IMG/VR virus record: IMGVR_UViG_3300005337_000004
Span: 1 to 60,744 of that record
Direction: 5' to 3' (one strand)
Source: a virus
Length of the DNA stretch: 60,744 bases
How positions within the stretch are numbered: position 1 is the stretch's first letter; the number at the start of each line of letters is the position of its first letter. The notes beneath the pieces are model-generated. The model had not been told where the DNA came from, searched no databases, and saw nothing but the letters and a program-made list of their open reading frames with translations. The position numbers were made by a program, and so were the translations under genes. Below, in pieces: positions 1 to 60,744 of the stretch.

Positions 1-1
1 G

Positions 2-685
2 TACGACGCCGAAGGCCGGGAGCACCCGGTTATCAGCTACGCCGACGCCTGGGAGAAGCTCGGCGGCCGGGTTGTGCGCTCGTGGCGGGCGCTGCCGCTG
101 GCGGAACTGGCACGGATGGCGGAGGAGAACCGCAAGCTTGACGGGACCGCTGCGACCGGTACCGACGCCGAAGGCTGGGTAGTGCGGTTTGCCGACGGCG
201 CCCGGGTGAAGCTGAAGTACGCGGAGTACATGCGGCTCCACAAGAGCCTTACTGGAACCAACGCCCGCGACGTCTGGCAGTACCTCGGCGCGCAGAAGTT
301 CGGCTTCATGCCGCCGAAAACGCTCGGTCAGGCGCTTGGCTGCTCCGCCGAGGAAGCGAAGCAGCTTGCCGAGATTGAAGGTGGCGCGCTATCGAAGCTG
401 CTGGAGAACGTCCCTGACGAGTTTGACGCCTGGGTCCGCGGTGTCTGTGCCGACCTGGAGGCGGCTTTCGACGCGCTCACCGCCCGGATTCATGCCGAGT
501 TCGATGCGCTGTCGCACCTCCGCAGTGACCGTTCCGCATTCGCCCGCGCCGCACAGAACGTTGAAGACCGGACGGTCCGGGCGGCGCTGTTCCTAGTCCT
601 GGACGGCAAGTCGCTCGATCTGCATGTGTGGAAGGCGATCCGACCGGAGCCGTCCGACCCGTTCGCAGCAGACGAGGAGGGCTGA
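2..685 (+). CDS. T4 Rnl1-type RNA ligase, C-terminal part (5' end outside window)
   Basis: The open frame enters from the left edge, so only the last 227 codons are visible. EGWVVRF followed about 10 residues later by VKLKYAEYMRLHK matches nucleotidyltransferase motifs IV and V of T4 Rnl1-like RNA ligases. The adenylated-lysine motif I would lie upstream of the window. The rest is a helical C-terminal domain. These enzymes seal RNA nicks, classically repairing tRNAs cut by host anticodon nucleases. The next gene encodes its usual partner, a kinase/phosphatase starting 1 nt after this stop, which strengthens the call. Confidence 0.85.
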   Translation, partial: YDAEGREHPVISYADAWEKLGGRVVRSWRALPLAELARMAEENRKLDGTAATGTDAEGWVVRFADGARVKLKYAEYMRLHKSLTGTNARDVWQYLGAQKFGFMPPKTLGQALGCSAEEAKQLAEIEGGALSKLLENVPDEFDAWVRGVCADLEAAFDALTARIHAEFDALSHLRSDRSAFARAAQNVEDRTVRAALFLVLDGKSLDLHVWKAIRPEPSDPFAADEEG

Positions 686-686
686 G

Positions 687-1595
687 ATGCCCACAGTGCA
701 CCTGACGGTCGGGCTTCCCGCGAGCGGTAAGACCACTTTCGCACGGCAGCTCGTCGCCGAGTCCGCCGGCCGGATGCGCCGCGTAAGCCTCGACGACCTG
801 CGCAGGATGCTCGACGACAACGACGGCAGCGTCCGGCTCGGCAAGGATCACGAGGAGACCGTACTGGCGGTTCAGGACGCGGCGGTCCTGGCTGCGATCA
901 ACGGCGGCTTCGACATCGTCGTGGACAACACGCACTTGGTGTCGCGGATCCCGAACAGGCTAAAGCGGGTCGTGTGCGGCCGGGCCCGGTTCGAGGTCCA
1001 CGACTTCACCGGCGTGGACGCCGAGGAGTGCATCCGCCGCGACAAGCTGCGGGAGAACACGGTCGGCGAGGACGTGATTCGGCGCATGGACGCCCGGTTG
1101 AAGTCGGCCAAGGACGGCTGGTGGCGGCATCCGGAGCGGCTCAACGACGTGCCGGAGCCTGCCGCCTACGTCCCGGACCCGGCGCTGCCGACGGCGGTGT
1201 TGTGCGACATTGACGGCACCTTGGCGCTGCACGCTGGCCGCGGACCTTACGAGATCGACAAGTGCGAAACGGACCTGATCAACCCTGAGGTGCGGCGCGT
1301 TCTGGAGTTGTGCGCCGGCACCGGGGACCGGATTGTTCTGTTGTCCGGGCGGCAGTCGGAGTTTCGGGCACACACGTTGCGGTGGCTAGCCGCACATGAG
1401 GTGCCGTTCAATGAGTTGTGGATGCGTGCCGAGGACGATCGCCGCAGCGACGACATTGTGAAGGCCGAGCTGTTCGACGCGCACGTGCGGGACCGGTACG
1501 CGGTGCGGGTCGTGCTCGACGATCGATCGCGGGTCGTGGCACTTTGGCGCCGGATGGGCTTGCCGTGCTGGCAGGTCAACTACGGGGACTTCTAA
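687..1595 (+). CDS. T4 Pnkp-type polynucleotide 5'-kinase / 3'-phosphatase
   Basis: This 302-aa protein has the T4 polynucleotide kinase arrangement. The N-terminal P-loop kinase carries GLPASGKTT at residues 9-17, and an HAD phosphatase starts with DIDGTL near residue 174. It ends in DDRSRVVALWRRMGLPC.QV..GDF, the terminal pattern of T4 Pnkp. It would convert 2',3'-cyclic phosphate/5'-OH RNA ends into ligatable ends for the ligase encoded just upstream. The ATG at 687 follows AGGAGG and leaves a 1-nt gap after the ligase stop; the frame is open further upstream but that overlaps the ligase gene. Both catalytic halves look intact. Confidence 0.93.
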   Translation: MPTVHLTVGLPASGKTTFARQLVAESAGRMRRVSLDDLRRMLDDNDGSVRLGKDHEETVLAVQDAAVLAAINGGFDIVVDNTHLVSRIPNRLKRVVCGRARFEVHDFTGVDAEECIRRDKLRENTVGEDVIRRMDARLKSAKDGWWRHPERLNDVPEPAAYVPDPALPTAVLCDIDGTLALHAGRGPYEIDKCETDLINPEVRRVLELCAGTGDRIVLLSGRQSEFRAHTLRWLAAHEVPFNELWMRAEDDRRSDDIVKAELFDAHVRDRYAVRVVLDDRSRVVALWRRMGLPCWQVNYGDF

Positions 1596-1613
1596 GGCAA
1601 CGAAAGGGCTGAC

Positions 1614-1952
1614 ATGCTGCGCGCATTCATTCAGGAGCGCTTTGCCGGTTCCGTCGCGGTGTCACTAGTGCGGGGTGAGTTCAACTACGACGGGCACCCC
1701 ATGGTCGCCCGGCTTGTCGGCGACGGTTTCACCCCACGCACAACATGGGAGACCGTCGAGGATCCGCACAGTGCTATTGAGCCGACGCTCATCCTTGGCG
1801 AGGAGGAGGCTCGTGTGCTGCTGGATGCACTTGCCCACCATTACGAAGGCTCCTCCGACATGCGGCTGCTGCAAAAGGACCGGGACCACGAGCGCGGGCG
1901 CGTCGACAAGCTGCTGGACGTCGTGGCCGAGATCGCGAAGGGGCGTCCGTGA
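1614..1952 (+). CDS. hypothetical protein, 112 aa
   Basis: ATG with GAAAGG upstream, 18 nt after the kinase/phosphatase gene and in the same transcription unit. The protein looks soluble: a beta-rich N-terminal half (YDGHPMVARLVGDGFTPR) and a charged helical end after ILGEEEARVLLDALAHHYEG. I do not recognise the family. Its end overlaps the next gene by 4 nt (GTGA). Confidence 0.7.
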   Translation: MLRAFIQERFAGSVAVSLVRGEFNYDGHPMVARLVGDGFTPRTTWETVEDPHSAIEPTLILGEEEARVLLDALAHHYEGSSDMRLLQKDRDHERGRVDKLLDVVAEIAKGRP

Positions 1953-2131
1953 GGATCCGTGTTGACTACGACGTGTCGATCCGGTGCCGTCTACGTCAAC
2001 ACGACCGGGGCGACGCCGAGCACGGATGCCAGGGTGGCTTTAAGCCGGTGTTGGGTGTGATCCGATTCTGTCTGTGCGAGTGCCACAACGGACCTGCGAA
2101 GAGGGCATTGCGTGACCAGCCCAACCGATGA
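1949..2131 (+). CDS. hypothetical small Cys/His protein, 60 aa
   Basis: The GTG start overlaps the previous stop by 4 nt, and the 3' end overlaps the next gene by 20 nt. It contains CRLRQHDRGDAEHGC and CLCECH, which could bind metal, but no family is recognised. It could be a chance frame between two coupled genes; the tight overlaps argue mildly for it. Confidence 0.5.
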   Translation: MRIRVDYDVSIRCRLRQHDRGDAEHGCQGGFKPVLGVIRFCLCECHNGPAKRALRDQPNR

Positions 2132-3092
2132 ACTGATCCTCGTTGACGGCCCCGGCGCCGGCAAGCGGGTCCGTTTCGAGCCGGACTGGCCGTCTACCTA
2201 CGTGCTCACGTCGTGGCCCGAGGTTGGCGATCTGCTGTACCTCGGTTCGATCGACGAGATGACGTTCGCCGGCCCAATCCACACGGTGTACCGCACCGGC
2301 CAGGTATACGGCCTGGACCGGCAAATCATTCGTGTCGGTTGGTGCAGTGGCGAGCCGCGGCCAGATCGGGAGCAACTTGAGTACTGGATTCGCTTTGAGT
2401 TGCCGATCCAGGTGATTGCCGGCGCTGACGCATGGCCTTCGGGCTGTGACCTCGGAACGAGTGAAGATCAGGTTGGCGCCACGATTCAAGCCACATGCCG
2501 GTGTGGCTGGAAAACGGAAACGGTGCCGCGCCGCCGCAGCCGCGAGTTGATGGAGTTGGTGGGCGCACACCACAGGGTCGGCATGGCCTTGGCGTTTCGC
2601 GCCAGCGGTAGAGATGTCAGCGCGTTTGGGTTGGATGCCGCCCTACTCGGCACCCATTCCATAGGCGAGGCCACACGGTACGAGGCGGTCTTGAACAGGG
2701 CGACGGCGCTCGGGATGTCCCGTGAGCGGACCCGGGTGATCTTTGATGAAGCACAGCTGGCGGCCTGCAGCTTCGAAGACGCCGTTGAGCGTCTCCAGCA
2801 CCGCGTCCGCCTGTTCGAGATGTACGGCTACGAGCCGCTGACCGTTCGGGACGTTCTGGCGCAGCGCGACATCAGTGCGCAGCGGCTCGATCCCGAGATG
2901 ATCCTGAACAGGCCGCGCTGGATGCCGGATCCGCTGGGGCGGCAGTTTGCGAAGATGAGGCGCGACCGGCAGCGGATCCTGGTGCAGGCTGCTGTTGAGT
3001 TGACCGCGCAGGTCGGTGGTGACGCTGCAGGCTGGCCGCTGGAGCGCGCGGTGGCTGCCGTGATGCCGTGCAAGGAGGATAGTCGGCAGTGA
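2112..3092 (+). CDS. hypothetical protein, 326 aa
   Basis: GTG start. The N-terminal 90 residues are beta-rich (ELILVDGPGAGKRVRFEPDW), reminiscent of small proteins found in many actinophages. A central CRCGWKTETVPRRRSRELME looks like a zinc-ribbon knuckle. The C-terminal half is helical and contains EAVLNRATALGMSRERTRVIF. The GAGKR string is not a proper Walker A motif. Coupled on both sides by short overlaps. Function unknown. Confidence 0.7.
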   Translation: MTSPTDELILVDGPGAGKRVRFEPDWPSTYVLTSWPEVGDLLYLGSIDEMTFAGPIHTVYRTGQVYGLDRQIIRVGWCSGEPRPDREQLEYWIRFELPIQVIAGADAWPSGCDLGTSEDQVGATIQATCRCGWKTETVPRRRSRELMELVGAHHRVGMALAFRASGRDVSAFGLDAALLGTHSIGEATRYEAVLNRATALGMSRERTRVIFDEAQLAACSFEDAVERLQHRVRLFEMYGYEPLTVRDVLAQRDISAQRLDPEMILNRPRWMPDPLGRQFAKMRRDRQRILVQAAVELTAQVGGDAAGWPLERAVAAVMPCKEDSRQ

Positions 3093-3427
3093 CGGCGGCA
3101 GATCCACCGCCCGACACCCCGTGCCCGCGTATCGTCGCCAGTTTCGAGCCGTGCGGCCTGTTGCGGCAACACCCCGGGCCGTGTGTGCCGTTCGTGCCCG
3201 GGGAGTATTTGCCACCGCCGATGCTGCACCCGCTTGATTTCAGCATGCCACCGGCGCCCCGGTGGCACATGATGTGCCCGTTGTGCTGGCGTCCGACTAC
3301 CGGCTGGAACGCGTCCGCGGGCACCGTGTTCCGTGGCGACAGCGTCAACTGGAACCAGCCGAGCGCGGAGTGGGAGTTCAAATTCGAGCCGTGCGGGTGC
3401 GTCGGGCGCGTGGTCGTCGAGGGCTGA
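3089..3427 (+). CDS. hypothetical Cys-rich protein, 112 aa
   Basis: GTG start overlapping the preceding gene by 4 nt. Eight cysteines, including CPLCW and CGC, and many prolines suggest a small zinc-binding protein. It is the last gene of the leading rightward unit; the next gene converges on it, leaving 4 nt between the stops. Confidence 0.65.
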   Translation: MTAADPPPDTPCPRIVASFEPCGLLRQHPGPCVPFVPGEYLPPPMLHPLDFSMPPAPRWHMMCPLCWRPTTGWNASAGTVFRGDSVNWNQPSAEWEFKFEPCGCVGRVVVEG

Positions 3428-3431
3428 AGCG

Positions 3432-3776
3432 CTACCGATTGCCGAACGCCACGTCGAACAGCGCCGCCTGTTCTGGCGTCACCCACACGAGGATCGTTTC
3501 GCCCACGTCCCGGATTGACTCGTCCTCGTCGCGGCGGTAGATCCGGCCTATCGCCCGGTTGCAGTCCGACCACGCGGACACGGCATCACAGATCCCGTAG
3601 CCGAAGTCGCCGCATTCGGGTCCTTCGTCTGTGAGCAGCCGGTCCTCATGGCACTGGCAGTCGGCGCCAAACACGGTGACCGGAACCAGCCGTATCGGCA
3701 CCAGGCCGGCGGGGGCGCCGTCGGGGTAGAGGCGGGCGAGTTGCTGCGGCAGTGTTTCCCGTAGCGTTTCAGCCAC
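3432..3776 (-). CDS. hypothetical protein, 114 aa
   Basis: Last gene of a leftward run. ATG, overlapping the upstream gene end by 8 nt. Begins with an amphipathic helix (ETLRETLPQQLARLY), then a Cys-containing middle (DCQCHEDRLLTDEGPECGD). No recognised family. Confidence 0.65.
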   Translation of the reverse strand: MAETLRETLPQQLARLYPDGAPAGLVPIRLVPVTVFGADCQCHEDRLLTDEGPECGDFGYGICDAVSAWSDCNRAIGRIYRRDEDESIRDVGETILVWVTPEQAALFDVAFGNR

Positions 3777-4074
3777 CCGTGCGTTCCCATCGCATCGTCA
3801 CGCCTTCGGGCAGGCGACCGCACGCGATCATCCGTGCCGTGAACTCGGCCGCGAACTCTTCGGCCCGCGCCGGGATCTCGGCCTTGAACGCCTCGAACTC
3901 CGCGTCGGCCTCGATGCGCGCGGCGCCGTAGCTGCCGGGCTCCGTGGAGAAAACCTCCTCAACGTCTTCCGGAGTGAGCGCGAACGCCTGGATGATCTCG
4001 CAGCGGACGAGGTCGTCGAATGCCTCGTCCGCAGTCGTGGGCTGCATGGGTCCAGTGTGGACTAGCGATCTCAC
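3769..4074 (-). CDS. hypothetical acidic protein, 101 aa
   Basis: The GTG start is chosen because it overlaps the upstream stop as GTGA; an in-frame ATG at 4047 is the alternative start. The product is acidic and helical, with repeated Glu/Ala-rich segments (EADAEFEAFKAEIPARAEEF). It sits in a coupled leftward unit of unknown function. Confidence 0.65.
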   Translation of the reverse strand: MRSLVHTGPMQPTTADEAFDDLVRCEIIQAFALTPEDVEEVFSTEPGSYGAARIEADAEFEAFKAEIPARAEEFAAEFTARMIACGRLPEGVTMRWERTGG

Positions 4075-4400
4075 CTGGCGTGCGGGTTAACCAGCGCCGC
4101 CGGGTCGATCTCCCAGGAGAACGGCTTGTCAGCGTAGTCGGCGCCACCCCAGCTGGTCCGCACCGATGCCTCGGCCGTGACGGTGACGACGTCCGCGTCC
4201 GCGAGGCTGAACGGCCGGGTCGGGTAGGAGTCGAACTTGCCGACGGCGGTGATGGTGAACTCCAGGCCGGTGTTGTTGCCGAGGCGGCCGGCGAGCATGT
4301 CTGTGATCTGGCGCGGGGTGGCGTCTACGAGCGGAATGTACTCGCCGGTAATGCATTCGGTGCAGCCGCAGTTCGGCGGGTCGATCGCGATGGGGTTCAT
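4071..4400 (-). CDS. hypothetical protein, 109 aa, CGCTEC motif
   Basis: Starts at ATG 4400, with GGAG 6 nt upstream and an ATGA overlap with the preceding gene. CGCTEC near the N-terminus suggests a metal site. The rest is a predicted beta-rich domain (GLEFTITAVGKFDSYPTRPF). No recognised family. Confidence 0.7.
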   Translation of the reverse strand: MNPIAIDPPNCGCTECITGEYIPLVDATPRQITDMLAGRLGNNTGLEFTITAVGKFDSYPTRPFSLADADVVTVTAEASVRTSWGGADYADKPFSWEIDPAALVNPHAR

Positions 4401-4651
4401 GTCTGCTCCGGTGGGATGGTGATGACGGCACGCGCGCACGCCTGGTAGATCGCGTCGCGCAGGTCGTCGAGCATGTTGTCGTCAAGGGCGTAGCCGCGGA
4501 GCTCGGGGTAGTCCTGGACGAGGTCTGCGGCGGCGCGGGTGGTGCTGATGGTCTGAGCCTGGTACTGAAGCAGGTCGACGGCGATGCGGTTGACGAGTTC
4601 TGGGCTGGGTTCCCAGGCGCGGTACAGGCCGTCAAGGCGGCGGGTGGGCAT
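4397..4651 (-). CDS. hypothetical helical protein, 84 aa
   Basis: ATG with GAAGGAGG upstream. The protein is all-helical and resembles small uncharacterised phage proteins. It follows the GIY-YIG/HTH gene by 3 nt and is followed by a 4-nt overlap, so it belongs to the same leftward operon. Confidence 0.7.
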   Translation of the reverse strand: MPTRRLDGLYRAWEPSPELVNRIAVDLLQYQAQTISTTRAAADLVQDYPELRGYALDDNMLDDLRDAIYQACARAVITIPPEQT

Positions 4652-4654
4652 GGC

Positions 4655-5236
4655 CTAGCCCTCCTTCGAATTGACGTTTTCGCTGGATGCTGTCGTGCGT
4701 GCTGGCCTGCCTCCGCCAGCGCCTTGTCCTGGGCGCCCTGCTGCCCACGCCAGGATCTTGTCGTCGCTGGTGACGAACCAGTACGAGACGTTCCCGAGGT
4801 GTCCGTCGGGCTCGGGGAACGGGTGGTTGGCGTAGCGGCCTCCGGGGGCTGATACGGCGCGGTAGTGACGGATGGTGGCGGTTTTAACGCCCAACATGAC
4901 AGCCACGTCGGCCATGGTCATTTCCCCAGCCTCGTAGGCGTGATCGGGAATCGGCGCCATTACGGACGCTGGACGTCGCTTTTTGGGTACTGCACGCGGA
5001 CGATATCGGACGATGTTGTGGAGCGGGTGTTCCGTTCGTATGGCGCGGATCTCCGCCAGAAGCGCGGCCGATCGGGACTCATACCACTCGATCACGCGCA
5101 TGACGACCTGCGACGCCCACGGCTTGTTACCAACGTGCTGGCGCCAACGAACCGTCGGGTCCTGGCTTATGCCAACGTACAGCAGGCTTTCATCGTCATC
5201 GAAGAGCCGGTAGAGCGCAGTTCTCTCAGCTGCCAT
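4655..5236 (-). CDS. GIY-YIG nuclease-like protein with C-terminal HTH
   Basis: 193 aa. LYRLFDDDESLLYVGISQDP at residues 8-27 is a GIY-YIG signature (LYR...LYVG) with downstream WRQH. After a basic linker, MTMADVAVMLGVKTATIRHY near residue 110 is a MerR-like helix-turn-helix. Such fusions are common on actinobacterial plasmids and phages and could act as site-guided nucleases or regulators. The start overlaps the upstream HTH gene by 11 nt. One of three GIY-YIG genes in the window. Confidence 0.8.
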   Translation of the reverse strand: MAAERTALYRLFDDDESLLYVGISQDPTVRWRQHVGNKPWASQVVMRVIEWYESRSAALLAEIRAIRTEHPLHNIVRYRPRAVPKKRRPASVMAPIPDHAYEAGEMTMADVAVMLGVKTATIRHYRAVSAPGGRYANHPFPEPDGHLGNVSYWFVTSDDKILAWAAGRPGQGAGGGRPARTTASSENVNSKEG

Positions 5237-5486
5237 CGGCCGGCTCGCTCTCCCGCCTGGCAGAGGTCGCAGGCTTAAGGTGCGCGTAGCTGGGGTGCGG
5301 AGGAAGGTTGTGCTTGCGCCGTAGCGCTCTTACATGGCTGTCGGAGACGCCGATCGCGGCAGCAACTTCGGCGGGCCCGATTCCGGCCTCTAGTGCCGCC
5401 ACGATGGCCGGCTCGGTTTCGGCTGCTGCGCGCTCACGGAGCCGTTTGACGTGGTGGAGCTTGGCGAGTGCTTCTTCACGGTCCAT
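5226..5486 (-). CDS. small HTH DNA-binding protein, candidate regulator
   Basis: 86 aa. A helical N-terminus is followed by IGPAEVAAAIGVSDSHVRAL, a clear helix-turn-helix, then a basic KHNLPPHP tail. ATG 5486 is preferred: a -10-like TATCAT ends about 10 nt upstream, so the transcript may be nearly leaderless. It faces a palindromic GGAAGC operator and is divergent from the gene at 5609, the usual position of an autoregulator. Binding there is inferred. Confidence 0.78.
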   Translation of the reverse strand: MDREEALAKLHHVKRLRERAAAETEPAIVAALEAGIGPAEVAAAIGVSDSHVRALRRKHNLPPHPSYAHLKPATSARRESEPADGS

Positions 5487-5608
5487 ACCTCGATGATACC
5501 TGTTGCCACTTCCGGAATCCATCCCCGGAACCCTCTTGCGGAAGTAGCTTCCGGAAGCTACTGTTAGAGATGTCAGGAAGCAGGAAGCAACCGAGGGGGA
5601 AGCTCGAA
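5487..5608. promoter_or_regulatory. divergent control region with perfect 20-bp palindrome and GGAAGC boxes
   Basis: The perfect palindrome AGTAGCTTCCGGAAGCTACT occupies 5543-5562. It overlaps a rightward promoter read as -35 TTGCGG (5536-5541), 17-bp spacer, -10 TACTGT (5559-5564). GGAAGC recurs at 5576, 5583 and 5598, giving five copies in 57 bp counting both orientations. GTTGCCACTTCCGG at 5502-5515 flanks the leftward -10. The layout suggests a repressor blocking both directions. Confidence 0.7.
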
Positions 5609-5854
5609 ATGACCACCATCGCCAAGCAGGTCAACATCCGGACCGCCGACCGCACCGCCCCGCTGGCCCTGCTGGTCATCCAGGCCAAGTTCGCGGCCAT
5701 CGCCGAGGTCGAGGCCGACGAGTTCCACACCTGCCCGATGTGCGGCCACGCCACCGCCGAGTTGTTCACCCGCATCGACAACCGCGACGACGCGGAGATC
5801 GAAATCTGCGAGGACTGCGCGGACACGCAGGACGTCTCCCATGTCGCCGACTGA
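5609..5854 (+). CDS. small zinc-ribbon-like protein, 81 aa
   Basis: ATG 5609 with GAGGGGGA 8 nt upstream. CPMCGH at residues 46-51 and CEDC near residue 71 form a CxxC...CxxC pair typical of a small zinc ribbon. It is the first gene behind the palindromic operator and probably the regulated target. Function unknown. Confidence 0.75.
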   Translation: MTTIAKQVNIRTADRTAPLALLVIQAKFAAIAEVEADEFHTCPMCGHATAELFTRIDNRDDAEIEICEDCADTQDVSHVAD

Positions 5855-5936
5855 CCCCAAGGCCGAAACGCCTTCGGGCGTCGAGCGGTGGGACCGCTCC
5901 TGACGATGGCCGTCAGCAATCCAGTAGGGGGATCCG

Positions 5937-6383
5937 ATGTTCCAGGGCTACCTGCGCAAGGGCCAGAACCGCCCCGCCCTCACCGGCCGCACGCTCCGTC
6001 GCCACGAGCAGCGCGCCCAGGCCCGCACCGAGCAGCGCCCCGGACGTCCCGTCATCAACCACCGCGACCGCGCCATCGTCGCCGCCCGCAACACCAACGC
6101 CGGCCTGATGACCGTCGGCGAGTACCTGCACGGCATCGGATTCCCCGAGGCGAACCTGTACGCGTCGGCTTTCGGCCGGGCATGCGCCAAGACCTACCGC
6201 GCCAACCACGGCACCGAGCCCCAGCGCATCTACGCCGCCGTCAACGGGCGGATCCGCCGCAGCCAGTTCGGTTACGCCGACGTCGCTGACTTGCTGGCCG
6301 GCGCCTACGTCTACAGCCGCACCGCCGAGTTCCTGGCCGCCGAGCAGAACACCGCCGACGTGCGCGCCCTCGTCAACGCCTGA
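5937..6383 (+). CDS. hypothetical basic protein, 148 aa
   Basis: ATG with an AGGGGG ribosome site. The first 45 residues are strongly basic (LRRHEQRAQARTEQRPGRP). The rest is helical with MTVGEYLHGIGFPEANLYAS and IYAAVNGRIRRSQFGYADV, suggestive of nucleic-acid binding, but no family is identified. Probably cotranscribed with the 5609 gene. Confidence 0.72.
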   Translation: MFQGYLRKGQNRPALTGRTLRRHEQRAQARTEQRPGRPVINHRDRAIVAARNTNAGLMTVGEYLHGIGFPEANLYASAFGRACAKTYRANHGTEPQRIYAAVNGRIRRSQFGYADVADLLAGAYVYSRTAEFLAAEQNTADVRALVNA

Positions 6384-6422
6384 TTCGCCGCCCACACACC
6401 ACCCTGCTTCGAGGAGAACCCC

Positions 6423-6923
6423 GTGTCCATCACGACCGCCGCGCCGATCACCATCGACCCCGCCACCGGCATCCGCGAGATCAAGCCCACGCTCCCGGCC
6501 ACCACCCGCATCTTCACCAACGGCCGCAACGCCAAGGGCCAGTTCGCCCGCTGGGACGCGACCCGCGTTGCCGTCACGGCCCAGGGCCACTGGTACCGCT
6601 CCGGCGACGTCGCCGACAGCCTGCACAACGACACCATCTGCCGCGGCTGCGGGTACCACGGGCACTACGACTACATCCTCGACTACGAGCGGTGCACCCA
6701 CCCGGCGACCGCCGAGGACGTGGTGGCCGCCCTGTCCGGGCCGGCGCGGCACGTGCAGCCCGGCGACCGGGTGCGGCTGGTCGTCAGCGAGTACCCGGAC
6801 CCGGTCTACGGCGTAATCCGGAGCATCTACCGGGACGTGACCGGTACGGACGTCGCGGACATTGACCTGGACAACGGCCACGCGTTCCTGCAGAACCTCG
6901 AGTTCCTGACCGCGGCGCGCTGA
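6423..6923 (+). CDS. hypothetical protein, 166 aa, zinc-knuckle and SH3-like end
   Basis: GTG with GAGGAG upstream. CRGCGYHGHYDY...C at the centre suggests a zinc site. The last 55 residues, starting VQPGDRVRLVVSEYPDPVYG, look like an SH3/KOW-type small beta barrel, as in the paralogous proteins at 30.6-33.1 kb. No recognised name. Confidence 0.72.
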   Translation: MSITTAAPITIDPATGIREIKPTLPATTRIFTNGRNAKGQFARWDATRVAVTAQGHWYRSGDVADSLHNDTICRGCGYHGHYDYILDYERCTHPATAEDVVAALSGPARHVQPGDRVRLVVSEYPDPVYGVIRSIYRDVTGTDVADIDLDNGHAFLQNLEFLTAAR

Positions 6924-6928
6924 CCGCT

Positions 6929-6966
6929 CATCGGGAGTCCCGGAAACGGGGCCGGGGCTCCCGATG
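6929..6966. terminator. intergenic hairpin, possible terminator or processing site
   Basis: CATCGGGAG and CTCCCGATG form the base of a strong GC stem with CCCGG/CCGGGG above it, filling the gap after the 6423 gene. There is no T tract on either strand, so it may be a processing or stability hairpin rather than a true terminator. Confidence 0.45.
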
Positions 6967-7006
6967 TACGACCAGACCGTCAATGCTCGACACCCAGAGG
7001 AACCTT

Positions 7007-7291
7007 ATGTCCTGGACGCCCGAAGCCAGCACCCTGTGCGCCGACCCAACCTGCTCTCAGCCGAAGCGCCACACCGGCGACTGCAACGGCACCGCGCCGA
7101 CCTACGCCCAGACCGTCACCCGTCTGGCCCGCGAGTACCGCTCGTACAGCGACGTCGGCGAGCCGATCCCGCCTGCGGACTACGTCCAGATCGTCGACCG
7201 GCTCCACGCCGCCGCGGACCTGGCCGGGATTGACCGGCCGGAGGCGGCGCGGGACCTGGTCGAGGAGATCAACGCCGAGCCGGTTGCCTGA
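7007..7291 (+). CDS. hypothetical protein, 94 aa
   Basis: Starts at ATG 7007, with GAGGAA upstream; an in-frame ATG at 6983 lacks a site. CADPTCSQPKRHTGDC near the N-terminus is a compact Cys/His cluster; the rest is helical. Last gene of the rightward unit, ending before a strong terminator. Confidence 0.7.
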   Translation: MSWTPEASTLCADPTCSQPKRHTGDCNGTAPTYAQTVTRLAREYRSYSDVGEPIPPADYVQIVDRLHAAADLAGIDRPEAARDLVEEINAEPVA

Positions 7292-7339
7292 CTGCTCATC
7301 GGCCCCCGGGGAGGACGAAATTCAGGCCCGCCCGTGGAA

Positions 7340-7371
7340 GTGAAGGCCCCCGTCTATTCGGGGGCCTTCAC
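7340..7371. terminator. bidirectional terminator between convergent genes
   Basis: Perfect 13-bp arms GTGAAGGCCCCCG / CGGGGGCCTTCAC with a 6-nt TCTATT loop, placed between the rightward unit ending at 7291 and the leftward gene ending at 7376. Confidence 0.85.
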
Positions 7372-7375
7372 GCTG

Positions 7376-7879
7376 TCAGGGATCTTTTCGGACCGGGGCC
7401 GACGGCCGCCGGAACTGCCACCAGTGCTTGCGGTACGGCAGGTCGTAGCGAAGATCAACCCGGATGGTCCGGAGGAAGTCGTTGAGCCTCGGGTCGAACT
7501 TCCCGACCGCATCGGCCACGCCTTCCTTGCCCATGTTCGGCTTGAACAGCGTTAGACCAGTAGCAACCTGTTCAGCAGCGTCTACAACACCCTGCGGCGC
7601 TACCGTGTACAGCCCGCGCAGCGCCTTTCCGAACTCGCTGGTTTCGGTTTCAAGCCGAAGCATCAGCGGTTCGGGAAACTTCGCCCCTGACTCGTAGGAT
7701 GCGGCGATCATCAGCATGACGCTCATTGTTGCCACCGCGGCGTCCTGGAACCGCATGTACGCGGCCTTGCGGTCGTTGTGGGATGGTTTGACGCGCATCC
7801 GCGCCTTGCCGGCCTGGAAACTCTGCTGTGCCACGACTTTCGCGGCGGCACTCAATGCGCCTGGGGTGACAGGGTCCAT
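7376..7879 (-). CDS. hypothetical protein, 167 aa
   Basis: ATG 7879 has no Shine-Dalgarno site; TCTACT lies 7 nt upstream, so it may be leaderless. The protein is mostly helical with a hydrophobic stretch (AAVATMSVMLMIAASYESG) that could be one membrane segment. Monocistronic, between a terminator and a non-coding segment. Function unknown. Confidence 0.68.
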   Translation of the reverse strand: MDPVTPGALSAAAKVVAQQSFQAGKARMRVKPSHNDRKAAYMRFQDAAVATMSVMLMIAASYESGAKFPEPLMLRLETETSEFGKALRGLYTVAPQGVVDAAEQVATGLTLFKPNMGKEGVADAVGKFDPRLNDFLRTIRVDLRYDLPYRKHWWQFRRPSAPVRKDP

Positions 7880-7986
7880 GAAGGAAGTAGAGACGGCATG
7901 AAGCGGTCGGCGCTCTTACGTTGCTGAATCGAGTCCGGCTTGTCAGCCCTGCGCGACAAAAAGGACGCCGAGTTCTGTACGCTGGG

Positions 7987-8050
7987 GCTACTCCGCTCCT
8001 GCCGCTGGAAACAACGGCACCCGGCACGCCGGCATAGCAGCGGAGATAGC
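7987..8050 (+). ncRNA. candidate structured RNA (three-part stem)
   Basis: Within the 390-bp gene-free stretch 7880-8269, three helices nest: GCTA/TAGC (7987/8047), CTCCGCT/AGCGGAG (7991/8039) and TGCCG/CGGCA (8000/8030). A promoter-like pair, GACAAA (7955) and TACGCT (7978) with a 17-bp spacer, would start transcription at the foot of the stem. No T-tract terminator follows. This is pattern reading only. The rest of 7880-8269 shows no open frame with a start site on either strand. Confidence 0.3.
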
Positions 8051-8168
8051 AAGGCGGTCGGCACGCCCGGTCGAGGTGGAGTCGCAGACCGGGGCCAGGT
8101 AATCACCCGGGAGACTTGGAAGCCGAAGACGCCGGACACGGCCGGCCGCCATGGCTTCGGAAGCTGGA

Positions 8169-8237
8169 CCGACAGCGCCCTTCGCGTCCGAGTTATACGC
8201 TGGTGACGCCTCGCCTGCACTGCGTGGGAACCGCAGT
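8169..8237 (+). promoter_or_regulatory. putative promoter and leader hairpin of the 8270 unit
   Basis: CCGACA (8169-8174) and TATACG (8194-8199) separated by 19 bp resemble a weak sigma70 promoter. The leader then holds ACTGCG/CGCAGT (8219-8237) and a T-rich patch before the GGAGG of the next gene. The assignment is tentative. Confidence 0.35.
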
Positions 8238-8269
8238 CGGTGGGGCTTTTCGCAACCCTGGAGGATGCC

Positions 8270-8455
8270 GTGCCCCAGACTCTGCCCGACCCGAACAGCA
8301 CACCTCGCGTAATCGTTGCCACAACCGCCGTCGAGAACGTCCGCGCCGTGCCGCTGTGGCAGCTGGCCGACACCGCCGAGCGGATGCTGCAGCGAATCAT
8401 TCCGCCGGCTGATGCGTCGAAGGCGCCGTTCCCAGCGTTCGACGCGTCGTTGTGA
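8270..8455 (+). CDS. hypothetical protein, 61 aa
   Basis: GTG 8270 with GGAGG 6 nt upstream. A short protein of unknown role, with an amphipathic helix AVPLWQLADTAERMLQRI. It overlaps the DUF397 gene by 4 nt, so the two are translationally coupled. In chromosomes the partner of DUF397 is normally an XRE regulator; this peptide has no HTH. Confidence 0.65.
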   Translation: MPQTLPDPNSTPRVIVATTAVENVRAVPLWQLADTAERMLQRIIPPADASKAPFPAFDASL

Positions 8456-8655
8456 CCGCGGTCCCGACTGAGATGTGGCGTCGTTCGTCGGCGTGCTCGG
8501 AAGGCAGCAACTGCGTGGAGGTGGCGCCGTGTGGCAACGGGGTGGCGGTGCGGGATTCGAAGCGTCCTGACGGTGCGGTGCTGGTGTTTGACCGGGGCGC
8601 GTTCGCTGGGCTGCTGGATGCGGTGAAGGCCGGGGAGTTCGACGACCTGGCGTAA
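8452..8655 (+). CDS. DUF397 domain protein
   Basis: 67 aa. WRRSSACSEGSNCVEVA, then VAVRDSKRPDGAVLVF and a C-terminal FAGLLDAVKAGEFD are the conserved blocks of DUF397, a small actinobacterial family normally next to an XRE/DUF5753 regulator in developmental or antibiotic-control pairs. GTG start overlapping the upstream gene. Here the usual XRE partner is missing; the only XRE gene in the window is 16 kb away. Confidence 0.9.
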   Translation: MTAVPTEMWRRSSACSEGSNCVEVAPCGNGVAVRDSKRPDGAVLVFDRGAFAGLLDAVKAGEFDDLA

Positions 8656-8674
8656 CCGCGACGGGCTTACGACG

Positions 8675-9079
8675 TCAGAGCCCACGTTTCGCAAGCTCGA
8701 CCTCGGTCGCAGCCTCACATACAGCCGATGCCGTCTTGGCACTGGTCGCGTAGGCGTTGACCACCACCGATCCTCGCGGCTCACAGATCAGCAGCGTCGG
8801 GTCTTCGTGTTCGTAGTCCCATCCGCTGCGCGGCTTCTGCTCATACTTCCGGACCGTACCGTCCACGTGGAGGCTGGCCTGCCGGTGATGCCACGTCACC
8901 CGCTGCGGGGCCGCATCCAGCAGGGAAATCACCACAACGGCGTACCGGCCGCGACAGTCAGCGTTCAGGGCTGCACAGTGTTCGTTCGCAAGGCCTTCAG
9001 AGGTGAAGGCGACGATGGGCCCGTTCGACTCCCACTCGTCCTCGCAGACGGCCCAGACGGTGGTGCGATCGTTGCCCAT
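8675..9079 (-). CDS. hypothetical protein, 134 aa
   Basis: Start set at ATG 9079; the frame is open further upstream but that covers a repeat-rich control region. The sequence (TTVWAVCEDEWESNGPIVAFTS, then VVVISLLDAAPQRVTWH) suggests a small mixed alpha/beta domain. Convergent with the DUF397 gene. No family identified; the N-terminus is uncertain. Confidence 0.6.
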   Translation of the reverse strand: MGNDRTTVWAVCEDEWESNGPIVAFTSEGLANEHCAALNADCRGRYAVVVISLLDAAPQRVTWHHRQASLHVDGTVRKYEQKPRSGWDYEHEDPTLLICEPRGSVVVNAYATSAKTASAVCEAATEVELAKRGL

Positions 9080-9091
9080 GCGCCAATGGTA

Positions 9092-9149
9092 GAAGTTGCC
9101 ACGGATCGGCTTCTTGCCAGCCGCTGGCAACTTCGGCATTCGTGGCAAC
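9092..9149. promoter_or_regulatory. inverted GTTGCCAC repeats upstream of the 9079 gene
   Basis: GAAGTTGCCA (9092-9101) and TGGCAACTTC (9125-9134) are perfect 10-bp inverted arms; GTGGCAAC recurs at 9142-9149. The 8-mer GTTGCCAC also occurs at 5502 beside the small-HTH promoter. This looks like an operator or a stem in the 5' leader. Confidence 0.45.
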
Positions 9150-9263
9150 AAAGTGCCCCGGCTGCGGACCTTTCGGAAGTTCGCCGCCGGGGCTGTTGCC
9201 TTGGGGGAAGGCAACGTGTAACCGGAGCGCGTGGGACAAGCACGCAATGTCAGGCTACGCCCG

Positions 9264-9506
9264 TCAGGCCACGTCCGGCGCGCAAACGAGGAACCGGGAC
9301 CCACGCCGCGCGTACCAGTCGTCCGTCAGCTCGGTAATGATCTCGCCCAGTTCCTCGAGCACGCCTTCCAGGTGCGCCCCGTCGGGTAGCTCGGATGCCG
9401 GCTTCAGTGTCACGGCGACCAGCAGCGACCCGACTGACACCGGTTCGCGCCGCACGGGTCGCTCCTCATGGGGACGGTCGCGAGGCGTCCACCACCGCAT
9501 GTACAC
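9264..9506 (-). CDS. hypothetical protein, 80 aa
   Basis: The core SVGSLLVAVTLKPASELP and LEGVLEELGEIITELTDDWY reads like a folded alpha/beta protein. The ATG at 9506 has only a weak AGGGCGG upstream. A rightward frame across the same bases (9142-9591) is less protein-like. The gap 9507-9654 holds no other gene, only the next promoter. Confidence 0.5.
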   Translation of the reverse strand: MYMRWWTPRDRPHEERPVRREPVSVGSLLVAVTLKPASELPDGAHLEGVLEELGEIITELTDDWYARRGSRFLVCAPDVA

Positions 9507-9654
9507 CGCCCTGGACGTGATGGTGCGCCCCGCAGGCTGCTGGGGCGCCGGTCCATTCTCTCACCCTGTCGCGTTGTGCCGCACGCCGTGAACGTGCCGT
9601 CCGGTGTTGGCGAAACCGCAGCTCGGCGCCGGTTTTTGCCCTACCTTTGAGTCC

Positions 9655-9957
9655 ATGACCAGCTCGTTATCCGACGACGCCCACCCCGGGTACGCGCACG
9701 CCGAAGCCGAGTTGAAGTCCGCCGCGGATATGGGCACGAAAGCCATCATCGACGCGATCGGCGCAATGGCGATCCTTGGGGAGATGCAGCGACTGCGGGA
9801 CCGGCTCGACGCGGCGACACGGCTGCTGCGGTGCGTCGCGGACGGGCGTTCGTGCTGGGCTTCGACAGCACACGGGCTCGAGGCCTGCGAGGTGTCGGGC
9901 TTGGACGAGTTTTTGGCCAGGCGGCCGGCGCGCAAGCGCTGGTGGAGGCGGACTTAG
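9655..9957 (+). CDS. hypothetical helical protein, 100 aa, probably leaderless
   Basis: A -10-like TACCTT (9642-9647) lies 7 nt before ATG 9655, with no ribosome site, the arrangement of leaderless actinobacterial mRNAs. The product is one helical hairpin with IGAMAILGEMQRLRDRLDAA, a likely coiled coil, and a basic end (RRPARKRWWRRT). Convergent with the next gene; the two 3' ends overlap by 4 nt. Confidence 0.65.
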   Translation: MTSSLSDDAHPGYAHAEAELKSAADMGTKAIIDAIGAMAILGEMQRLRDRLDAATRLLRCVADGRSCWASTAHGLEACEVSGLDEFLARRPARKRWWRRT

Positions 9958-10265
9958 CCGCCGTACTCCCGCGCCGCCTCCTCAATGACCCGCTCCGCCT
10001 CGCTCTTGGAGAACGCGCCGTACCACCAGGGGTGCCGGTGGAATGCCAGCGCCGCCGCAGACTCCGCCGCGTCCGCCTCAACCAGCCGCGGATCCCTCAC
10101 CGGCATGATGATCCCGCCCGCGTCCGTTTCCCTGACTGGCGGCAGCGTCGCCTCAAGCTCGACCCGCCGATCCCGCGCGGCCTGCCAGGCGATGTACAGC
10201 CGGACAGCGTCCCCCGGCGGCGGATCGAGCGGCGGCCGATCGTCCCATGCGGCATGCTCAGCCAT
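9954..10265 (-). CDS. hypothetical protein, 103 aa
   Basis: Last gene of the long leftward run 19.05-9.95 kb. Helical, charged, ending FSKSEAERVIEEAAREYGG. ATG overlapping the upstream gene by 8 nt. Family unknown. Confidence 0.68.
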   Translation of the reverse strand: MAEHAAWDDRPPLDPPPGDAVRLYIAWQAARDRRVELEATLPPVRETDAGGIIMPVRDPRLVEADAAESAAALAFHRHPWWYGAFSKSEAERVIEEAAREYGG

Positions 10266-10530
10266 CTACAGCCCGCGCAGCCTTCGACGCCTCGGTATCG
10301 AGCGTGTACCGCCCCATCTGGTCCAGCCCCTCGAACGCCGCGTGCCGGCGAACCTGCATCGCGAGTCCGGTCATCTCGGCCTGCGTCTGCCGCATCCGCC
10401 CGTGCTGGTCCTCAGTCATCTCCAGTGCTGGCGGCAGGGTCATGCACCATAGCGCATGCTGCTCGTTCAAGTCGTAGAGCTGGCGTTTGAGGCGAACCAG
10501 GTCGGCGAAGGCTTCAGGACTGTTGGTCAC
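10258..10530 (-). CDS. hypothetical coiled-coil protein, 90 aa
   Basis: GTG 10530 chosen so that translation starts inside the end of the upstream gene, with GGA upstream. The protein is helical with heptad-like segments (FADLVRLKRQLYDLNEQHAL). No named family. Confidence 0.6.
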   Translation of the reverse strand: MTNSPEAFADLVRLKRQLYDLNEQHALWCMTLPPALEMTEDQHGRMRQTQAEMTGLAMQVRRHAAFEGLDQMGRYTLDTEASKAARAVDG

Positions 10531-10903
10531 GGGGAGATCCTGCCATGCGCTTCTCCCACTCCCGCCGCCACGCCTCGAACTCTTCATGCGACAACACCGC
10601 ATCCGTGGTGATCCAGCCGCTCGGCTTCGGCCCCAGCGCTTCCCGCCCCGCGTCGGTGATCACGGTTATGTCCGTAGGCCCGGTCGGCAACTCGGCCAGC
10701 AGCCCCGCCTTGTAGAGCGTCATCGCTGCCCGCACCATTTCTTCCCAGCGCAGACGCCACGTGCGCTTCCCGCCGCGACGTGGCCCGCGCGGGCGGGGAG
10801 GCAGTAGCGACTTCACCACATCGCCCCAGTCGAGCGGTTCGGTGGCTTCAGCGAACACGGCGAGGATCGCACGTTCGTCGTCGGACAGGACAGTCACGCT
10901 CAC
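10514..10903 (-). CDS. winged-helix-like hypothetical protein, 129 aa
   Basis: GTG start with GTGA overlap to the upstream gene. LSDDERAILAVFAEATEPLDWGDVV...AAMTLYKAGLLAELP...ITVITDAGREAL has the spacing of a winged helix with a wing ending TDAGREAL, so it may bind DNA. The family is not certain. Confidence 0.6.
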   Translation of the reverse strand: MSVTVLSDDERAILAVFAEATEPLDWGDVVKSLLPPRPRGPRRGGKRTWRLRWEEMVRAAMTLYKAGLLAELPTGPTDITVITDAGREALGPKPSGWITTDAVLSHEEFEAWRREWEKRMAGSPRDQQS

Positions 10904-11097
10904 CACTCCGTGTCGAAGCGAAGGTCATCCCGGATTTCCGGCGGAGGAAGCTCCCCGGCCCGGAACCGGCCGGCGACGTCATAGGTCCACGAGCCCCCGC
11001 ACGGGCAGATATGCGGAGGGGCGTGGCCTGCCGGTTGGCGGCAACGGCAGTAGGACGTGCGGTCGTCGCAGAAGGCGGAATCGGGAACCTCGTTCAC
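10900..11097 (-). CDS. small Cys-rich protein, 65 aa
   Basis: GTG 11097 overlaps the preceding stop (GTGA). FCDDRTSYCRCRQPAGHAPPHICPCGG contains five Cys and two His within about 27 residues, so a zinc-binding knuckle is likely. An upstream extension of the frame lies wholly inside the next gene and is not used. Confidence 0.65.
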   Translation of the reverse strand: MNEVPDSAFCDDRTSYCRCRQPAGHAPPHICPCGGSWTYDVAGRFRAGELPPPEIRDDLRFDTEW

Positions 11098-11462
11098 CGC
11101 GCCGCCTCCAGTTCCCGTCGTTTGGACGCAGCCTGCTCGGCCTGCTCCAGGTAGTACCGCTCCCGCTCGGCAAGGCTCCGGATCTCCCACTCCACGTGCG
11201 ACCGCGGCGGCGGTTTCGGCGCCAACTCCGGCACCTCGTCGCGCTTCTGCCCGGCCCCGATGCGCACCCACGGCCGGTACTCACCATCTTCAAGCCGATA
11301 GATCACCATGCCGTGGCGGGCGGCACCGCCGTACAGCTTGTTAATGATTGCGTTCTTCGCCTGCCCGACACCCTTGTGGGTCTTGAACATCGGCCGGCGA
11401 TCCGGGATGTGGGTGGCGTAGTCGTGCGGCGCGACTGCAGGAATCGCGGTCAACTCAGACAT
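11094..11462 (-). CDS. hypothetical protein, 122 aa
   Basis: ATG 11462 with GAGGGTG 7 nt upstream. The middle, FKTHKGVGQAKNAIINKLYGG, is followed by MVIYRLEDGEYRPWVRI; the C-terminus is a long charged helix (AERERYYLEQAEQAASKRREL). This arrangement is common among small actinophage proteins of unknown role. Confidence 0.7.
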   Translation of the reverse strand: MSELTAIPAVAPHDYATHIPDRRPMFKTHKGVGQAKNAIINKLYGGAARHGMVIYRLEDGEYRPWVRIGAGQKRDEVPELAPKPPPRSHVEWEIRSLAERERYYLEQAEQAASKRRELEAAR

Positions 11463-11697
11463 CAGCGGCACCCTCGCGATAGAAGTCGTCGATCGGGTCC
11501 CCGGCAACCACGGACGCCCGCAGCGCGTTCTCAATGTCCACCAGCGCGCCCCACGCGGCTTGGCAGGCCAGGTACTCGCCGTACAGGTGCACGGTCGGAT
11601 CGTTCTTCACCGTCTCCGCCAGCTTTGCCGCCGTGTCGGCGTAGACCTGGGCCAGGTGGGCGCGAGCAGCCTGAAAGCGCTCAACGTCGCCCATCAC
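11455..11697 (-). CDS. hypothetical helical protein, 80 aa
   Basis: GTG/ATG start overlapping the upstream stop by 4 nt. All-helical (VERFQAARAHLAQVYADTAA), ending in an acidic tail. Family unknown. Confidence 0.65.
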   Translation of the reverse strand: MMGDVERFQAARAHLAQVYADTAAKLAETVKNDPTVHLYGEYLACQAAWGALVDIENALRASVVAGDPIDDFYREGAADV

Positions 11698-11909
11698 TGC
11701 CAGCCTCGCGCCGCGTCCACGCGCGACTGCCGCACCTCGTCAACCAGATCCCGCAGGTCCCCGGCGTGCAACGGCACATACTCGCGGTTTTCGCCGGGCC
11801 AATGGGCTTCGTGGCCGTACTGGCAGGAAACGATCGACTTGCCGTGGCCGTGGCGCTCCAGCGCTTCGACGAACGTCTCCACGCGGTCCAGTGGGGTGTC
11901 GGGATACAT
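11694..11909 (-). CDS. hypothetical protein, 71 aa
   Basis: ATG 11909 sits 6 nt after a perfect GCAGGAGG site; a CATAGAT -10-like box lies just upstream, so a promoter may start here. The protein has a helix (LDRVETFVEALERHGHG) and a short C/H segment (SCQYGHEAHWPG). No recognised family. Confidence 0.68.
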   Translation of the reverse strand: MYPDTPLDRVETFVEALERHGHGKSIVSCQYGHEAHWPGENREYVPLHAGDLRDLVDEVRQSRVDAARGWQ

Positions 11910-11960
11910 CAGCGCCTCCTGCATCTATGGTGCCGCATGCCGAGGGCTACTCCCCCGCTG

Positions 11961-12137
11961 CTATCCGACCGGCACCTGCACGGGCTCGATCGCGATGACG
12001 TAAGCCGTGGGCCCGTACAGCGGCAGCTGCTCCTGTGCCTCGGCGAGGGTCGCGAACGTCTGCTTCTCGGCGCCGGACAGAGTCGGCCACTCAATGGCGT
12101 AGGCGTGAGTTTCGTACTCGGTGTTGTCGATACTCAT
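11961..12137 (-). CDS. hypothetical protein, 58 aa
   Basis: ATG 12137, no clear ribosome site. A short alpha/beta peptide, YETHAYAIEWPTLSGAEKQT, ending in hydrophobic strands (TAYVIAIEPVQVPVG). The pattern is protein-like but the gene is small, so support is moderate. Confidence 0.55.
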   Translation of the reverse strand: MSIDNTEYETHAYAIEWPTLSGAEKQTFATLAEAQEQLPLYGPTAYVIAIEPVQVPVG

Positions 12138-12166
12138 TCGGCCAGTGTCGCACCTGTTGAGCAGCG

Positions 12167-12781
12167 CTATGGCAGGTCGGCCACAGCCAGCCGGTACACC
12201 TGCTCCGCGAACCGCCATGCCGCCGTGGTGTGCCGTATCGCCTTGTATTCGGCCGGCTCCAGCAGCATCCGCACGCCACCTTCGCCCGCCACCAGCACCC
12301 CGACGCCCCAGAAGTCTGCCTCGAACAGCTTCTCATCGAGCTTGCGCGGTGCCTTCTCCAGCAGCATCGCCCGCCGCGAAAACGGCGCGAACTGCGACGC
12401 CGCGTGCAGGCCGGCGCGGAACGTCTTGGCGCGGGCCACGATCAGGTCCACACGCAGCGGACGCACTGCCAGGCGGGTTACGGACTGCCGGTCGACTTCG
12501 GCACAGCCCTTCGGAAGCCGGCGGATCTCCGGACGCAACGCAGCGCCCAGCGACGCCCGCTCCACGCGCTCACCAACCGGCAGGTTCATCAGCGCTTCCA
12601 GCGGCCTGAAGTCGTCGAGCCAGCCCGCATCGGCCGCGACGCGCCGTTCGTGCTCGACGTGGTCAAGGCGGTGAAACACCAGGCAGTCGGCGGCGCGCAG
12701 ACGCAGCGGCGCCATCTCGCAGCCAGCGGGAAGCAGGCTGGCAACAGCGGCGTGAACCGGGTCGGTAAGGATGTCAGGCAT
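12167..12781 (-). CDS. hypothetical protein, 204 aa
   Basis: ATG 12781 overlaps the upstream gene by 8 nt. N-terminal MPDILTDPVHAAVASLLPAG, a central Arg-rich part, then FWGVGVLVAGEGGVRMLLEP and a terminal helix. No known family. Confidence 0.68.
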   Translation of the reverse strand: MPDILTDPVHAAVASLLPAGCEMAPLRLRAADCLVFHRLDHVEHERRVAADAGWLDDFRPLEALMNLPVGERVERASLGAALRPEIRRLPKGCAEVDRQSVTRLAVRPLRVDLIVARAKTFRAGLHAASQFAPFSRRAMLLEKAPRKLDEKLFEADFWGVGVLVAGEGGVRMLLEPAEYKAIRHTTAAWRFAEQVYRLAVADLP

Positions 12782-13163
12782 TGAGCACTGCTGTCGCCGT
12801 AGTGGTGAGGGGCGCCCACATTGCCAGCAGGTGATCCAGTCGCGCCTGCAGGTACGTTCGCACCTCAGGCTCCTCATCGGGATGCACCTGAACGTCGATC
12901 GAGTAGTTGTATCCCTTGCGCTGCCGAACGAAGTACAGGCTCAACGTGCCCATGACGCCGGCATCGGGCTTGTGCCAGTCCCAACGGAACAGCAGGTCCA
13001 TGTCCAGGTCCCAGCCGCCGGCTGTCGCAATGAAGTCGCCCCAGGTCGGGTAGTTGCTGTGGTAGCCAACCTTAAAGAAGTTGCCGCTAGCGCAGTAGTA
13101 CGGATGCTCAGGCTCCCACAGGTGCAGGCCGGCCGCCTTAGTTCCGCTGGCGGCGTCAGTCAT
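12774..13163 (-). CDS. hypothetical protein, 129 aa
   Basis: ATG 13163 overlapping the upstream stop by 8 nt. The sequence is rich in aromatic residues and beta strands (PYYCASGNFFKVGYHSNYPT, LLFRWDWHKPDAG), ending in a helix with LQARLDHLLAMW. Not identified. Confidence 0.7.
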   Translation of the reverse strand: MTDAASGTKAAGLHLWEPEHPYYCASGNFFKVGYHSNYPTWGDFIATAGGWDLDMDLLFRWDWHKPDAGVMGTLSLYFVRQRKGYNYSIDVQVHPDEEPEVRTYLQARLDHLLAMWAPLTTTATAVLNA

Positions 13164-13563
13164 CGTTCTCCCACTTCCGGACCGCCTCGGCAAGCGCTTC
13201 AGCGCCGCCCCAGTCTTCGTCCGCGTCGTTCCAGTCCTCGCCGGCAATGGTGTCCGGGCGCCCGGTCAGCCGGTCCCTGGCACGGACCGCAACGACTTCG
13301 GGCGCGGCGTAGGTGTCGAGGTCCAGCGGGAACAGGGTGCGGGTGTCGTCGCACAGCGACCATCCGTCGCGCTGGTCCCAGCCGAGCCAAACCTTCCCGG
13401 TCCACAGGTCCAGGTTCGCGGTGTCGCCGAGGACGATGACGCCGTCGAGCTGCTCGCCGTCCGGGGACTCGGTCCACCACTGCACGGGCTCGTGGCCGAG
13501 CTGGGTGAGGTAGTAGGCGACGGCGTTGATGTAGTCATCGTGCGGAAGGGGCGGAACGAACAT
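13156..13563 (-). CDS. hypothetical acidic protein, 135 aa
   Basis: ATG overlapping the previous stop by 1 nt (TGATG). Helix DDYINAVAYYLTQLGHEPVQ, then a Trp-rich strand region (LDLWTGKVWLGWDQRDGWSL) and an acidic C-terminus. It resembles the DUF6292-like small actinobacterial proteins, but I cannot confirm that. Confidence 0.68.
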   Translation of the reverse strand: MFVPPLPHDDYINAVAYYLTQLGHEPVQWWTESPDGEQLDGVIVLGDTANLDLWTGKVWLGWDQRDGWSLCDDTRTLFPLDLDTYAAPEVVAVRARDRLTGRPDTIAGEDWNDADEDWGGAEALAEAVRKWENDD

Positions 13564-13817
13564 CAGGACGCCTCCGTAGTCTTGTCGGCGGGTGCCAGCG
13601 CCTCAAGCGCTGCCGTGCAGGCCAGGCAGGTCACGTCGGGGCCGGTCTTTTGCCGCGCCCGGTCGCCATCCACCCACTTGCCGCAGGCGCTCTGCAAGTT
13701 GTTGATACAAACGGGCCGGACGGCGTGGATGATCCGCGCGTCGCCGTACCAGCAGCACGACATGCGATGCTTGAACTCGGCCGCAGACTCAGGGGCGGGC
13801 GGATTGCCAATGGGCAC
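13563..13817 (-). CDS. hypothetical Cys-containing protein, 84 aa
   Basis: GTG 13817 with GGAGG upstream. CCWYGDARIIHAVRPVC...C and a terminal CLAC could form a zinc site. Coupled to the next gene by TGATG. Function unknown. Confidence 0.65.
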   Translation of the reverse strand: MPIGNPPAPESAAEFKHRMSCCWYGDARIIHAVRPVCINNLQSACGKWVDGDRARQKTGPDVTCLACTAALEALAPADKTTEAS

Positions 13818-13818
13818 G

Positions 13819-14115
13819 TCAGTCCTCCACGTCTCGCGGCTGCCCAGTGCCGCAGTAGGTGCAGATCAGGTTCCCACCGAACCCGCCACACGACGGGCAC
13901 GGCGTCTTCGTAATCGGGCCAGTACCGGCCACGCACGCCGGGCACACGTCTTGGCCACGGTCGCCCCAAGGGAAGTACTCATCCAAAGCCACCTGCCAGC
14001 CGGAGGCCTTCGCGACTTGGCGAGCGGTGACGTCGGGTGCGCCGCCGAGGTAAATCAGGGACCCGAAGCACCCGAAGGTTTCGCAGGTGACAAGTTCGGC
14101 TTTCTGGACAGTCAT
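13819..14115 (-). CDS. DnaJ-type zinc-finger-like small protein, 98 aa
   Basis: CPACVAGTG, CPSCGGFGG and CTYCGTG in the second half reproduce the CxxCxGxG repeats of DnaJ-type zinc fingers; the first half has CETFGCFGS. Such fingers occur in many phage accessory proteins. ATG 14115 lies 2 nt after the preceding stop. Confidence 0.72.
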   Translation of the reverse strand: MTVQKAELVTCETFGCFGSLIYLGGAPDVTARQVAKASGWQVALDEYFPWGDRGQDVCPACVAGTGPITKTPCPSCGGFGGNLICTYCGTGQPRDVED

Positions 14116-14119
14116 GTGA

Positions 14120-15046
14120 TCAGCCCACTTCGACAGTCTCGGACTCGATCCCGAACGCCTCATCAAGGCGTTGTTCCCAGTCACTGGCATTGAGGTCGAA
14201 CACGGTCACCCCGTTGCCGAACCAGTAGCCAGCCCAGTCTTCCGGCCTCAGTTCCAAACGCCCCGGATCCTCACGCAGACCTGCCATGCCGGCGGCCCAC
14301 CGTTCGGCGTCCGACAGCGCGGCCCAAGCATCCCCGACGGCCGTCTCCTCGAAGTACTCGGCCCGTTCATCCTCATCCAGTTGCTGCCACTCGGCATCGG
14401 TCCAGCCGGGGCGCTGCCACCCATCCGGCATGACGGGTTGATCCCACGTTGCAATATCTCTGTCCGGGAACCCGCCGGTCACCGAGTAGAACGTGACAAC
14501 TGCTTCGTCGTCACGGGAGCGCAGTAGCTTGGTCACACCCTCCCAGCCCTGCGCCTGCTTGGCCTTTGGTTCGCCGAAAGAACCTGAAGGGCGGAGTGTG
14601 CGGCGCAACAACCCAGCATCGAGCGCTTCGTTGATGAGGTCGGCAAGCCACTTTCGGTTGGGGCCGTCAACCCAGCCGTGGATCTCGTTCTGCGCGGCCA
14701 TCCGGGCGACGAGCCGCCACGGGTCGCTGTCGGCTTCGAGCGCAGTGTTGAGGCTGATCGACATTGGGTCGAGTGGCCGGCCGCGCCATACGAAGTCTTC
14801 GCCGGTAATTCGCCACGCCGTGTGGAAAAAGCTTGCCCAGGTTGGGAGCCAGCCATCGCCGCTGCGCTTGATGATTCGCATGTGATGGTCCGGCGGCAAC
14901 AAACGCAGCAGGCGGTCGGTGTCGGCCTCGTCGCGGATTTCAAGCAGGCTGATCGCGCGGTCGTAGACGAGCTTCCACACGTGGTGTTGCTCGGAGCCCG
15001 CGACCTCGGCGGTGCCGCTGGGGGAGTGGAAGTAGATGCGGCTCAT
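14120..15046 (-). CDS. hypothetical phage protein, 308 aa
   Basis: ATG 15046 with GGAG upstream, overlapping the previous stop. N-terminal MSRIYFHSPSGTAEVAGSE, then LLRLLPPDHHMRII and a long Trp-rich acidic region (PGWTDAEWQQLDEDERAEYF). It looks like a recurrent uncharacterised actinophage family. No catalytic motif is visible. Confidence 0.72.
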   Translation of the reverse strand: MSRIYFHSPSGTAEVAGSEQHHVWKLVYDRAISLLEIRDEADTDRLLRLLPPDHHMRIIKRSGDGWLPTWASFFHTAWRITGEDFVWRGRPLDPMSISLNTALEADSDPWRLVARMAAQNEIHGWVDGPNRKWLADLINEALDAGLLRRTLRPSGSFGEPKAKQAQGWEGVTKLLRSRDDEAVVTFYSVTGGFPDRDIATWDQPVMPDGWQRPGWTDAEWQQLDEDERAEYFEETAVGDAWAALSDAERWAAGMAGLREDPGRLELRPEDWAGYWFGNGVTVFDLNASDWEQRLDEAFGIESETVEVG

Positions 15047-15047
15047 T

Positions 15048-15434
15048 TCAGGACTCCTTGTCGTGTTCGCTGCTGTGCGACGCCATAGCCTCAAGGATCT
15101 CCGCTATGTCGGCCGGGTTCTCGGCGAACGACTCGACGGGCGCAGCGCCCTCCGGGCAGCGCCGGCACCGCAGACGCATAAAGTCGCAGTCCCAGGTAAC
15201 GGTAAAGCCCGCGAAGCCGCGGATCGTTTCGGCACGGACCTGCTCGGCGTGCGGCCGGACAGCCTTGCCCGCCTCGGCAGCGATAGCAACAACCGCCGGC
15301 GCGAGAAGGCTTTCCAGGCTGTTGCCGGGCCGCCACGTCGCGGTGCGGGTGGCGTCGACTGCGATGCGCAGCAGGTCGTACAGCTCTGTTGCGGCGGCGG
15401 TGCCGACTGTCTCGTCGGGTGGACGGGCGGTCAC
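15048..15434 (-). CDS. hypothetical protein, 128 aa
   Basis: GTG with GTGA overlap to the upstream gene. Helical Ala-rich core, a central DCDFMRLRCRRCPEGAAP Cys cluster (possible metal site) and a helical end. Not identified. Confidence 0.67.
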   Translation of the reverse strand: MTARPPDETVGTAAATELYDLLRIAVDATRTATWRPGNSLESLLAPAVVAIAAEAGKAVRPHAEQVRAETIRGFAGFTVTWDCDFMRLRCRRCPEGAAPVESFAENPADIAEILEAMASHSSEHDKES

Positions 15435-15997
15435 GACGCGTTCTCCATCCCCGGCAGCGTTGCGGCCACCGTCTCCACGGGTTTGGCCTTCGCCGCCTTC
15501 TTCTGGTCGCGCTTGGCCGCGTCCTTGCCGATGTCGGAGAGCTTCATCAGGCCCTTCGCGATCTCGGTGTAGGTCATGGTCGGCTCGGGTTCGTTCCGGA
15601 GCTTCACCGCGGCCTGCGCCTGCTTCTCCAGGCTGAACGCCTGATTCGTCGCGGCCATGCTGATCCGCTGGTGGGCGAGGATCGCGGCCTGCTCGGCTTC
15701 GTGCATGCGATGCATGTGCGCGTTATCCTCGTCCAGGTGCGCCCGCATGGTAGCGATGAGGGCGCGCAGCCGGGACGCCTCATCGTCATCGCCACCGTCG
15801 GCTGGTGGCGTCCAGCCCGCGGCGATCAGCGAGCGGACAGCGTGCTCAGCGGCAGGGCGGTACTTGATCCGGCCCATGCCACGATCCAGGTCCAGGATCA
15901 TGGCCTCGGCGATGATGAACTCGGCGTCGAGCATTGGGTTGCCGCTGCGTTCGGCATGCGGGACCTCGATGGGCGGGCGGTGGGCGGCGTTGTTCAC
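15431..15997 (-). CDS. hypothetical coiled-coil protein, 188 aa
   Basis: GTG 15997 with GAGGG upstream. A helical N-terminal domain (AEFIIAEAMILDLDRGMG) is followed by a long coiled coil through HLDEDNAHMHRMHEAEQAAI and a Lys-rich tail (AAKRDQKKAAKAKPVE). Role unknown. Confidence 0.7.
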   Translation of the reverse strand: MNNAAHRPPIEVPHAERSGNPMLDAEFIIAEAMILDLDRGMGRIKYRPAAEHAVRSLIAAGWTPPADGGDDDEASRLRALIATMRAHLDEDNAHMHRMHEAEQAAILAHQRISMAATNQAFSLEKQAQAAVKLRNEPEPTMTYTEIAKGLMKLSDIGKDAAKRDQKKAAKAKPVETVAATLPGMENAS

Positions 15998-15998
15998 G

Positions 15999-16412
15999 TC
16001 AGCCCTCCGGCTTCGTAGCAACACGCCAGCCGACCGGCTCCATCGGCCCGTACTCGCCGGGCAGACCTTCGGGATCCCAAGGCATGGGGTCGGTGTAGAG
16101 CATCCGCATCATCCCGTCCGCGCACAGTACCCACACGTCGCCCTCACTGTCCCGCCAGCCGTCACCGGGGACACCCGGGTAGCCGGCGACGCGGGCGCGC
16201 AGCTTGTACAGCACCTCGTCGATCCCGGAGGCGAGCGCGCGGTGGAACGCGGCGGACTCCTCGTGGCCGATCCGTCGCTTGAGGTTGGGCTCCCGCTCGG
16301 CAGCAGAGTCTTGCTGTGCGGCGATGTGCACTGCGTCGGCATGGATCTGCTGCAGCTTCTCGATCAGGTGCTCGGCCGCCTGTTCGGCAGCGGTGGGCTT
16401 GGTGTCGGCCAT
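15999..16412 (-). CDS. hypothetical protein, 137 aa
   Basis: ATG 16412 with GGAG upstream; a long upstream extension of the frame overlaps the methyltransferase-like gene and is rejected. An N-terminal helical bundle (AAEHLIEKLQQIHADAVHIA) is followed by a beta-rich C-terminus (GDVWVLCADGMMRMLYTDP). Family unknown. Confidence 0.68.
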   Translation of the reverse strand: MADTKPTAAEQAAEHLIEKLQQIHADAVHIAAQQDSAAEREPNLKRRIGHEESAAFHRALASGIDEVLYKLRARVAGYPGVPGDGWRDSEGDVWVLCADGMMRMLYTDPMPWDPEGLPGEYGPMEPVGWRVATKPEG

Positions 16413-16494
16413 CGCGGTTCTCCGTGTTCTGTCGGTTAGGGCTGGTCGCCTGCGGCAGCCGCCGGGCACGAGGTCCGGTTGCCGCCGGGGGCGG

Positions 16495-17703
16495 TCAAGC
16501 AATGATCTGGGGTCTAAATTGAGCCACTCCGAACACTTCCGGGAACGCCAGCGGCCAGTGCAGCGGTTTGCGCGGTGGGCGGCCTGCGGGCAGGTCGGTG
16601 TCGAGGAGTTCCCGGGCCCGGAGCCGCGCTGCTTCGATCGCGCCGGGATCGCCGACCGCCACCCGCACAGCAAGCGGCTCGATTTCGGCAGCCATCCTGC
16701 GATGCGCCGTCGCACTCTTCCCTGCCGTTGCCAACACAGCCCCGCACAGGAGATCAGCAAGCAACCACAGCATGTCGAGGCCGCCGGTCGCGGCCACGGC
16801 GTTAACATCAATGACGGGACGCCCGTGAACGGACCTGCCGTGCTGGGCGTCAAGATCCCAGTACTGCAGCTGGTCAATACCGGCAATGCCAAGCAGCGAG
16901 TCGCCGTGCCGGAACCGGCGGTGGATCTCCGCGTCCACGTCGACCAGCGGCACCATCAGGGCCAGCGCGATGCGGCACAGCTCCAGTGACGCCAGATCGA
17001 TATCGGCGCCGTACAGGCAGGAGGTGATGACGGCCTCGCGCACCGCATGCTCCCGTTCCAGATCAGTACCGCTGTCGGCCGGCAGTTGTTCCAGGATGCG
17101 GGCCGTCAGGTACCGGACCGCCGCGATCGGAAAGGGTCCAGCGCCGACAGAGATGTCGGCGACCGACTTGGACAGGATCTGCCTGGGCGCCAGCAGCCTC
17201 CACTTGGATTGGTCGGCGGTCACCAGCGGGCCCGGATCGTAGACGACAGCCTCCAGGGTGTTGTCGGTTACCTCCTCGGCGAGTTCGCGGGGCGTCCAGT
17301 GGGCACCGCGGGCCTTGATGTCGCCGGGCTGCGGCGCCGGGTCAATGGCGAGCGCGCCGGGTTCACAGCCGAAACCGTCGGGGTGGTCGCACAGGTGCAG
17401 GCCGGCGAATTCGACGCCGAGGGGGCGGATCGCGAGGATGGCCAGGCCGCGGGTAACCGCGCTGGTGACCTCGTCCGGGTGAGGTTCAACACCGACGCCG
17501 CGGTACAGGGGTTTGCCGGCGCATCTGCGCTGCTGCGCGAGGTGCTTCTCGTTCCACCACATCATGATCCCGGCCTGGCTGATCAGGTCGGCGCAGCGTT
17601 CGGCCTCGGCAATGATGTGTGCGGCACCCCAGCCGCGGACGGTTTTGATTTCGTCGGGAACGGCGGCGAGTGCGGATTCCAGCGGAGTCGCGGCGGCAAT
17701 CAT
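16495..17703 (-). CDS. truncated N6-adenine DNA methyltransferase-like protein (Eco57I/PglX type)
   Basis: 402 aa. GAHWTPRELAEEVTDNTLE matches the YTP-type block before motif I of large type IIG/PglX methylases. ILSKSVADISVGAGPFPI stands where motif I (DPAxGSGxFL) should be. LYGADIDLASLELCRIALAL, GDSLLGI and HWPLAFPEVF match the following blocks. In intact enzymes NPPY/F comes shortly after FPEVF; here the protein stops 11 residues later, and no frame downstream encodes it. Catalysis is therefore unlikely. It may be a decayed or repurposed fragment. ATGA overlap with the sigma-like gene. Confidence 0.62.
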   Translation of the reverse strand: MIAAATPLESALAAVPDEIKTVRGWGAAHIIAEAERCADLISQAGIMMWWNEKHLAQQRRCAGKPLYRGVGVEPHPDEVTSAVTRGLAILAIRPLGVEFAGLHLCDHPDGFGCEPGALAIDPAPQPGDIKARGAHWTPRELAEEVTDNTLEAVVYDPGPLVTADQSKWRLLAPRQILSKSVADISVGAGPFPIAAVRYLTARILEQLPADSGTDLEREHAVREAVITSCLYGADIDLASLELCRIALALMVPLVDVDAEIHRRFRHGDSLLGIAGIDQLQYWDLDAQHGRSVHGRPVIDVNAVAATGGLDMLWLLADLLCGAVLATAGKSATAHRRMAAEIEPLAVRVAVGDPGAIEAARLRARELLDTDLPAGRPPRKPLHWPLAFPEVFGVAQFRPQIIA

Positions 17704-18554
17704 GGCGCGTACCCCGAATCGCCGACCACCTGGCCGCAGCGCCGATCTGGTGCCGGGCTGCGCGTACCACGCAGCAGCGCCGAGAGCGTCGATACCGGCA
17801 CCCCCGCATCGGCAGCGACGGCGCTGAGCGTTTCGCCGGCGGTGTACCGCGCGCGCAGCACCTCGACCTCGGACGCGGTAAGACGCGCCTTGCCTGCGCT
17901 GTCGACTGAGCTTCGCTGCCGGGTGTCCTTCCGCCACGGCCTCTTAGGTGCCGTTTCGCCCTGATGCCACGCTTTGTAGAACCGGCTCCGCGCCTGAACG
18001 ATGAGGCTGCAAAACGTCATGTAGGTCGAGCCGATCGATGTCGCCGCGTTGGTGTAGTCCTCATAGACGGCCAGCGCGGTCAGCGCCTCACGCTGACGCT
18101 TGGTCAGGAGCGGCAGGACCTGGTAGAGGGCGGTGCGCTCAACGACACGGTTTTCCGGCGACGGGCTGGGGCAGGTCGTCCAGTACCGCTCGTAACCGGG
18201 GGCGCTGCGACCAATATGGAGCTGGTCGCGGCCGAGGTGCCGCATCTCGGCTTTGACGTGACTGTCGGCGGCAAAAATTCCGGTGGTGAGCAGCGACCGG
18301 CGGCTCGGTGCTGTTTCCGCAACGAGGAGATCTTCGGCGATGGCGTGCCAGATTGCGGCGTAGCGTTCGTCGGTATCGCCGCCGTTCCAGCGGTCCATGC
18401 GCAGCGCCTGCCGGGCGATGGCGTCGATGTCGGCAAGGGTGTAGCCGTGCATCGGGTCGGCGGGCGCGGCCGGCGGTGCGGGCGGCTCGCCCTGGGGTGC
18501 CGGTGTGATTTTCCAGCCGCGCACCTGGGCGGCGGACGGCATGCTTTTGCGCAT
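17700..18554 (-). CDS. sigma-factor-like / double-HTH regulator
   Basis: 284 aa. ATG 18554 with GAGGA. Residues about 45-110 are helical like a region-2 fold. LLTKRQREALTALAVYEDYT...SLIVQARSRF is a region-4-like HTH. A second HTH, LTASEVEVLRARYTAGETLS..AADAGVPVSTLSALLRG, lies near the C-terminus. Similar sigma-like proteins are common in actinophages and could direct RNA polymerase to phage promoters. Sigma activity is inferred from layout. Confidence 0.62.
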   Translation of the reverse strand: MRKSMPSAAQVRGWKITPAPQGEPPAPPAAPADPMHGYTLADIDAIARQALRMDRWNGGDTDERYAAIWHAIAEDLLVAETAPSRRSLLTTGIFAADSHVKAEMRHLGRDQLHIGRSAPGYERYWTTCPSPSPENRVVERTALYQVLPLLTKRQREALTALAVYEDYTNAATSIGSTYMTFCSLIVQARSRFYKAWHQGETAPKRPWRKDTRQRSSVDSAGKARLTASEVEVLRARYTAGETLSAVAADAGVPVSTLSALLRGTRSPAPDRRCGQVVGDSGYAP

Positions 18555-18615
18555 TTCAGTCCTCACCGAAGTCGGTGTACATCTCAGCCTTTATGATCCG
18601 TCGGCCGGTTCGGCA

Positions 18616-19053
18616 TCAGCGCCCGTTCAGGTAGGACTGTGCGTGGTTCAGCTCCCAGCCGCGCACGTCCCCGTCGGAGATGTCCTGGCGGATGTGGTGG
18701 GCTGCCGGGATGCGGCGGTTGCAGTCGGCCTCGATCTCGGTGGCGGCCTCGGGGTGAGCGGCGGTGAACGCAGCCCAGTTGGCGGCCCGCAACACCTCAC
18801 GCTCGGCCTGCCACACCAGGCGGGCGGCCTCGGCAGCCGTCAGCGTCCAGCCGGTCAGCACCTTCACGCAGCCGCGACCGACAGTCATATCCTCACCGGC
18901 CGGGTTGGTCACGGTGTAGCAGTGCTTGAGGGTGCGTGCGCAGTGGTCGCAGATGCCGCCGTCGGCGGTCTTGCCGGTGATGCGCCAGTCGGTGGTGCCG
19001 AGGCGGGGGTAGGCGATGTCCGGGGCGGTCGTGATGGTGGTCTGGGTGGTCAT
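18616..19053 (-). CDS. hypothetical zinc-finger-like protein, 145 aa
   Basis: ATG 19053 with GAGGGAG upstream. GGICDHCARTLKHCYTV, then VGRGCVKVLTG, gives a four-Cys metal site, followed by a helical DNA-binding-like end. First gene behind the leftward promoter of the TGTGTACACA control region. Role unknown; its family recurs in Streptomyces phages. Confidence 0.72.
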   Translation of the reverse strand: MTTQTTITTAPDIAYPRLGTTDWRITGKTADGGICDHCARTLKHCYTVTNPAGEDMTVGRGCVKVLTGWTLTAAEAARLVWQAEREVLRAANWAAFTAAHPEAATEIEADCNRRIPAAHHIRQDISDGDVRGWELNHAQSYLNGR

Positions 19054-19075
19054 CGTCGTCTCCCTCAACGCAACG

Positions 19076-19200
19076 TTTCTGTGTACACAAAAACTACGCC
19101 TCAGCGCTCGCCGGCGCAAGAGGTTCGGCGCTATTCTTGTGTACACAGAAACCGGCGACACGGAAGGTTCATGATCGTGGGAGTGTGGACACAGAAACCC
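19076..19200. promoter_or_regulatory. divergent operator region with three TGTGKACACA boxes
   Basis: Two 18-bp boxes at 19076-19093 (inverted) and 19134-19151 match TTYTTGTGTACACAGAAA with one difference between them; their cores are perfect TGTGTACACA palindromes. A third, TGTGGACACAGAAACC, begins at 19184 in the same orientation as the second. They lie between the leftward gene starting at 19053 and the rightward gene at 19222, so a dimeric repressor probably controls both directions. Confidence 0.78.
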
Positions 19201-19221
19201 GGCTCCGATAGAAGTGAGCCC

Positions 19222-19446
19222 ATGGGGCGACCTGCAACTGGCAAGACACCGATCCAGCATGTCCGCGCGCCGAAAGAAGAGTGGGACATCTACAAGGGCG
19301 CGGCCGGCTTGGTAGGTAGCGACGCCTCGAAGATCACACGCGAGTTCGTCCGCTGGTTTACCCGGCAGCCCGGCGCGAAACTCCCGCAACGACCAACCGT
19401 CGAACAGATCGCCGAGGTCGTTGGCAAGCGGGAGTCCGAACAGTGA
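19222..19446 (+). CDS. small candidate DNA-binding repressor, 74 aa
   Basis: ATG 19222 preceded by GAAGTGAG. MGRPATGKTPIQHVRAPKEE followed by a helix-turn-helix-like pair (WDIYKGAAGL...ITREFVRWFTRQ) resembles small RHH/MetJ-Arc-like plasmid regulators. It lies directly downstream of the TGTGTACACA boxes and overlaps the GIY-YIG gene by 4 nt. It is the best local candidate for the protein that binds those boxes, by inference. Confidence 0.6.
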   Translation: MGRPATGKTPIQHVRAPKEEWDIYKGAAGLVGSDASKITREFVRWFTRQPGAKLPQRPTVEQIAEVVGKRESEQ

Positions 19447-20042
19447 CCGAGGTCGTTTACGTCATCGGCGCCTGCGGATCGCCACGCGCCAAGATAGGCC
19501 GGTCCAAGAGCGTCGGAACGCGCCTGGGCACTATCCAGCGCATGAGTCCGATCCCGCTGTCAATCCTCTGGCAAACAGATGGCGGATCCGAACTGGAGTC
19601 CGCCCTCCATCGCCGCTTCGATGCCCACCGCGTCCACGGCGAATGGTTCGATTTTGGCGACAGGGACCCGGCAGTCGAAGTCGCGGCGGCAGTCGATGGC
19701 ATCCGGGCAGAATTGACAGAAGCAGCCACAGCAGCCGAGGAGAGAGAACGTCGCAGGCGCGAACGGCGCCAACCGGCAAACTACGGCGAGGCACTGCGGT
19801 TCCTTGACGAGGCCACCGTAAGAGTTCTACGGCTCCGCACTGCACTGGCTGAAGCCGAGACGGAAGCAACCGAGGCGGTAGCCGCAGCCCTGAAGTCCTG
19901 CCTCGCCGCCGGCGCCAACCGCACCGAGGTTCAGAAGCACTCGCCGTTCAGCCCGCCGACCGTGCGCAAAATCGGCGAGGACGCTGGGATCGCGCCGGAC
20001 GAGCGATACGTGCGGTCCATCAAGGACAAGCCCGAGTCCTGA
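19443..20042 (+). CDS. GIY-YIG domain protein (T5orf172/Mug113 type)
   Basis: 199 aa. VVYVIGACGSPRAKIGRSKS at residues 4-23, LESALHRRFDAHRVHGEWFD near 58 and the intervening ILWQTDGG match the T5orf172/Mug113 GIY-YIG branch. A long coiled coil follows (about 85-150), then SPFSPPTVRKIGEDAGI, an HTH-like end. GTG coupled to the small regulator. Likely a nuclease or DNA-binding accessory. Confidence 0.8.
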   Translation: MTEVVYVIGACGSPRAKIGRSKSVGTRLGTIQRMSPIPLSILWQTDGGSELESALHRRFDAHRVHGEWFDFGDRDPAVEVAAAVDGIRAELTEAATAAEERERRRRERRQPANYGEALRFLDEATVRVLRLRTALAEAETEATEAVAAALKSCLAAGANRTEVQKHSPFSPPTVRKIGEDAGIAPDERYVRSIKDKPES

Positions 20043-20050
20043 CCCGCCAA

Positions 20051-20083
20051 CGCCCGGCCGCACTGTCGCAGCCGGGCGTTTTC
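20051..20083. terminator. rho-independent terminator
   Basis: CGCCCGGC / GCCGGGCG arms with a 12-nt loop, then TTTTCG, just after the GIY-YIG gene and before a convergent gene. Confidence 0.8.
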
Positions 20084-20103
20084 GTGCTTAGACGACGGCC
20101 GCC

Positions 20104-20430
20104 TCAGAACATCCCGCCGATCTCGTGGAACCCGGCCGCACACTCCCGCAGCCGCCCCGCCAAGCTCGCCACACCCTCGGGCCGCTCCTCGTCGTCGAGG
20201 TCCGCCATCCACTCGCCGATCAGCGTCTCGGCAACCTGCGCAGCCGACGCCAGCGCCATCGACAGATCCAACGCCAGGCAACCCGGATCCAGGGAGCGCA
20301 CGCCGGGCAGTCTCTCGGCCATGCGGCGGGTCAACTCTTGAACCACACGGCCGTCGGAATCCACGGTCTTGGCGCGGATGGCGTCGAACAGGTCGGCGTT
20401 CACCCAGGGCTCGAAATCGGTGTCGGTCAT
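20104..20430 (-). CDS. hypothetical helical protein, 108 aa
   Basis: ATGA overlap with the Panacea-domain gene, so the two are coupled. Helical and acidic, with FDAIRAKTVDSDGRVVQELT and a long helix near the C-terminus. As the immediate partner of a Panacea gene it could be the cognate toxin, but no toxin fold is recognised. Confidence 0.65.
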   Translation of the reverse strand: MTDTDFEPWVNADLFDAIRAKTVDSDGRVVQELTRRMAERLPGVRSLDPGCLALDLSMALASAAQVAETLIGEWMADLDDEERPEGVASLAGRLRECAAGFHEIGGMF

Positions 20431-20900
20431 GATGCTCCTTCAGTCACGTCGCACGCGGCAGCAACCAGCACCTCGAAGTGCTCAGCAATCTCGTCCGTTC
20501 GAAGCTGCTCGCTGCTACGCTCCAGCACGCCCACGCCGGCCCGCTCACGGGCCAGCAGCCATGGCGGTTCCCCGTGGGTCATCTGCGACAGGACATGCGC
20601 GCTAAGGCCACCCAGGCTCTCAAGGACGATGTCGACCGACTCCCGCTCGCCGTCGTCAAGCGCGCCCGGATCGCCGTCAATGTCGCCGTCGTTCAGTTCG
20701 AACCGGCCGCGGTGCTGCTGGTACAGCACTGGGGCGACCGGGCCGTTCGCCCACGCCTCAAAAGGCTCGTCAAACAGCGGCCGGTCCTCCCACGCCAGGT
20801 GGTAGCCGTTTGCGTAGTAGCAAAGCCTGTGAAGTTTCATCGCGGTCATCGGGCCAGCCTGTTTCAGCACGTGCGCGGCAACGTCGGCTATCCGGGTCAT
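20427..20900 (-). CDS. Panacea / SocA-like (DUF4065) domain protein
   Basis: 157 aa. MTAMKLHRLCYYANGYHLAW...EPFEAWANGPVAPVLYQQHRG is the diagnostic core of the Panacea (SocA/GepA, DUF4065) family. In toxin-antitoxin operons this domain neutralises varied toxins; in phages it occurs as GepA-like proteins. ATG 20900 makes an ATGA overlap with the replication-associated gene upstream. Confidence 0.88.
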   Translation of the reverse strand: MTRIADVAAHVLKQAGPMTAMKLHRLCYYANGYHLAWEDRPLFDEPFEAWANGPVAPVLYQQHRGRFELNDGDIDGDPGALDDGERESVDIVLESLGGLSAHVLSQMTHGEPPWLLARERAGVGVLERSSEQLRTDEIAEHFEVLVAAACDVTEGAS

Positions 20901-21406
20901 GACGGGTCCGCATCCGGATCGTGAACCGGGCACCCAACAGTCAGCACGCCGTCGCGCACAAGCTTGTCGTCCGGCTGGTAGGTGTGCGGACACTCGCACG
21001 CCGGCCGCGGCGGCGCGTCAGCGAACGGAAGCCCCTTCTCCCACGAGGCCTCTATCAGCCACCGTCCGGGGTGCCGGATGAACTTCTGTTCCCGGCCCGT
21101 GTCCTTGCAGAAGTCCCGGAACTCCTCGGCCGCGGCAAGGATCGCCGCCGGGTCGGCGCCGTCGCTGATTTGCTTGGCGTAACGGGTTCGGGCGTGTGCC
21201 TTGCTGACCTTGCGCGGGTAGACGCGCCAGAACTCTTCGAAGGTGCCGACGAGCGGGTCCGGCAGTACCGGGGTCACGCGCCGTTGTCTCGGAACCGGTT
21301 CCAACGACGGTTCGGGATTCGCGGGCTGATCGCAAGGTTCCGGCACCGCGTTCAGTTCGAGCTGCGAAGTTGGCGGCTGTACGTAAAACAGCAGGTCGTC
21401 GGACAT
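20897..21406 (-). CDS. replication-associated phage protein, 169 aa
   Basis: Pro-rich N-terminus, then FEEFWRVYPRKVSKAHARTR...FCKDTGREQKFIRHPGRWLI, a block seen at the C-termini of phage replisome organisers. A Cys/His tail (CECPHTYQ...CPVH) follows. It lies 12 nt downstream of the initiator gene and may cooperate with it at the origin or load helicase. The specific role is inferred. Confidence 0.68.
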   Translation of the reverse strand: MSDDLLFYVQPPTSQLELNAVPEPCDQPANPEPSLEPVPRQRRVTPVLPDPLVGTFEEFWRVYPRKVSKAHARTRYAKQISDGADPAAILAAAEEFRDFCKDTGREQKFIRHPGRWLIEASWEKGLPFADAPPRPACECPHTYQPDDKLVRDGVLTVGCPVHDPDADPS

Positions 21407-21418
21407 GGTTCCTCCTGA

Positions 21419-22453
21419 CTAGAACGTGCCTTCGTAGGCATCAGGATCGGTGGGGTTCTGCCAGCCCACGTGCCCGCCCTTCGGCGGGCGGTAGGCGTCG
21501 GCATCGGGGTTCTCATACGTGCGGTGCCCGGTTGCTTTGACAAGCGGCGGCTTGATGACGAACTCCTTTTGAAGCCGATACCGCCACACGAGAAAGCGGC
21601 TGTCGGCCCCGTCCAGGCCGGCTTCGCACTTGGCTGCGAGTGCATCGTGAGTCCAACCCTCAACAAGCCACCGGGCGACGTCGTTGGCGAGCATGGCCCG
21701 TTCCAGGGGGCTGGGCTGCCGGTCGTGCGGGAGCTTGTCAACGAAGATCCGTGCCTGCTTCATCGTTTCGTCGTCGGCGACGAAGTCGACGACCTTCCCG
21801 GCCGGTGCATGGCGGGTCGGGATGTTTTCCCCGCCCTCCCCCCCCTCCTGCACCACCACCCCCTCCTCCGACGCGGGGAACCATTCGGGAGGTCCAGCGG
21901 CGGCGGGTGGGGGTGGTCGATCTAGAGGGGAGTTCTTACCTGAGGGGATAAGAGGGGTGGGGGTTAGCTCCTGGCTAACCCGTTCTGTAGCTGTGGGATA
22001 ACCCAAACGGCTGCTTGGGTTATCTGGGGGATAACCCATCCCCGTTGAATGGGTTAGCTGAGGGCTAACGCATTCGACCTCAGGTTGGGTTACCTCCTGG
22101 CTAACGCGCTCGGGGCGCGTGCACTGACCCCACAGCCCGTCGTGCGGGGCGTCCGGACACAAGACGGGGATGCGGTAGATGGCGTGCTGACCCGGGCGGC
22201 CGGCCATCTGTCGCCCCTTATGAACGGCGTACTCCAAAACGTTCTTGCGCTTGAGTGCGTCCAGGGCTACGCGCCAACTGTCCGCCTTCTTGCCGACTCG
22301 ACGCAGGATGTAGTCGGCGTGGACGGACTTGAAGGTCTCGCGGGTGACGTCGTTGGCGTTCTCCGCTAGGACGATCAGATCGTCGCGCTCGCCCTTGGTC
22401 AGCCCTGCGTCCTGCCAGTGGTTCATGACCTCGACGATTAGCTTGACGCCCAT
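21419..22453 (-). CDS. phage-type replication initiator with internal iteron-bearing linker
   Basis: 344 aa. The N-terminal 95 residues form a winged-helix-like domain (VTRETFKSVHADYILRRVGK..SWRVALDALKRKNVLEYAV). The middle is a low-complexity linker in which RVSQEVT, GYP and RVSQELT recur. A helical C-terminal domain (ERAMLANDVARWLVEGWTHD) follows. The DNA encoding the linker carries five GGGTTANC-N5-GNTAACSC inverted repeats. An initiator whose gene contains its own binding sites is the lambda O arrangement. ATG coupled to an 18-aa leader peptide. Confidence 0.75.
   Translation of the reverse strand: MGVKLIVEVMNHWQDAGLTKGERDDLIVLAENANDVTRETFKSVHADYILRRVGKKADSWRVALDALKRKNVLEYAVHKGRQMAGRPGQHAIYRIPVLCPDAPHDGLWGQCTRPERVSQEVTQPEVECVSPQLTHSTGMGYPPDNPSSRLGYPTATERVSQELTPTPLIPSGKNSPLDRPPPPAAAGPPEWFPASEEGVVVQEGGEGGENIPTRHAPAGKVVDFVADDETMKQARIFVDKLPHDRQPSPLERAMLANDVARWLVEGWTHDALAAKCEAGLDGADSRFLVWRYRLQKEFVIKPPLVKATGHRTYENPDADAYRPPKGGHVGWQNPTDPDAYEGTF
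21961..22107. repeat. five 21-bp palindromic iterons inside an initiator gene, candidate origin
   Basis: Units GGGTTAGC-N5-GCTAACCC at 21961-21981, GGGTTATC-N5-GATAACCC at 22017-22037, GGGTTAGC-N5-GCTAACGC at 22051-22071 and GGGTTACC-N5-GCTAACGC at 22087-22107. A degenerate fifth at 21984-22004 keeps only the right arm. Steps are 23, 33, 34 and 36 bp. Beside them, 21834-21870 is a run of C blocks (G-rich on the minus strand). Confidence 0.72.
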
Positions 22454-22509
22454 TAGCGAACCACCGCCCCGCAGGCGATAGATGATGCTATGGTGGTCTT
22501 GAACTCCAT
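22453..22509 (-). CDS. 18-aa leader peptide before the initiator gene
   Basis: ATG 22509 with AGGAG 7 nt upstream encodes MEFKTTIASSIACGAVVR, ending in TAATG that shares its A with the initiator ATG. The good ribosome site belongs to this peptide and the initiator has none of its own, so its translation probably depends on this leader. Confidence 0.65.
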   Translation of the reverse strand: MEFKTTIASSIACGAVVR

Positions 22510-22857
22510 ATGTGCGCTCCTGCTTTCGAGATGGCGGGTCGTACTTTCGGCGAGGGTGGTGCCTCGTCGTCCTGATACCGGCCCTTCGTGGCCGGTATCG
22601 GTGTTTCTGTACGAAAATCTTACCGTGATCAGGGTGCTGCTGGGCCCCAAAACACCGACTCTGACCTGCTCCGGAGCACCTTTACGATCACTTTGCCAAG
22701 CGGTATGGACCACCACCCACTCAGGGTGATGAGTCCAGCGCAAACCAGCCCGATCAACACCGCCCACGGCTACCGTGTAACCAGCCCCGACCTGCGGTTT
22801 CCGCAACACCCAGACACCGCACGCGGGCATCATCGGGTTTTGATCCAGGAGGTACGG
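22510..22857. promoter_or_regulatory. 348-bp gene-free divergent control region with hairpin
   Basis: Holds a perfect 10-bp hairpin GATACCGGCC / GGCCGGTATC (22574-22599). Transcribed leftward, this sits in the 5' leader of the initiator unit. An AT-rich patch TGTACGAAAATCTTACC at 22609-22625 is a likely leftward promoter zone. The rightward lipoprotein gene starts at 22858 with AGGAGG. No open frame with a start site is seen inside. Confidence 0.5.
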
Positions 22858-23247
22858 ATGCGTCGCATGCCCATTGCGTCTGCCGCAGTTGTTCTGGTGC
22901 TCGCCGTGTGTGCGAGCTCCCGTAGCGATGTGGCTGTTCAGTTCACGGGCCCCGAGCCGGCCAGCAACTCCACGGCCCAGCCGCCCGTGTGCACCCTGGC
23001 CCCGACAGGCGACGTGATTGTGCGCGTGGTCGTGCCGGGTCTGCCGGCGTTCGCGATGCGCATGGGCGGTATCGATCAGGTCCGCTGCGCGACGATGTTC
23101 GATGTGATTGCCAGGACCACCACGTCCGCGCCGGGTTACTGCACGACCGTTGCTTGGTTGCAGGACAACGCCGGCTGCGACTTCGGCTTCGTACCCGCAC
23201 CGCCGCCGCGGGACGTGCAGGTGTCCGCTGGTGGCGGCTGCGGCTGA
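22858..23247 (+). CDS. small exported protein, paralogue of the 23932 lipoprotein
   Basis: 129 aa. ATG with AGGAGG at ideal spacing. The N-terminus is a signal peptide (MRRMPIASAAVVLVLAVCAS); the C follows V, so the lipobox is imperfect and lipidation is uncertain. The mature part shares CTLAP.GDVI, P..A..MGG.DQ.RC and GYCTTVAW with the 23932 protein, so they are paralogues. Acts outside the membrane. Confidence 0.78.
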   Translation: MRRMPIASAAVVLVLAVCASSRSDVAVQFTGPEPASNSTAQPPVCTLAPTGDVIVRVVVPGLPAFAMRMGGIDQVRCATMFDVIARTTTSAPGYCTTVAWLQDNAGCDFGFVPAPPPRDVQVSAGGGCG

Positions 23248-23343
23248 TGAGCGGATCAGCAACGATCCGGACACGGGCCGTAGCATCAGGGCGTCGGGCC
23301 CGTAGCGTGGCCGGGTCTGTCGTCGATCCCTGGGGGGATTCAC

Positions 23344-23922
23344 ATGCGCCGAACCCTGTCCGCTGCCGCCGCGGTCGCGCTCGCTACGGGACTCACCGCC
23401 TGCTCGTCGAGCAAGGTCAGCACCACGCCGGCTAACAGCCCCACCGTGCCAGCTGCCGCCGCACACAGCACCGCACCATCCACGGCCGCCACCACGTCGG
23501 CGTCGCAGAAGAAAGCCGGCCTCGGCGACACCATTGAGATCAGCGGCCGGGACACCAAACTCGCCGTGACCCTCGTGAAGATCGTCGACCCGGCGAAGGG
23601 GTCCGACGACATCATCGTTCCCGACGCGGGCAAGCACTTCGTTGCCGTTCAGGTCCGCATCGTCAACAAGGGCCAGAAGGTGTACTCCGACGACCCGGCC
23701 GCCGACGTGAAGGTCAAGAACGCGGTCGGCGAGACGATGAGCATCGCGTTCGCCACGACCACGGCCGGGGCGGACATGCCGAACAGCGTGGATCTGACGC
23801 CGGGCGATACGGCGCTGGGTTTCGTCGACTTCCAGGTCCCGGACGGCCAGAAGATCGCCCAGGTGCAGTATGCGCTGCTCAGTTTCGGCGGCGACTCCGT
23901 TGCGCAGTGGACGATCGGCTAG
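23344..23922 (+). CDS. lipoprotein with DUF4352-like domain
   Basis: 192 aa. Signal peptide with lipobox LTAC (Cys20), then a Ser/Thr/Ala/Pro linker. A DUF4352-like immunoglobulin fold follows: LAVTLVKIVDPAKG, HFVAVQVRIVNKG, LTPGDTALGFVDFQVPDGQK. Such phage- or plasmid-borne lipoproteins can act on the cell surface, for example in superinfection exclusion; that role here is inferred. Confidence 0.82.
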   Translation: MRRTLSAAAAVALATGLTACSSSKVSTTPANSPTVPAAAAHSTAPSTAATTSASQKKAGLGDTIEISGRDTKLAVTLVKIVDPAKGSDDIIVPDAGKHFVAVQVRIVNKGQKVYSDDPAADVKVKNAVGETMSIAFATTTAGADMPNSVDLTPGDTALGFVDFQVPDGQKIAQVQYALLSFGGDSVAQWTIG

Positions 23923-23931
23923 GGGGCTGAC

Positions 23932-24354
23932 ATGCGACGTGTACTGATTTTCGCCGCCGCTGGTCTTGCGCTGGCCGGCTGCTCCAGCAGCGCCAGCAAG
24001 CCCGCTGCCGCCCCGGCCGCGACCAGTGTTGCGACTACCGCAACACCCCCGGCCGACTCCAGCACCAGCCAACCGCCAGCACCTGCCGAAACCTGCGCCA
24101 CACCGTTGCCGGACCGCGGCGACATCATCGAGTGGCAGAAGGCGCCCGGCCTGCCGGACTCCGCTCTGGAACTCGGCGGCACGGATCCGGAGCATTGCGT
24201 GCTGACGTTCGACACGCTGAAGACGTCGTCGCCCACTGGCAGCGGGTACTGCACCGAGGCAGCTTGGGTGTCGGACAATCCGAACTACAACCCGGATGCT
24301 GTACCGGCTCCGAGGCTGGAGAAAGTCCAGGTCACGATCGGGGACTGCGGCTGA
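23932..24354 (+). CDS. lipoprotein, paralogue of the 22858 product
   Basis: 140 aa. Canonical lipobox LAGC (Cys18) after an MRRVLIFAAAGLALAG signal, a 40-residue low-complexity linker, then a Cys-containing domain (CATPLPDRGDIIEWQ, GTDPEHCVLTF, GYCTEAAWVSD, IGDCG) with probably two disulfides. Ten nt after the DUF4352-like lipoprotein, same operon. Confidence 0.82.
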   Translation: MRRVLIFAAAGLALAGCSSSASKPAAAPAATSVATTATPPADSSTSQPPAPAETCATPLPDRGDIIEWQKAPGLPDSALELGGTDPEHCVLTFDTLKTSSPTGSGYCTEAAWVSDNPNYNPDAVPAPRLEKVQVTIGDCG

Positions 24355-24448
24355 GATGGGACGCCCGGTGGCGGTCACTGATGCTGTAACGCCGCATGTG
24401 ACCAGCAGATCTTGCAAAAAAGTGAAGGCACCAAAGTATGAGGTGGCA

Positions 24449-24478
24449 CTGACAGATGCCGCACGGCGCCGATACTCT
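24449..24478 (+). promoter_or_regulatory. promoter of the toxin-antitoxin pair
   Basis: CTGACA (24449-24454), an 18-bp spacer and TACTCT (24473-24478) precede GTG 24485 by 6 nt. The start codon would be at or next to the first transcribed base, i.e. a leaderless message. Confidence 0.65.
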
Positions 24479-24484
24479 CGAAAG

Positions 24485-24739
24485 GTGACCGCGCTCCCGA
24501 TCGAATCAGACCACCTTCCGCCGGTGCCGAACACTGTCGCCGGGATCCGCGCACTCCTGCCTGCGAACCGCCGAGCCGAGTTCGACGCCGAGCTGCTGGC
24601 CGCAGTCGACACCGAGAACCTCGACAAGATTCGGGCGTTCCGCGAGCGCTGGTGGATTCTTGCGGCGTTCGAGACGGACCCGGCGCTGCACAACATTCCG
24701 GAGGGTGAGCAGATGTTCCCCTCCCCGATCCCGCGGTGA
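24485..24739 (+). CDS. antitoxin-like protein (DUF6247-like)
   Basis: 84 aa. LPPVPNTVAGIRALLPANRR, FDAELLAAVDTENLDKI and RERWWILAAFETDPALH resemble the DUF6247 proteins that accompany RelE-like toxins in actinobacteria. Leaderless GTG start; overlaps the toxin gene by 4 nt. An upstream extension to 24296 would overlap the lipoprotein and has no ribosome site. Confidence 0.65.
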   Translation: MTALPIESDHLPPVPNTVAGIRALLPANRRAEFDAELLAAVDTENLDKIRAFRERWWILAAFETDPALHNIPEGEQMFPSPIPR

Positions 24740-24987
24740 CCTACTGGGAAGACCTGTGGTCCGGGACGGCGCTTGCGCAGTACGAGGCGCTTCCGCTTGC
24801 CGCCCGGGACCAGGTCGACGCGTGTGTTCGGGAGATCCGCCGGGATCCGCACGGCGCTGGCGAGGAATTGCCGGTTCAGATGAGTAGGCCGCTGTACGGC
24901 GCGCGGGCCGGGTTGGTGAACGTCGTGTACCAAATTGACGAGATCGGCGAGCCCGTGTTGATCGTGCGGGTTGTGGACCGCGGGTAG
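24736..24987 (+). CDS. RelE/ParE-family toxin
   Basis: 83 aa. YEALPLAARDQVDACVREI, DPHGAGEEL and a C-terminal NVVYQIDEIGEPVLIVRVVD have the order helix, dP, R/K-containing loop, vvY.id..vlI..v of RelE/ParE toxins. The size is typical. These cleave mRNA on ribosomes or inhibit gyrase; which one cannot be told. GTG coupled to the antitoxin. A plausible stability module. Confidence 0.75.
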   Translation: MTYWEDLWSGTALAQYEALPLAARDQVDACVREIRRDPHGAGEELPVQMSRPLYGARAGLVNVVYQIDEIGEPVLIVRVVDRG

Positions 24988-24996
24988 GACTACGTC

Positions 24997-25056
24997 GTGA
25001 CCGACTTCGAACCGATCCTTCGTGACGCCAACCGCCGTCTAACAGCCGACCGCTAG
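24997..25056 (+). CDS. possible 19-aa peptide after the toxin
   Basis: GTG 24997 opens a frame ending at TAG 25056, reading VTDFEPILRDANRRLTADR, an amphipathic helix. There is no convincing ribosome site. It may be a chance frame. Confidence 0.2.
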   Translation: MTDFEPILRDANRRLTADR

Positions 25057-25499
25057 TCGGCTGGGTCGTCGCGCCGCTTCAGCATCTCGTCCGCCATCGC
25101 CTGGGCCTGCTTTCGGGCCGCTTCGGCATGCTCCCGGTAGACGTCGACGAGCGTGGCCTTCAACTCGTCCGGGAGGTGCTCAAAGCCGATGATCTCCCGA
25201 GCCGGGTCGTTCGCCACGAAAGCCTCTTCACCCTCTGCCGCCGCCAACCTGGACATGGCACCGGCAACCTTCAGGTAACCGCTCGCACCCAAAGCCTCGG
25301 ACTCCGGAACGCCAAGGATCTCCGCAACGAGGAGGGCCGTTTCCGCGTCGGGTCGCGAATCCCCGTTCAGCCACCGACTTGCGGCGGTCTTGCCGAACCT
25401 CCCCTGGCCGCGGGCAACCAACTCGGCTGCATCGATACCCGCTTCAGCCATCCGGTCGGTAAGCCACTTGCCCCACAGCTCGGCTTCGTCGTTCGGCAT
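25053..25499 (-). CDS. XRE-family HTH regulator
   Basis: 148 aa. WGKWLTDRMAEAGIDAAELV...GKTAASRWLNGDSRPDAETA..VAEILGV is an XRE HTH. A helical C-terminus (ELKATLVDVYREHAEAARKQ) could dimerise. ATG 25499 follows GGGAGGG. A candidate TTGCGC / TACGTT promoter (16-bp spacer) lies just upstream. Could be a phage repressor or a replication-region regulator. Confidence 0.82.
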   Translation of the reverse strand: MPNDEAELWGKWLTDRMAEAGIDAAELVARGQGRFGKTAASRWLNGDSRPDAETALLVAEILGVPESEALGASGYLKVAGAMSRLAAAEGEEAFVANDPAREIIGFEHLPDELKATLVDVYREHAEAARKQAQAMADEMLKRRDDPAD

Positions 25500-25571
25500 G
25501 ACGCCCTCCCCCAGGCAGCTTTTAGGGGTCAACGTAGCAACGGGGAGCGGAAGCGCAACGGTGGCGAAGGA

Positions 25572-26912
25572 TCACGTCTCCGCCATGTCGATCGCCCGCG
25601 AATAATGCCCCTGGAACCCGACGGTGATTTTGCACTGCGGGCCTTGCCGGTTCTTGGCGACGATCAGTTCTAGTTCGCCGGCGCGCGGGGACTCGCGTTC
25701 GTAGTAGTCGTCCCGGTACAGCAGCACGACGATGTTGGCGTCCTGTGCGATGGTGTCGGATTCGCGAATGTCGGACAGGATGGGCCGCTTGTCGGCGCGG
25801 GCGGCGGGTGACCGATTGAGCTGGGCGCCAACGACGACGGGCACGCGGAAGTCCATGGCTATGCGCTTGATGCCACGGGACAGTCCGCCGACGTCAATGG
25901 TACGGTTCCCAGATTCTCTCTCGGGCGTGAGGATCTGCAGGTAGTCAATGACGACCAGCTCGGGCAGGGCTTGGCGGGCCTGCATGCGACGCAGGGTAGA
26001 GCGAATCCGGCCGAGGGTGACGGTGCCGTCGATAATCATGTCAAAGGGGGCGCCGAGGATCCGGCCGGCCGCTTTACCGAGCCGCTTCTGCTCGAAATCG
26101 TCGATGCTGACGTTACCGCGCAAATGATGCAGCGGCACTTTCGCCTCGGCCGCGAACAGGCGCTGCATGACCTGCTCTTTGCTCATCTCCACTGACACCA
26201 GCAGGGTGTGCTTGCCGCATTCGATGGCGGCATGCCGGGCAAAGTCGACCATCACCACTGACTTACCCATGCCGGTGGCGCCGCCCACGACCACCATGTC
26301 ACCGCCTTCGATAGGCACGGCGCCACGGAAGTCCCGGTACGGGGTGGGCAGGTAGTTGCGGGGCTTGTCGCGGTCCAGGAGGTCGTCCAGGAAGCTCTCA
26401 GCGGCATCTGCGACGGCGGTGACGTCCTGACCGCCGGTGTCGCCGGTGACAGCCTGGATTTCGGCGGCGGCCAGATCGACGATTGCGGCGGTGTCGGAAC
26501 CGTCGGTGACGTAGGACATCTGCACGATCCGGGTTCCGGCCTGCCCGAGGCGCCGCAGGATCGCGGTCTCTTTGACGATGTCGGCGTAGTAGCCGGCGTT
26601 CGCGGCGGTCGGCACCGTGTGGATCAGTTCTTGCAGGTACGGTCCGCCGCCGATTTGGTTGAAATCGCCGTTCTTGGTGAGCAGCGCACCGACGGTGACG
26701 GGGTCGGCTGGTTCGCCGCGGGCGTTGAGGTCGCAGATGGCGGCGAAGATGGTTTCGTGTGCGGGCTTGTAGAAGTCGGCGGGCGTCAGGGGCACGTCGA
26801 GGACGTCGCCGATGGCATTGGGTGAGAGCATCATGCCGCCGAGGACGCACCGTTCGGCGTCGAGGTCGGACGGCGGGGTGCGGTCGTATCCGGGCTCGTC
26901 GGGGTTGGTCAT
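25572..26912 (-). CDS. dnaB: DnaB-family replicative helicase
   Basis: 446 aa. The N-terminal DnaB domain starts at SDLDAERCVLGGMML. The RecA-like domain has Walker A GGATGMGKS near 210-218, Walker B LVVIDYLQIL, QLNRS and SDIRESDTIAQDANIVVLLY. Full length for DnaB. It unwinds the fork as a hexamer. ATG overlaps the initiator gene upstream by 4 nt, so initiator and helicase are coupled, as in many phages and plasmids. Confidence 0.96.
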   Translation of the reverse strand: MTNPDEPGYDRTPPSDLDAERCVLGGMMLSPNAIGDVLDVPLTPADFYKPAHETIFAAICDLNARGEPADPVTVGALLTKNGDFNQIGGGPYLQELIHTVPTAANAGYYADIVKETAILRRLGQAGTRIVQMSYVTDGSDTAAIVDLAAAEIQAVTGDTGGQDVTAVADAAESFLDDLLDRDKPRNYLPTPYRDFRGAVPIEGGDMVVVGGATGMGKSVVMVDFARHAAIECGKHTLLVSVEMSKEQVMQRLFAAEAKVPLHHLRGNVSIDDFEQKRLGKAAGRILGAPFDMIIDGTVTLGRIRSTLRRMQARQALPELVVIDYLQILTPERESGNRTIDVGGLSRGIKRIAMDFRVPVVVGAQLNRSPAARADKRPILSDIRESDTIAQDANIVVLLYRDDYYERESPRAGELELIVAKNRQGPQCKITVGFQGHYSRAIDMAET

Positions 26913-28081
26913 GCGGCGCTCCGTTGGTTGGCGGCCGGGTGGCCGGGTGGTGGGCTATTGGGGTGCAGGCAGCGGGCGTCATGGCCGCTTTCGTGCTCGT
27001 ACCAGCCGAAGGGGTCGCACCAGCGGCAGTCGGCGGCGGTGCGGCCGGTAGCGCCGGGGGCGGACTGTTCCGACTTCGGCGGCGTCCAGTACTCCAGGTG
27101 CTTGCGCAGGTTGTTCCAGCCGTGCGTCGCCATGTCGGCTGCGGCCAAGCACAGAAGCTCGGCGCCTTCGCCTTCGTTGAGAAGTTCGCGGGCAGTGCGA
27201 CGGATGGCGTCCGGGGCCTTCACGGGGTGCGCGGCGCCGTTGCGAGTCCTGGCCCATGCTTCGATCCAGGCCTGCACGATCGACTCGGCGGGGTCGGAGG
27301 TGTTCGGCTTGCTGAGATCTTCTTTCTCTCGGGGTTTGTTCGGATCCGCCTCGGGCGGTCGCGTGGTGACCGTAGAGAGAGAAGCTTCTTTGAGAGACTT
27401 ATTAAAGAGATCGTTTCCGCTGGTCAGGTCATGATCAAACGCGGAATTCCGAAGATCGAACGCGGAATTCCGCGCGTGATCTTCGGAATTCCGACACTCG
27501 AAACGACCTGCGGAACTACCGTGTTCTACCTGGTCAGTTCGCGTGTCGGAATTCCGACTCTCGAAAGGATGTGCGAGACCGTTCGGGGCGTCCTTCGGCC
27601 GCGCAGGTGTCGAGCCGATTGCCGGCGGATCCGCCGGACTGGCACGCCAGTCCTCGCGGTAGCTGTCCAGCTTGTCCCATGCGTTCCGCCAGCCCTGGAA
27701 CCCCTCGGGTGGCAGGTCGTTCACCTGGAAGCGACGACGAGATTCGATGCCACCTCGGCCCGTCGATGCGACCAGCCGCTCACCGTCCCGGTTCGTTACC
27801 AGGCCCAGATGGTTCAGCACCTTCAGCGCGTCTCTGACGGCGGTCAGTGAAGTCGGCTTGCCGTTTACGCCAGGCAGAAGCCAGCACAGGTGATCCAGGG
27901 TGAGGCGCCGCGACGACTGATTGTCGCCCTTCTCGATCACCAACGATCGCATGATCGCGTACAGCTGGAACGGCGTGCCGCGCAGCTCGGGATGGAGCAT
28001 CGTCCAGTCCCGTATCGGCGTGAAGGACAGGCGTAACCCGTCGGCCGCGACGAGGTCGAACGACTGATTGTCGGTGGTCAT
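26909..28081 (-). CDS. replication initiator (O-like) with internal origin repeats
   Basis: 390 aa. The N-terminal winged-helix domain contains LRGTPFQLYAIMRSLVI, RRLTLDHLCWLLPGVNG..TSLTAVRDALKVLNHLGLVT. A linker (about 170-260) follows, in which RNS recurs because it is encoded by CGGAATTCC repeats. The C-terminal helical domain ends in CRWCDPFGWYEHESGHDARC, a zinc knuckle. Directly upstream of and coupled to dnaB. By analogy with lambda O it should bind the iterons inside its own gene and recruit the helicase. Confidence 0.8.
   Translation of the reverse strand: MTTDNQSFDLVAADGLRLSFTPIRDWTMLHPELRGTPFQLYAIMRSLVIEKGDNQSSRRLTLDHLCWLLPGVNGKPTSLTAVRDALKVLNHLGLVTNRDGERLVASTGRGGIESRRRFQVNDLPPEGFQGWRNAWDKLDSYREDWRASPADPPAIGSTPARPKDAPNGLAHPFESRNSDTRTDQVEHGSSAGRFECRNSEDHARNSAFDLRNSAFDHDLTSGNDLFNKSLKEASLSTVTTRPPEADPNKPREKEDLSKPNTSDPAESIVQAWIEAWARTRNGAAHPVKAPDAIRRTARELLNEGEGAELLCLAAADMATHGWNNLRKHLEYWTPPKSEQSAPGATGRTAADCRWCDPFGWYEHESGHDARCLHPNSPPPGHPAANQRSAA
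27373..27556. repeat. CGGAATTCCG iterons plus AT-rich tract, probable replication origin
   Basis: Perfect CGGAATTCCG palindromes start at 27442, 27463, 27484 and 27547, with a degenerate CGGAACTACCG at 27511. The first three are spaced exactly 21 bp (two helical turns). On the left, 27373-27417 is strikingly AT-rich for this DNA (containing ACTTATTAAAGAGATCGTTT), a candidate unwinding element. All lie within the initiator gene upstream of dnaB. Confidence 0.8.
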
Positions 28082-28167
28082 CGGTTGCCTTCAGTGAGGG
28101 GTGGCGCAACGTGGCGGATGACGGGAGGGGTTGCGATCAGTCGCAGGTCCGGCTGTACGTTGTCGGG

Positions 28168-28461
28168 GTGACCGAACCAACCCCGGAGCCAACGAACGCC
28201 GAGCTGCTGGCCGCAATGAACGAGCAGGCCGCGGCGATGATGGCGCTGACCGAGATGGTGCGGCAGGGCTTCGCGCACGCCATGACGGAGGTCGCCGGCG
28301 TGAAGGGTGACGTGGCTGCCGTGAAGAACGAGGTTCAGCGGTCCGAAGCGTCCATTACGGCCCGCGTCGCCGACGTACAGAACGTGGTGCGGACGCTCAA
28401 GGCGGATTTGTCGGGGCATGTTGACGATCCCGGCGCGCATCCTCACCGACACGCGGCTTAA
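28168..28461 (+). CDS. coiled-coil protein, 97 aa, probably leaderless
   Basis: TACGTT (28156-28161), with TTGCGA 19 bp farther upstream, lies 6 nt before GTG 28168 and there is no ribosome site. The protein is one long coiled coil (ELLAAMNEQAAAMMALTEMV to DVQNVVRTLKADLSG), ending HPHRHAA. It is divergent from the replication operon. It could tether or regulate; function unknown. Confidence 0.65.
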   Translation: MTEPTPEPTNAELLAAMNEQAAAMMALTEMVRQGFAHAMTEVAGVKGDVAAVKNEVQRSEASITARVADVQNVVRTLKADLSGHVDDPGAHPHRHAA

Positions 28462-28509
28462 CGGGCAGCTCACGTCGGGTCTACCGGTCAACCACCGTAC
28501 TAGGCGCAC

Positions 28510-28549
28510 CAGGTTTCGCGTACTGTTGCTAACCTTATCGAGAAGGTTG
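28510..28549. promoter_or_regulatory. 17-bp operator (copy 1) and adjacent inverted repeat
   Basis: CAGGTTTCGCGTACTGT (28510-28526) is the exact reverse complement of 29975-29991. Next to it AACCTT-N6-AAGGTT (28532-28549) forms a small inverted repeat. Both precede the UTRA-domain gene pair. The rest of 28462-28590 holds no gene. Confidence 0.7.
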
Positions 28550-28590
28550 CACGGTTCAGCCAATCCCACGTATGCCTGAGGATTCCGCCT

Positions 28591-29124
28591 ATGCCCGATC
28601 AGCCCAAGGCTGACGACTCCACCGCCTACCTTGTGCCAACCGGCGGTGCGGACGCATGGTCCGCAGCCACTGCTGATCGCAATGGCAGCCAGCAACTTCT
28701 GGCGGTCGAGACCATCACTCCCCCGCAGCGGATCGCCGACGCGCTTCAACTCGGTGCGTCCGAGCGCGCCGTGGTTCGGCGTCGGCTTATGCTGATTGGC
28801 GGCCGGCCGGTGGAGATTGCGAACTCCTGGTACCCGGAGCTGCTGGCGCACGGCACACCGCTTGCCGACGAACGCCGGATCAAGGGTGGCGCGGCAACAG
28901 CGATTTCCGCACTCGGTCTGGTGCTGTCCTATGCCGACGAAGAGGTCGAACTGGACTCGTCCCCCACCGCGGACGAAGCCGGGCTGCTTGAAGTGCCGGA
29001 GTCCGAGCGGGTGGTGCGGCTGTTCCGCACCGCATACACGAGCGAGGACACGCCGGTCGAAGTAACTGACTCCGTGATACTGCCTGCCGGCCGGGTTCTT
29101 CAGCACCGGATTGAGGTGGGCTGA
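28591..29124 (+). CDS. stand-alone UTRA-domain protein lacking the HTH
   Basis: 177 aa. IADALQLGASERAVVRRRLM, PVEIANSWYPELLAHGTPLA and a central IKGG are UTRA effector-domain features of HutC/GntR regulators. Length and start leave no room for the usual N-terminal winged helix. It lies 3 nt before a complete GntR/UTRA gene. It may heterodimerise with that regulator or act as a ligand-sensing antirepressor. Start ATG 28591; no alternative upstream start restores an HTH. Confidence 0.78.
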   Translation: MPDQPKADDSTAYLVPTGGADAWSAATADRNGSQQLLAVETITPPQRIADALQLGASERAVVRRRLMLIGGRPVEIANSWYPELLAHGTPLADERRIKGGAATAISALGLVLSYADEEVELDSSPTADEAGLLEVPESERVVRLFRTAYTSEDTPVEVTDSVILPAGRVLQHRIEVG

Positions 29125-29127
29125 GCC

Positions 29128-29901
29128 ATGGCCGACGGCGCCTACACCGATCCCCGGCCGCGACGTGAGCAGATCGCAGCAGACCTTCGAGCGGTCATCC
29201 TCGCAGGCAAGTACCCAGAGGTGCTTCCAGGGGTCAACATCCTGGCCGAGTGGTTCGACACGACGGTTAACACCATTCAGCACGCCCTGGCGATCCTGAA
29301 GGAAGAGGGGCTGATTCAGGCGGAGAAGGGCAAAGGGACCGAGATCATTGCCGAGCCGAAGATTTTGGTTCTTGCTGATCCGGACCCGCAGCTCGACGTC
29401 TACCGCTACGACTCGCTCGCCGTTGACGTCCTTCGAGTTGCGGTACCCGAGCGGAAGCGGCAGGAGCGTCTGGACGAGCGCGACCCCGAAACCGTGCCGA
29501 CGGATGTTGCCCGCCTTCTTGGCTTGAGTGCTGACGGACAGGCTGTGCGCCGCTTCAGAGTGATGCGCGTAAGGGCGACGGATGAGCCCGTCGAGGTGGA
29601 CTGGTCCTACTACCCGGTAGAGATTGCGGCAGGCACCCGCATTGCCCAGCCAGGATCGATCAAGGGCGGTGTACAGAGGATCCTCGATGAGATGGGCCTG
29701 CCCGTAGTTGACTACGAGGACCGCGTCTCGACGCGCGTTCCCACCACACAGGAACTTGAGCTGCTGCACCTGCCGCCGTTCGTGTCGGTGTTGCAGACGC
29801 TCCGAGTTGTGTGGTCGCACGACAGGAAGCCCATTGAGGCGACTGTCATGGTGAAGGGTGGTCATCGCTTCGAGTTGCTGTATCGCAGGTCCACGCATTG
29901 A
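29128..29901 (+). CDS. GntR/HutC-family regulator, KorSA-like
   Basis: 257 aa, the usual length for Streptomyces Kor-type regulators. Winged helix at residues about 10-75 (EQIAADLRAVILAGKY, TTVNTIQHALAILKEEGLIQ). UTRA domain about 115-250 (VRRFRVMRVRATDEPVEVDW, IKGGVQRIL). On pSAM2-like elements KorSA represses the element's activator. Here it is the natural candidate to bind the 17-bp operators that flank its operon. Confidence 0.85.
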   Translation: MADGAYTDPRPRREQIAADLRAVILAGKYPEVLPGVNILAEWFDTTVNTIQHALAILKEEGLIQAEKGKGTEIIAEPKILVLADPDPQLDVYRYDSLAVDVLRVAVPERKRQERLDERDPETVPTDVARLLGLSADGQAVRRFRVMRVRATDEPVEVDWSYYPVEIAAGTRIAQPGSIKGGVQRILDEMGLPVVDYEDRVSTRVPTTQELELLHLPPFVSVLQTLRVVWSHDRKPIEATVMVKGGHRFELLYRRSTH

Positions 29902-29921
29902 TCGCACCCCCCTGTGTCTCT

Positions 29922-29949
29922 GGCCCCCGGCTCAAGCCGGGGGCCTTTT
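29922..29949 (+). terminator. rho-independent terminator
   Basis: GGCCCCCGGC / GCCGGGGGCC with a TCAA tetraloop and TTTT tail, directly after the GntR gene. Confidence 0.9.
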
Positions 29950-29969
29950 CGTTGTGCCGAGGTTGAGGC

Positions 29970-29998
29970 TTAACACAGTACGCGAAACCTGCTAATCT
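29970..29998 (+). promoter_or_regulatory. promoter with operator (copy 2) filling the spacer
   Basis: TTAACA (29970-29975) and TAATCT (29993-29998) have a 17-bp spacer. ACAGTACGCGAAACCTG (29975-29991) occupies that spacer, so a bound regulator would block RNA polymerase. A leaderless ATG follows 5 nt after the -10. Confidence 0.78.
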
Positions 29999-30003
29999 CA
30001 GCA

Positions 30004-30045
30004 ATGACAGCACACCGAGCAACGCCGACAAGGGAGGCAGCGTGA
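30004..30045 (+). CDS. 13-aa leader peptide before the Xis-like gene
   Basis: ATG 30004 begins at or near the expected transcript start and encodes MTAHRATPTREAA, overlapping the next GTG as GTGA. It may couple translation to the Xis-like gene. Confidence 0.5.
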   Translation: MTAHRATPTREAA

Positions 30046-30245
30046 GTAAGACCGCAGGTCAGGTCAATTTCTTGCGAGTGGCTGACGTCGCCCTTCGCAT
30101 CGGCGCGAGCGAATCCAAGGTCCGGATCTTGATCCGGAAGAAGCTGATCGCCGCCGAGCGCGACGGAGACCGCGGCATGTACCTGGTCAACGAGACCGAG
30201 TGCGACCGCTACCTGGCTGACCGGCGCGCACGCGCCGCCGCCTAG
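30042..30245 (+). CDS. excisionase-like HTH protein, 67 aa
   Basis: FLRVADVALRIGASESKVRILIRKKLIAAE is a MerR/HTH_17-type helix-turn-helix as in small excisionases. GTG with GGGAGG upstream. In Streptomyces integrative elements such a gene sits with the Kor-regulated genes, and here its promoter carries the operator. No integrase is visible in the window, so it may instead be a transcription activator. Confidence 0.72.
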   Translation: MSKTAGQVNFLRVADVALRIGASESKVRILIRKKLIAAERDGDRGMYLVNETECDRYLADRRARAAA

Positions 30246-30318
30246 CAAAGCGGCCCAGCCAGCGATAGCGCGCCGACCGGGCCTAGACAGCCATCCGCTC
30301 CAGGAAACGGAGACCGCC

Positions 30319-30618
30319 GTGACCACCACCGTACAGACCGCAAACCAGAACTGCCCCGCCTGGTGCCTGCGCCATGAGCCGGCAGTCGAGGGCCTGTGCA
30401 TTGGCCCCGCCGTCGAACTCGGCTTCGGCCCGAACCCGGACAACCCGCAGCACGCCCGCGACGCCCGGATCCTCACCTACAACGAGCCCGGCGGCATCAT
30501 CACCCTGTCGCTGATCGTAAACGGCACCGAAAGCTTCGACATGACCCCGGCGCAGGCCCGGCAGATCGCCGCCGCGCTGAATCAGGCCGCGGACGCCACC
30601 GAGGACGGCGCGCGATGA
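30319..30618 (+). CDS. DUF6907-like protein, 99 aa
   Basis: GTG with GGAAACGGAG upstream. CPAWCLRHEPAVEGLCIGP and a C-terminal SFDMTPAQARQIAAALNQAA fit the small DUF6907-type actinobacterial family. Begins a run of coupled genes. Function unknown. Confidence 0.65.
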   Translation: MTTTVQTANQNCPAWCLRHEPAVEGLCIGPAVELGFGPNPDNPQHARDARILTYNEPGGIITLSLIVNGTESFDMTPAQARQIAAALNQAADATEDGAR

Positions 30619-30821
30619 GCGGCTTCGGCAACGGCGAACGCGTCGACTTCACCACCGACCACGTCAACCGCAAACTCACCGGCACCGTCGTCGACTTCGA
30701 ACCCAACTGGGACGGCAGCAAGGTCGAGTACACGGTCCGCGTCGACACCGCAAGCGGCGGGGGCACGCTCCAGACCACCGCAGACAAGATGCGCCGGAAC
30801 ACCAGCGGCGGTGGGCGATGA
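30615..30821 (+). CDS. small SH3/KOW-like beta protein, 68 aa
   Basis: ATGA overlap. NGERVDFTTDHVNRKLTGTV...VEYTVRVDTASGGG.LQTTADKM has the strand pattern of a small SH3-like barrel. It starts MSGFGNGERV, resembling the starts of the proteins at 31946, 32293 and 32658, suggesting paralogy. Confidence 0.65.
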   Translation: MSGFGNGERVDFTTDHVNRKLTGTVVDFEPNWDGSKVEYTVRVDTASGGGTLQTTADKMRRNTSGGGR

Positions 30822-30985
30822 CCGGCCCCGTCACCATCAACGCGAGCAGCCAGGGCTACGACGCCCTCATGGCCACGCTGATCGGCACCAGCACCGCGCA
30901 GCCCGCGAGCTTCCAGGCCCGTGTCGCCGACCGCATCACCCGACAGCAGAACGCCGCGAAGGCCGGCAGCAAGGCTGGTGCGTGA
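30818..30985 (+). CDS. hypothetical protein, 55 aa
   Basis: ATG 30818 overlaps the previous stop (ATGA) and its TGA overlaps the next ATG by one base. It reads MTGPVTINASSQGYDALMAT and ends in a short basic helix. Tight coupling on both sides supports it being real; function unknown. Confidence 0.6.
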   Translation: MTGPVTINASSQGYDALMATLIGTSTAQPASFQARVADRITRQQNAAKAGSKAGA

Positions 30986-31197
30986 TGGCCAAGTACTCCT
31001 GGATCGCGACCTTCAACTACCCGGCCCCCGGCGGATCGGTCACCGTCAGCGCGCAGAACACGTTCGAGACATCCGAGACGGTCAGCCGGTCCGCGACGCT
31101 GGCGATGATCGTTCAGCACCTGAACGAGATCAAGGGCATGCCCCTCGACGCCAACGTGCTGTTCTTCAGCATCGAACCCGACGAGGTGGCGCGATGA
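30985..31197 (+). CDS. hypothetical beta-rich protein, 70 aa
   Basis: ATG 30985 in TGATG. MAKYSWIATFNYPAPGGSVT, then TLAMIVQHLNEIKGMPLDAN: a beta hairpin followed by a helix. Coupled on both sides; no family. Confidence 0.62.
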   Translation: MAKYSWIATFNYPAPGGSVTVSAQNTFETSETVSRSATLAMIVQHLNEIKGMPLDANVLFFSIEPDEVAR

Positions 31198-31949
31198 TGA
31201 CCGCGACCCGCCCGGCGCCCATCCAGTACCCCGGCGACTCATGGCACCGCATCGCCATCCACGAAGCCGGCCACGCCGTAGCGCACCTGCTGCTCGGCCA
31301 CCACGTCCTCGACACCAGAATCGGGCCCGGCGCCGACGGCCACATGGGCACCATCAGCGGCAACACCAGATTCACCGGCCTGAACGCCAGCGCCCTGCCC
31401 GAGCTGGTCGGTACCGCGGCTGGCGAGACCGCCGTGCTGCACCTGCTTAACCGGCAGTGGACTCCGAACGCCGACGCGATCGCCCGTGCCACCGCAAACC
31501 ACGACCGGGAACGCGCCACCAGCATCACCGCCGGAACGACGCTGCCGATCGGCATCGAAACGGCGCTGGCCACCCGGATCGTCGCCGACTACTGGGACGC
31601 GGTCGAGAATGTCGCCGACGCCCTGCGCAGGTCGGACATCGGGCGCCTCGACCAGTTCGAGATCCTGGCCGCCGCCGACCTGGGTGCCGCCGAAATCGAC
31701 TGGTCCGAGCTCTACTCCATGGCCAACAACGCCATGCCCTTCAACTCCGACCTTCAGGCCTACCTGAACGGTCCGGGGTCGCAGGAAGAGAACGTCCGTG
31801 TTGAGTTCCTGCGGCAGCTTCGCGCGCACAACATCCTTTTCAGCCCGGAAACGGCACCGCGCCATCAGGTGGTCGCCGAGATTTTCGACCGCGGGCTGCC
31901 GGAGATTCAGGCCGCGTACCAGGCCGCCGCCGAGGAGCGTGCCCGATGA
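31194..31949 (+). CDS. M41/FtsH-like zinc metallopeptidase domain protein
   Basis: 251 aa. WHRIAIHEAGHAVAHLLLG carries the HExxH zinc motif in the HEAGHA form of M41 peptidases; GTAAGETAVL and PNADAIARATANHDR follow where M41 proteins have further active-site helices. No AAA ATPase or membrane segment is present, so it is a free-standing soluble protease-like domain. Such genes recur on Streptomyces mobile elements. Substrate unknown. Confidence 0.72.
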   Translation: MMTATRPAPIQYPGDSWHRIAIHEAGHAVAHLLLGHHVLDTRIGPGADGHMGTISGNTRFTGLNASALPELVGTAAGETAVLHLLNRQWTPNADAIARATANHDRERATSITAGTTLPIGIETALATRIVADYWDAVENVADALRRSDIGRLDQFEILAAADLGAAEIDWSELYSMANNAMPFNSDLQAYLNGPGSQEENVRVEFLRQLRAHNILFSPETAPRHQVVAEIFDRGLPEIQAAYQAAAEERAR

Positions 31950-32296
31950 CCGGCTTCGACCTCAGCGACCTGGCCCTGTTCACCAACAGCGCCGGCCGCC
32001 GCGTTGTGAAAATCATCGAGATCCTCGACCCCGCCCACGACTACATCGTCCACGCCGTCGGCGGCACCGCGTACTTCGCCCACCACAGCGAACTCGAACC
32101 GCTACCCGCCGACACGCCCGCGTTCGCCGCAGACACCAGGGTCCTGGTGGCCGACGCCGGCCGTACCGGCATCGTGTCCGCCCCGGAATTCCGGGGCAAC
32201 CTGTTCGGCTACTGGCTCGACCTTGACGACACCGGCGAGCACGTGTGGGTCCCGGCCGAACTGCTGACCGCGCACGAAGGCGGTGAGCAGCGATGA
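31946..32296 (+). CDS. tandem beta-barrel-like paralogue, 116 aa
   Basis: ATGA overlap. LSDLALFTNSAGRRVVKIIE, then VLVADAGRTGIVSAPEFRGN and GYWLDLDDTGEHVWVPAELL: probably two SH3-like units. Shares GYWLDL and start pattern with the 32293 product. Confidence 0.68.
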   Translation: MTGFDLSDLALFTNSAGRRVVKIIEILDPAHDYIVHAVGGTAYFAHHSELEPLPADTPAFAADTRVLVADAGRTGIVSAPEFRGNLFGYWLDLDDTGEHVWVPAELLTAHEGGEQR

Positions 32297-32661
32297 CCGA
32301 CTTCAAGCCCGGCAACCTGGTGATGTTCACCCTCGGACGCGGCAACTACATCGGCACCATCCGGCCTAACGTCAGCGACGGACTCGGCTGGGCCATCGAA
32401 ACCCAGTCCGGGACCTTCTACGCCGACGACGACATGCTGACGCTGCTGCCCGACAACACGCCGCTGCTCTGGCGCGGCGACACCGTCCAGATTCGGCTCC
32501 TTGCTGAGGATCCCGAATACGCCGGGCAGACCGGGCAGATCTTCGAACCCGGGTTCGATAGCGGCGGCGAGACGTTCGGCTACTGGCTGGACCTCACTTC
32601 GGGCGGGCGGGGATGGTTTCCGGCCTACGCCCTGATCGCTTTGGGCGGTGACCGGCGATGA
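32293..32661 (+). CDS. tandem beta-barrel-like paralogue, 122 aa
   Basis: ATGA overlap. MTDFKPGNLVMFTLGRGNYI, VQIRLLAEDPEYAGQTGQIF and GYWLDLTSGGRGWFPAYAL show two small barrel repeats homologous to the preceding protein. Confidence 0.68.
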   Translation: MTDFKPGNLVMFTLGRGNYIGTIRPNVSDGLGWAIETQSGTFYADDDMLTLLPDNTPLLWRGDTVQIRLLAEDPEYAGQTGQIFEPGFDSGGETFGYWLDLTSGGRGWFPAYALIALGGDRR

Positions 32662-33083
32662 CCGGCTTCAAGTCCGGCGACTGGGTCGGCATCGGCCAGC
32701 ACCCCGACGAGAACCTCGAAGGCCGCACCGGCACCGTTGAGCACGAGACCGGCGAGCACGGCCCGTTCATGGTGCGCCTCGACAAGCCGCTGCCCGACGG
32801 CAGCGAATACGTCGAGGCGTTCGGCCACGAGCTGGAGCTGCTGCAGTCCCGCGACGTCATCACCGTCGTGACCGGCGCGGACGGCGCGGACGTGGCCGCG
32901 GTCCACGACTCGGCCACGCGAAGCGTCGACATCGTTTGCTCCGCGCACCCCGACTTCCTGACCTTTACCTACGACGTCGGCACCGTTGACGCCGTCCGTA
33001 ACGGATTCCGCGCCGACGCCGCCATGTACGCGGACAAGCACGCCACCGGCAAGCACGCCACCGACGCTCTCGACAGGAGCTGA
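32658..33083 (+). CDS. tandem beta-barrel-like paralogue, 141 aa
   Basis: ATGA overlap. MTGFKSGDWVGIGQHPDENL..RTGTVE, then FMVRLDKPLPDG, gives one SH3-like unit. The second half (DVITVVTGADGADVAAVHD) differs from the neighbours and ends in a Lys/His-rich helix. Confidence 0.66.
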   Translation: MTGFKSGDWVGIGQHPDENLEGRTGTVEHETGEHGPFMVRLDKPLPDGSEYVEAFGHELELLQSRDVITVVTGADGADVAAVHDSATRSVDIVCSAHPDFLTFTYDVGTVDAVRNGFRADAAMYADKHATGKHATDALDRS

Positions 33084-33088
33084 CCACC

Positions 33089-33520
33089 ATGACCGTCGCC
33101 ACCCTGACCCGTCTGGACCGCTCCGTGACCGATGCGCCGCGCTTCGCCAAGACCGACCTGCCCCGTGCTTTAACGTCCGTTGGCGAAGCCCGTGCGTGGA
33201 CGGGAAAGACCCTGGCCGGCTGGGACGCGCCCGGCGACACCATCGACGACGCGGTGCTGCTGGTCTCGGAGATCGTGACCAACGCCCTCGTTCACAACGC
33301 CGGCGCCGGAACCACCACCGTCACCGCGGCCTTCTGGCACGGACACCTCCGCATCACCGTGTCCGACCCCGACCTCCAGGTCCCCGTACCGGACCGGGCG
33401 GACGACGAGCACGGACGCGGCCTGATGATCGTGTCAATGCTGGCCACGCGGTGGGGCGAGACGAAAACCCTCGCCGGGAAGTTCGTGTGGATCGAGCTGA
33501 CTGCGGAGTGGCCGCGATGA
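33089..33520 (+). CDS. RsbW-like GHKL ATPase (anti-sigma/serine kinase type)
   Basis: 143 aa. VLLVSEIVTNALVHNAGAGT is the N box with catalytic E and N; LRITVSDPDLQVP is the G1 region; DDEHGRGLMIVSMLATRWGE is the G2 region. This is the short HATPase_c_2 family abundant in Streptomyces as anti-sigma and regulatory kinases. On a mobile element it may modulate a host sigma factor. No anti-anti-sigma gene is nearby. Confidence 0.88.
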   Translation: MTVATLTRLDRSVTDAPRFAKTDLPRALTSVGEARAWTGKTLAGWDAPGDTIDDAVLLVSEIVTNALVHNAGAGTTTVTAAFWHGHLRITVSDPDLQVPVPDRADDEHGRGLMIVSMLATRWGETKTLAGKFVWIELTAEWPR

Positions 33521-33714
33521 CCCAGCCCACGACTGCCGGCGACGCCTACGACGCGGTGCTGATCGCAGGCCTGCGCGAGCACGTCTTCGACCTCGAAGAC
33601 TACGACGCCGAAGCCGCCGCACGAGAAGCAGCCAGCGAGATCCCGCAGCTCGGGAGGTTCGCTCAGGACCTACGCGCGGCCGAGATCCAAATCAGGAAGG
33701 AGACCGGATCGTGA
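33517..33714 (+). CDS. hypothetical acidic helical protein, 65 aa
   Basis: ATG 33517 coupled by ATGA to the ATPase gene. AGLREHVFDLEDYDAEAAAR, then IPQLGRFAQDLRAAEI: two helices. It could be a partner of the ATPase given the coupling; not identified. Confidence 0.62.
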   Translation: MTQPTTAGDAYDAVLIAGLREHVFDLEDYDAEAAAREAASEIPQLGRFAQDLRAAEIQIRKETGS

Positions 33715-34184
33715 ACGCGCTCGCCATCGCACGCTACCTCGGCACCCGCCTGCACTCCGCCGAACTGACCGCCGCCGCGTGGCTCGATACCCGCCGCCAT
33801 GTCCGTCTGTTCCCTCTGGCTTGGGTACACCAGGGCGTGCGCCCGTGGCTCCCGACCGGTATCGCGGTTGCCGTTTTGGCGCTCGGCCACCCCAGCCGGG
33901 CCGCTGGCGCAGTTATCACCATCGTCGGCGTGGCCCTTACCGTCTTCTCCCGCATCGCAGCCAAGAGTCACCACATTCTCAACGAGGAAGACCGGCCCTG
34001 CCCGTACTGCCCCAAGGGCGAAGGACCCGGTAACGGTGGCCTGTGGCTCGACTGGGACATCGACGACGACGACATCCCGCCCGCACCGAACGAGCTGACA
34101 GAGATAACCGACGAGGAGATCCGCGAGTCGCTCAGCAACTTCGACGCCGACTATGCCGAAGTGTGCCGGGAGGCAACGCGATGA
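33711..34184 (+). CDS. membrane protein with Cys-pair tail, 157 aa
   Basis: GTG overlap. One or two membrane segments around 48-82 (LPTGIAVAVLALGHPSRAAG, VITIVGVALTVFSRI), then a cytoplasmic tail with CPYC and an acidic end. In Streptomyces plasmids small membrane proteins next to tra are often Spd (spread) proteins; it may be one. Confidence 0.68.
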   Translation: MNALAIARYLGTRLHSAELTAAAWLDTRRHVRLFPLAWVHQGVRPWLPTGIAVAVLALGHPSRAAGAVITIVGVALTVFSRIAAKSHHILNEEDRPCPYCPKGEGPGNGGLWLDWDIDDDDIPPAPNELTEITDEEIRESLSNFDADYAEVCREATR

Positions 34185-34624
34185 AGATCCTGCGACGCAA
34201 CCGCTCCGGCGACCTGACCGGCCCCAACAGCCCCTACAAGACCGAACGCGCCGCCTACTGGGCCTGGACGTTCCTGCGGCACCCCAGCTTCATCCTCAAC
34301 CGCCCCGTCATCGTCCGGCTCGCCGACGACACCATCGTCAGCCCCCTGTTCGTGTACGGCAACCTGCAGGTCCCGGCATACAGCGGCGTCCAGTTCTACA
34401 ACGGCGTCAACATCGAAGGCGACGCCCGCAGCCTGCAACGCCTGGCCGCGCTGCTGATCGACCGGGCCGAACGCGTCGAGCACGTGCAGGCGCTGCTGGA
34501 CACCGGGGCGATGCCCGGCGACGAAGACACGGCGGCGTTCCCGGACGGGTTCGGCCCGGACGTCGCATGGCAGGACCTGAGGCTCGGCAACGCCAAGCGA
34601 GCCGGCCGCTGGACCGGTGCCTGA
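34181..34624 (+). CDS. hypothetical protein, 147 aa
   Basis: ATGA overlap. ERAAYWAWTFLRHPSFILNR and PVIVRLADDTIVSPLFVYGN suggest an alpha/beta fold; the end is helical. Not identified. Confidence 0.65.
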   Translation: MKILRRNRSGDLTGPNSPYKTERAAYWAWTFLRHPSFILNRPVIVRLADDTIVSPLFVYGNLQVPAYSGVQFYNGVNIEGDARSLQRLAALLIDRAERVEHVQALLDTGAMPGDEDTAAFPDGFGPDVAWQDLRLGNAKRAGRWTGA

Positions 34625-34893
34625 TGAACCTCTTCCGACGCCTCGAAGCCCCGCCGAACCCGCTGCACCAGGCCTACACCGCCGCGACCGGACGAACCGT
34701 GCAGGACGCCGTCGGCGACACCACCGGCGGCACGCCGACCGGCTGGATCCCCGCACCCGAGCACCCCGAGATCTGGGCCGCGCTCGCGACCGCCGGCAAC
34801 AACCCCGGCGTCATCGACCACACCACGACCGCACTCCCCGTGCTCACCTCGCCGACGGAACCCAGCCGCGAGACCGACAACACCGACCAGTGA
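34624..34893 (+). CDS. hypothetical Pro/Thr-rich protein, 89 aa
   Basis: ATG in TGATG. Helix NPLHQAYTAATGRTVQDAVG, then low-complexity PTEPSRETDNTDQ. Coupling supports expression; family unknown. Confidence 0.58.
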   Translation: MNLFRRLEAPPNPLHQAYTAATGRTVQDAVGDTTGGTPTGWIPAPEHPEIWAALATAGNNPGVIDHTTTALPVLTSPTEPSRETDNTDQ

Positions 34894-34954
34894 AACCAAG
34901 GGCGCCAGAACGCCCCCGACCCGCAAGACCCAACCGCGCGAAAGGAACCCGGCC

Positions 34955-35140
34955 ATGGCGAAGAACATCGGGATCATCACCGGCGGCAACGTCGTCATCG
35001 AAGGCGACGTGAACGTCACCAGCGACGACAAGCCCTCCAAGGACACCAACGTCGGCATCATCACCACCGGCGACAGCAACGTCGTCATCAACGGCACGTT
35101 CAACGTCGGCGGCGGCAGCCAGAACGGAGAGCCGCAATGA
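34955..35140 (+). CDS. small repeat protein, beta-solenoid-like, 61 aa
   Basis: ATG with GAAAGGA. GIITGGNVVIEGDVNVTSDD and NVGIITTGDSNVVINGTFNV are two rungs of the same repeat with alternating hydrophobics, typical of parallel beta-solenoids. ATGA overlap with the next gene. Confidence 0.65.
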   Translation: MAKNIGIITGGNVVIEGDVNVTSDDKPSKDTNVGIITTGDSNVVINGTFNVGGGSQNGEPQ

Positions 35141-35532
35141 TCGCCGAAGGCCTCCTCGCCCACCTCGTCGGCGACTACCTGCTCCAGTCCCACTGGATGG
35201 CCACCAAGAAGGTCAAGCACTGGTGGCCCGCCCTGGCCCATGGCGCCGCCTACACCCTGCCGTTCCTGATCATCACCCGCTCGCTGTGGGCGCTGCTGGT
35301 CATCGGCGGCACCCACGCCATCCTCGACCGGTACCGCGTCGCCAAATACGTGACCTGGGCCAAGAACCTGATCGGCCCCAAGTCGTTCCGCACGCCCCTG
35401 TCCGAAGCCGTCACCAACAGCGGATACGCCGCCACGGTCCCGGCCGGACTGGCAACCGCACTGCTGATCATCGCCGACAACACCGTGCACATCGCCATCA
35501 ACACCGGCGCCCTGTACTGGCTCGGCAGATAG
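35137..35532 (+). CDS. DUF3307-like membrane protein
   Basis: 131 aa. LLAHLVGDYLLQSHWMATKK resembles the conserved start of DUF3307 (H..xD..LQ....A..K), followed by hydrophobic segments about 33-58 and 95-125. Inner-membrane protein of unknown function, common on phage and plasmid elements. Confidence 0.8.
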   Translation: MIAEGLLAHLVGDYLLQSHWMATKKVKHWWPALAHGAAYTLPFLIITRSLWALLVIGGTHAILDRYRVAKYVTWAKNLIGPKSFRTPLSEAVTNSGYAATVPAGLATALLIIADNTVHIAINTGALYWLGR

Positions 35533-35591
35533 AGCCTGCAGCCGCCACAAACTCCCGGCTGTCAGCGCCGGGTCAACTGAAAGGACCCGAC

Positions 35592-35765
35592 ATGGGCCTG
35601 TTCCGCCACAACCAGGAAGTTCGCACCGCCCAGGCCGCGCTCGACGCGAACGCCGCCTACGAGCGCAAGAACGGCATCGACTGGGAGACCGACCAGTACC
35701 TGCAGCTCAACCAGAACGTCAACGACGCGTTGAAGGCCGAGAAGAAGGCCAAGAAGCGCCGCTAA
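35592..35765 (+). CDS. small basic helical protein, 57 aa
   Basis: ATG with GAAAGGA 8 nt upstream. ERKNGIDWETDQYLQLNQNV, then a Lys-rich end (KAEKKAKKRR). Preceded by a small CCCGGC/GCCGGG hairpin, as are the next two genes. Confidence 0.65.
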   Translation: MGLFRHNQEVRTAQAALDANAAYERKNGIDWETDQYLQLNQNVNDALKAEKKAKKRR

Positions 35766-35822
35766 CCCACAAGCCTCCGGCCGTCACCGAACACAGCCGG
35801 ACAACCACGAAAGGACCAGACC

Positions 35823-36002
35823 ATGGCACTGCTCAAGAAGAACACCAGCGACGCCGAGGCGTACAACCAGGCCGGCGACGACGCCGCCAAGCAGGGCCGG
35901 ACCGACAGCGCCGAGATGTTCTACGACATGGCCGTCGCCGAGGCGACCGACGCCGACCGCGCGGCCCGCGGCAAGAGCCCGCGCGGCGGACGCCGCGGCT
36001 GA
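35823..36002 (+). CDS. small helical protein, 59 aa
   Basis: ATG 35823 with GAAAGGACC upstream. MALLKKNTSDAEAYNQAGDD followed by a second helix and a basic KSPRGGRRG tail. The helix pair resembles a single TPR-like unit. Confidence 0.6.
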   Translation: MALLKKNTSDAEAYNQAGDDAAKQGRTDSAEMFYDMAVAEATDADRAARGKSPRGGRRG

Positions 36003-36012
36003 CCCACCAACT

Positions 36013-36059
36013 CCCGGCCGCCTCAGTCCGAGGTCCCCAAGCCCACTGAGGCGGCCGGG
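36013..36059. terminator. strong intergenic hairpin
   Basis: Perfect 15-bp arms CCCGGCCGCCTCAGT / ACTGAGGCGGCCGGG with a 17-nt loop, no T tract. Smaller CCGGC/GCCGG hairpins occupy the two preceding gaps, so these may set relative expression of the small genes by attenuation or processing. Confidence 0.6.
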
Positions 36060-36086
36060 CTTCACCGCCGAAAGGAGAACCGAGCC

Positions 36087-36425
36087 ATGACTACCACCAT
36101 CACCCTCGCGCTGCTCCTCATCGGCGCATGCCTCGCCGGTTTCGGCACCCTTGCGTTCCTTGCCGCCGTTCCCGCCGCACCTGACCCCGACGGCACCAAC
36201 CCCAGCGCGCCCGATGTCGAAACGCTGCGCCTCACCTGGCTCGCGGCCCGCCATGGACGCCACGTCGCCGGACTCGGCCTCGCCATGTGGCTGGCCGCAC
36301 ACCCCGCCACCGCCGCCCCCTATACCGCGCTGCTTATCGCCGCCGGTGTTGCCTTTGCCACCTCGTACCTCACCACCCGCGCCGCCCCCGAACTCATGAA
36401 GAGGGCAGCCGCATGGACCTTGTGA
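36087..36425 (+). CDS. small membrane protein, possible Spd-type, 112 aa
   Basis: ATG with GAAAGGAG. Three likely membrane segments (LALLLIGACLAGFGTLAFLA; about 60-74; YTALLIAAGVAFATSYL). Immediately upstream of the DUF2637/tra pair, where Streptomyces plasmids encode spread proteins. Overlaps the next gene by 13 nt. Confidence 0.7.
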   Translation: MTTTITLALLLIGACLAGFGTLAFLAAVPAAPDPDGTNPSAPDVETLRLTWLAARHGRHVAGLGLAMWLAAHPATAAPYTALLIAAGVAFATSYLTTRAAPELMKRAAAWTL

Positions 36426-37462
36426 TAAATCAGGATTCTGCCGCCACCAACGAAAGCGATAAGATGCATTCGGGCTTGGGGCCAAAGAACCCGACCGTCG
36501 GGAAGGACGGCCGGGCTTTGCCGCACGCGATTGTTGGGATCGACGTGAGCGACAAGCCCCACGGTAAGGCAAAAAGGCGCGACAAGAACAGCGCGCCCAC
36601 CCTGGCCGTCCCCAAAGAAGCCATCCGCGACTCCCGCATCGGCGGGACCATCGCCCTACTTTGCGCCGCTGCCATTTCCGCACAAACCCTGTTCGCCCTC
36701 GGGCGGCTCATCGGCCTGTCCCCCTGGACCGCATGGCTGCTGCCGGCCGCGCTCGACGTCTACGCCATGACCGCAACCCGCGTCGCCTTCCAGGTGCCCG
36801 TCGGCCACACCGCCCGCGACAAGGCCATCTGGAACGCCCGCGTCGCCCTGTTCTTCACGATCTCCAGCAACTGCCTCTACCACGCCATGCACCTCGCTAA
36901 GGGGCACCACAACTGGACCGCCTCCGACTGGGCCCTCGTCGGCGTCTCGGCGCTCCCGCCGATCGTCGTGGAGCGTCTGCTGCACTTGCAGTCGATCGTG
37001 AACTCCGGCACGGTTCCGGCCGCGCCGGAAGAGGCGAGTGGAAGCCGGAAGGAGTCCGCAGCCGGAAACGGAAGCGCCGACCGGAAGCAGCGGCCGGAAG
37101 CTCCCGCTTCCACTCCCGCTTCCGTTCCGGCTTCCAGCCCGCTTCCGGTATCCGCTCCCGCCGGAAGCCCCGCCGCTTCCAGCGGAAGCAGACCGGCCGC
37201 ATCCACTGCAAGCCGGCACACCGCATCCGGACCCATCCCCATCCAGCGCGGCGAGCGACTGAAAGTCGTCCGCGACTGGATCGACAGCGCCGGCGGCGAC
37301 AAGAAGTCCGTGCCGCTGAAGGAGATCCAGGAGCGCTTCGGCGTGTCCCAGGCGACCGCCTCCCGCATGCGTGACGACGCCGCAGATCTGCCCTCCAAGC
37401 CCGCGCCGCAGCCCGAGCAGGCCGGCGACGAGGAGCCCGAACGAGCGCGGGAGGCGAGCTGA
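36413..37462 (+). CDS. DUF2637 membrane protein with C-terminal winged helix
   Basis: 349 aa. ATG 36413 with GAGGG. Membrane segments lie between 83 and 195 (GGTIALLCAAAISAQTLFAL, LSPWTAWLLPAALDVYAMTA, RVALFFTISSNCLYHAMHL, LVGVSALPPIVVERL), the DUF2637 region always found before TraB on Streptomyces elements. An Ala/Ser/Pro linker follows, whose DNA holds eleven GGAAGC words. LKEIQERFGVSQATASRMRD is a C-terminal HTH that could recognise them. Probably assists the translocase. Confidence 0.83.
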   Translation: MDLVINQDSAATNESDKMHSGLGPKNPTVGKDGRALPHAIVGIDVSDKPHGKAKRRDKNSAPTLAVPKEAIRDSRIGGTIALLCAAAISAQTLFALGRLIGLSPWTAWLLPAALDVYAMTATRVAFQVPVGHTARDKAIWNARVALFFTISSNCLYHAMHLAKGHHNWTASDWALVGVSALPPIVVERLLHLQSIVNSGTVPAAPEEASGSRKESAAGNGSADRKQRPEAPASTPASVPASSPLPVSAPAGSPAASSGSRPAASTASRHTASGPIPIQRGERLKVVRDWIDSAGGDKKSVPLKEIQERFGVSQATASRMRDDAADLPSKPAPQPEQAGDEEPERAREAS

Positions 37463-38146
37463 TGACACGACACGACGCGGAGATCTTCGACGAGACCACC
37501 GAAGATTTTCGGTGGAGCAGCGGCCACGACCTGAGTCGCGTCATTCCTGGATCTGCCGCACAAAGGGGCGACGAACAGGACTTGACCTGGCCTTCTGCCG
37601 TTTTTCCCGGCCCCGGCGTGGGCTACGACGCGCTGAGTCAGCACGGTCAGCTCACTTTGAACGCGCTGCTCGCCCCCGACCTGCCGCGGCCCATGAACGC
37701 CGCCTGGACCAAGTGGCCCGGCTGGCAGTACGTGTGGCCCGGTGCGCTCGCAGGCGGCTGGTCCGGGCTCGGGTTCTGGGCGCACTCCGAGCCGCTGCAC
37801 CCGCTGTTCGCCGGCGGTTTTGGGCTGGCCGGCGCAGCCCTAATGGCGCTCGGCGCGCTCGGCATCGCCGCCAGCAACACCGGGAAGCGGGATGCGGAAG
37901 ACCACCCGGCCGACACCGCCGGAACCCGCGCTCTCATCGGTCTCGGCGGGGCTGCATGGGCCGGCGCCGCGGCTTCCGGTGCCGGGTTCTCCGGTATCGG
38001 ATGCATGCTCGCTTTCGGAAGCCTCGGCGCCGCATACCTCGGCGCAAGCGGATGGAAGCACATGCGACGCCACAACGCCATCCGCGCCGTCATCGACTAT
38101 GCATCCGCTTCCAATCCGGGACCCGGAAGCGGCATGCCGCTTCCGG
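37040..38146. repeat. GGAAGC/GCTTCC cluster, candidate transfer-recognition locus
   Basis: GGAAGC or its complement occurs at 37040, 37070, 37083, 37096, 37106, 37118, 37130, 37141, 37163, 37175 and 37184 (eleven in 150 bp). Seven more are at 37883, 37972, 38017, 38054, 38107, 38125 and 38139. Many are the 8-mer CCGGAAGC. Positions 38123-38146 form a perfect 24-bp palindrome centred on GCATGC. The cluster spans the DUF2637 linker and the start of the tra gene. Confidence 0.7.
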
Positions 38147-39654
38147 TGATCCCGCCGTTTGCACTGCCGGACAACCGGATGCCGTCGAACCCCTATGAGC
38201 ACCGGTTGCGGCAGGCCGTGTCGGTACAGGGAGTCGACGACATCTGGTTCGGGCCGCCGATGAGGGTGGCCCAGGACACCTGGCAGCTGCCGTTCGAACT
38301 GGGCGAGACCTCCAAGCTGTCGCCGCAGGCCCTTGTGAAGAAGGAAGACCAGCTCGCCACCAACGCCCGCGCCCGGCGTATCGAGGTCGAACCCACCCAC
38401 GGACCCCGCGGCACCATGACCGTGTACGACGGGCCTGACCGCACAGACGAGACCTTCCCGTGGAACGGCACCCTCATTAAGAGCGTCGAGAAGCCGTTCC
38501 TCATCGCCTACGACGAAGCCAGCCGGAATACCGAAATCGACTTCACCGAGCACATTCTGCTCACCGGCCGCACGCGCTTGGGCAAGTCGGCACTTCTGCG
38601 CTACCTGCTCGTCGCCACCATCGAATGCGACATCGTCCGATTCGGCGTCGACTGCAAAGACGGCGCACCAGGCTTCGGAATGCTCGAACCGGTCTTCACC
38701 GAGCTGGCCACCGACCCGATGGACGGATGGCGCCAACAATTCGGCATCAAAGGCATTGCCGCCGTCCGCGGCCAGTGGATGCGCCGCAAAGGCATCGACA
38801 AGTGGGACCTGGCCGACGGGCCCCGCGTTGTCCAGGCCACCGACGAGCTCGCCGAGATGATCCTGCGCTACCCCGACGCCGCAGAGATTTTCAAGTCCAA
38901 CCTGTCGCTCGTTGCCGCCTCAGCCATCACCTACCTCACCGCGACACAGACCCCCTCCAAGGCTGTGTTCGGGAAGAACACCGACGGCCGCAAGCAGTTC
39001 GGCGTCCGCATCGGCTTCAAAAACGACATCGAGGCCAACACCATGGTTTTCGGTGGGCTGCCCGGCTACCGGGTGCAGGATCTGGATGCCGCCGGCAAGC
39101 TCCTCATTGCCTCGCTGGAACACCAGCGTCCTCGACGCCATAAGTCCGTATGGATGGACCGGGACCCGGCGCTTGCCCTAATGGAGCGATACGACGGGCG
39201 CCTGCCGAAGATCGATGCGATGTCATGGGAGGGCTACCTGGCCGCCTGCGAGGCTTTCGACGAGGCGTTGCGGACGGGAGCGAACCCACTGGAGACATTT
39301 GAGCCGCCGCCATCCGGTGGGGGCGGACGGCGCACCGACTCGTTTGTTGATTCGGCACAGGCAGAGGAACGACGTCGGGGCTTTCGACTGGTCACGAACT
39401 ATCCGGGTACGGACGAGCCGATTGAGATGAAGCACCTGGCGCTGTGGAACCTGCTCGGCGAGTACGGCGCTGACGGCACCACCGCCATGGAATTGGCGGC
39501 GCGCCAACTCGACGGGTTTACCTCGGAGTCGAACGTCCGTAAGCAACTGCGGGCCTGGGACGCCCGCGGTTTCATTACCTCGGTGAAGGACGGCCGGGCC
39601 GAGCGCTGGTGGCGCATCGATGTGGTCGACGAGCCAGCCCGGAAGGACGCGTGA
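37462..39654 (+). CDS. TraB-like FtsK/SpoIIIE DNA translocase
   Basis: 730 aa. N-terminal membrane segments lie about 90-200. The FtsK ATPase has Walker A LTGRTRLGKSALLRYLL near 366, Walker B-like VVQATDELAEM near 458 and a following TATQTPSKAVFGKN. A C-terminal winged helix is at about 655-720 (LALWNLLGEYGADGTTAMEL..FTSESNVRKQLRAWDARGFI). Streptomyces TraB proteins have the same order: membrane anchor, hexameric motor and a wHTH that reads 8-bp repeats to move double-stranded DNA between mycelial cells. ATG in TGATGA. Confidence 0.88.
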   Translation: MTRHDAEIFDETTEDFRWSSGHDLSRVIPGSAAQRGDEQDLTWPSAVFPGPGVGYDALSQHGQLTLNALLAPDLPRPMNAAWTKWPGWQYVWPGALAGGWSGLGFWAHSEPLHPLFAGGFGLAGAALMALGALGIAASNTGKRDAEDHPADTAGTRALIGLGGAAWAGAAASGAGFSGIGCMLAFGSLGAAYLGASGWKHMRRHNAIRAVIDYASASNPGPGSGMPLPVIPPFALPDNRMPSNPYEHRLRQAVSVQGVDDIWFGPPMRVAQDTWQLPFELGETSKLSPQALVKKEDQLATNARARRIEVEPTHGPRGTMTVYDGPDRTDETFPWNGTLIKSVEKPFLIAYDEASRNTEIDFTEHILLTGRTRLGKSALLRYLLVATIECDIVRFGVDCKDGAPGFGMLEPVFTELATDPMDGWRQQFGIKGIAAVRGQWMRRKGIDKWDLADGPRVVQATDELAEMILRYPDAAEIFKSNLSLVAASAITYLTATQTPSKAVFGKNTDGRKQFGVRIGFKNDIEANTMVFGGLPGYRVQDLDAAGKLLIASLEHQRPRRHKSVWMDRDPALALMERYDGRLPKIDAMSWEGYLAACEAFDEALRTGANPLETFEPPPSGGGGRRTDSFVDSAQAEERRRGFRLVTNYPGTDEPIEMKHLALWNLLGEYGADGTTAMELAARQLDGFTSESNVRKQLRAWDARGFITSVKDGRAERWWRIDVVDEPARKDA

Positions 39655-39655
39655 G

Positions 39656-40432
39656 ATGAGCGAGACCTGCGTTGCTGCTGATTTCGGCAGTGAGTGCACC
39701 ACAAAGGCAACGATGGTTACCCCCGTGCCGTTGTGTGATGAGCACCGACTTCAGGTGGCTTTGCTAGTTGTACCGGACGTCCTGACCGCGGCTCTGCGGC
39801 ATGCGGGCAGCGACGTGAGGCCGGCGCCGCTGGCGCCGGAGGAACGAGCCGCCATTGTTGCCGGGGCACGTGCAAAGCCTGTTGGCGCGTACATGGGCGG
39901 AGTCCACGGCCCGGTCGTGTACTTCGCCGACACCGGAGCGCGCATCAAGATCGGCACCTCGACGAACCTGCGCAAGCGGATCCGATCGCTGTCTCTGCAG
40001 GACAAGGATGTGGTGCTGCTGCTCCAGGGCGGCCTGATGCTCGAGCGGGCGCTGCACGACACGTTCGCGAAGGAGCGGATTGACTCCACCGAATGGTTTG
40101 CCAAGTCCGAGCGGCTCATGAAGTTCATCGAAGGCAAGCGCGGAGAGCTCGGCGTCCAGCCGAAACAGCAACCCCAACGGCGAGCGAACAAGCCGTCCCC
40201 GACGCCGCAAACCGGCCGTGCCGGCGCGCGGTCGCTACCCGAGTGGGCGAACCTGGCGCTGCCGCTCTACCAGCAGCATGTGGCCAAGGTTGGACGCAGG
40301 CCGTCCGGGACGGAGCTGGCCAAGCTCATGGCGGACGCGGGCTACGGCGAGATCAAGGAGGCCCGCAGTCGCTACATCCGCAACGCTGCCGCAAAGCTGG
40401 CCGGTTCACCGGACGCCAAGGGGCGCGGCTGA
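39656..40432 (+). CDS. GIY-YIG domain protein (T5orf172 type) with C-terminal HTH-like domain
   Basis: 258 aa. VVYFADTGARIKIGTSTNLR..IRSLS near 92, LERALHDTFAKERIDSTEWF near 130: the T5orf172 GIY-YIG pattern. A basic linker and a helical DNA-binding-like domain follow (YQQHVAKVGRRPSGTELAKL). N-terminal C..DFGSEC and CDEH may bind zinc. Starts 1 nt after tra, so part of its operon. Confidence 0.8.
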   Translation: MSETCVAADFGSECTTKATMVTPVPLCDEHRLQVALLVVPDVLTAALRHAGSDVRPAPLAPEERAAIVAGARAKPVGAYMGGVHGPVVYFADTGARIKIGTSTNLRKRIRSLSLQDKDVVLLLQGGLMLERALHDTFAKERIDSTEWFAKSERLMKFIEGKRGELGVQPKQQPQRRANKPSPTPQTGRAGARSLPEWANLALPLYQQHVAKVGRRPSGTELAKLMADAGYGEIKEARSRYIRNAAAKLAGSPDAKGRG

Positions 40433-41037
40433 TGCCTGCGAAGAACTGGCGCGGCAAGAGCCACCCCGGCTTGATCTGGCGCTTCGTGTTCGGCCACAAC
40501 GGGCCAACCCGCGCGCGGCTTCGAGCCGAGCTGGAGCGCAAGCTTCGCCTGTCGCTGAGCTCAGACTTCGAGGTCCCGATTCGAGACCCGGCGACGGGCC
40601 GAGTCGGGAAGCAGCGGTGGCGTATCGAACCTGACGGCAAAGTCCGTGAGGTGAAGACGCCCCCGAAGAAGAAGGGATCGGCGACGAAGCGTTCGGCGGC
40701 AAAGAAGACGACCACGAGCCGGACGGCTTCAAAACCATCGAAGCCGTCGCGCACCTCGAAGTCCGGCAGCGCGCAGCAGCGCCGCCAGCCGGCCGCAGCC
40801 CCGACGCCCCGCCGTGCCCGAGCAGAGACGATGTCGGAGCGGGTGCTGCAGAACCCCGACGGCACCTTCGCAGGCTCACGGAAACAGAAGCCGGTTACCT
40901 ACGCCCAGGCCCAGCAGGAGTACGCGAAGGCCATGCGGAACGCGCAGGCGGCGTCGAAGCGCGCCGAGGAGCTGCTCGGGTGGGACCAGCCGCGAACCCG
41001 TCGATCCACCACCAGTAGAGGAGACCGAACATCATGA
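40432..41037 (+). CDS. basic, Lys/Arg-rich DNA-binding-like protein, 201 aa
   Basis: ATG in TGATG. N-terminus GKSHPGLIWRFVFGHNGPTR, then a histone-H1-like tail (TKRSAAKKTTTSRTASKPSK), then MSERVLQNPDGTFAGSRKQK and a helical end. Very high pI; likely binds nucleic acid. Coupled to GIY-YIG upstream and MazG-like downstream. Confidence 0.65.
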   Translation: MPAKNWRGKSHPGLIWRFVFGHNGPTRARLRAELERKLRLSLSSDFEVPIRDPATGRVGKQRWRIEPDGKVREVKTPPKKKGSATKRSAAKKTTTSRTASKPSKPSRTSKSGSAQQRRQPAAAPTPRRARAETMSERVLQNPDGTFAGSRKQKPVTYAQAQQEYAKAMRNAQAASKRAEELLGWDQPRTRRSTTSRGDRTS

Positions 41038-41384
41038 CCGCCATGACCGACTGGAACCTGTTCGCGGACGTCGCGGACATCACCGCCTGGCTGGACAACT
41101 CGAACCCGACCGGCCCGCACGAGGACGCGATGCGCGTCATGAAGCTGATGGAGGAAGCCGGCGAGGCCGCGGCGGCCTACATCGGCATGGTCGGGCAGAA
41201 TCCGCGCAAGGGGGTGACGCACACGCTCGATGAGTTGCTGAACGAGCTTGCAGACGTCGCGATCACCGCACTGTGCGCCATGCAGCACTTCACCCAGGAC
41301 GAGGCGGTGACCCGCGCGCACCTGGCCTCGAAGGTGGACGGAATCATCAAGCGTTCGGGGATCACCAAGGCCGGCGTTCACTGA
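41034..41384 (+). CDS. MazG-like nucleotide pyrophosphohydrolase
   Basis: 116 aa. MRVMKLMEEAGEAAAAYIG and LDELLNELADVAITALCAM supply the ExxE and ExxD metal ligands of the MazG-like all-alpha NTP-PPase family. These hydrolyse NTPs or dNTPs and occur in many phages. ATGA start; last gene before a terminator. Confidence 0.85.
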   Translation: MTAMTDWNLFADVADITAWLDNSNPTGPHEDAMRVMKLMEEAGEAAAAYIGMVGQNPRKGVTHTLDELLNELADVAITALCAMQHFTQDEAVTRAHLASKVDGIIKRSGITKAGVH

Positions 41385-41405
41385 CCGGCCGCTCCGCACA
41401 GCACG

Positions 41406-41438
41406 AAGGCCCGGACCGCCACACGGTCCGGGCCTTTA
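41406..41438. terminator. rho-independent terminator
   Basis: Perfect 13-bp arms AAGGCCCGGACCG / CGGTCCGGGCCTT, 5-nt loop, then TTA. Marks the end of the transfer-like module. The gap 41439-41557 holds only a leader with a possible TAGATC -10. Confidence 0.9.
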
Positions 41439-41557
41439 CCCGTCCTGCCCTTAAACTCGGTGAAACCGCGTAACCAGCACGGGCCGCCATCCACCACTGG
41501 CAACACGCGACTCACAACCACCGCACCCTCAGGGTAGATCAAACCGAGGAGTCCGCG

Positions 41558-42271
41558 GTGCACAACGTCCCCTCCCCGAGCGCATGCCCGGGAATCTGCA
41601 ACTCCGGCTGGCGCCGAGCCGAAACCGCCCGCCTTAACGACGCCACCCCGCACGAGTACACGCCCCGCGCCGGTGACCCCGTATGGTGCAACCCCTGCGT
41701 CCGACACCTGCACACCGAACTCGGGAACTTGCCCTACATGGTCGCCCAACTCCAACTCGAAGTGGAAAACGCCACCAACGCCGGCCACGAGCAGGTGTCC
41801 GGATCAAAAGAGCGGCCCATCCACGAACGGGAGCGGTACACCATCTGCATCGAGGACATCGACGGCGTCCTCGACTCCTGGGCGGTCCTCGTCCGCGACG
41901 AACGGAACCTGCACGTGGTCCGGCCCGCACGGCAGGGTCCGCGGATTTGCGCATCCACCACGCTGCTGGTCACCCACTTCGACTGGCTCACCGCCGAGCA
42001 TCCCGCCGCCGCAGAGTTCGGTCTCGAGGTTCGCCGCGTCCACCTGCGTGCCGCCGCACTCACCCACACCAGCGACGTCCGCCCTGAACGCTGCGACGGC
42101 GTGATCTGCCCCCGCTGCGACGTCATGGCGCTCGAGCACGAACTGGACTGGCAGGGCCGCGCCACCGGCTACATCTCCTGCCGCAACTGCGGCACCCTGC
42201 TGTCGGCGGCCGAGTACGAACGCTGGCTGAAAATGCTGGCCGCGCCACTGCGGGGACGGCTGGCCGCATGA
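41558..42271 (+). CDS. hypothetical protein with zinc ribbon, 237 aa
   Basis: GTG with CGAGGAG. N-terminal CPGICNSGWRRAE and CNPC pair, and a C-terminal ribbon CPRCDVMALEHELDW...YISCRNCG. It resembles small actinophage proteins that precede HTH genes at the start of late regions. Overlaps the HTH gene by 4 nt. Confidence 0.75.
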   Translation: MHNVPSPSACPGICNSGWRRAETARLNDATPHEYTPRAGDPVWCNPCVRHLHTELGNLPYMVAQLQLEVENATNAGHEQVSGSKERPIHERERYTICIEDIDGVLDSWAVLVRDERNLHVVRPARQGPRICASTTLLVTHFDWLTAEHPAAAEFGLEVRRVHLRAAALTHTSDVRPERCDGVICPRCDVMALEHELDWQGRATGYISCRNCGTLLSAAEYERWLKMLAAPLRGRLAA

Positions 42272-42525
42272 ACGCCGACTCCATTGACCCCACCGATCCG
42301 CTGTTCCGCCCGATCAGCATCGCCGACGCCATGGCCCGCACCGGCCGTTCCCGCCGCACCATCGACCGGTGGATCCACGACGGCCGGCTGCGCACATTCC
42401 ACCTCGACAACCCGCCCGAGGATGTGCTGATCGAACGTGACGTGGTGGCGCTGGAGAAGGCTTGCCGGGATGCCCGGCGGCAAGGCAGACCGCCACGCAA
42501 CACGTCGCAGATCGCGGCGAGTTGA
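42268..42525 (+). CDS. MerR/HTH_17-like DNA-binding protein, 85 aa
   Basis: ISIADAMARTGRSRRTIDRWIHDGRLRTF is a helix-turn-helix of the excisionase/HTH_17 type. ATGA start. It may regulate the late genes that follow; a terminator sits just downstream. Confidence 0.78.
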   Translation: MNADSIDPTDPLFRPISIADAMARTGRSRRTIDRWIHDGRLRTFHLDNPPEDVLIERDVVALEKACRDARRQGRPPRNTSQIAAS

Positions 42526-42583
42526 CGCAGGTCAAAACTTTGGCGATCCTAGGGGCGGATCATTGCGTCCTGAAGACATCGAA

Positions 42584-42608
42584 CCCGCCGCACCGTCGGC
42601 GGGTTTTT
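42584..42608 (+). terminator. rho-independent terminator
   Basis: CCCGCCG / CGGCGGG with a 6-nt loop and TTTTT, immediately before the GGGAGG of the small membrane-protein gene. Confidence 0.85.
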
Positions 42609-42626
42609 GCGTTCCTGGGAGGCGCC

Positions 42627-42803
42627 ATGTTTGGGATCCTCGCCGTCATTGCTGCTGCTCTTGGTTTCCTCCTCAATGGGCTCGCGGCACACACCAACAC
42701 CTGGTTCAGCCCGATAAGCCTGGCGCTGCTGTCACTGGCGTTTCTGGGGCTGCACCTTGCCGGTTTCGGCACTGCGGTGGGTTCGTGGATCCGGCGCCCC
42801 TAA
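42627..42803 (+). CDS. two-segment small membrane protein, 58 aa
   Basis: ATG with GGGAGG. ILAVIAAALGFLLNGLAA and ISLALLSLAFLGLHLAGF are two membrane helices separated by a short loop, with a basic C-terminus. The size fits a holin-type protein, but no lysin gene is adjacent, so the role is open. Confidence 0.65.
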   Translation: MFGILAVIAAALGFLLNGLAAHTNTWFSPISLALLSLAFLGLHLAGFGTAVGSWIRRP

Positions 42804-43003
42804 CGCTGGAGCGCGCGCACGCCCTCGATGCGCCGATGCTCGACTTCGACATCTGGCTCAACAAGCTCGTGTTCGGGCTGTGCACCGCGTGCGGCCGGGA
42901 CGCCTGGTCCGGCGTGACCGGGTGGTGGCATGACGACGGGCCTGTGCTGTGTCCCGAACGCGGCAAGCGCACGCCCGGGTTCTCGCCCGACGACCCTGAA
43001 TGA
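42785..43003 (+). CDS. hypothetical protein, 72 aa
   Basis: GTG 42785 with GGTGGG, overlapping the membrane-protein gene by 19 nt. LNKLVFGLCTACGRDAWSGV, WWHDDGPVLCPERG: CxxC plus a later C suggest zinc binding. Start uncertain; ATG 42836 is possible. Confidence 0.55.
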   Translation: MDPAPLTLERAHALDAPMLDFDIWLNKLVFGLCTACGRDAWSGVTGWWHDDGPVLCPERGKRTPGFSPDDPE

Positions 43004-43072
43004 CCGGCGCGTGATGCGCCGCTGAACGTCCGCCCCGAACGCAGGGCGGTTCTCCGTGACGGAGTTGGCGTG

Positions 43073-43444
43073 ATGCCAAAGGAACAGATCAACTACCCCA
43101 GCGCGATCGAACACCCCGGCCGTATCACCACCGCCGCATCTGGCGATCCCGCCAGTAGCGGGTTGGATGGCGACGAGGCCTGGTACGAGCCGGTCGTCAA
43201 CGTGCGCTGGCACACCGCCGGTCACGACCGCGCGGGCAATGTCCAAGTCTCGCTGCAGGCGCCGATCGCAGCATGGGCCCAGATGGGCGACCGCCTTCGC
43301 GACGCAGAGCGGAACAAGACCGTGGAGTGGGAAGAGGGCTGGATGCCCGAGGCCTACTCGCCATCGCTCTCCCGCTCCGAGATCAACGGGCTCATCAAGG
43401 TTCTGCGCCGAGCGCGGGATCAGGCCTACGGCCGCGACGAATAG
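43073..43444 (+). CDS. hypothetical protein, 123 aa
   Basis: ATG 43073 (GTG 43070 also possible) with GGAG upstream. WYEPVVNVRWHTAGHDRAGN, VQVSLQAPIAAWAQMG and a helical end LSRSEINGLIKVLRRARDQA. A recurrent type of small phage protein before the terminase genes; function unknown. Confidence 0.72.
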   Translation: MPKEQINYPSAIEHPGRITTAASGDPASSGLDGDEAWYEPVVNVRWHTAGHDRAGNVQVSLQAPIAAWAQMGDRLRDAERNKTVEWEEGWMPEAYSPSLSRSEINGLIKVLRRARDQAYGRDE

Positions 43445-43511
43445 ACAACACCGGCGCCGCGGCCAACCCCGCGGCGTCTTCACGATCAACACTGCGAGGA
43501 GGTCCCGCGCA

Positions 43512-44084
43512 GTGACCACAGAACGGGCCTGGCGACGCGCCGCAGCCCTCGAAGCCGCCGCCACCTTCTATGCCGGCACCGGCGCCGACTGCCGCGACAA
43601 ACACGAAGCCGCCCGACGAATCACCGGCCTCGCCGGCCTGCTCGAGCCATGGCTTGCCCGGCCCGCCCCCATCGCCACCGTCCAAATCATCGCGGGGACC
43701 CCGATCCCACGAGACGACACGAAAGGCACACCCGTGTCTCTGGTCATGCCCGACGACGACATGGTCGTCATCACCGCCACCGCTTTCGACGCCGAGAAGG
43801 TTCCGGTCCCGTCCGACTTCACCGACCCCAACGGCCCGTTCCTCGCCCCGTTCACCTGGACCGCCGACAACGCGGCGTTGGTGGAGCTCGCGCCCGCCGC
43901 GGACACCCTGTCGGTGAACGTCCGCTCCGTGCCCGGTTCTGTCGGCACCGTCGCGATCACCGGCACCGATGTCAACGGCAAGGCGCTTGCGCCGTTCACC
44001 ATCGAGATCGACCCGGGCGCGGTCGCGACCGCGGGCGCTGTGGCCGGCACTCCGGTCCCGCGCGACGACGCCCCGCCGGCCTGA
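43512..44084 (+). CDS. protein with Ig-like domain, 190 aa
   Basis: GTG with GAGGAGG. The helical N-terminus has ADCRDKHEAARRITGLAGLL. A bacterial Ig-like domain follows (MVVITATAFDAEKVPVPSDF, LAPFTWTADNAALVELAP, VGTVAITGTDVNG), flanked by two copies of AGTPxPRDD. May decorate virions or be a scaffold-associated protein. Confidence 0.72.
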   Translation: MTTERAWRRAAALEAAATFYAGTGADCRDKHEAARRITGLAGLLEPWLARPAPIATVQIIAGTPIPRDDTKGTPVSLVMPDDDMVVITATAFDAEKVPVPSDFTDPNGPFLAPFTWTADNAALVELAPAADTLSVNVRSVPGSVGTVAITGTDVNGKALAPFTIEIDPGAVATAGAVAGTPVPRDDAPPA

Positions 44085-44086
44085 CC

Positions 44087-44389
44087 GTGAGCGCCATGAA
44101 GGAGGCGTGGCACGACCTCGAAGCTCGCGGCCACGCCCTAATCGCGCATCTCGAAGAACGAGGCCACGAGTTGGGCCACGAACTCACCACCGAGTTCTGG
44201 GCCTGGTTCGATGAGATCACCGGGAAGCTGCAAGAGATCGAAGCCAAGGCGAAGGCCGACACCGAGCAGGTCGCGCACGACGCTGTCGCGGCCGAGGCGC
44301 CGGTCGCCGCCGAAGTGATGCAGGATGTGGCGGCGGTCGCCGACCACGCAGGCGAGGCCGTGACCGCGCCGGAGACCAAGAGCGCGTGA
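44087..44389 (+). CDS. helical coiled-coil protein, 100 aa
   Basis: GTG 44087 or ATG 44096. AWHDLEARGHALIAHLEERG..GHELTTEFWAWFDEIT is followed by Ala/Glu-rich coil. Acidic; may be a structural or chaperone-like small protein. GTGA overlap with the next gene. Confidence 0.62.
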   Translation: MSAMKEAWHDLEARGHALIAHLEERGHELGHELTTEFWAWFDEITGKLQEIEAKAKADTEQVAHDAVAAEAPVAAEVMQDVAAVADHAGEAVTAPETKSA

Positions 44390-44625
44390 CCGACAAGCCG
44401 CGCCCCACCGTCCGGATCGTTCACCCCGGCGGTGTTCGCCGGGCTGCGGGCCACACGAAGGTTCTCGTGAACGGCAAAGACATCGCCGGCACGGTAACCC
44501 GCATCGAGATCGTCATGTCGGCCGACGACAACAAGCCGGTCGAGGTGAAGCTCACGCTCATCGGCGCCGAGCTCGACATTACTGGCGACCTTGCCGAAGA
44601 CGAGCAGGCCTCCCAGGAGGTGTGA
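44386..44625 (+). CDS. hypothetical beta-rich protein, 79 aa
   Basis: GTG coupled to the coiled-coil gene. TVRIVHPGGVRRAAGHTKVL..VTRIEIVMSADDNKPVEVKL is alternating strand pattern, like small phage proteins with a single beta sandwich. Function unknown. Confidence 0.68.
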   Translation: MTDKPRPTVRIVHPGGVRRAAGHTKVLVNGKDIAGTVTRIEIVMSADDNKPVEVKLTLIGAELDITGDLAEDEQASQEV

Positions 44626-45149
44626 TGCCGCCTGAGACTGCGTTCCGCCGCGACCTCCCGCCGACCGGCGTATACGGCTGCGTCCGTACCAGCGGGTTCG
44701 TGCCGTGGCTCATACGTGCGGTGACCCGGAGTTGGGCGGACCACGTCTTCGTCTCCATTGGCAACGGCCGCATTGTCGAAGCCGAACCCGGTGGCGTCCG
44801 CATCGGCGACGTCTCCGAATACGCCGGCTGCCGCATCGAATACAACACCGGCGAACCCATGACCGACCTGCAGAGCGCCGCGGTCGCCGAGTTCGCCGAG
44901 TCCAAGCGCGGTGAACCCTACGCCTGGACCGCCGACGCGGTCGACGGCCTGCGGTGCCTCGGACTGCGCTGGCGGATCCTCGCACGCTTCGAACGCGCCC
45001 GACGATCCGTCATGTGCTCCGAACTCGCCGCTCAAGCCGGGCAGCACGCCGGGCTGGACTGGCTGTGCGGGCAGGACGATCCGTGCCAGGTCACGCCGTC
45101 AATGTTGGCCCGACGGCTGGTCATACAGCCTTGGAGGCATTCCGAATGA
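44625..45149 (+). CDS. YiiX/NlpC-P60-like papain-fold protein, 174 aa
   Basis: ATG 44625 with AGGAGG. SWADHVFVSIGNGRIVEAEP (candidate catalytic His), a YAWTADAVDGLRCLGL middle and VMCSELAAQAGQHAG (candidate Cys) follow the order of permuted NlpC/P60 (YiiX/YaeF) domains. In phages such proteins may cut peptide or amide bonds in the cell wall or on other substrates. Activity is inferred from the Cys/His placement. Confidence 0.72.
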   Translation: MPPETAFRRDLPPTGVYGCVRTSGFVPWLIRAVTRSWADHVFVSIGNGRIVEAEPGGVRIGDVSEYAGCRIEYNTGEPMTDLQSAAVAEFAESKRGEPYAWTADAVDGLRCLGLRWRILARFERARRSVMCSELAAQAGQHAGLDWLCGQDDPCQVTPSMLARRLVIQPWRHSE

Positions 45150-45412
45150 CCCTCACCGGCCGAGCCGCTGAAGAACATCCCGAAATCAACGACCTGAAGT
45201 CCGTCCGGTACGGGCTCGTCACACACGCCGCCCGCATCAACGGCGCCGGCGGACGCGCATGGGTCACCGCAGGACCCGGCCGTACCGGCTTCGGCGACGT
45301 CGACTCCGGAACCGGCGCCTACCAGGCGGTCGCCCCCGCCATGACCGAAGCCGAACGGCGCGCAGCCGGGCTACGGCGCAACGGCAGCCCCCGGCACAAG
45401 GGCAGCGTCTGA
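45146..45412 (+). CDS. hypothetical protein, 88 aa
   Basis: ATGA overlap. EINDLKSVRYGLVTHAARIN, AWVTAGPGRTGFGDVDSGTG, then a basic end. Coupled between the papain-fold gene and the next; unknown. Confidence 0.65.
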   Translation: MTLTGRAAEEHPEINDLKSVRYGLVTHAARINGAGGRAWVTAGPGRTGFGDVDSGTGAYQAVAPAMTEAERRAAGLRRNGSPRHKGSV

Positions 45413-46044
45413 TGGCCGACACCCGCACCGTCTACGCCAGCATCGGCAACTCCGACGACAAGCTCACCCAGGCCCGCTGGGCAGAGTTCCACGCCAAGGT
45501 CACAGCCACCGTCCGCAGCCACGCGCTGCGCGTCTACGGCGACTGGACCTCCGGCAGCGCCGACCCGTGGCAGAACGCATGCATCGGCTTCGAGATCGGC
45601 CACGAGACCACCGAACGGCTGCGGCGAGACCTGGCCGAACTTGCCGCCGAATACGGTCAGGACTCGATCGCCTGGGCCGAGGCCGAAACCCGATTCATTA
45701 CTCCCGCGACGTCCGAGCCCGCAGCCGTGCCGACGGCGAACAGCCTCGCCGACGACGCCCTTGACTGGGCACGCGAACGGGAACTGTACGAAGACCGCGC
45801 GTCCGGCACGCCCGTCACCATCCACCAGGACCCCGACGGCACCGTCCGGATCATCGACCCGCCGGATGTCGTCGCGATCGACATCGCACTGCTCCGCAAC
45901 CGCGGACTGTCCGGCGTGAGTTTCGCAGACGGGGTCCTCACCGTTGAGGCCGAGCCCGAAACGGTTCGATACCGGCTGATGTGCGCCACCGACCACGGCT
46001 TCACCATCGTGTTCGGGCGCGAAGACCTGGCCGGGAGGCAGTAG
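45412..46044 (+). CDS. hypothetical phage protein, 210 aa
   Basis: ATG in TGATG. YASIGNSDDKLTQARWAEFH, VYGDWTSGSADPWQNACIGF: a recurring start in actinophage proteins near the terminase genes. The rest is mixed alpha/beta (GTVRIIDPPDVVAIDIALLR). Function unknown. Confidence 0.72.
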   Translation: MADTRTVYASIGNSDDKLTQARWAEFHAKVTATVRSHALRVYGDWTSGSADPWQNACIGFEIGHETTERLRRDLAELAAEYGQDSIAWAEAETRFITPATSEPAAVPTANSLADDALDWARERELYEDRASGTPVTIHQDPDGTVRIIDPPDVVAIDIALLRNRGLSGVSFADGVLTVEAEPETVRYRLMCATDHGFTIVFGREDLAGRQ

Positions 46045-46057
46045 ATGAGGACCCGAC

Positions 46058-46537
46058 ATGGGCCGTGAGCGCGGCAACCAGAAGCACCAGAGCGCGCTGC
46101 TTCGCGCCCGCATCGTGGAGCTTCGCGACGAAGGCCTGACCTTCCGCGAAATCGCCGCCGAAGTAAACCGCGACGTGCACACCACCTGGAACCACTACCA
46201 GAAGGCGATGCGGGACATTCCGGCGCCGATGGTTGCTGCGCACGCCGAGCAGATGGCGAACCGCCGCGAGGAGCAGCTGCGCCGCATCGACATGGAACGC
46301 GAAGCCGTTCTTGAGGTGCTGGCCGCACGCCACGTCACCGTGTCCAACGGCAAGGTCATGTACGAGGACAGTGAGGCGATCCTTGACGACGCGCCGGTCC
46401 TGGCCGCCGTCGATCGCCTGGTCAAGCTTGACGACCAGGAAGCGAAGCTACTCGGCCTGTATGCCAAGACCGAGGTCAATGTCAGCGGCGGCGTGAAATA
46501 CGAGGTCGTCGGCGTACCGGTCGAAGACCTGATGTGA
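46058..46537 (+). CDS. terminase small subunit-like HTH protein
   Basis: 159 aa. ARIVELRDEGLTFREIAAEV..DVHTTWNHYQKAM is an HTH, followed by a coiled coil (REEQLRRIDMEREAVLEVLA) and EAKLLGLYAKTEVNVSGGV, the usual end of small terminase proteins before the large subunit. Recognises the packaging site. Overlaps the next gene by 4 nt. Confidence 0.85.
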   Translation: MGRERGNQKHQSALLRARIVELRDEGLTFREIAAEVNRDVHTTWNHYQKAMRDIPAPMVAAHAEQMANRREEQLRRIDMEREAVLEVLAARHVTVSNGKVMYEDSEAILDDAPVLAAVDRLVKLDDQEAKLLGLYAKTEVNVSGGVKYEVVGVPVEDLM

Positions 46538-47937
46538 CCGCGCCGGCCGTCGTCCGCTACGAGCCGCGCGGCGCAGCGGTCGAACTGTTCAAAAGCACCG
46601 AGAAGGAAGTTCTCATCTCGGGACCGGCCGGAACCGGCAAGTCGGTGGCCGCGCTGTTCCGCATGCACCTGGCCGCGCTGAACAACCCGGGCTTTCGGGG
46701 TTTGATCGTCCGCAAGACGGCTGCCTCGCTGGGTTCGACGACACTGGTGACGTTCGAGAAGAAAGTCGCCTCTGAAGCGCTAGCCGAGGGCGTCGTCGTC
46801 TGGTACGGCGGATCACCTCGCGAAGCGCCGTGCTACCGCTACTACCGCGACGGCAGCGTTTCTTCAACGATCGTCGTCGGCGGCATGGACAAGCCGGCAA
46901 AGATCATGTCGAGTGAGTATGACCTCATCTTCGTCGACGAGGCCACAGAGCTCACGGTCACCGACTGGGAATCGGCCCGCACCCGCCTGCGCAACGGACG
47001 CCGCGCCCGCCAGCAGCTGATGGGTGCGTGCAATCCCGATTCCGAACATCACTGGATGAACCAGCGCGCCACCGAAGGGCGCCTGCGGATGCTGTACTCC
47101 ACGCACCGCGACAACCCCGCCTACGTCAACCGTGACGGCAGCCTGACCGAAGCCGGCCGCGACTACATCGACGGAACCCTCGCCGGCCTGACAGGTATCC
47201 GGCGCAAGCGGCTATACGAAGGCAAGTGGACATCGGCCGAGGGCGTCGTCTACGACAGTTGGGATCCCGCGATCCACCTCGTCGACCGAATGCCGACGAG
47301 CAGCAAGACGTGGACCCGCTACTACTCGGTGGACTTCGGATTCAGCAACCCCTTCACGTGCCAGTTCTGGGCCGAGGACCCCGATGGGCGCCTCTGGCTC
47401 TACCGCGAGATCTACCGCACCAAACGGCTCGTCGAAGACCACGCCCTGGACATCCTCGCCACCGTGCGCCGCCCGCACGGGGACGTCAACTGGACCCACT
47501 CCGGTCGCATCCCGGACCCGAAGAACCCGGCGCATTGGGAATGGACTGAGCCGAAGCCCCGGGCGATCATCTGCGACCACGACGCCGAGGACCGGGCCAC
47601 CCTGGAGCGGCACCTGGGCATGTCGACCGTCGCGGCCCGCAAGTCCGTGTCCGACGGTATCCAGGCCGTGCAGTCGCGGTTGAAGGTCCAGCCAGACGGG
47701 AAGCCGCGGCTGTTTGTCGTGCGGGGGGCCCTGGTCGAGCCGGACCCGGATCTTGTCGCGGCGAAGAAGCCGCTGTGCTTCGCCGACGAAATCCCTGGCT
47801 ACGTATGGCCAACCGGGGTGAAGCCGGACAAGCGTGAGGCGCCGGTCAAAGAAGACGACCATGCGATGGACGCAGGCCGCTATATGACAGCGCACCGTGA
47901 TCTCGGCGCCCGACCAGGAATCAGGATCGTCAAATGA
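46534..47937 (+). CDS. terminase large subunit
   Basis: 467 aa. Walker A ISGPAGTGKSVAALF near residue 28-42, Walker B LIFVDEATEL near 130, ATPase coupling MGACNPDSEHHWM, and an RNase-H-like nuclease start TRYYSVDFGFSNPFTCQFWA near 263 with later AIICDHDAEDRATLE and KEDDHAMDAGRY. It packages DNA into the prohead and cuts it. All major motifs are present. Confidence 0.95.
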   Translation: MTAPAVVRYEPRGAAVELFKSTEKEVLISGPAGTGKSVAALFRMHLAALNNPGFRGLIVRKTAASLGSTTLVTFEKKVASEALAEGVVVWYGGSPREAPCYRYYRDGSVSSTIVVGGMDKPAKIMSSEYDLIFVDEATELTVTDWESARTRLRNGRRARQQLMGACNPDSEHHWMNQRATEGRLRMLYSTHRDNPAYVNRDGSLTEAGRDYIDGTLAGLTGIRRKRLYEGKWTSAEGVVYDSWDPAIHLVDRMPTSSKTWTRYYSVDFGFSNPFTCQFWAEDPDGRLWLYREIYRTKRLVEDHALDILATVRRPHGDVNWTHSGRIPDPKNPAHWEWTEPKPRAIICDHDAEDRATLERHLGMSTVAARKSVSDGIQAVQSRLKVQPDGKPRLFVVRGALVEPDPDLVAAKKPLCFADEIPGYVWPTGVKPDKREAPVKEDDHAMDAGRYMTAHRDLGARPGIRIVK

Positions 47938-48206
47938 GCACAGCCACCGTCGGCGCCCACACCCGCCAGCCCGTGAACCGCTGGGCGCCCGCACGCCAAG
48001 GCTTCGCAGCGTGGCGCCACAAGGCCGCGCTCAAGGTCCGGGGCGCCTCCGTTCACATCGTCGGCGCCCAGGCCACCGCCCGCAGAGTCGTCCTGACGGC
48101 CACAGCGTTCGGGTTCCTCGACGCCGCAGCCTGGGACTTCAAGACCATCGCCGGGCTCGCCGCCACGGGCGTTTCCCTGCTGCTGTTCAACGAGTGCCTG
48201 AACTGA
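47934..48206 (+). CDS. small membrane-associated protein, 90 aa
   Basis: ATGA overlap with the terminase gene. Basic N-terminus, then VVLTATAFGFLDAAAWDF and IAGLAATGVSLLLFNECL, one or two membrane segments. Such small proteins often lie between terminase and portal genes in actinophages. Confidence 0.68.
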   Translation: MSTATVGAHTRQPVNRWAPARQGFAAWRHKAALKVRGASVHIVGAQATARRVVLTATAFGFLDAAAWDFKTIAGLAATGVSLLLFNECLN

Positions 48207-48258
48207 CCGCCGCCGCACGCCCCTCCCCCACCTGAACGAACCGGCGGGAGGTGCGCAC

Positions 48259-50523
48259 GTGGTCCGGTCGGTGTTCAACGTCGTCGGCTCCCTGTTCAAC
48301 AAGAACGCCGACGCCTCCCCGGTCCCCTACGCCGCACCCGGCCGCTACATCATCCCCGCGCTGTCCGGACGCTCGGACAACGAGGTCTACATGCGGACCA
48401 TGGGGACCGCCGGCACCATCTTTCAGATCGTCTCCATCCTCGCCGGATCCGTCGCCGCCCCGCAGTGGCACCTGTACCGCAAAGCCAAGGCCGACGGGCG
48501 TGTCCGCTACACCACCGGCGACCGCGGATCCGACCAGCGCACCGAAGTGCTACAGCACCTGGCGCTGAACGTCTGGAACAACCCCAACCCGTTCAACACC
48601 GGCAGCGCGTTCCGCGAAGCCGGCCAGCAGCACATGGAACTCACCGGCGAACAGTGGTGGGTCGTCAGCCGCGATAGCCGCGCCACGTTCCCGACCGGCT
48701 TGTGGCTGGTGCGCCCGGACCGCATGGAGCCGGTCACCGACGTCGAGACATACATCAAGGGCTACATCTACACCGGGCCGTCCGGCGAGCGCGTACCGCT
48801 GATGCCGGACGAGGTCATCCTCACTAAATTCCCGAACCCGCTGGACCCGTACCGCGGGTTGGGCCCGGTGCAGTCGGTGCTGGTGGACCTGGACGCCATG
48901 AAGTACGGCGCCGAGTGGAACCGGAACTTCTTCATCAACGGGGCCACGCCCGGCGGCATCATCACCGTGCCGAACAACATGTCCGACGACGAGTTCGACG
49001 CCTTCACCAACCGGTGGCGCGAAGCCCACCAGGGTGTGGCCCGTGCTCACCGCGTCGCGGTTCTCGAAGGCGGCGCCACTTGGTCTCCGACGCAGATCAG
49101 CTTGCGCGACATGGACTTTTCCAACCTGCGCAAGGTCAGCAGGGACGTCATCCGCGAGGCCTGGGGCATCCACCAGTCGATGCTCGGCAACTCCGACGAC
49201 GTCAACCGCGCGAACGCCCAAACCGCCGAGGAAGTTTTCGGGCGCTGGAAGGTCATTCCACGGCTGGACCGGATCCGCGACACCCTCAACAACGTCTTCC
49301 TGCCCATGTTCGGCGCCACCGGCGAAGGCGTTGAGTTCGACTACGTCAACCCTCTGCCGGACGACCGCGAAGCCGACAACGCCGAGCTCACGGCGAAGAC
49401 GACCGCGTGGGCGGCGCTGGTCAACGCCGGCGCTGACCCGGATGACGCTGCCGAAGTCGTCGGCCTGCCGGCCATGAAGATGGTGGCAGTCCCAGCACTG
49501 CCGCCCCCGGTGCCGGCCCATGCGACGGACCCCGGCGAGCTTGAGCAAGCAGGCGAATCCGACGGCGAGCCCGCCGAGGACGACAACCAGCCCGGCAACC
49601 GGATGCAAGAACGCTTCACCACCCGCGCCATCTCCAACGCCGCGGCCACCGACCACGACCCCGCCGCGGTAGACCTGTCCGAGATGGACGCCCAGCACCA
49701 ACAGGCAGCCGACCAGCTAGCGGCCGACTACCAGCAGCAGATCACGCCCGACCAGCAGCAGCAGGCCCTCGACCAGATCCGGCAACTCGTCGAGTCCGAG
49801 GCGATCGGCCAACTCGGGAACCTGATCATCGACTACGAGGCGGCGAAAGCGCTGCTCCTTCTGGCGATGATGGCGTTCGGGAAGACCGCCGCACACCAGG
49901 CCGTCAAGGAAGCCGCGAAGCAGGGCGTGACGATTACTGCGGTCGCGCCGACCTCAACGCAACTGAACGGGATCGCAGAATCCGCCGCGTCGCTGATGGC
50001 ATCCGAGCTGGCGACCTCGGCCGGCCGCGAAGCCACCCGTGTCGCCGGCGGCGTTTCAGCCCCGAGCGCGGACACGGTCGTCACCCACGTGGAGAAGTTC
50101 CTGCAAGGGCTGTCGACCGCCGGACCTGCGGCACACCTTGGCGGGGCCCTCGCGGCAGCCGCCAATCAGGCCAGGCACGCCACATTTACTGCCGGACCTC
50201 GCTGCGAGCTAATCGCCAGCGAAATTCGCGACACGAACACCTGTTCCAATTGCGAAGAGATCGACGGCCACTCATTCGGTTACAGCGATGACGCTGCCGC
50301 TGTAGCCGCAGCATCCGCCGCCTACCCGACATCGGGCTACATCCACTGCCAGGGCCTGGAACGCTGCCGCGGCGCGCTGATCGCCCGGTATGAGGCGGTG
50401 GCGGAGCCGGAAAACAAGGCGGACACGTCACTACTGGCGATGCTCCGGAAGATCGTCGATCTCATCGAGCCGGATGTGGCGCCCATCAACGGACACGATC
50501 ACGAACGCGAGGTGCTGGCCTGA
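48259..50523 (+). CDS. portal protein fused to a MuF-like head-morphogenesis domain
   Basis: 754 aa, long for a portal. GTG with GGGAGG. Residues about 1-400 are an HK97-type portal (EVILTKFPNPLDPYRGLGPV; REAWGIHQSMLGNSDDVNRA; VIPRLDRIRDTLNNVFLPMF). A Gln/Asp-rich link follows. The C-terminal 250 residues are helical with a MuF-like end: CELIASEIRDTNTCSNCEEI, SFGYSDD, YIHCQGLERCRGALIARYE. One gene thus supplies the portal ring and the head-morphogenesis domain. Confidence 0.9.
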   Translation: MVRSVFNVVGSLFNKNADASPVPYAAPGRYIIPALSGRSDNEVYMRTMGTAGTIFQIVSILAGSVAAPQWHLYRKAKADGRVRYTTGDRGSDQRTEVLQHLALNVWNNPNPFNTGSAFREAGQQHMELTGEQWWVVSRDSRATFPTGLWLVRPDRMEPVTDVETYIKGYIYTGPSGERVPLMPDEVILTKFPNPLDPYRGLGPVQSVLVDLDAMKYGAEWNRNFFINGATPGGIITVPNNMSDDEFDAFTNRWREAHQGVARAHRVAVLEGGATWSPTQISLRDMDFSNLRKVSRDVIREAWGIHQSMLGNSDDVNRANAQTAEEVFGRWKVIPRLDRIRDTLNNVFLPMFGATGEGVEFDYVNPLPDDREADNAELTAKTTAWAALVNAGADPDDAAEVVGLPAMKMVAVPALPPPVPAHATDPGELEQAGESDGEPAEDDNQPGNRMQERFTTRAISNAAATDHDPAAVDLSEMDAQHQQAADQLAADYQQQITPDQQQQALDQIRQLVESEAIGQLGNLIIDYEAAKALLLLAMMAFGKTAAHQAVKEAAKQGVTITAVAPTSTQLNGIAESAASLMASELATSAGREATRVAGGVSAPSADTVVTHVEKFLQGLSTAGPAAHLGGALAAAANQARHATFTAGPRCELIASEIRDTNTCSNCEEIDGHSFGYSDDAAAVAAASAAYPTSGYIHCQGLERCRGALIARYEAVAEPENKADTSLLAMLRKIVDLIEPDVAPINGHDHEREVLA

Positions 50524-52079
50524 TGGACCCGTCGCGGCTGAAGACGACCAGGAACATCGCCAACCTCAAGCAGGGGCGAAACGACTGGTACAAGATCCTG
50601 AAGAACCAGGCCGATCCGTCCCGAACCTCGGTGATGCTGTACGACGAGATCGGCTGGTTCGGTGTCACTGCGCAGGATTTCATCAACGACCTGAAGCAGG
50701 TCACCGGCCCGATCGACCTCCACCTGAACTCCCCGGGCGGAGAGGTGTTCGACGGGATCGCGATTCACGCCTTCCTCGCAGCCCGCGGCAACGTCACCAC
50801 CTACGTCGACTCCTTGGCAGCGTCCATCGCCTCGGTGATCGCGATGGCCGGGACCGAGATCGTCATGGGCCGCAACGCCAGCTTCATGGTCCACGACGGC
50901 TTCGGCATGTGCATCGGCAACGCCGCCGACATGCGCGAGCAGGCCGAACTGCTGGAACGCGTCAGCGACAACATCGCCTCGATCTACGCCGACCGCACCG
51001 GCAAGCCCAAGGACGACTGGCGTACCGCGATGCTTGCCGAGACCTGGTACATCGGCCAGGAGGCTGTTGACGCCGGGCTTGCTGACCGGCTGGCCGTGAA
51101 CGGCGCTGCACCCGAGAACCCTGACACGGTCGTTCCCGGGACCAGCCCCGACGAGGACTCCGAGTGGCAGCCGCTGCCCGGGATGGCCGCGCACTTCGAC
51201 CTGTCGATCTTCCGGAACGTTCCGGAGCGGCTGAAGAACCAGGCCACCCCCGCAGCCAAGACGCCGGACGCCATCGGCGACACCGTTCAGATCGACTGGA
51301 ACAGCCCCAACTCGGCCAACGACTTCATCAACCAGATCAGGCAGCACATTCGCGTTCGCAACCACGCGGACAGCGCCGCGCCCCCACCTCCAGCGCCTGA
51401 ACCCCCCGACGAAGCCCCGGCCGAACCCGACCGGGGCTTCGTCGTTCCCGAGGTCGAAATCCAGGGCGAGCCCGGACCCGAACCGGAGCCGCAGCCGGCG
51501 TCCCAGCCCATCGAACAGGAGTCCGCGATGGACACTGCGCGCGTCGCCGAGGAGCTTCTGGCCCTTATGCGCGACGGCTTCAAGAAGGAGTTCGGCAGGA
51601 GCCCCACGCCGCTCGGCATGGAATCGATGCCGCTGCTGAACAAGGCGCTGGCCGTGCACCACACAGCCACGACAGACGAGGCCTGGGACGGACCAGCCGC
51701 TGTCGCGGCGATGCCGAACGACGACTCGGTCCTGCGGTACTGCCACGCCTGGATGTCCGACGAGGCCGCGGCCGAGAAGCCCACACAGGGCGACGACGAC
51801 GCCGACGACCAGAAGAGCAGCTACAAGTTCCCGCACCACAAGACCAAGGGCGGGCCTGCGAACCTCGCGGCCTGCCGCAACGGCCTGGCGCGGCTGTCCG
51901 GCGCGGACATCCCGGATTCCGACCGCGCCGGTGTGAAGGCGCACCTGCAAGCCCACCTCGACGACGCCGACAACGGCGACGACGAAGGCTCCGGCGACAC
52001 CGAAAACCACACCCACACCGACTTCAACTTTGTGTGGGACCCGAGCATGACCGCGGCCTTGAAGGAGGCAATGCAGTGA
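50523..52079 (+). CDS. ClpP-like (S14) prohead protease with C-terminal extension
   Basis: 518 aa. IDLHLNSPGGEVFDGIAIHA, TYVDSLAASIASVIAMAG (nucleophile Ser near 98) and ASFMVHDGFG (His near 123) define an S14 protease. After a Pro/Glu-rich link, YKFPHHKTKGGPANLAACRN..ARLSGADIPDSDRAGVKAHL forms a second block seen at the end of actinophage proteases. The tail could be a scaffold released during maturation. ATG in TGATGG. Confidence 0.92.
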   Translation: MDPSRLKTTRNIANLKQGRNDWYKILKNQADPSRTSVMLYDEIGWFGVTAQDFINDLKQVTGPIDLHLNSPGGEVFDGIAIHAFLAARGNVTTYVDSLAASIASVIAMAGTEIVMGRNASFMVHDGFGMCIGNAADMREQAELLERVSDNIASIYADRTGKPKDDWRTAMLAETWYIGQEAVDAGLADRLAVNGAAPENPDTVVPGTSPDEDSEWQPLPGMAAHFDLSIFRNVPERLKNQATPAAKTPDAIGDTVQIDWNSPNSANDFINQIRQHIRVRNHADSAAPPPPAPEPPDEAPAEPDRGFVVPEVEIQGEPGPEPEPQPASQPIEQESAMDTARVAEELLALMRDGFKKEFGRSPTPLGMESMPLLNKALAVHHTATTDEAWDGPAAVAAMPNDDSVLRYCHAWMSDEAAAEKPTQGDDDADDQKSSYKFPHHKTKGGPANLAACRNGLARLSGADIPDSDRAGVKAHLQAHLDDADNGDDEGSGDTENHTHTDFNFVWDPSMTAALKEAMQ

Positions 52080-53488
52080 CCACTACCGCCATCCCGACGT
52101 CCTCGGCCGAGCTCGAGGAGTGGATGAACGACGGCGAACGCATGACGAACGTCTTCAAGGAGGGGAAGTTCAAGGAGTTCGTCGGCAACTACCAGGCGGC
52201 GAACGCCAAGGCGAACCCCGACATCAAGGCTGAGATCGCCGAGCAGGTGCAGCTCGGCATGGCCCAGTTCATGAAGGACAGCGGCGAGAAGGCCGGCAGG
52301 CCGCCGGTCGACCTCACCGCGGAACTCACCTCCGGGCCGGCCGCGCAGCCGCGCGTCCACTTCGAGGACAACGGCCGGCGCACCAGCGCACAGAAGGCCC
52401 TCAACGGCCAGCGCGCCATCGGCCGCGCCCTGGACGGGATGTTCCAGGACTCCGCCGAGTTCTTCAGGGCCACGCACTTCGACGAGATGCGGGTCAACCG
52501 CTCCACAGACCTGTCGGCGAAGCGCGCCAAGGTCACCGAGATCATGAACTCCTTCGGCTCCGAGGTTCCGGCCGACGGTGGCTTCCTGATCCCGGAGACG
52601 CTGCGCTCGAACCTGCTGCAGGTCGCACTGGAGCAGGCGGTCGTCCGGCCGCGGGCGCAGGTCATCCCGATGGAGACGCTGCGCGTCCCGATCCCGATGA
52701 TCGACTCCACCAGCAACGTGTCCTCGGTGTTCGGTGGTGTGATCTGCTACTGGACCGAGGAAGCCGCGGCTCTCGTCGAGTCGCAGGCCAGCTTCGGCCG
52801 CGTCACCCTGGACGCCAAGAAGCTCACCGGCTACGCCGAGATCCCCAACGAGCTTCTGGCCGACGCCCCGGCGTTCACCAGCTTCTTCGACGACGTCTTC
52901 CCTCGCGCTCTCGCCTGGTACGAGGACATCGGCTTCATGAACGGCACCGGCGCCGGCGAGCCCCGCGGCTTCGTCAACTGCCCGGCGGCCGTCGCGGTCG
53001 CGGCTCAGGCCGGCCAGCCGTCGGCGACGATCGTGTGGGAGAACATCGTCGCGATGTACGCGCGGATGCTCCCGACCGCGCTGCAGAACGCGGTGTGGAT
53101 CGCGAGCATCGACACGTTCCCGCAGCTCGCGACGATGGCGCTGTCTGTCGGCACCGGCGGTTCCGCGGTGTGGCTGGGCAACCTGCAGCAGCCCGGTTCG
53201 GCCGTGCCGCCGGTCAGCATCCTTGGCCGTCCGGTCATCTTCACGGAGAAGACGCCGGCGCTGGGCAGCCTCGGCGACATCAACTTCGTCGACCTGTCCT
53301 ACTACCTCATCGGCGACCGGCAGATGATGCAGTCCACGTCCTCGCCGCACTTCAAGTTCGCGAGCGACAAGACCGTATTCCGAATTATCTCCCGAGTTGA
53401 TGGCCAGCCGTGGCTGCAGTCTCCGATCCAGCCTCATAATGGCGCCGGCTCCTTGTCGCCGTTTGTGAGCCTGGCCGCCCGTCCGTAA
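52076..53488 (+). CDS. HK97-fold major capsid protein
   Basis: 470 aa. GTG with AAGGAGG. A helical N-terminal delta-like region to about 110 is followed by VPADGGFLIPETLRSNLLQV, LRVPIPMIDSTSNVSSVFGG, TLDAKKLTGYAEIPNELLAD, FMNGTGAGEPRGFVN and ILGRPVIFTEKTPALGSLGD, the recurring HK97 blocks. Directly after the protease gene, as expected. Confidence 0.96.
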   Translation: MTTTAIPTSSAELEEWMNDGERMTNVFKEGKFKEFVGNYQAANAKANPDIKAEIAEQVQLGMAQFMKDSGEKAGRPPVDLTAELTSGPAAQPRVHFEDNGRRTSAQKALNGQRAIGRALDGMFQDSAEFFRATHFDEMRVNRSTDLSAKRAKVTEIMNSFGSEVPADGGFLIPETLRSNLLQVALEQAVVRPRAQVIPMETLRVPIPMIDSTSNVSSVFGGVICYWTEEAAALVESQASFGRVTLDAKKLTGYAEIPNELLADAPAFTSFFDDVFPRALAWYEDIGFMNGTGAGEPRGFVNCPAAVAVAAQAGQPSATIVWENIVAMYARMLPTALQNAVWIASIDTFPQLATMALSVGTGGSAVWLGNLQQPGSAVPPVSILGRPVIFTEKTPALGSLGDINFVDLSYYLIGDRQMMQSTSSPHFKFASDKTVFRIISRVDGQPWLQSPIQPHNGAGSLSPFVSLAARP

Positions 53489-53490
53489 TC

Positions 53491-53536
53491 TCAATGCGCC
53501 AATCATGGCGCATTGACGATGCACAATTGCTAAACT
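53491..53536 (+). promoter_or_regulatory. hairpin and promoter before the HNH gene
   Basis: TCAATGCGCC / GGCGCATTGA (53491-53516) are perfect 10-bp arms. TAAACT at 53531-53536 is a -10 element only 5 nt before ATG 53542, giving a leaderless or near-leaderless transcript. This separates the HNH gene from capsid expression. Confidence 0.6.
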
Positions 53537-53541
53537 GAGCC

Positions 53542-54153
53542 ATGCCCGGTAGAGCAAAGTGCGAGCCCGGCTGCACGTGCGAGAAGCACAGCAGGCCGCG
53601 CATGTCCCCAGAGCAGGAAAAGGCCCGCCGGAACGAAATTTCCCGAGCGTACTACAAGGCCAACCGCGAGAAGGTTTCCGAAGCCGCGAAGGCCAAGCGT
53701 CGCGATCCAGTGGCGGGCGAAGAAATCCGCGCGAGACAGCGGGAGCGAATAGCCAACCTGTCACCCGAAGAACGTGAGCGCAAAGCCCAGCTCAATCGCG
53801 ACTGGTACAGCCGAAACCCCCGTCCGACCGAAGCGAACGTGCGACTTCACCTTAAGCATCGATACGGACTCACGCCTGAGGACTGGCAGCAAATGCTGGA
53901 CACTCAGAACGGGCGCTGCTATCTCTGCGAAGACGTGTTCGATCTCAGCGAGAGGCGCAAGATCCATACGGACCACGATCGCTCGTGCTGTCCAGGGTCG
54001 CGTTCGTGCGGCAAGTGCATCCGTGGCCTCAGCTGCGAGCACTGCAACCGCGGCATAGGGATGTTCGACGACGACCCTGACCGCATGCGCCGCGCAGCCG
54101 ACGCACTCGAAGCCGCGAAGGCGCGGGTCCAGTCCCGGTCCCAGCCCACGTAG
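53542..54153 (+). CDS. HNH endonuclease, endonuclease VII-like
   Basis: 203 aa. Basic N-terminus with CEPGCTCEKH. Then LKHRYGLTPEDWQQMLDTQN, CYLCEDVF, IHTDHDRSCCPGSRSCGKCI and LSCEHCNRGIGMFDDD: the endonuclease VII-type zinc/HNH domain (His-Asp-His, Cys pairs, Asn). Inserted between capsid and decoration genes, with its own promoter and a terminator on each side; the surroundings suggest a homing-type moron. Confidence 0.9.
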   Translation: MPGRAKCEPGCTCEKHSRPRMSPEQEKARRNEISRAYYKANREKVSEAAKAKRRDPVAGEEIRARQRERIANLSPEERERKAQLNRDWYSRNPRPTEANVRLHLKHRYGLTPEDWQQMLDTQNGRCYLCEDVFDLSERRKIHTDHDRSCCPGSRSCGKCIRGLSCEHCNRGIGMFDDDPDRMRRAADALEAAKARVQSRSQPT

Positions 54154-54170
54154 CAGTCCACCTCGACATC

Positions 54171-54253
54171 GAAGGCCCCTCCCCGTGAGGGGCCTTTCGC
54201 ATGTCCCGATCCAGCAGCACCGAAAGACCTCACTCAACCGAGCGGGGTCTTTC
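54171..54253 (+). terminator. two tandem terminators after the HNH gene
   Basis: AAGGCCCCT / AGGGGCCTT (54172-54197) followed by TCG, and AAAGACC / GGTCTTT (54224-54252) with T-rich tail. A third hairpin GGCGGCCGG / CCGGCCGCC lies at 54288-54315. No gene is seen in 54154-54375. Confidence 0.78.
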
Positions 54254-54375
54254 TGCTTTCCCGCACCACCCCATCGCAGCACCCGTAGGCGGCCGGCCTT
54301 CACCTCCCGGCCGCCGAGCAGGCAACCCCGGCAGTGGCGCCCCGGGGCCAAGTCACCAGCCAGAAAGGCACCATC

Positions 54376-54792
54376 ATGGCAATGGAGGGCTTGGGTCGCG
54401 CCTACAACGTGATCCCGATCGCCGCAGGCGCCGGTTTCAGCCTCAAGGGGGCCACCGGCGTGACGTTCATCTGCACCGGCAACGACACTTTCACCCTGAC
54501 CGTCGCGTCCACGTTCGGCGGCTCGTATGCGACGCCGGGCAACATCATCACCCGCATCTACACCAACACCAGCACCAACGGCACCGCCGCGTGGGTCAAG
54601 GCGTCGCAGGCCGCGTCGAACGCGGTCACGATCGCTTCCGGCACCGTCGCGTTCGAGGTGTACGGCATCCAACTCGCCGACCCAAAGGCCTACGTCAAGG
54701 TCAGCGCCGGCGGCTCGGGTCTGGTCACGGCGATTCTGCACGACCTGACCGCCTCTCGCGGCCCGGCGAACCTCGCGATCCTGGGGGCGTGA
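54376..54792 (+). CDS. probable head decoration or capsid-associated protein, 138 aa
   Basis: ATG with GAAAGG. Beta-rich with repeated V/T/A strands (GFSLKGATGVTFICTGNDTF, NAVTIASGTVAFEVYGIQL, AYVKVSAGGSGLVTAILHDL). Position right after the capsid gene fits a decoration protein. Shares style with the next gene. Confidence 0.68.
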   Translation: MAMEGLGRAYNVIPIAAGAGFSLKGATGVTFICTGNDTFTLTVASTFGGSYATPGNIITRIYTNTSTNGTAAWVKASQAASNAVTIASGTVAFEVYGIQLADPKAYVKVSAGGSGLVTAILHDLTASRGPANLAILGA

Positions 54793-55262
54793 CCGTGACG
54801 ACCCTGATCCAGGCCTCGGCGGTGCGGCTCATCACCGAGGGCTATCTCGTCTCTCGCGCCACCGCGGCGCTGCCGGCCACAGCGACCGGCAACATCTTCA
54901 CCGTCACCGGCGGCCGGATCCTGATCGTGTCGCTGGTCGGCGAGGTCACCACCGCGGTGCAGAACCAGGCGTGCACGGTCGCGATCGGCTACGCCCCGAC
55001 GGTCGGCACGGGATCGACGACGGCGCTGGGTACCGCGTCGTCGGTTATCGCCGCGCCAATCGGCACGCATGTCGGTATCAACCCGGGCAGCGCGGCCGTC
55101 ACCGACCTGGCCACCCAGGCGGGCGTGACCACGCCGGCGGGCAGGTTCCTGGTGGACGCCGGCTCCGTCACCATCACCACGTCGGCGACGAACACCGGCA
55201 GCCTGAAGTGGGACCTGATCTACGTCCCCGTCGACACCAACGCCACGGTGGTCGCGGCCTGA
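54789..55262 (+). CDS. beta-rich capsid-associated protein, 157 aa
   Basis: GTG overlap by 4 nt. NIFTVTGGRILIVSLVGEVT, CTVAIGYAPTVGTGSTTALG and SVTITTSATNTGSLKWDLIY give a beta sandwich. Likely a second decoration or fibre-base protein; family not certain. Confidence 0.66.
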   Translation: MTVTTLIQASAVRLITEGYLVSRATAALPATATGNIFTVTGGRILIVSLVGEVTTAVQNQACTVAIGYAPTVGTGSTTALGTASSVIAAPIGTHVGINPGSAAVTDLATQAGVTTPAGRFLVDAGSVTITTSATNTGSLKWDLIYVPVDTNATVVAA

Positions 55263-55702
55263 TGGCGTGGATGCAGTGCCGCGACTGCTCCGCCAAGTTC
55301 GCGGTGGGGCTGTTGCGGTGTCCTCAGTGCAACGCCATGTCGGAGTTGTACGCGGTCCCCGAGGAAGTCATCGAAGCCGAGCAGGAGGAGGCGAACGTGC
55401 CGAAGATCAGCGTGGGGAGCGGGCCGTCGAACGCTCTCGGCGAGCCGCTCGAGGAGGAAGTGTCGGCAACCGAGCCGGCCGAGGCGCCGGAGCACCTCGA
55501 GTCCGAGACGTCCGACGCGACATCGGACGCTTCGGACGAGGGAGCCGAACCCGAGGAGGGCGCGGACGGTGCCGAAACGTCGCCTGCGGCTTCGGGCGCG
55601 GCCGTGACTGCCGAGCCCGAGCCCGCGCCGGCGTCGAAGCCCGCGAAGAAGGCCGCGGCGAAGAAGACGGCTGCGAAGGCGGAGCCTGCGCCCAAGGAAT
55701 GA
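55262..55702 (+). CDS. zinc-ribbon protein with acidic linker and basic tail, 146 aa
   Basis: ATG in TGATGG. N-terminal MQCRDC...RCPQC zinc ribbon. The next 75 residues are very acidic (about 62-100: EPAEAPEHLESETSDATSDA). The end is KPAKKAAAKKTAAKAEPAP, an H1-like basic tail. The charge switch suggests an assembly or DNA-contact role within the head. Not a named family. Confidence 0.68.
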   Translation: MAWMQCRDCSAKFAVGLLRCPQCNAMSELYAVPEEVIEAEQEEANVPKISVGSGPSNALGEPLEEEVSATEPAEAPEHLESETSDATSDASDEGAEPEEGADGAETSPAASGAAVTAEPEPAPASKPAKKAAAKKTAAKAEPAPKE

Positions 55703-55713
55703 GGTGACCGGCG

Positions 55714-55911
55714 GTGAGTTGGTATCAATACCTCGACATCCTCAAGGCAGCCCACGTCGAGTTCGAGTACTGGGCATCCAACCCGCCGCTCGCTTGCCCG
55801 CACTGCGGGGAGCCGCTCATTCCGGGACCGCAATCCGCCGAAGTGACGCTCTTCTGCCGGTACGACGGATTCTCGTACCCGCGCGATTGGGTGCGCCCGG
55901 AAATCCTGTAG
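55714..55911 (+). CDS. small zinc-ribbon protein, 65 aa
   Basis: GTG with GAGGTGACCGG. LACPHCGEPLIPG...LFCRYDGFSYP forms a CxxC...C ribbon. Common small protein in actinophage head modules; function unknown. Confidence 0.7.
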   Translation: MSWYQYLDILKAAHVEFEYWASNPPLACPHCGEPLIPGPQSAEVTLFCRYDGFSYPRDWVRPEIL

Positions 55912-55963
55912 CCACCGCTCACCACCCCACCAGACCCACTGATTCGAGAAAGGTGGGGTGGCC

Positions 55964-57787
55964 ATGAGCCTTGCCGGTGACGCCCTGAGCGTCCACAACC
56001 GCAAGCCCGAGCGTGTCGCCGCGCAGATCACGCAGGACCCCTCCAGCACCCTGCCGGCATTGGCCATCGGCGGGGACCTGCTGGTCACCGGCGCCGTCAC
56101 CACCGGCGGCGTGAAGTCCGGCGGTGCCGCGGCAACCGGACAGGTGCAGGCGGCAACATCATCGGCGGCCTCGACATGGCAGTCGGCGGTGAACGTCGGC
56201 TCCTGGGTTTTCGACGTCCGGGTCTACGGCGCCGTCGGCGACGGGCAGGTGGCCACCGACGGGGCGATCACCTCCGGACAGAACATCCTGACCTGCGCCA
56301 CCTTGAAGCCGTTCACCCCGGCCGACGTCGGCAAGGCCGTCATGGTGAAGGGTGCGCTCACGTCCGGCGCGACCACCCTGGTCACCACGATCACCGGCTA
56401 CACGTCGCCGTCCACGGTAACGCTGGGCGCGAACGCCACCGCCACCATCTCCTCCGGCGGCCTGGTGATGTGGGCCACCGACGACACGGTGGCGATTCAG
56501 AAGACCATCAATGCGGCGTTCGCCTACGGCCAGAAGCAGGGCACGGCGATCGTGTGGATCCCGCCCGCAGCCGGCCTGTTTTACGGCATCGCCGGCCCGC
56601 TCGTCGCGGGAGGAGCCACCAAGGCCAACGGCCAATTGGTGATCCCGATCCAAGCGCCGACCGGAATCAAGGTCGAGCTGACGTTGCTTGGTGCCACGGA
56701 CGGCGGAGCCACCCGGCACTGGCAGCAGCTGATGCCGCAGATGTCCGGCAGCACCCTGGTGAGCTTCGGCGTCTTTGCGAACGCCACCGCGCAGACCAAC
56801 TCCCTGAACGCCAACGGCTCACCCGCCTGCATTTCCGGCCAGACCGGCGCCAACGGCTACGGCACCGACGCGCTGCTGTACAGCAATGTGCTGCTGCGCC
56901 TGCAGAACTTGCAGGTGCACACCACGCACTCGTTGAACGGGTGGGGCTATGGGGCCCTCAATGCGCACGGCCTGGCGGCGTGTGCGCTGGAGAACTTCGG
57001 CTACGGCACCGCCGCCACCTACGCCGCGGGCGACTATAACAATCCGAACGGTTTCTCGGCGGGGTTGTCGATCGGCGTCTTGATGCCGTCGGCCGGCAAC
57101 AACGACATGAACCAGATGCGCAATGTGCTCTGCCACGGCGGCTACACGCGCGGGATCTTCCTGACCGAGCATTCCGACTGGTCCGGCGGCACGATGCTGT
57201 ACTGCTGGTCCGGGGTCTGCCCGGTCGGCAACTACGGCGACGGTGGTAACGGCGTCGGGGCGTCCCACGGTGTGCACCTGTCGCAGATCTCGATTGAGGG
57301 CTGCAACAACCAGTTGGAGATCATCGGCCCCGGCCAGTCCGGCATCGGCCCGATGATCTCCGGGTCCTTCGATACCGAAGGCCAGAGCACCATCCGAGAC
57401 AACTCCTCCGGCATGGTCGCGGCGTGCGGGACGCTTCACCTGAAGGGCAACGGCGGGTCCTCGCCGACGGTGAACGCCGGAACGAACTTGGCGATCATCT
57501 GCGACTTCCAGTTTCCGGGGCCGGTGGCCAGTCCGCCCGCCCTCACTATCAACACCGCCATTCAGAACCCCTACGGCCGGTACGCGACGGTGACGCTGGC
57601 TGGCGGAACGGTCACTTCGGTGCAGGTGGGGACGCTGATGTGCGGATCCGCCGCGCCGCCGATGAGCAGTGTCTATACGCAGTCCTCCGGCACGCTGCCG
57701 CTGTACACGGTGCGCGTGGCGCCGCTGGGCTGGATCCAGGTCAACGGGACGGTGACGCCGACGACCAACACCTGGGTTCTTGAATGA
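55964..57787 (+). CDS. right-handed beta-helix (pectate-lyase-like) surface protein
   Basis: 607 aa. ATG 55964 with AGAAAGGTGG; GTG 55958 is possible. FDVRVYGAVGDGQVATDGAI near residue 82 is the classic start of pectate_lyase_3/tailspike beta-helices. Later Gly/Asn-rich rungs (QISIEGCNNQLEIIGPGQSG) and a beta C-terminus follow. Such proteins bind or cut surface polysaccharides. The location, inside the head cluster ahead of the connector, is unusual and may mean a head fibre. Confidence 0.8.
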   Translation: MSLAGDALSVHNRKPERVAAQITQDPSSTLPALAIGGDLLVTGAVTTGGVKSGGAAATGQVQAATSSAASTWQSAVNVGSWVFDVRVYGAVGDGQVATDGAITSGQNILTCATLKPFTPADVGKAVMVKGALTSGATTLVTTITGYTSPSTVTLGANATATISSGGLVMWATDDTVAIQKTINAAFAYGQKQGTAIVWIPPAAGLFYGIAGPLVAGGATKANGQLVIPIQAPTGIKVELTLLGATDGGATRHWQQLMPQMSGSTLVSFGVFANATAQTNSLNANGSPACISGQTGANGYGTDALLYSNVLLRLQNLQVHTTHSLNGWGYGALNAHGLAACALENFGYGTAATYAAGDYNNPNGFSAGLSIGVLMPSAGNNDMNQMRNVLCHGGYTRGIFLTEHSDWSGGTMLYCWSGVCPVGNYGDGGNGVGASHGVHLSQISIEGCNNQLEIIGPGQSGIGPMISGSFDTEGQSTIRDNSSGMVAACGTLHLKGNGGSSPTVNAGTNLAIICDFQFPGPVASPPALTINTAIQNPYGRYATVTLAGGTVTSVQVGTLMCGSAAPPMSSVYTQSSGTLPLYTVRVAPLGWIQVNGTVTPTTNTWVLE

Positions 57788-58839
57788 GCGTCACGGAGCC
57801 TGCGTACATAACTAGAGAAGCACTCAAGAAGGCTCTCGACGTCAAAGGCACCTCCCGCTCCGACGACGACGTCGACCGCGCCATCCAGGCCGGGTCGCGC
57901 GCAGCCGAGGGCCTGCTGCACCGGGTGTTCTACCCGCGGGACATGACCCGTTACTTTGACTGGCCGAACTACACATACGCCTATCCGTGGCGGGTGTGGC
58001 TCGACGCCTGGGAACTCGCGGGGATCCCCACATCGGTGACCACCGGCGGCCAGGCCATCCCCTTGGGGGACCTGTTCTTCGAGCCGGCGAACAGCGGACC
58101 GCCCTACACCTACTTCGAGATCAACCGGGCGACCAACTCCGCGTTCGGCGTCGGCCCCACCCCGCAGCGGGACGTGGCCGTGACCGGGACGTTCGGTTTC
58201 AACCTGAACACCGCTTCTGCCGGGGCGCTTGCTGCCGCCGTCAACGACACCACCACCGGCGCGGTCACCGTAACAAACAGTGCCGGCGCCGGCGTCGGAG
58301 ACGTCATCACTGTCAATGCCGAACGGATGCTGCTCGCTGACAAGGCGCTTGCGGCAACCGGTCAGACGCAGCAGGGAAGCATCGGTGCCAGCACAGCCGA
58401 CCAGGCGCTGACCGTACAGAACGGCACCGCCTTCTACGTCGGCGAAACGGTGACGCTGGACCAGGAGTCCATGCTGGTCACCGCCGCCCCAGGCAACGTC
58501 CTGACGGTGAAGCGCGGCTGGGACGGCACCACGCCGGCCGCACACACCGGCGCAGCCATCTACGCGCCACGGCTGTGGACCGTCACTCGCGGTGCTTTCG
58601 GCACCACGGCGGCCACCCATCTGAACGGCGCGGGCATCTCCCGTTACGCGTATCCGTCGCTGGTGGCGCAGTTGTCGCTGGCCGAGGCGGAGAACGACTT
58701 GCTGCAAGCGGTGTCCGGCTATGCCCGAACCGTCGGTGCTGCGGACAATGCCCGGCCGGTCTCCGGGCAGTCCCTCGCCGACATCCGCGCCATGGCCTAC
58801 GCGCAGTACGGACGCAAGGTGAGGCGGCGGACCGTATGA
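57784..58839 (+). CDS. head-tail connector-like protein with beta insert, 351 aa
   Basis: ATGA overlap. Helical N-terminus REALKKALDVKGTSRSDDDV..AIQAGSRAAEGLLHR is typical of gp6/gp15-like adaptors. The middle (about 150-270) is a beta-rich insert (TVTNSAGAGVGDVITVNAER, LTVQNGTAFYVGETVTLDQE). The end is helical (LVAQLSLAEAENDLLQAV). Larger than usual adaptors because of the insert. Confidence 0.78.
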   Translation: MSVTEPAYITREALKKALDVKGTSRSDDDVDRAIQAGSRAAEGLLHRVFYPRDMTRYFDWPNYTYAYPWRVWLDAWELAGIPTSVTTGGQAIPLGDLFFEPANSGPPYTYFEINRATNSAFGVGPTPQRDVAVTGTFGFNLNTASAGALAAAVNDTTTGAVTVTNSAGAGVGDVITVNAERMLLADKALAATGQTQQGSIGASTADQALTVQNGTAFYVGETVTLDQESMLVTAAPGNVLTVKRGWDGTTPAAHTGAAIYAPRLWTVTRGAFGTTAATHLNGAGISRYAYPSLVAQLSLAEAENDLLQAVSGYARTVGAADNARPVSGQSLADIRAMAYAQYGRKVRRRTV

Positions 58840-59237
58840 CCGAGGTTGAGTTCCGCTTCTCTGGTCCGATGTTCGATGGCCGGGCCGTTGAGGCAATGAA
58901 GCGCCTTGTCTCCGAGACGCAGACGACGGTCGCCGAGTACACCGAGGACACGTGGCGGGCGTTCATGGACGCCAGCTTCCGCCACCAGTCCCTTAGTGGC
59001 TACCAGTCGCACGTGAACATCGGCCGCCGCGACAAGGATTTGGTCGTCAATGACGGCTGGCCCGAGTCGGGGTTGGAGTACGGGCCCTGGCTGGAGGGCA
59101 TTGGCTCCCGCAACTCGCCGGTCACGCGCTTTCCCGGATACTTCGCGCTGCGCCGCGCCACGCAGAAGGTCCGCGGTGAACTTCACGAAGTCACGTCGCC
59201 GATCGTTGAAAAGTACGTCCGCGAGGCCAACGCGTGA
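58836..59237 (+). CDS. HK97 gp10-like / neck protein, 133 aa
   Basis: ATGA overlap. AVEAMKRLVSETQTTVAEYT and YGPWLEGIGSRNSPVTRFPG..ALRRATQKVR match the tail-completion (gp10-like) proteins of siphoviruses. Joins the neck to the tail. Confidence 0.8.
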   Translation: MTEVEFRFSGPMFDGRAVEAMKRLVSETQTTVAEYTEDTWRAFMDASFRHQSLSGYQSHVNIGRRDKDLVVNDGWPESGLEYGPWLEGIGSRNSPVTRFPGYFALRRATQKVRGELHEVTSPIVEKYVREANA

Positions 59238-59698
59238 CCGGTCTGAATACACCGGCGGTCATCACCGCGGCAATTGACCACCTGGTCCAGACCGGACTGT
59301 TCGAGTCGGTGCAGGACCACGAGAGCACTTCGGCCTCTTCCGGCGGGCTCACGGCTGACGTGTGGGTTGCCGACATCAAGCCGGTCGCCGGGCAGTCCGG
59401 CCTGGATATCACGTCGGCGCTGCTGACGCTGACGGTGCGGATCTACCTCAACGCGATGCCGCCGGCCAGCAACGAGATCGAGCAGACCATTACTGGTGCG
59501 GCGGACGTGCTGCTGACCGCCTACAACAAGTCGTTCACGTTCGACGGCACCGTGTCGTGGGTCGACCTGCTCGGCGAGTACGGCACGCCGCTGTCGTCGA
59601 TCGGCGGCTACGTCACCGTCGGCGGCGTGTTCTTCCGCTGCATGACCGTCACCGTGCCGTGCGTCATCGACGACGTCTGGCCGCAGAGCCCGGCGTAG
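59234..59698 (+). CDS. tail terminator-like protein, 154 aa
   Basis: GTG overlap by 4 nt. VITAAIDHLVQTGLFESVQD, LLTLTVRIYLNAMPPASNEI and a final GGVFFRCMTVTVPCVIDDVW fit minor tail/terminator proteins that cap the tail tube. Position before the major tail protein supports this. Confidence 0.76.
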   Translation: MTGLNTPAVITAAIDHLVQTGLFESVQDHESTSASSGGLTADVWVADIKPVAGQSGLDITSALLTLTVRIYLNAMPPASNEIEQTITGAADVLLTAYNKSFTFDGTVSWVDLLGEYGTPLSSIGGYVTVGGVFFRCMTVTVPCVIDDVWPQSPA

Positions 59699-59813
59699 GC
59701 CGGCCAATCCGCGCGACACCTTCCCGAGGTGGTTTCGCGCACCAATTCATCGAGGTCGCGCCGCGAACCCGTCGTGGCGCGGCGATACCTGCGCTAGCGC
59801 CCGGGAGGTGACC

Positions 59814-60014
59814 GTGGCCGAGGTCGAGCTTCCCGAAGCAAGGATCCTGCGGCTTCAAGAAGGTGACGTGTTGCTGTTCCAGGCGCCGAAACACCTGAGT
59901 GACTACGAAGCCGAAACTTTAGTCGAGCAGGTTCAGCACGTCTTCCCGGGGCATCGCGCGATGGTCGTTGACGGCGACATCAAGGTCACCGTGGCGCGGA
60001 TCGAGGCGCACTGA
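59814..60014 (+). CDS. hypothetical protein, 66 aa
   Basis: GTG 59814 with GGGAGGTGA. ILRLQEGDVLLFQAPKHLSD, VEQVQHVFPGHRAMVVDGD: a small alpha/beta protein found between neck and tail-tube genes in actinophages. TGATG overlap with the next gene. Confidence 0.72.
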   Translation: MAEVELPEARILRLQEGDVLLFQAPKHLSDYEAETLVEQVQHVFPGHRAMVVDGDIKVTVARIEAH

Positions 60015-60744
60015 TGGCTGGGAAGGTCAGCGGGCTTGGCGACAACCTATACGTAGGTGGATACGACCTATCCGGTGACGTCGGTGAGCTGTCGAAGATC
60101 AGCGGCTCAGTGGCGCTGCTCGACGTCACGCCGATCAACGTCAAGGCCTACGCGCGCATCGGTGGGCTACGCGACGGACAGATCACCTACAAGTCGTTCT
60201 TCAACCCGTCCGCGGGCCAGGAGCACACGGTGCTGTCGGCACTCCCGACGGCGGACCAGCACATGATGTACTGCCGCGGCACCACCCTCGGCAACCCGGC
60301 TGCATGCATGGTTGAAAAGCAGCTCGAATACAACCCCACTCGCGACAATAAGGGCATGCTGACGTTCGCCATTCAGGCCGACGCCAACGCCTTCGGCCTG
60401 GAGTGGGGCAACCTGCTGACCGCTGGACTGCGTACCGATACCGCGGCCACCAACGGGACCGGCGTGGACTCGGCGGTTGGTTTGGTAACCCCCTCGGTTC
60501 CGGCGTCCGGAACTCCGGCAACCAATACGAGCTCGATCCCGGTGACCGTGGTCATCAGCGGCGGGACCATGACGGCGGTCGTCATCAACGGCGTTACCGT
60601 CGGCACGGGCGCGGGCACGTACACACTGCCTGCCGGACAGTCCATTACCTTGACGTACACCGTCGCACCCACCTGGACGTGGACGGCCGTGACAGCGTTT
60701 GGCGCGCAGGCCTATCTCCAGGTAACCGCTTTTACCGGTACCGA
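60014..60744 (+). CDS. probable major tail (tube) protein, 3' end outside window
   Basis: ATG in TGATGG; 243 codons visible. The N-terminal tube domain has GLGDNLYVGGYDLSGDVGEL, SKISGSVALLDVTPINVKAY, ARIGGLRDGQITYKSFFNPS and MMYCRGTTLGNPAACMVEKQ, typical of actinophage tube proteins. A beta sandwich then begins (TVVISGGTMTAVVINGVTVG), possibly a decoration domain. The gene runs off the right edge. Confidence 0.82.
   Translation, partial: MAGKVSGLGDNLYVGGYDLSGDVGELSKISGSVALLDVTPINVKAYARIGGLRDGQITYKSFFNPSAGQEHTVLSALPTADQHMMYCRGTTLGNPAACMVEKQLEYNPTRDNKGMLTFAIQADANAFGLEWGNLLTAGLRTDTAATNGTGVDSAVGLVTPSVPASGTPATNTSSIPVTVVISGGTMTAVVINGVTVGTGAGTYTLPAGQSITLTYTVAPTWTWTAVTAFGAQAYLQVTAFTGT

Follow-up and report, generated by a model that had tools for sequence, protein, structure and literature searches.

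The DNA analysed here (termed the window) is the stretch of 60,744 nucleotides with which an IMG/VR virus record of 124,744 bp begins. An exact 110-bp direct repeat occurs at both ends of this record, so that the genome is probably complete, at about 124.6 kb. Judging from this probable completeness and from genes for a terminase, a portal protein, a head protease and a tyrosine integrase (the last at 79.1-79.6 kb), the source element most likely belongs to the temperate tailed phages and has an actinobacterial host; with its head and packaging genes and its integrase, it shows the features expected of a phage-plasmid or temperate tailed phage. The only relatives found in IMG/VR are the contigs termed here L005 and L006, and none were found among the GTDB genomes scanned.

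Two genes of this element are of interest (Table 1). The first encodes a DUF2637 protein in which a disordered linker joins about four transmembrane (TM) helices to a C-terminal helix-turn-helix (HTH), the layout that characterizes the class of proteins considered below. A structure model places helices at residues 81-210, leaves the linker unstructured and forms the HTH at residues 291-336 with a pLDDT of 85-89, confidence being low within the TM part; when this HTH was compared with known structures using Foldseek, a FapR-type HTH ranked second, which is a weak match (rmsd 2.0, 45 columns, probability 0.85, E > 1). The second gene, traB, encodes a TraB-like protein in which a predicted membrane region at the N-terminus is followed by an ATPase and, at the C-terminus, by a winged helix (wHTH). 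It is about 28% related to the FtsK proteins of Streptomyces phage-plasmids of roughly 130 kb and of phage Gilgamesh, and it aligns end to end with phage-plasmid FtsK (profile E = 2e-40), the winged helix included, which bears out an initial annotation of this DNA that had placed such a domain at the C-terminus. With pIJ101 TraB, in what is a weak comparison, the ATPase part alone is held in common. (The structure model of TraB, having a pLDDT of 30, is left out of the argument.) The gene is also a mosaic: residues 1-570 are nearly identical to those of L005, while the C-terminal 65 residues are 95% like L006 and 69% like L005, a pattern which suggests that the wHTH was exchanged by recombination.

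Table 1. Features of the DUF2637-traB locus (window coordinates)
Feature	Position	Strand or orientation	Remarks
DUF2637 membrane protein gene	36413..37462	+	Pfam PF10935, E 1.3e-4, just below its cutoff; homologues in L005 and L006
Array 1	37040..37189	mixed orientation	11 GGAAGC/GCTTCC words in the linker-coding part of the DUF2637 gene
Coding region of DUF2637 C-terminal HTH	37247..37384	+	model helices 291-304, 314-321, 325-336; candidate array reader
FtsK/SpoIIIE (TraB-like) DNA translocase gene	37462..39654	+	phrog_1358, E 1.3e-6; PDB 6o1w DNA translocase coupling protein, E 2e-4
Array 2	37883..38144	both strands, all three frames	7 words where traB encodes its N-terminal, predicted membrane region
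Palindrome	38123..38146		perfect, 24 bp, CCGGAAGCGGCATGCCGCTTCCGG; contains two words
Coding region of TraB C-terminal winged helix	39418..39621	+	aligned with FtsK C-termini of L007-L011; rival reader

Both genes contain, within their coding sequences, clusters of the 6-mer GGAAGC or of its complement GCTTCC (termed here words). The eleven words of array 1 lie at 37040+, 37070+, 37083+, 37096+, 37106-, 37118-, 37130-, 37141-, 37163+, 37175- and 37184+ (spacings of 30, 13, 13, 10, 12, 12, 11, 22, 12 and 9 bp), and they fill the linker-coding region, which is the part of the gene under least protein constraint; the seven words of array 2, spread over 262 bp, lie at 37883+, 37972-, 38017+, 38054+, 38107-, 38125+ and 38139-. 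Hence the initial annotation counted correctly in reporting eleven words in 150 bp and seven more beyond them, and was right about the perfect 24-bp palindrome and about the presence of words on both strands within coding sequence; its placement of the site at the junction of the two genes was mistaken, however, inasmuch as the words sit inside both genes and the 690 bp between the arrays contain none. The 8-mer upon which it focused, CCGGAAGC, is real (14 copies in the record, 7 of them among the array words) but accounts for just 7 of the 18 words; what the words share is the GGAAGC core. This core (33 sites in the window and L006) is preceded by C or T at 29 sites and followed by G or C at 27 and then by G at 22, with A never occurring at the second of these following positions. 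The record as a whole contains 107 words, at a density of about 16 per kb in this region versus 0.72 per kb elsewhere, and GGAAGC exhibits the strongest local clustering among all 6-mers across the 124.7 kb. Spacing by one helical turn (about 11-11.5 bp) is visible among the words in the window, at a level not beyond that of the control (p 0.14). The spaced palindrome pattern was found elsewhere in IMG/VR on the L005 contig only.

Selection acts on these words at the level of the DNA. When the two stretches are recoded synonymously, 1.1 and 1.2 words are expected versus the 11 and 7 that are seen, and none of 5000 trials reaches the observed numbers; shuffling each stretch's own codons yields p = 0.0002 for array 1 and p = 0.0004 for array 2. 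An excess over synonymous codons is likewise present in L005 and L006, whose TraB proteins are 94% and 73% identical to that of the window, and the remaining parts of traB contain no word. L006, which is 72% identical, has arrays at the same two places with words partly at new positions: 8 of the 18 words are kept in place, and among words of its own are 3 within traB versus 0.31 expected (p 0.0022) and 2 within the linker versus 1.1 expected, the latter not being significant. In a word-agnostic version of the analysis--that is, codon shuffling with a per-word score (adopted because common GC-rich words swamp the maximum raw count) and a family-wise threshold of p <= 0.005--the window and L005 are significant and L006 is borderline only. 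Since the words occupy all three reading frames, exceed synonymous controls and recur in a relative partly at new positions, it is as DNA that the arrays have been selected. Very probably they are arrays of sites bound by a protein, although a repeated word can also spread by duplication.

The same phenomenon is seen in plasmids. A search with the HTH alone identified DUF2637-HTH proteins of Streptomyces and Kitasatospora plasmids, and the word-agnostic test found an over-represented word in 20 of 25 DUF2637 genes versus 11 of 61 control genes, two of the 11 being traB genes that share the window's array; the tested plasmid genes were picked by homology rather than at random, and several are mutually related. 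The word usually differs from element to element: for example, within the DUF2637 genes there are 11 copies of TCTCGGCA in L026 (0.4 expected), 13 of GGTCTCA in K. aureofaciens (1.1 expected), 11 of CGTACAG in S. avermitilis SAP1 (1.2 expected), 10 of CCGGAGCG in pSSFR2 (1.3 expected) and 7 of CCGCTTCG in L034 (0.4 expected), and SCP2.27c has 10 of CCGAAGC (2.5 expected). The closest parallels to the window are SAP1 and K. aureofaciens: both match it in their DUF2637 regions, and their arrays likewise lie in the linker in mixed orientation. In SAP1 the gene contains 11 of the 12 CGTACAG copies, which occupy all three frames and of which ten lie in the linker, and 13 of 14 GGTCTCA copies in K. 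aureofaciens fall wholly inside it, all within or after the linker. Arrays within or just 5' of DUF2637 genes thus form a general arrangement that is apparently undescribed in the open-access literature (earlier description being possible, for instance in work on SCP2). In PLSDB, 313 plasmids match DUF2637 at E <= 1e-8; matches to the HTH occur in 111 plasmid records.

Certain DUF2637 genes lack an array. These include that of L029, which does encode the HTH, and those of L032, L033 and L037, whose neighbours include a T4SS coupling protein and a MobF relaxase; the lack of an array in these three suggests that the type of motor may be what matters. The relaxase as such is not the dividing line, since SAP1 and pNA4-1 are typed MOBF and nevertheless bear arrays. 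As separate observations, a tra-like P-loop gene of L029 has both inverted and direct GCCGATCA repeats at its 3' end (8804-8998), and the mobF relaxase gene of L032 (3134-7744) contains 12 copies of GCTGGAA versus 2.3 expected, mobF of L037 showing a related excess (10 copies of CTGGAAC versus 2.2 expected).

In ten plasmid genes the words conform to what is termed here the SCP2-type layout: those at the 5' end are all on one strand and those at the 3' end all on the opposite strand, the two groups being about 1 kb apart, flanking the TM-coding part and having steps of mostly exactly 21 bp, or two helical turns. (Within the 3' coiled coil 21 bp also corresponds to a heptad, so that the spacing there is not independent evidence.) Words picked from the coding part occur 14 times in the untranslated 5' flanks versus 0.37 expected (p 8e-18), a few of which might be translated given alternative in-frame upstream starts in L036, L026 and L040. 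Flank words share the coding words' 21-bp register in SCP2 (at -60 and -39, with coding words at 66 and 87), pNA4-1 and L036, and out of register in L034, L035 and L026. Because one and the same word is translated into different residues at the 5' and 3' ends and, in the flank, into none, protein repeats are no explanation. Words contain 8 of the 14 GAA codons in SCP2.27c and 9 of the 14 in pFP3, genes in which GAG codons for Glu number 39 and 33. The window's array does not match this layout, its words being confined to the linker and traB, on mixed strands and at a spacing of about one turn.

What, then, are the words for? That they lack any function and merely reflect chance, codon bias or low protein complexity might be supposed from the Ser/Ala/Pro/Gly linker encoded by array 1; this has a negligible probability, however, given the turnover of sites in L006 and the words in untranslated flanks, and synonymous recoding and codon shuffling rule it out for most of the signal. 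Alternatively, complementary words might pair within the operon mRNA, and array 1 does fold better than dinucleotide shuffles (z -4.8) and synonymous shuffles (p about 0.02). Yet the fold of L006 differs and its array 2 shows no excess (z -1.2; p 0.2), and SCP2-type arrays keep a single orientation per end and extend into untranslated DNA, which suggests that words rather than pairing are being maintained; an mRNA hairpin was therefore rejected as a structure that is not conserved, and an RNA-level role is very improbable. A third possibility is the one raised by the initial annotation, namely that the array is a clt locus whose repeats (TRS) are bound by the C-terminal winged helix of TraB, thereby loading the hexamer for double-stranded conjugal transfer. 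Known TraB proteins recognize 8-bp repeats in this manner, via helix alpha-3 of the wHTH (PMC3583192, PMC12857230), and the phage TraB has such a domain; moreover, 7 of the 18 words are inside traB, and known clt loci also mix direct and inverted repeats, that of pWTY27 extending 16 bp into traA (PMC3583192). Against this, the array follows the DUF2637 gene rather than TraB: it is absent from the five TraB relatives that lack a DUF2637 neighbour (L007-L011), and arrays made of unrelated words occur in the DUF2637 genes of many plasmids. In addition, L005 has kept the word even though its TraB recognition helix is only 64% identical, the core of its DUF2637 HTH being 100% identical, so that the proposed covariation of word and TraB recognition helix is not borne out. 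Finally, three plasmids have a separate, non-coding, clt-like CTGACA array directly behind FtsK/TraB (L031 4316-4450, L027 2340-2500 and L036 18820-19004), from which the DUF2637 word is absent; a TraA footprint in pWTY27 covers TGACACC repeats at a similar place (PMC3583192). The clt of TraB and the DUF2637 array, having different words, thus look like two distinct things. TraB as the reader retains some probability, inasmuch as some of the phage words fall inside traB and no separate array was found behind this gene, but on balance it is unlikely. Hence the idea of a DNA-level site array beside an FtsK/TraB-like motor with a winged helix has stood up, whereas its assignment to TraB has not fared well.

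In L007-L011, which are Streptomyces phage-plasmids, a TGACGTGACG...CGTCACGTCA inverted repeat occurs just 5' of ftsK (e.g., L011 5319-5379). The four plasmid records among them contain a second such set elsewhere, which in the cases checked neighbours a gene for an ERF protein or an AAA ATPase, and Gilgamesh has one exact copy only.

The HTH of the DUF2637 protein itself is the probable reader of the words, to judge from the association of array and gene; the initial annotation, too, had named it as a possible binder. Across 14 elements, a Mantel test shows no significant covariation of HTH and word (r 0.24, p 0.07; partial p 0.19), and a trend among HTH classes was noticed post hoc: all seven TASEYR elements have CGA[AG] and all three [TV]A[SG]ELR elements have CGGAGCG. 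If this HTH is indeed the reader, the candidate binding words in the linker-coding part of the DUF2637 gene and at the start of traB would serve as a self-encoded tether site in cis, a reading that we favour somewhat. C-terminal HTHs of several DUF2637 molecules would bind the spaced words side by side along the DNA; the TM domain would fix the resulting protein-DNA complex in the membrane; and the DNA of the phage-plasmid would thus be kept close to the FtsK/TraB-type motor, which would serve either its double-stranded transfer or its spreading between hyphal compartments. A role of the array in transfer is a real possibility, though slightly less likely than not.

Two other roles would also involve a DNA-binding protein. 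Control of their own genes is common among HTH proteins, and the array might accordingly be a set of operators through which the DUF2637 HTH, or some other repressor, represses the DUF2637-traB operon; SCP2-type words do reach the 5' untranslated flank, and elsewhere in the window a divergent promoter (at 5547-5603) contains a smaller cluster of GGAAGC. Most words, however, are 0.6-1.9 kb into the genes and hence distant from promoters, 18 sites are excessive for a simple operator and the presumed reader is membrane-bound, all of which makes this improbable. Quite improbable, too, is a centromere-like partition site at which DUF2637, as the membrane anchor, would act in segregation and not in transfer. 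Its geometry is like that of centromere repeats, SCP2 parS furnishes a precedent for a self-encoded site by lying within the gene of its binder ParT (PMC12260392), and no ParA-type (AAA_31) match occurs in the record; but SCP2 already has a ParA-ParT-parS system at another location, and DUF2637 genes accompany transfer motors.

The tether site proposed here bears a partial resemblance to several known systems. Like the clt/TRS loci of pSVH1, pIJ101, pJV1 and pWTY27, it consists of short repeated words, direct and inverted, by an FtsK-type transfer gene; those loci, however, are essentially non-coding, lie near tra or kor and are read by TraB, whereas the phage words lie in DUF2637 and traB coding sequence and follow DUF2637, and in three plasmids a separate clt-like array coexists with the DUF2637 array. 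The coding location, which the initial annotation termed unusual, is therefore so by comparison with clt loci but not within the DUF2637 family. The sps palindrome is a site for the DNA-binding protein SpdA2 within its own gene, pIJ101 spdA2 (PMC4170104), yet it involves one to three palindromes, a small soluble protein and a single sequence conserved across plasmids, in contrast to up to 18 words, a membrane protein and a word that is usually element-specific. Similarly, SCP2 parS lies in the coding sequence of its binder (PMC12260392), but is a single 18-bp inverted repeat that functions in partition with a ParA partner. A functional analogue of DUF2637 may be SpdB2 of pSVH1: this integral membrane protein, which belongs to the transfer region, not only interacts with TraB but also binds DNA (PMC4170104), in a manner that is reported to be non-specific, unlike the binding envisaged here. 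No description of a clt of SCP2 was found in the open-access literature.

These arrays define an exact candidate cis locus in SCP2.27c, and likewise in some dozen further plasmids, which can be recoded without changing the protein, and they give a testable activity to the DUF2637 family, of which one paper in the open-access literature makes mention. If the words are element-specific, this may explain how the DNA of co-resident elements is kept separate at the membrane; and the same module in a phage suggests double-stranded conjugal transfer of a prophage. More speculatively, actinobacterial conjugative plasmids and phage-plasmids might share an unrecognized docking system, in which the DUF2637 gene is its own docking site, usually with element-specific words; such sites would then furnish SCP2-type plasmids with their missing cis locus for transfer or anchoring, and would embody a self-recognition code between elements.

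Several other repeats occur within the phage record. The divergent promoter at 5547-5603, flanked by genes for an 86-residue HTH protein (-) and an 81-residue protein (+), contains five GGAAGC words, with flanking bases unlike those of the main array, and a 20-bp palindrome, AGTAGCTTCCGGAAGCTACT; an exact search of IMG/VR for this operator-like palindrome found none. TGGGTTA / GGGATAACCC repeats, direct and inverted, are clustered at 21961-22140 inside an ORF at 21419-22453 (-). Four GGTGTAGCTACACC-like palindromes, operator-like in appearance, occur 5' of a small gene at record positions 110655-110765 (L003 12655-12765). Lastly, four to five copies of the palindrome CGGAATTCCG occur at 27442-27560 within a minus-strand gene (26909-28081) that adjoins a DnaB-like helicase gene, and these constitute a candidate intragenic replication origin.
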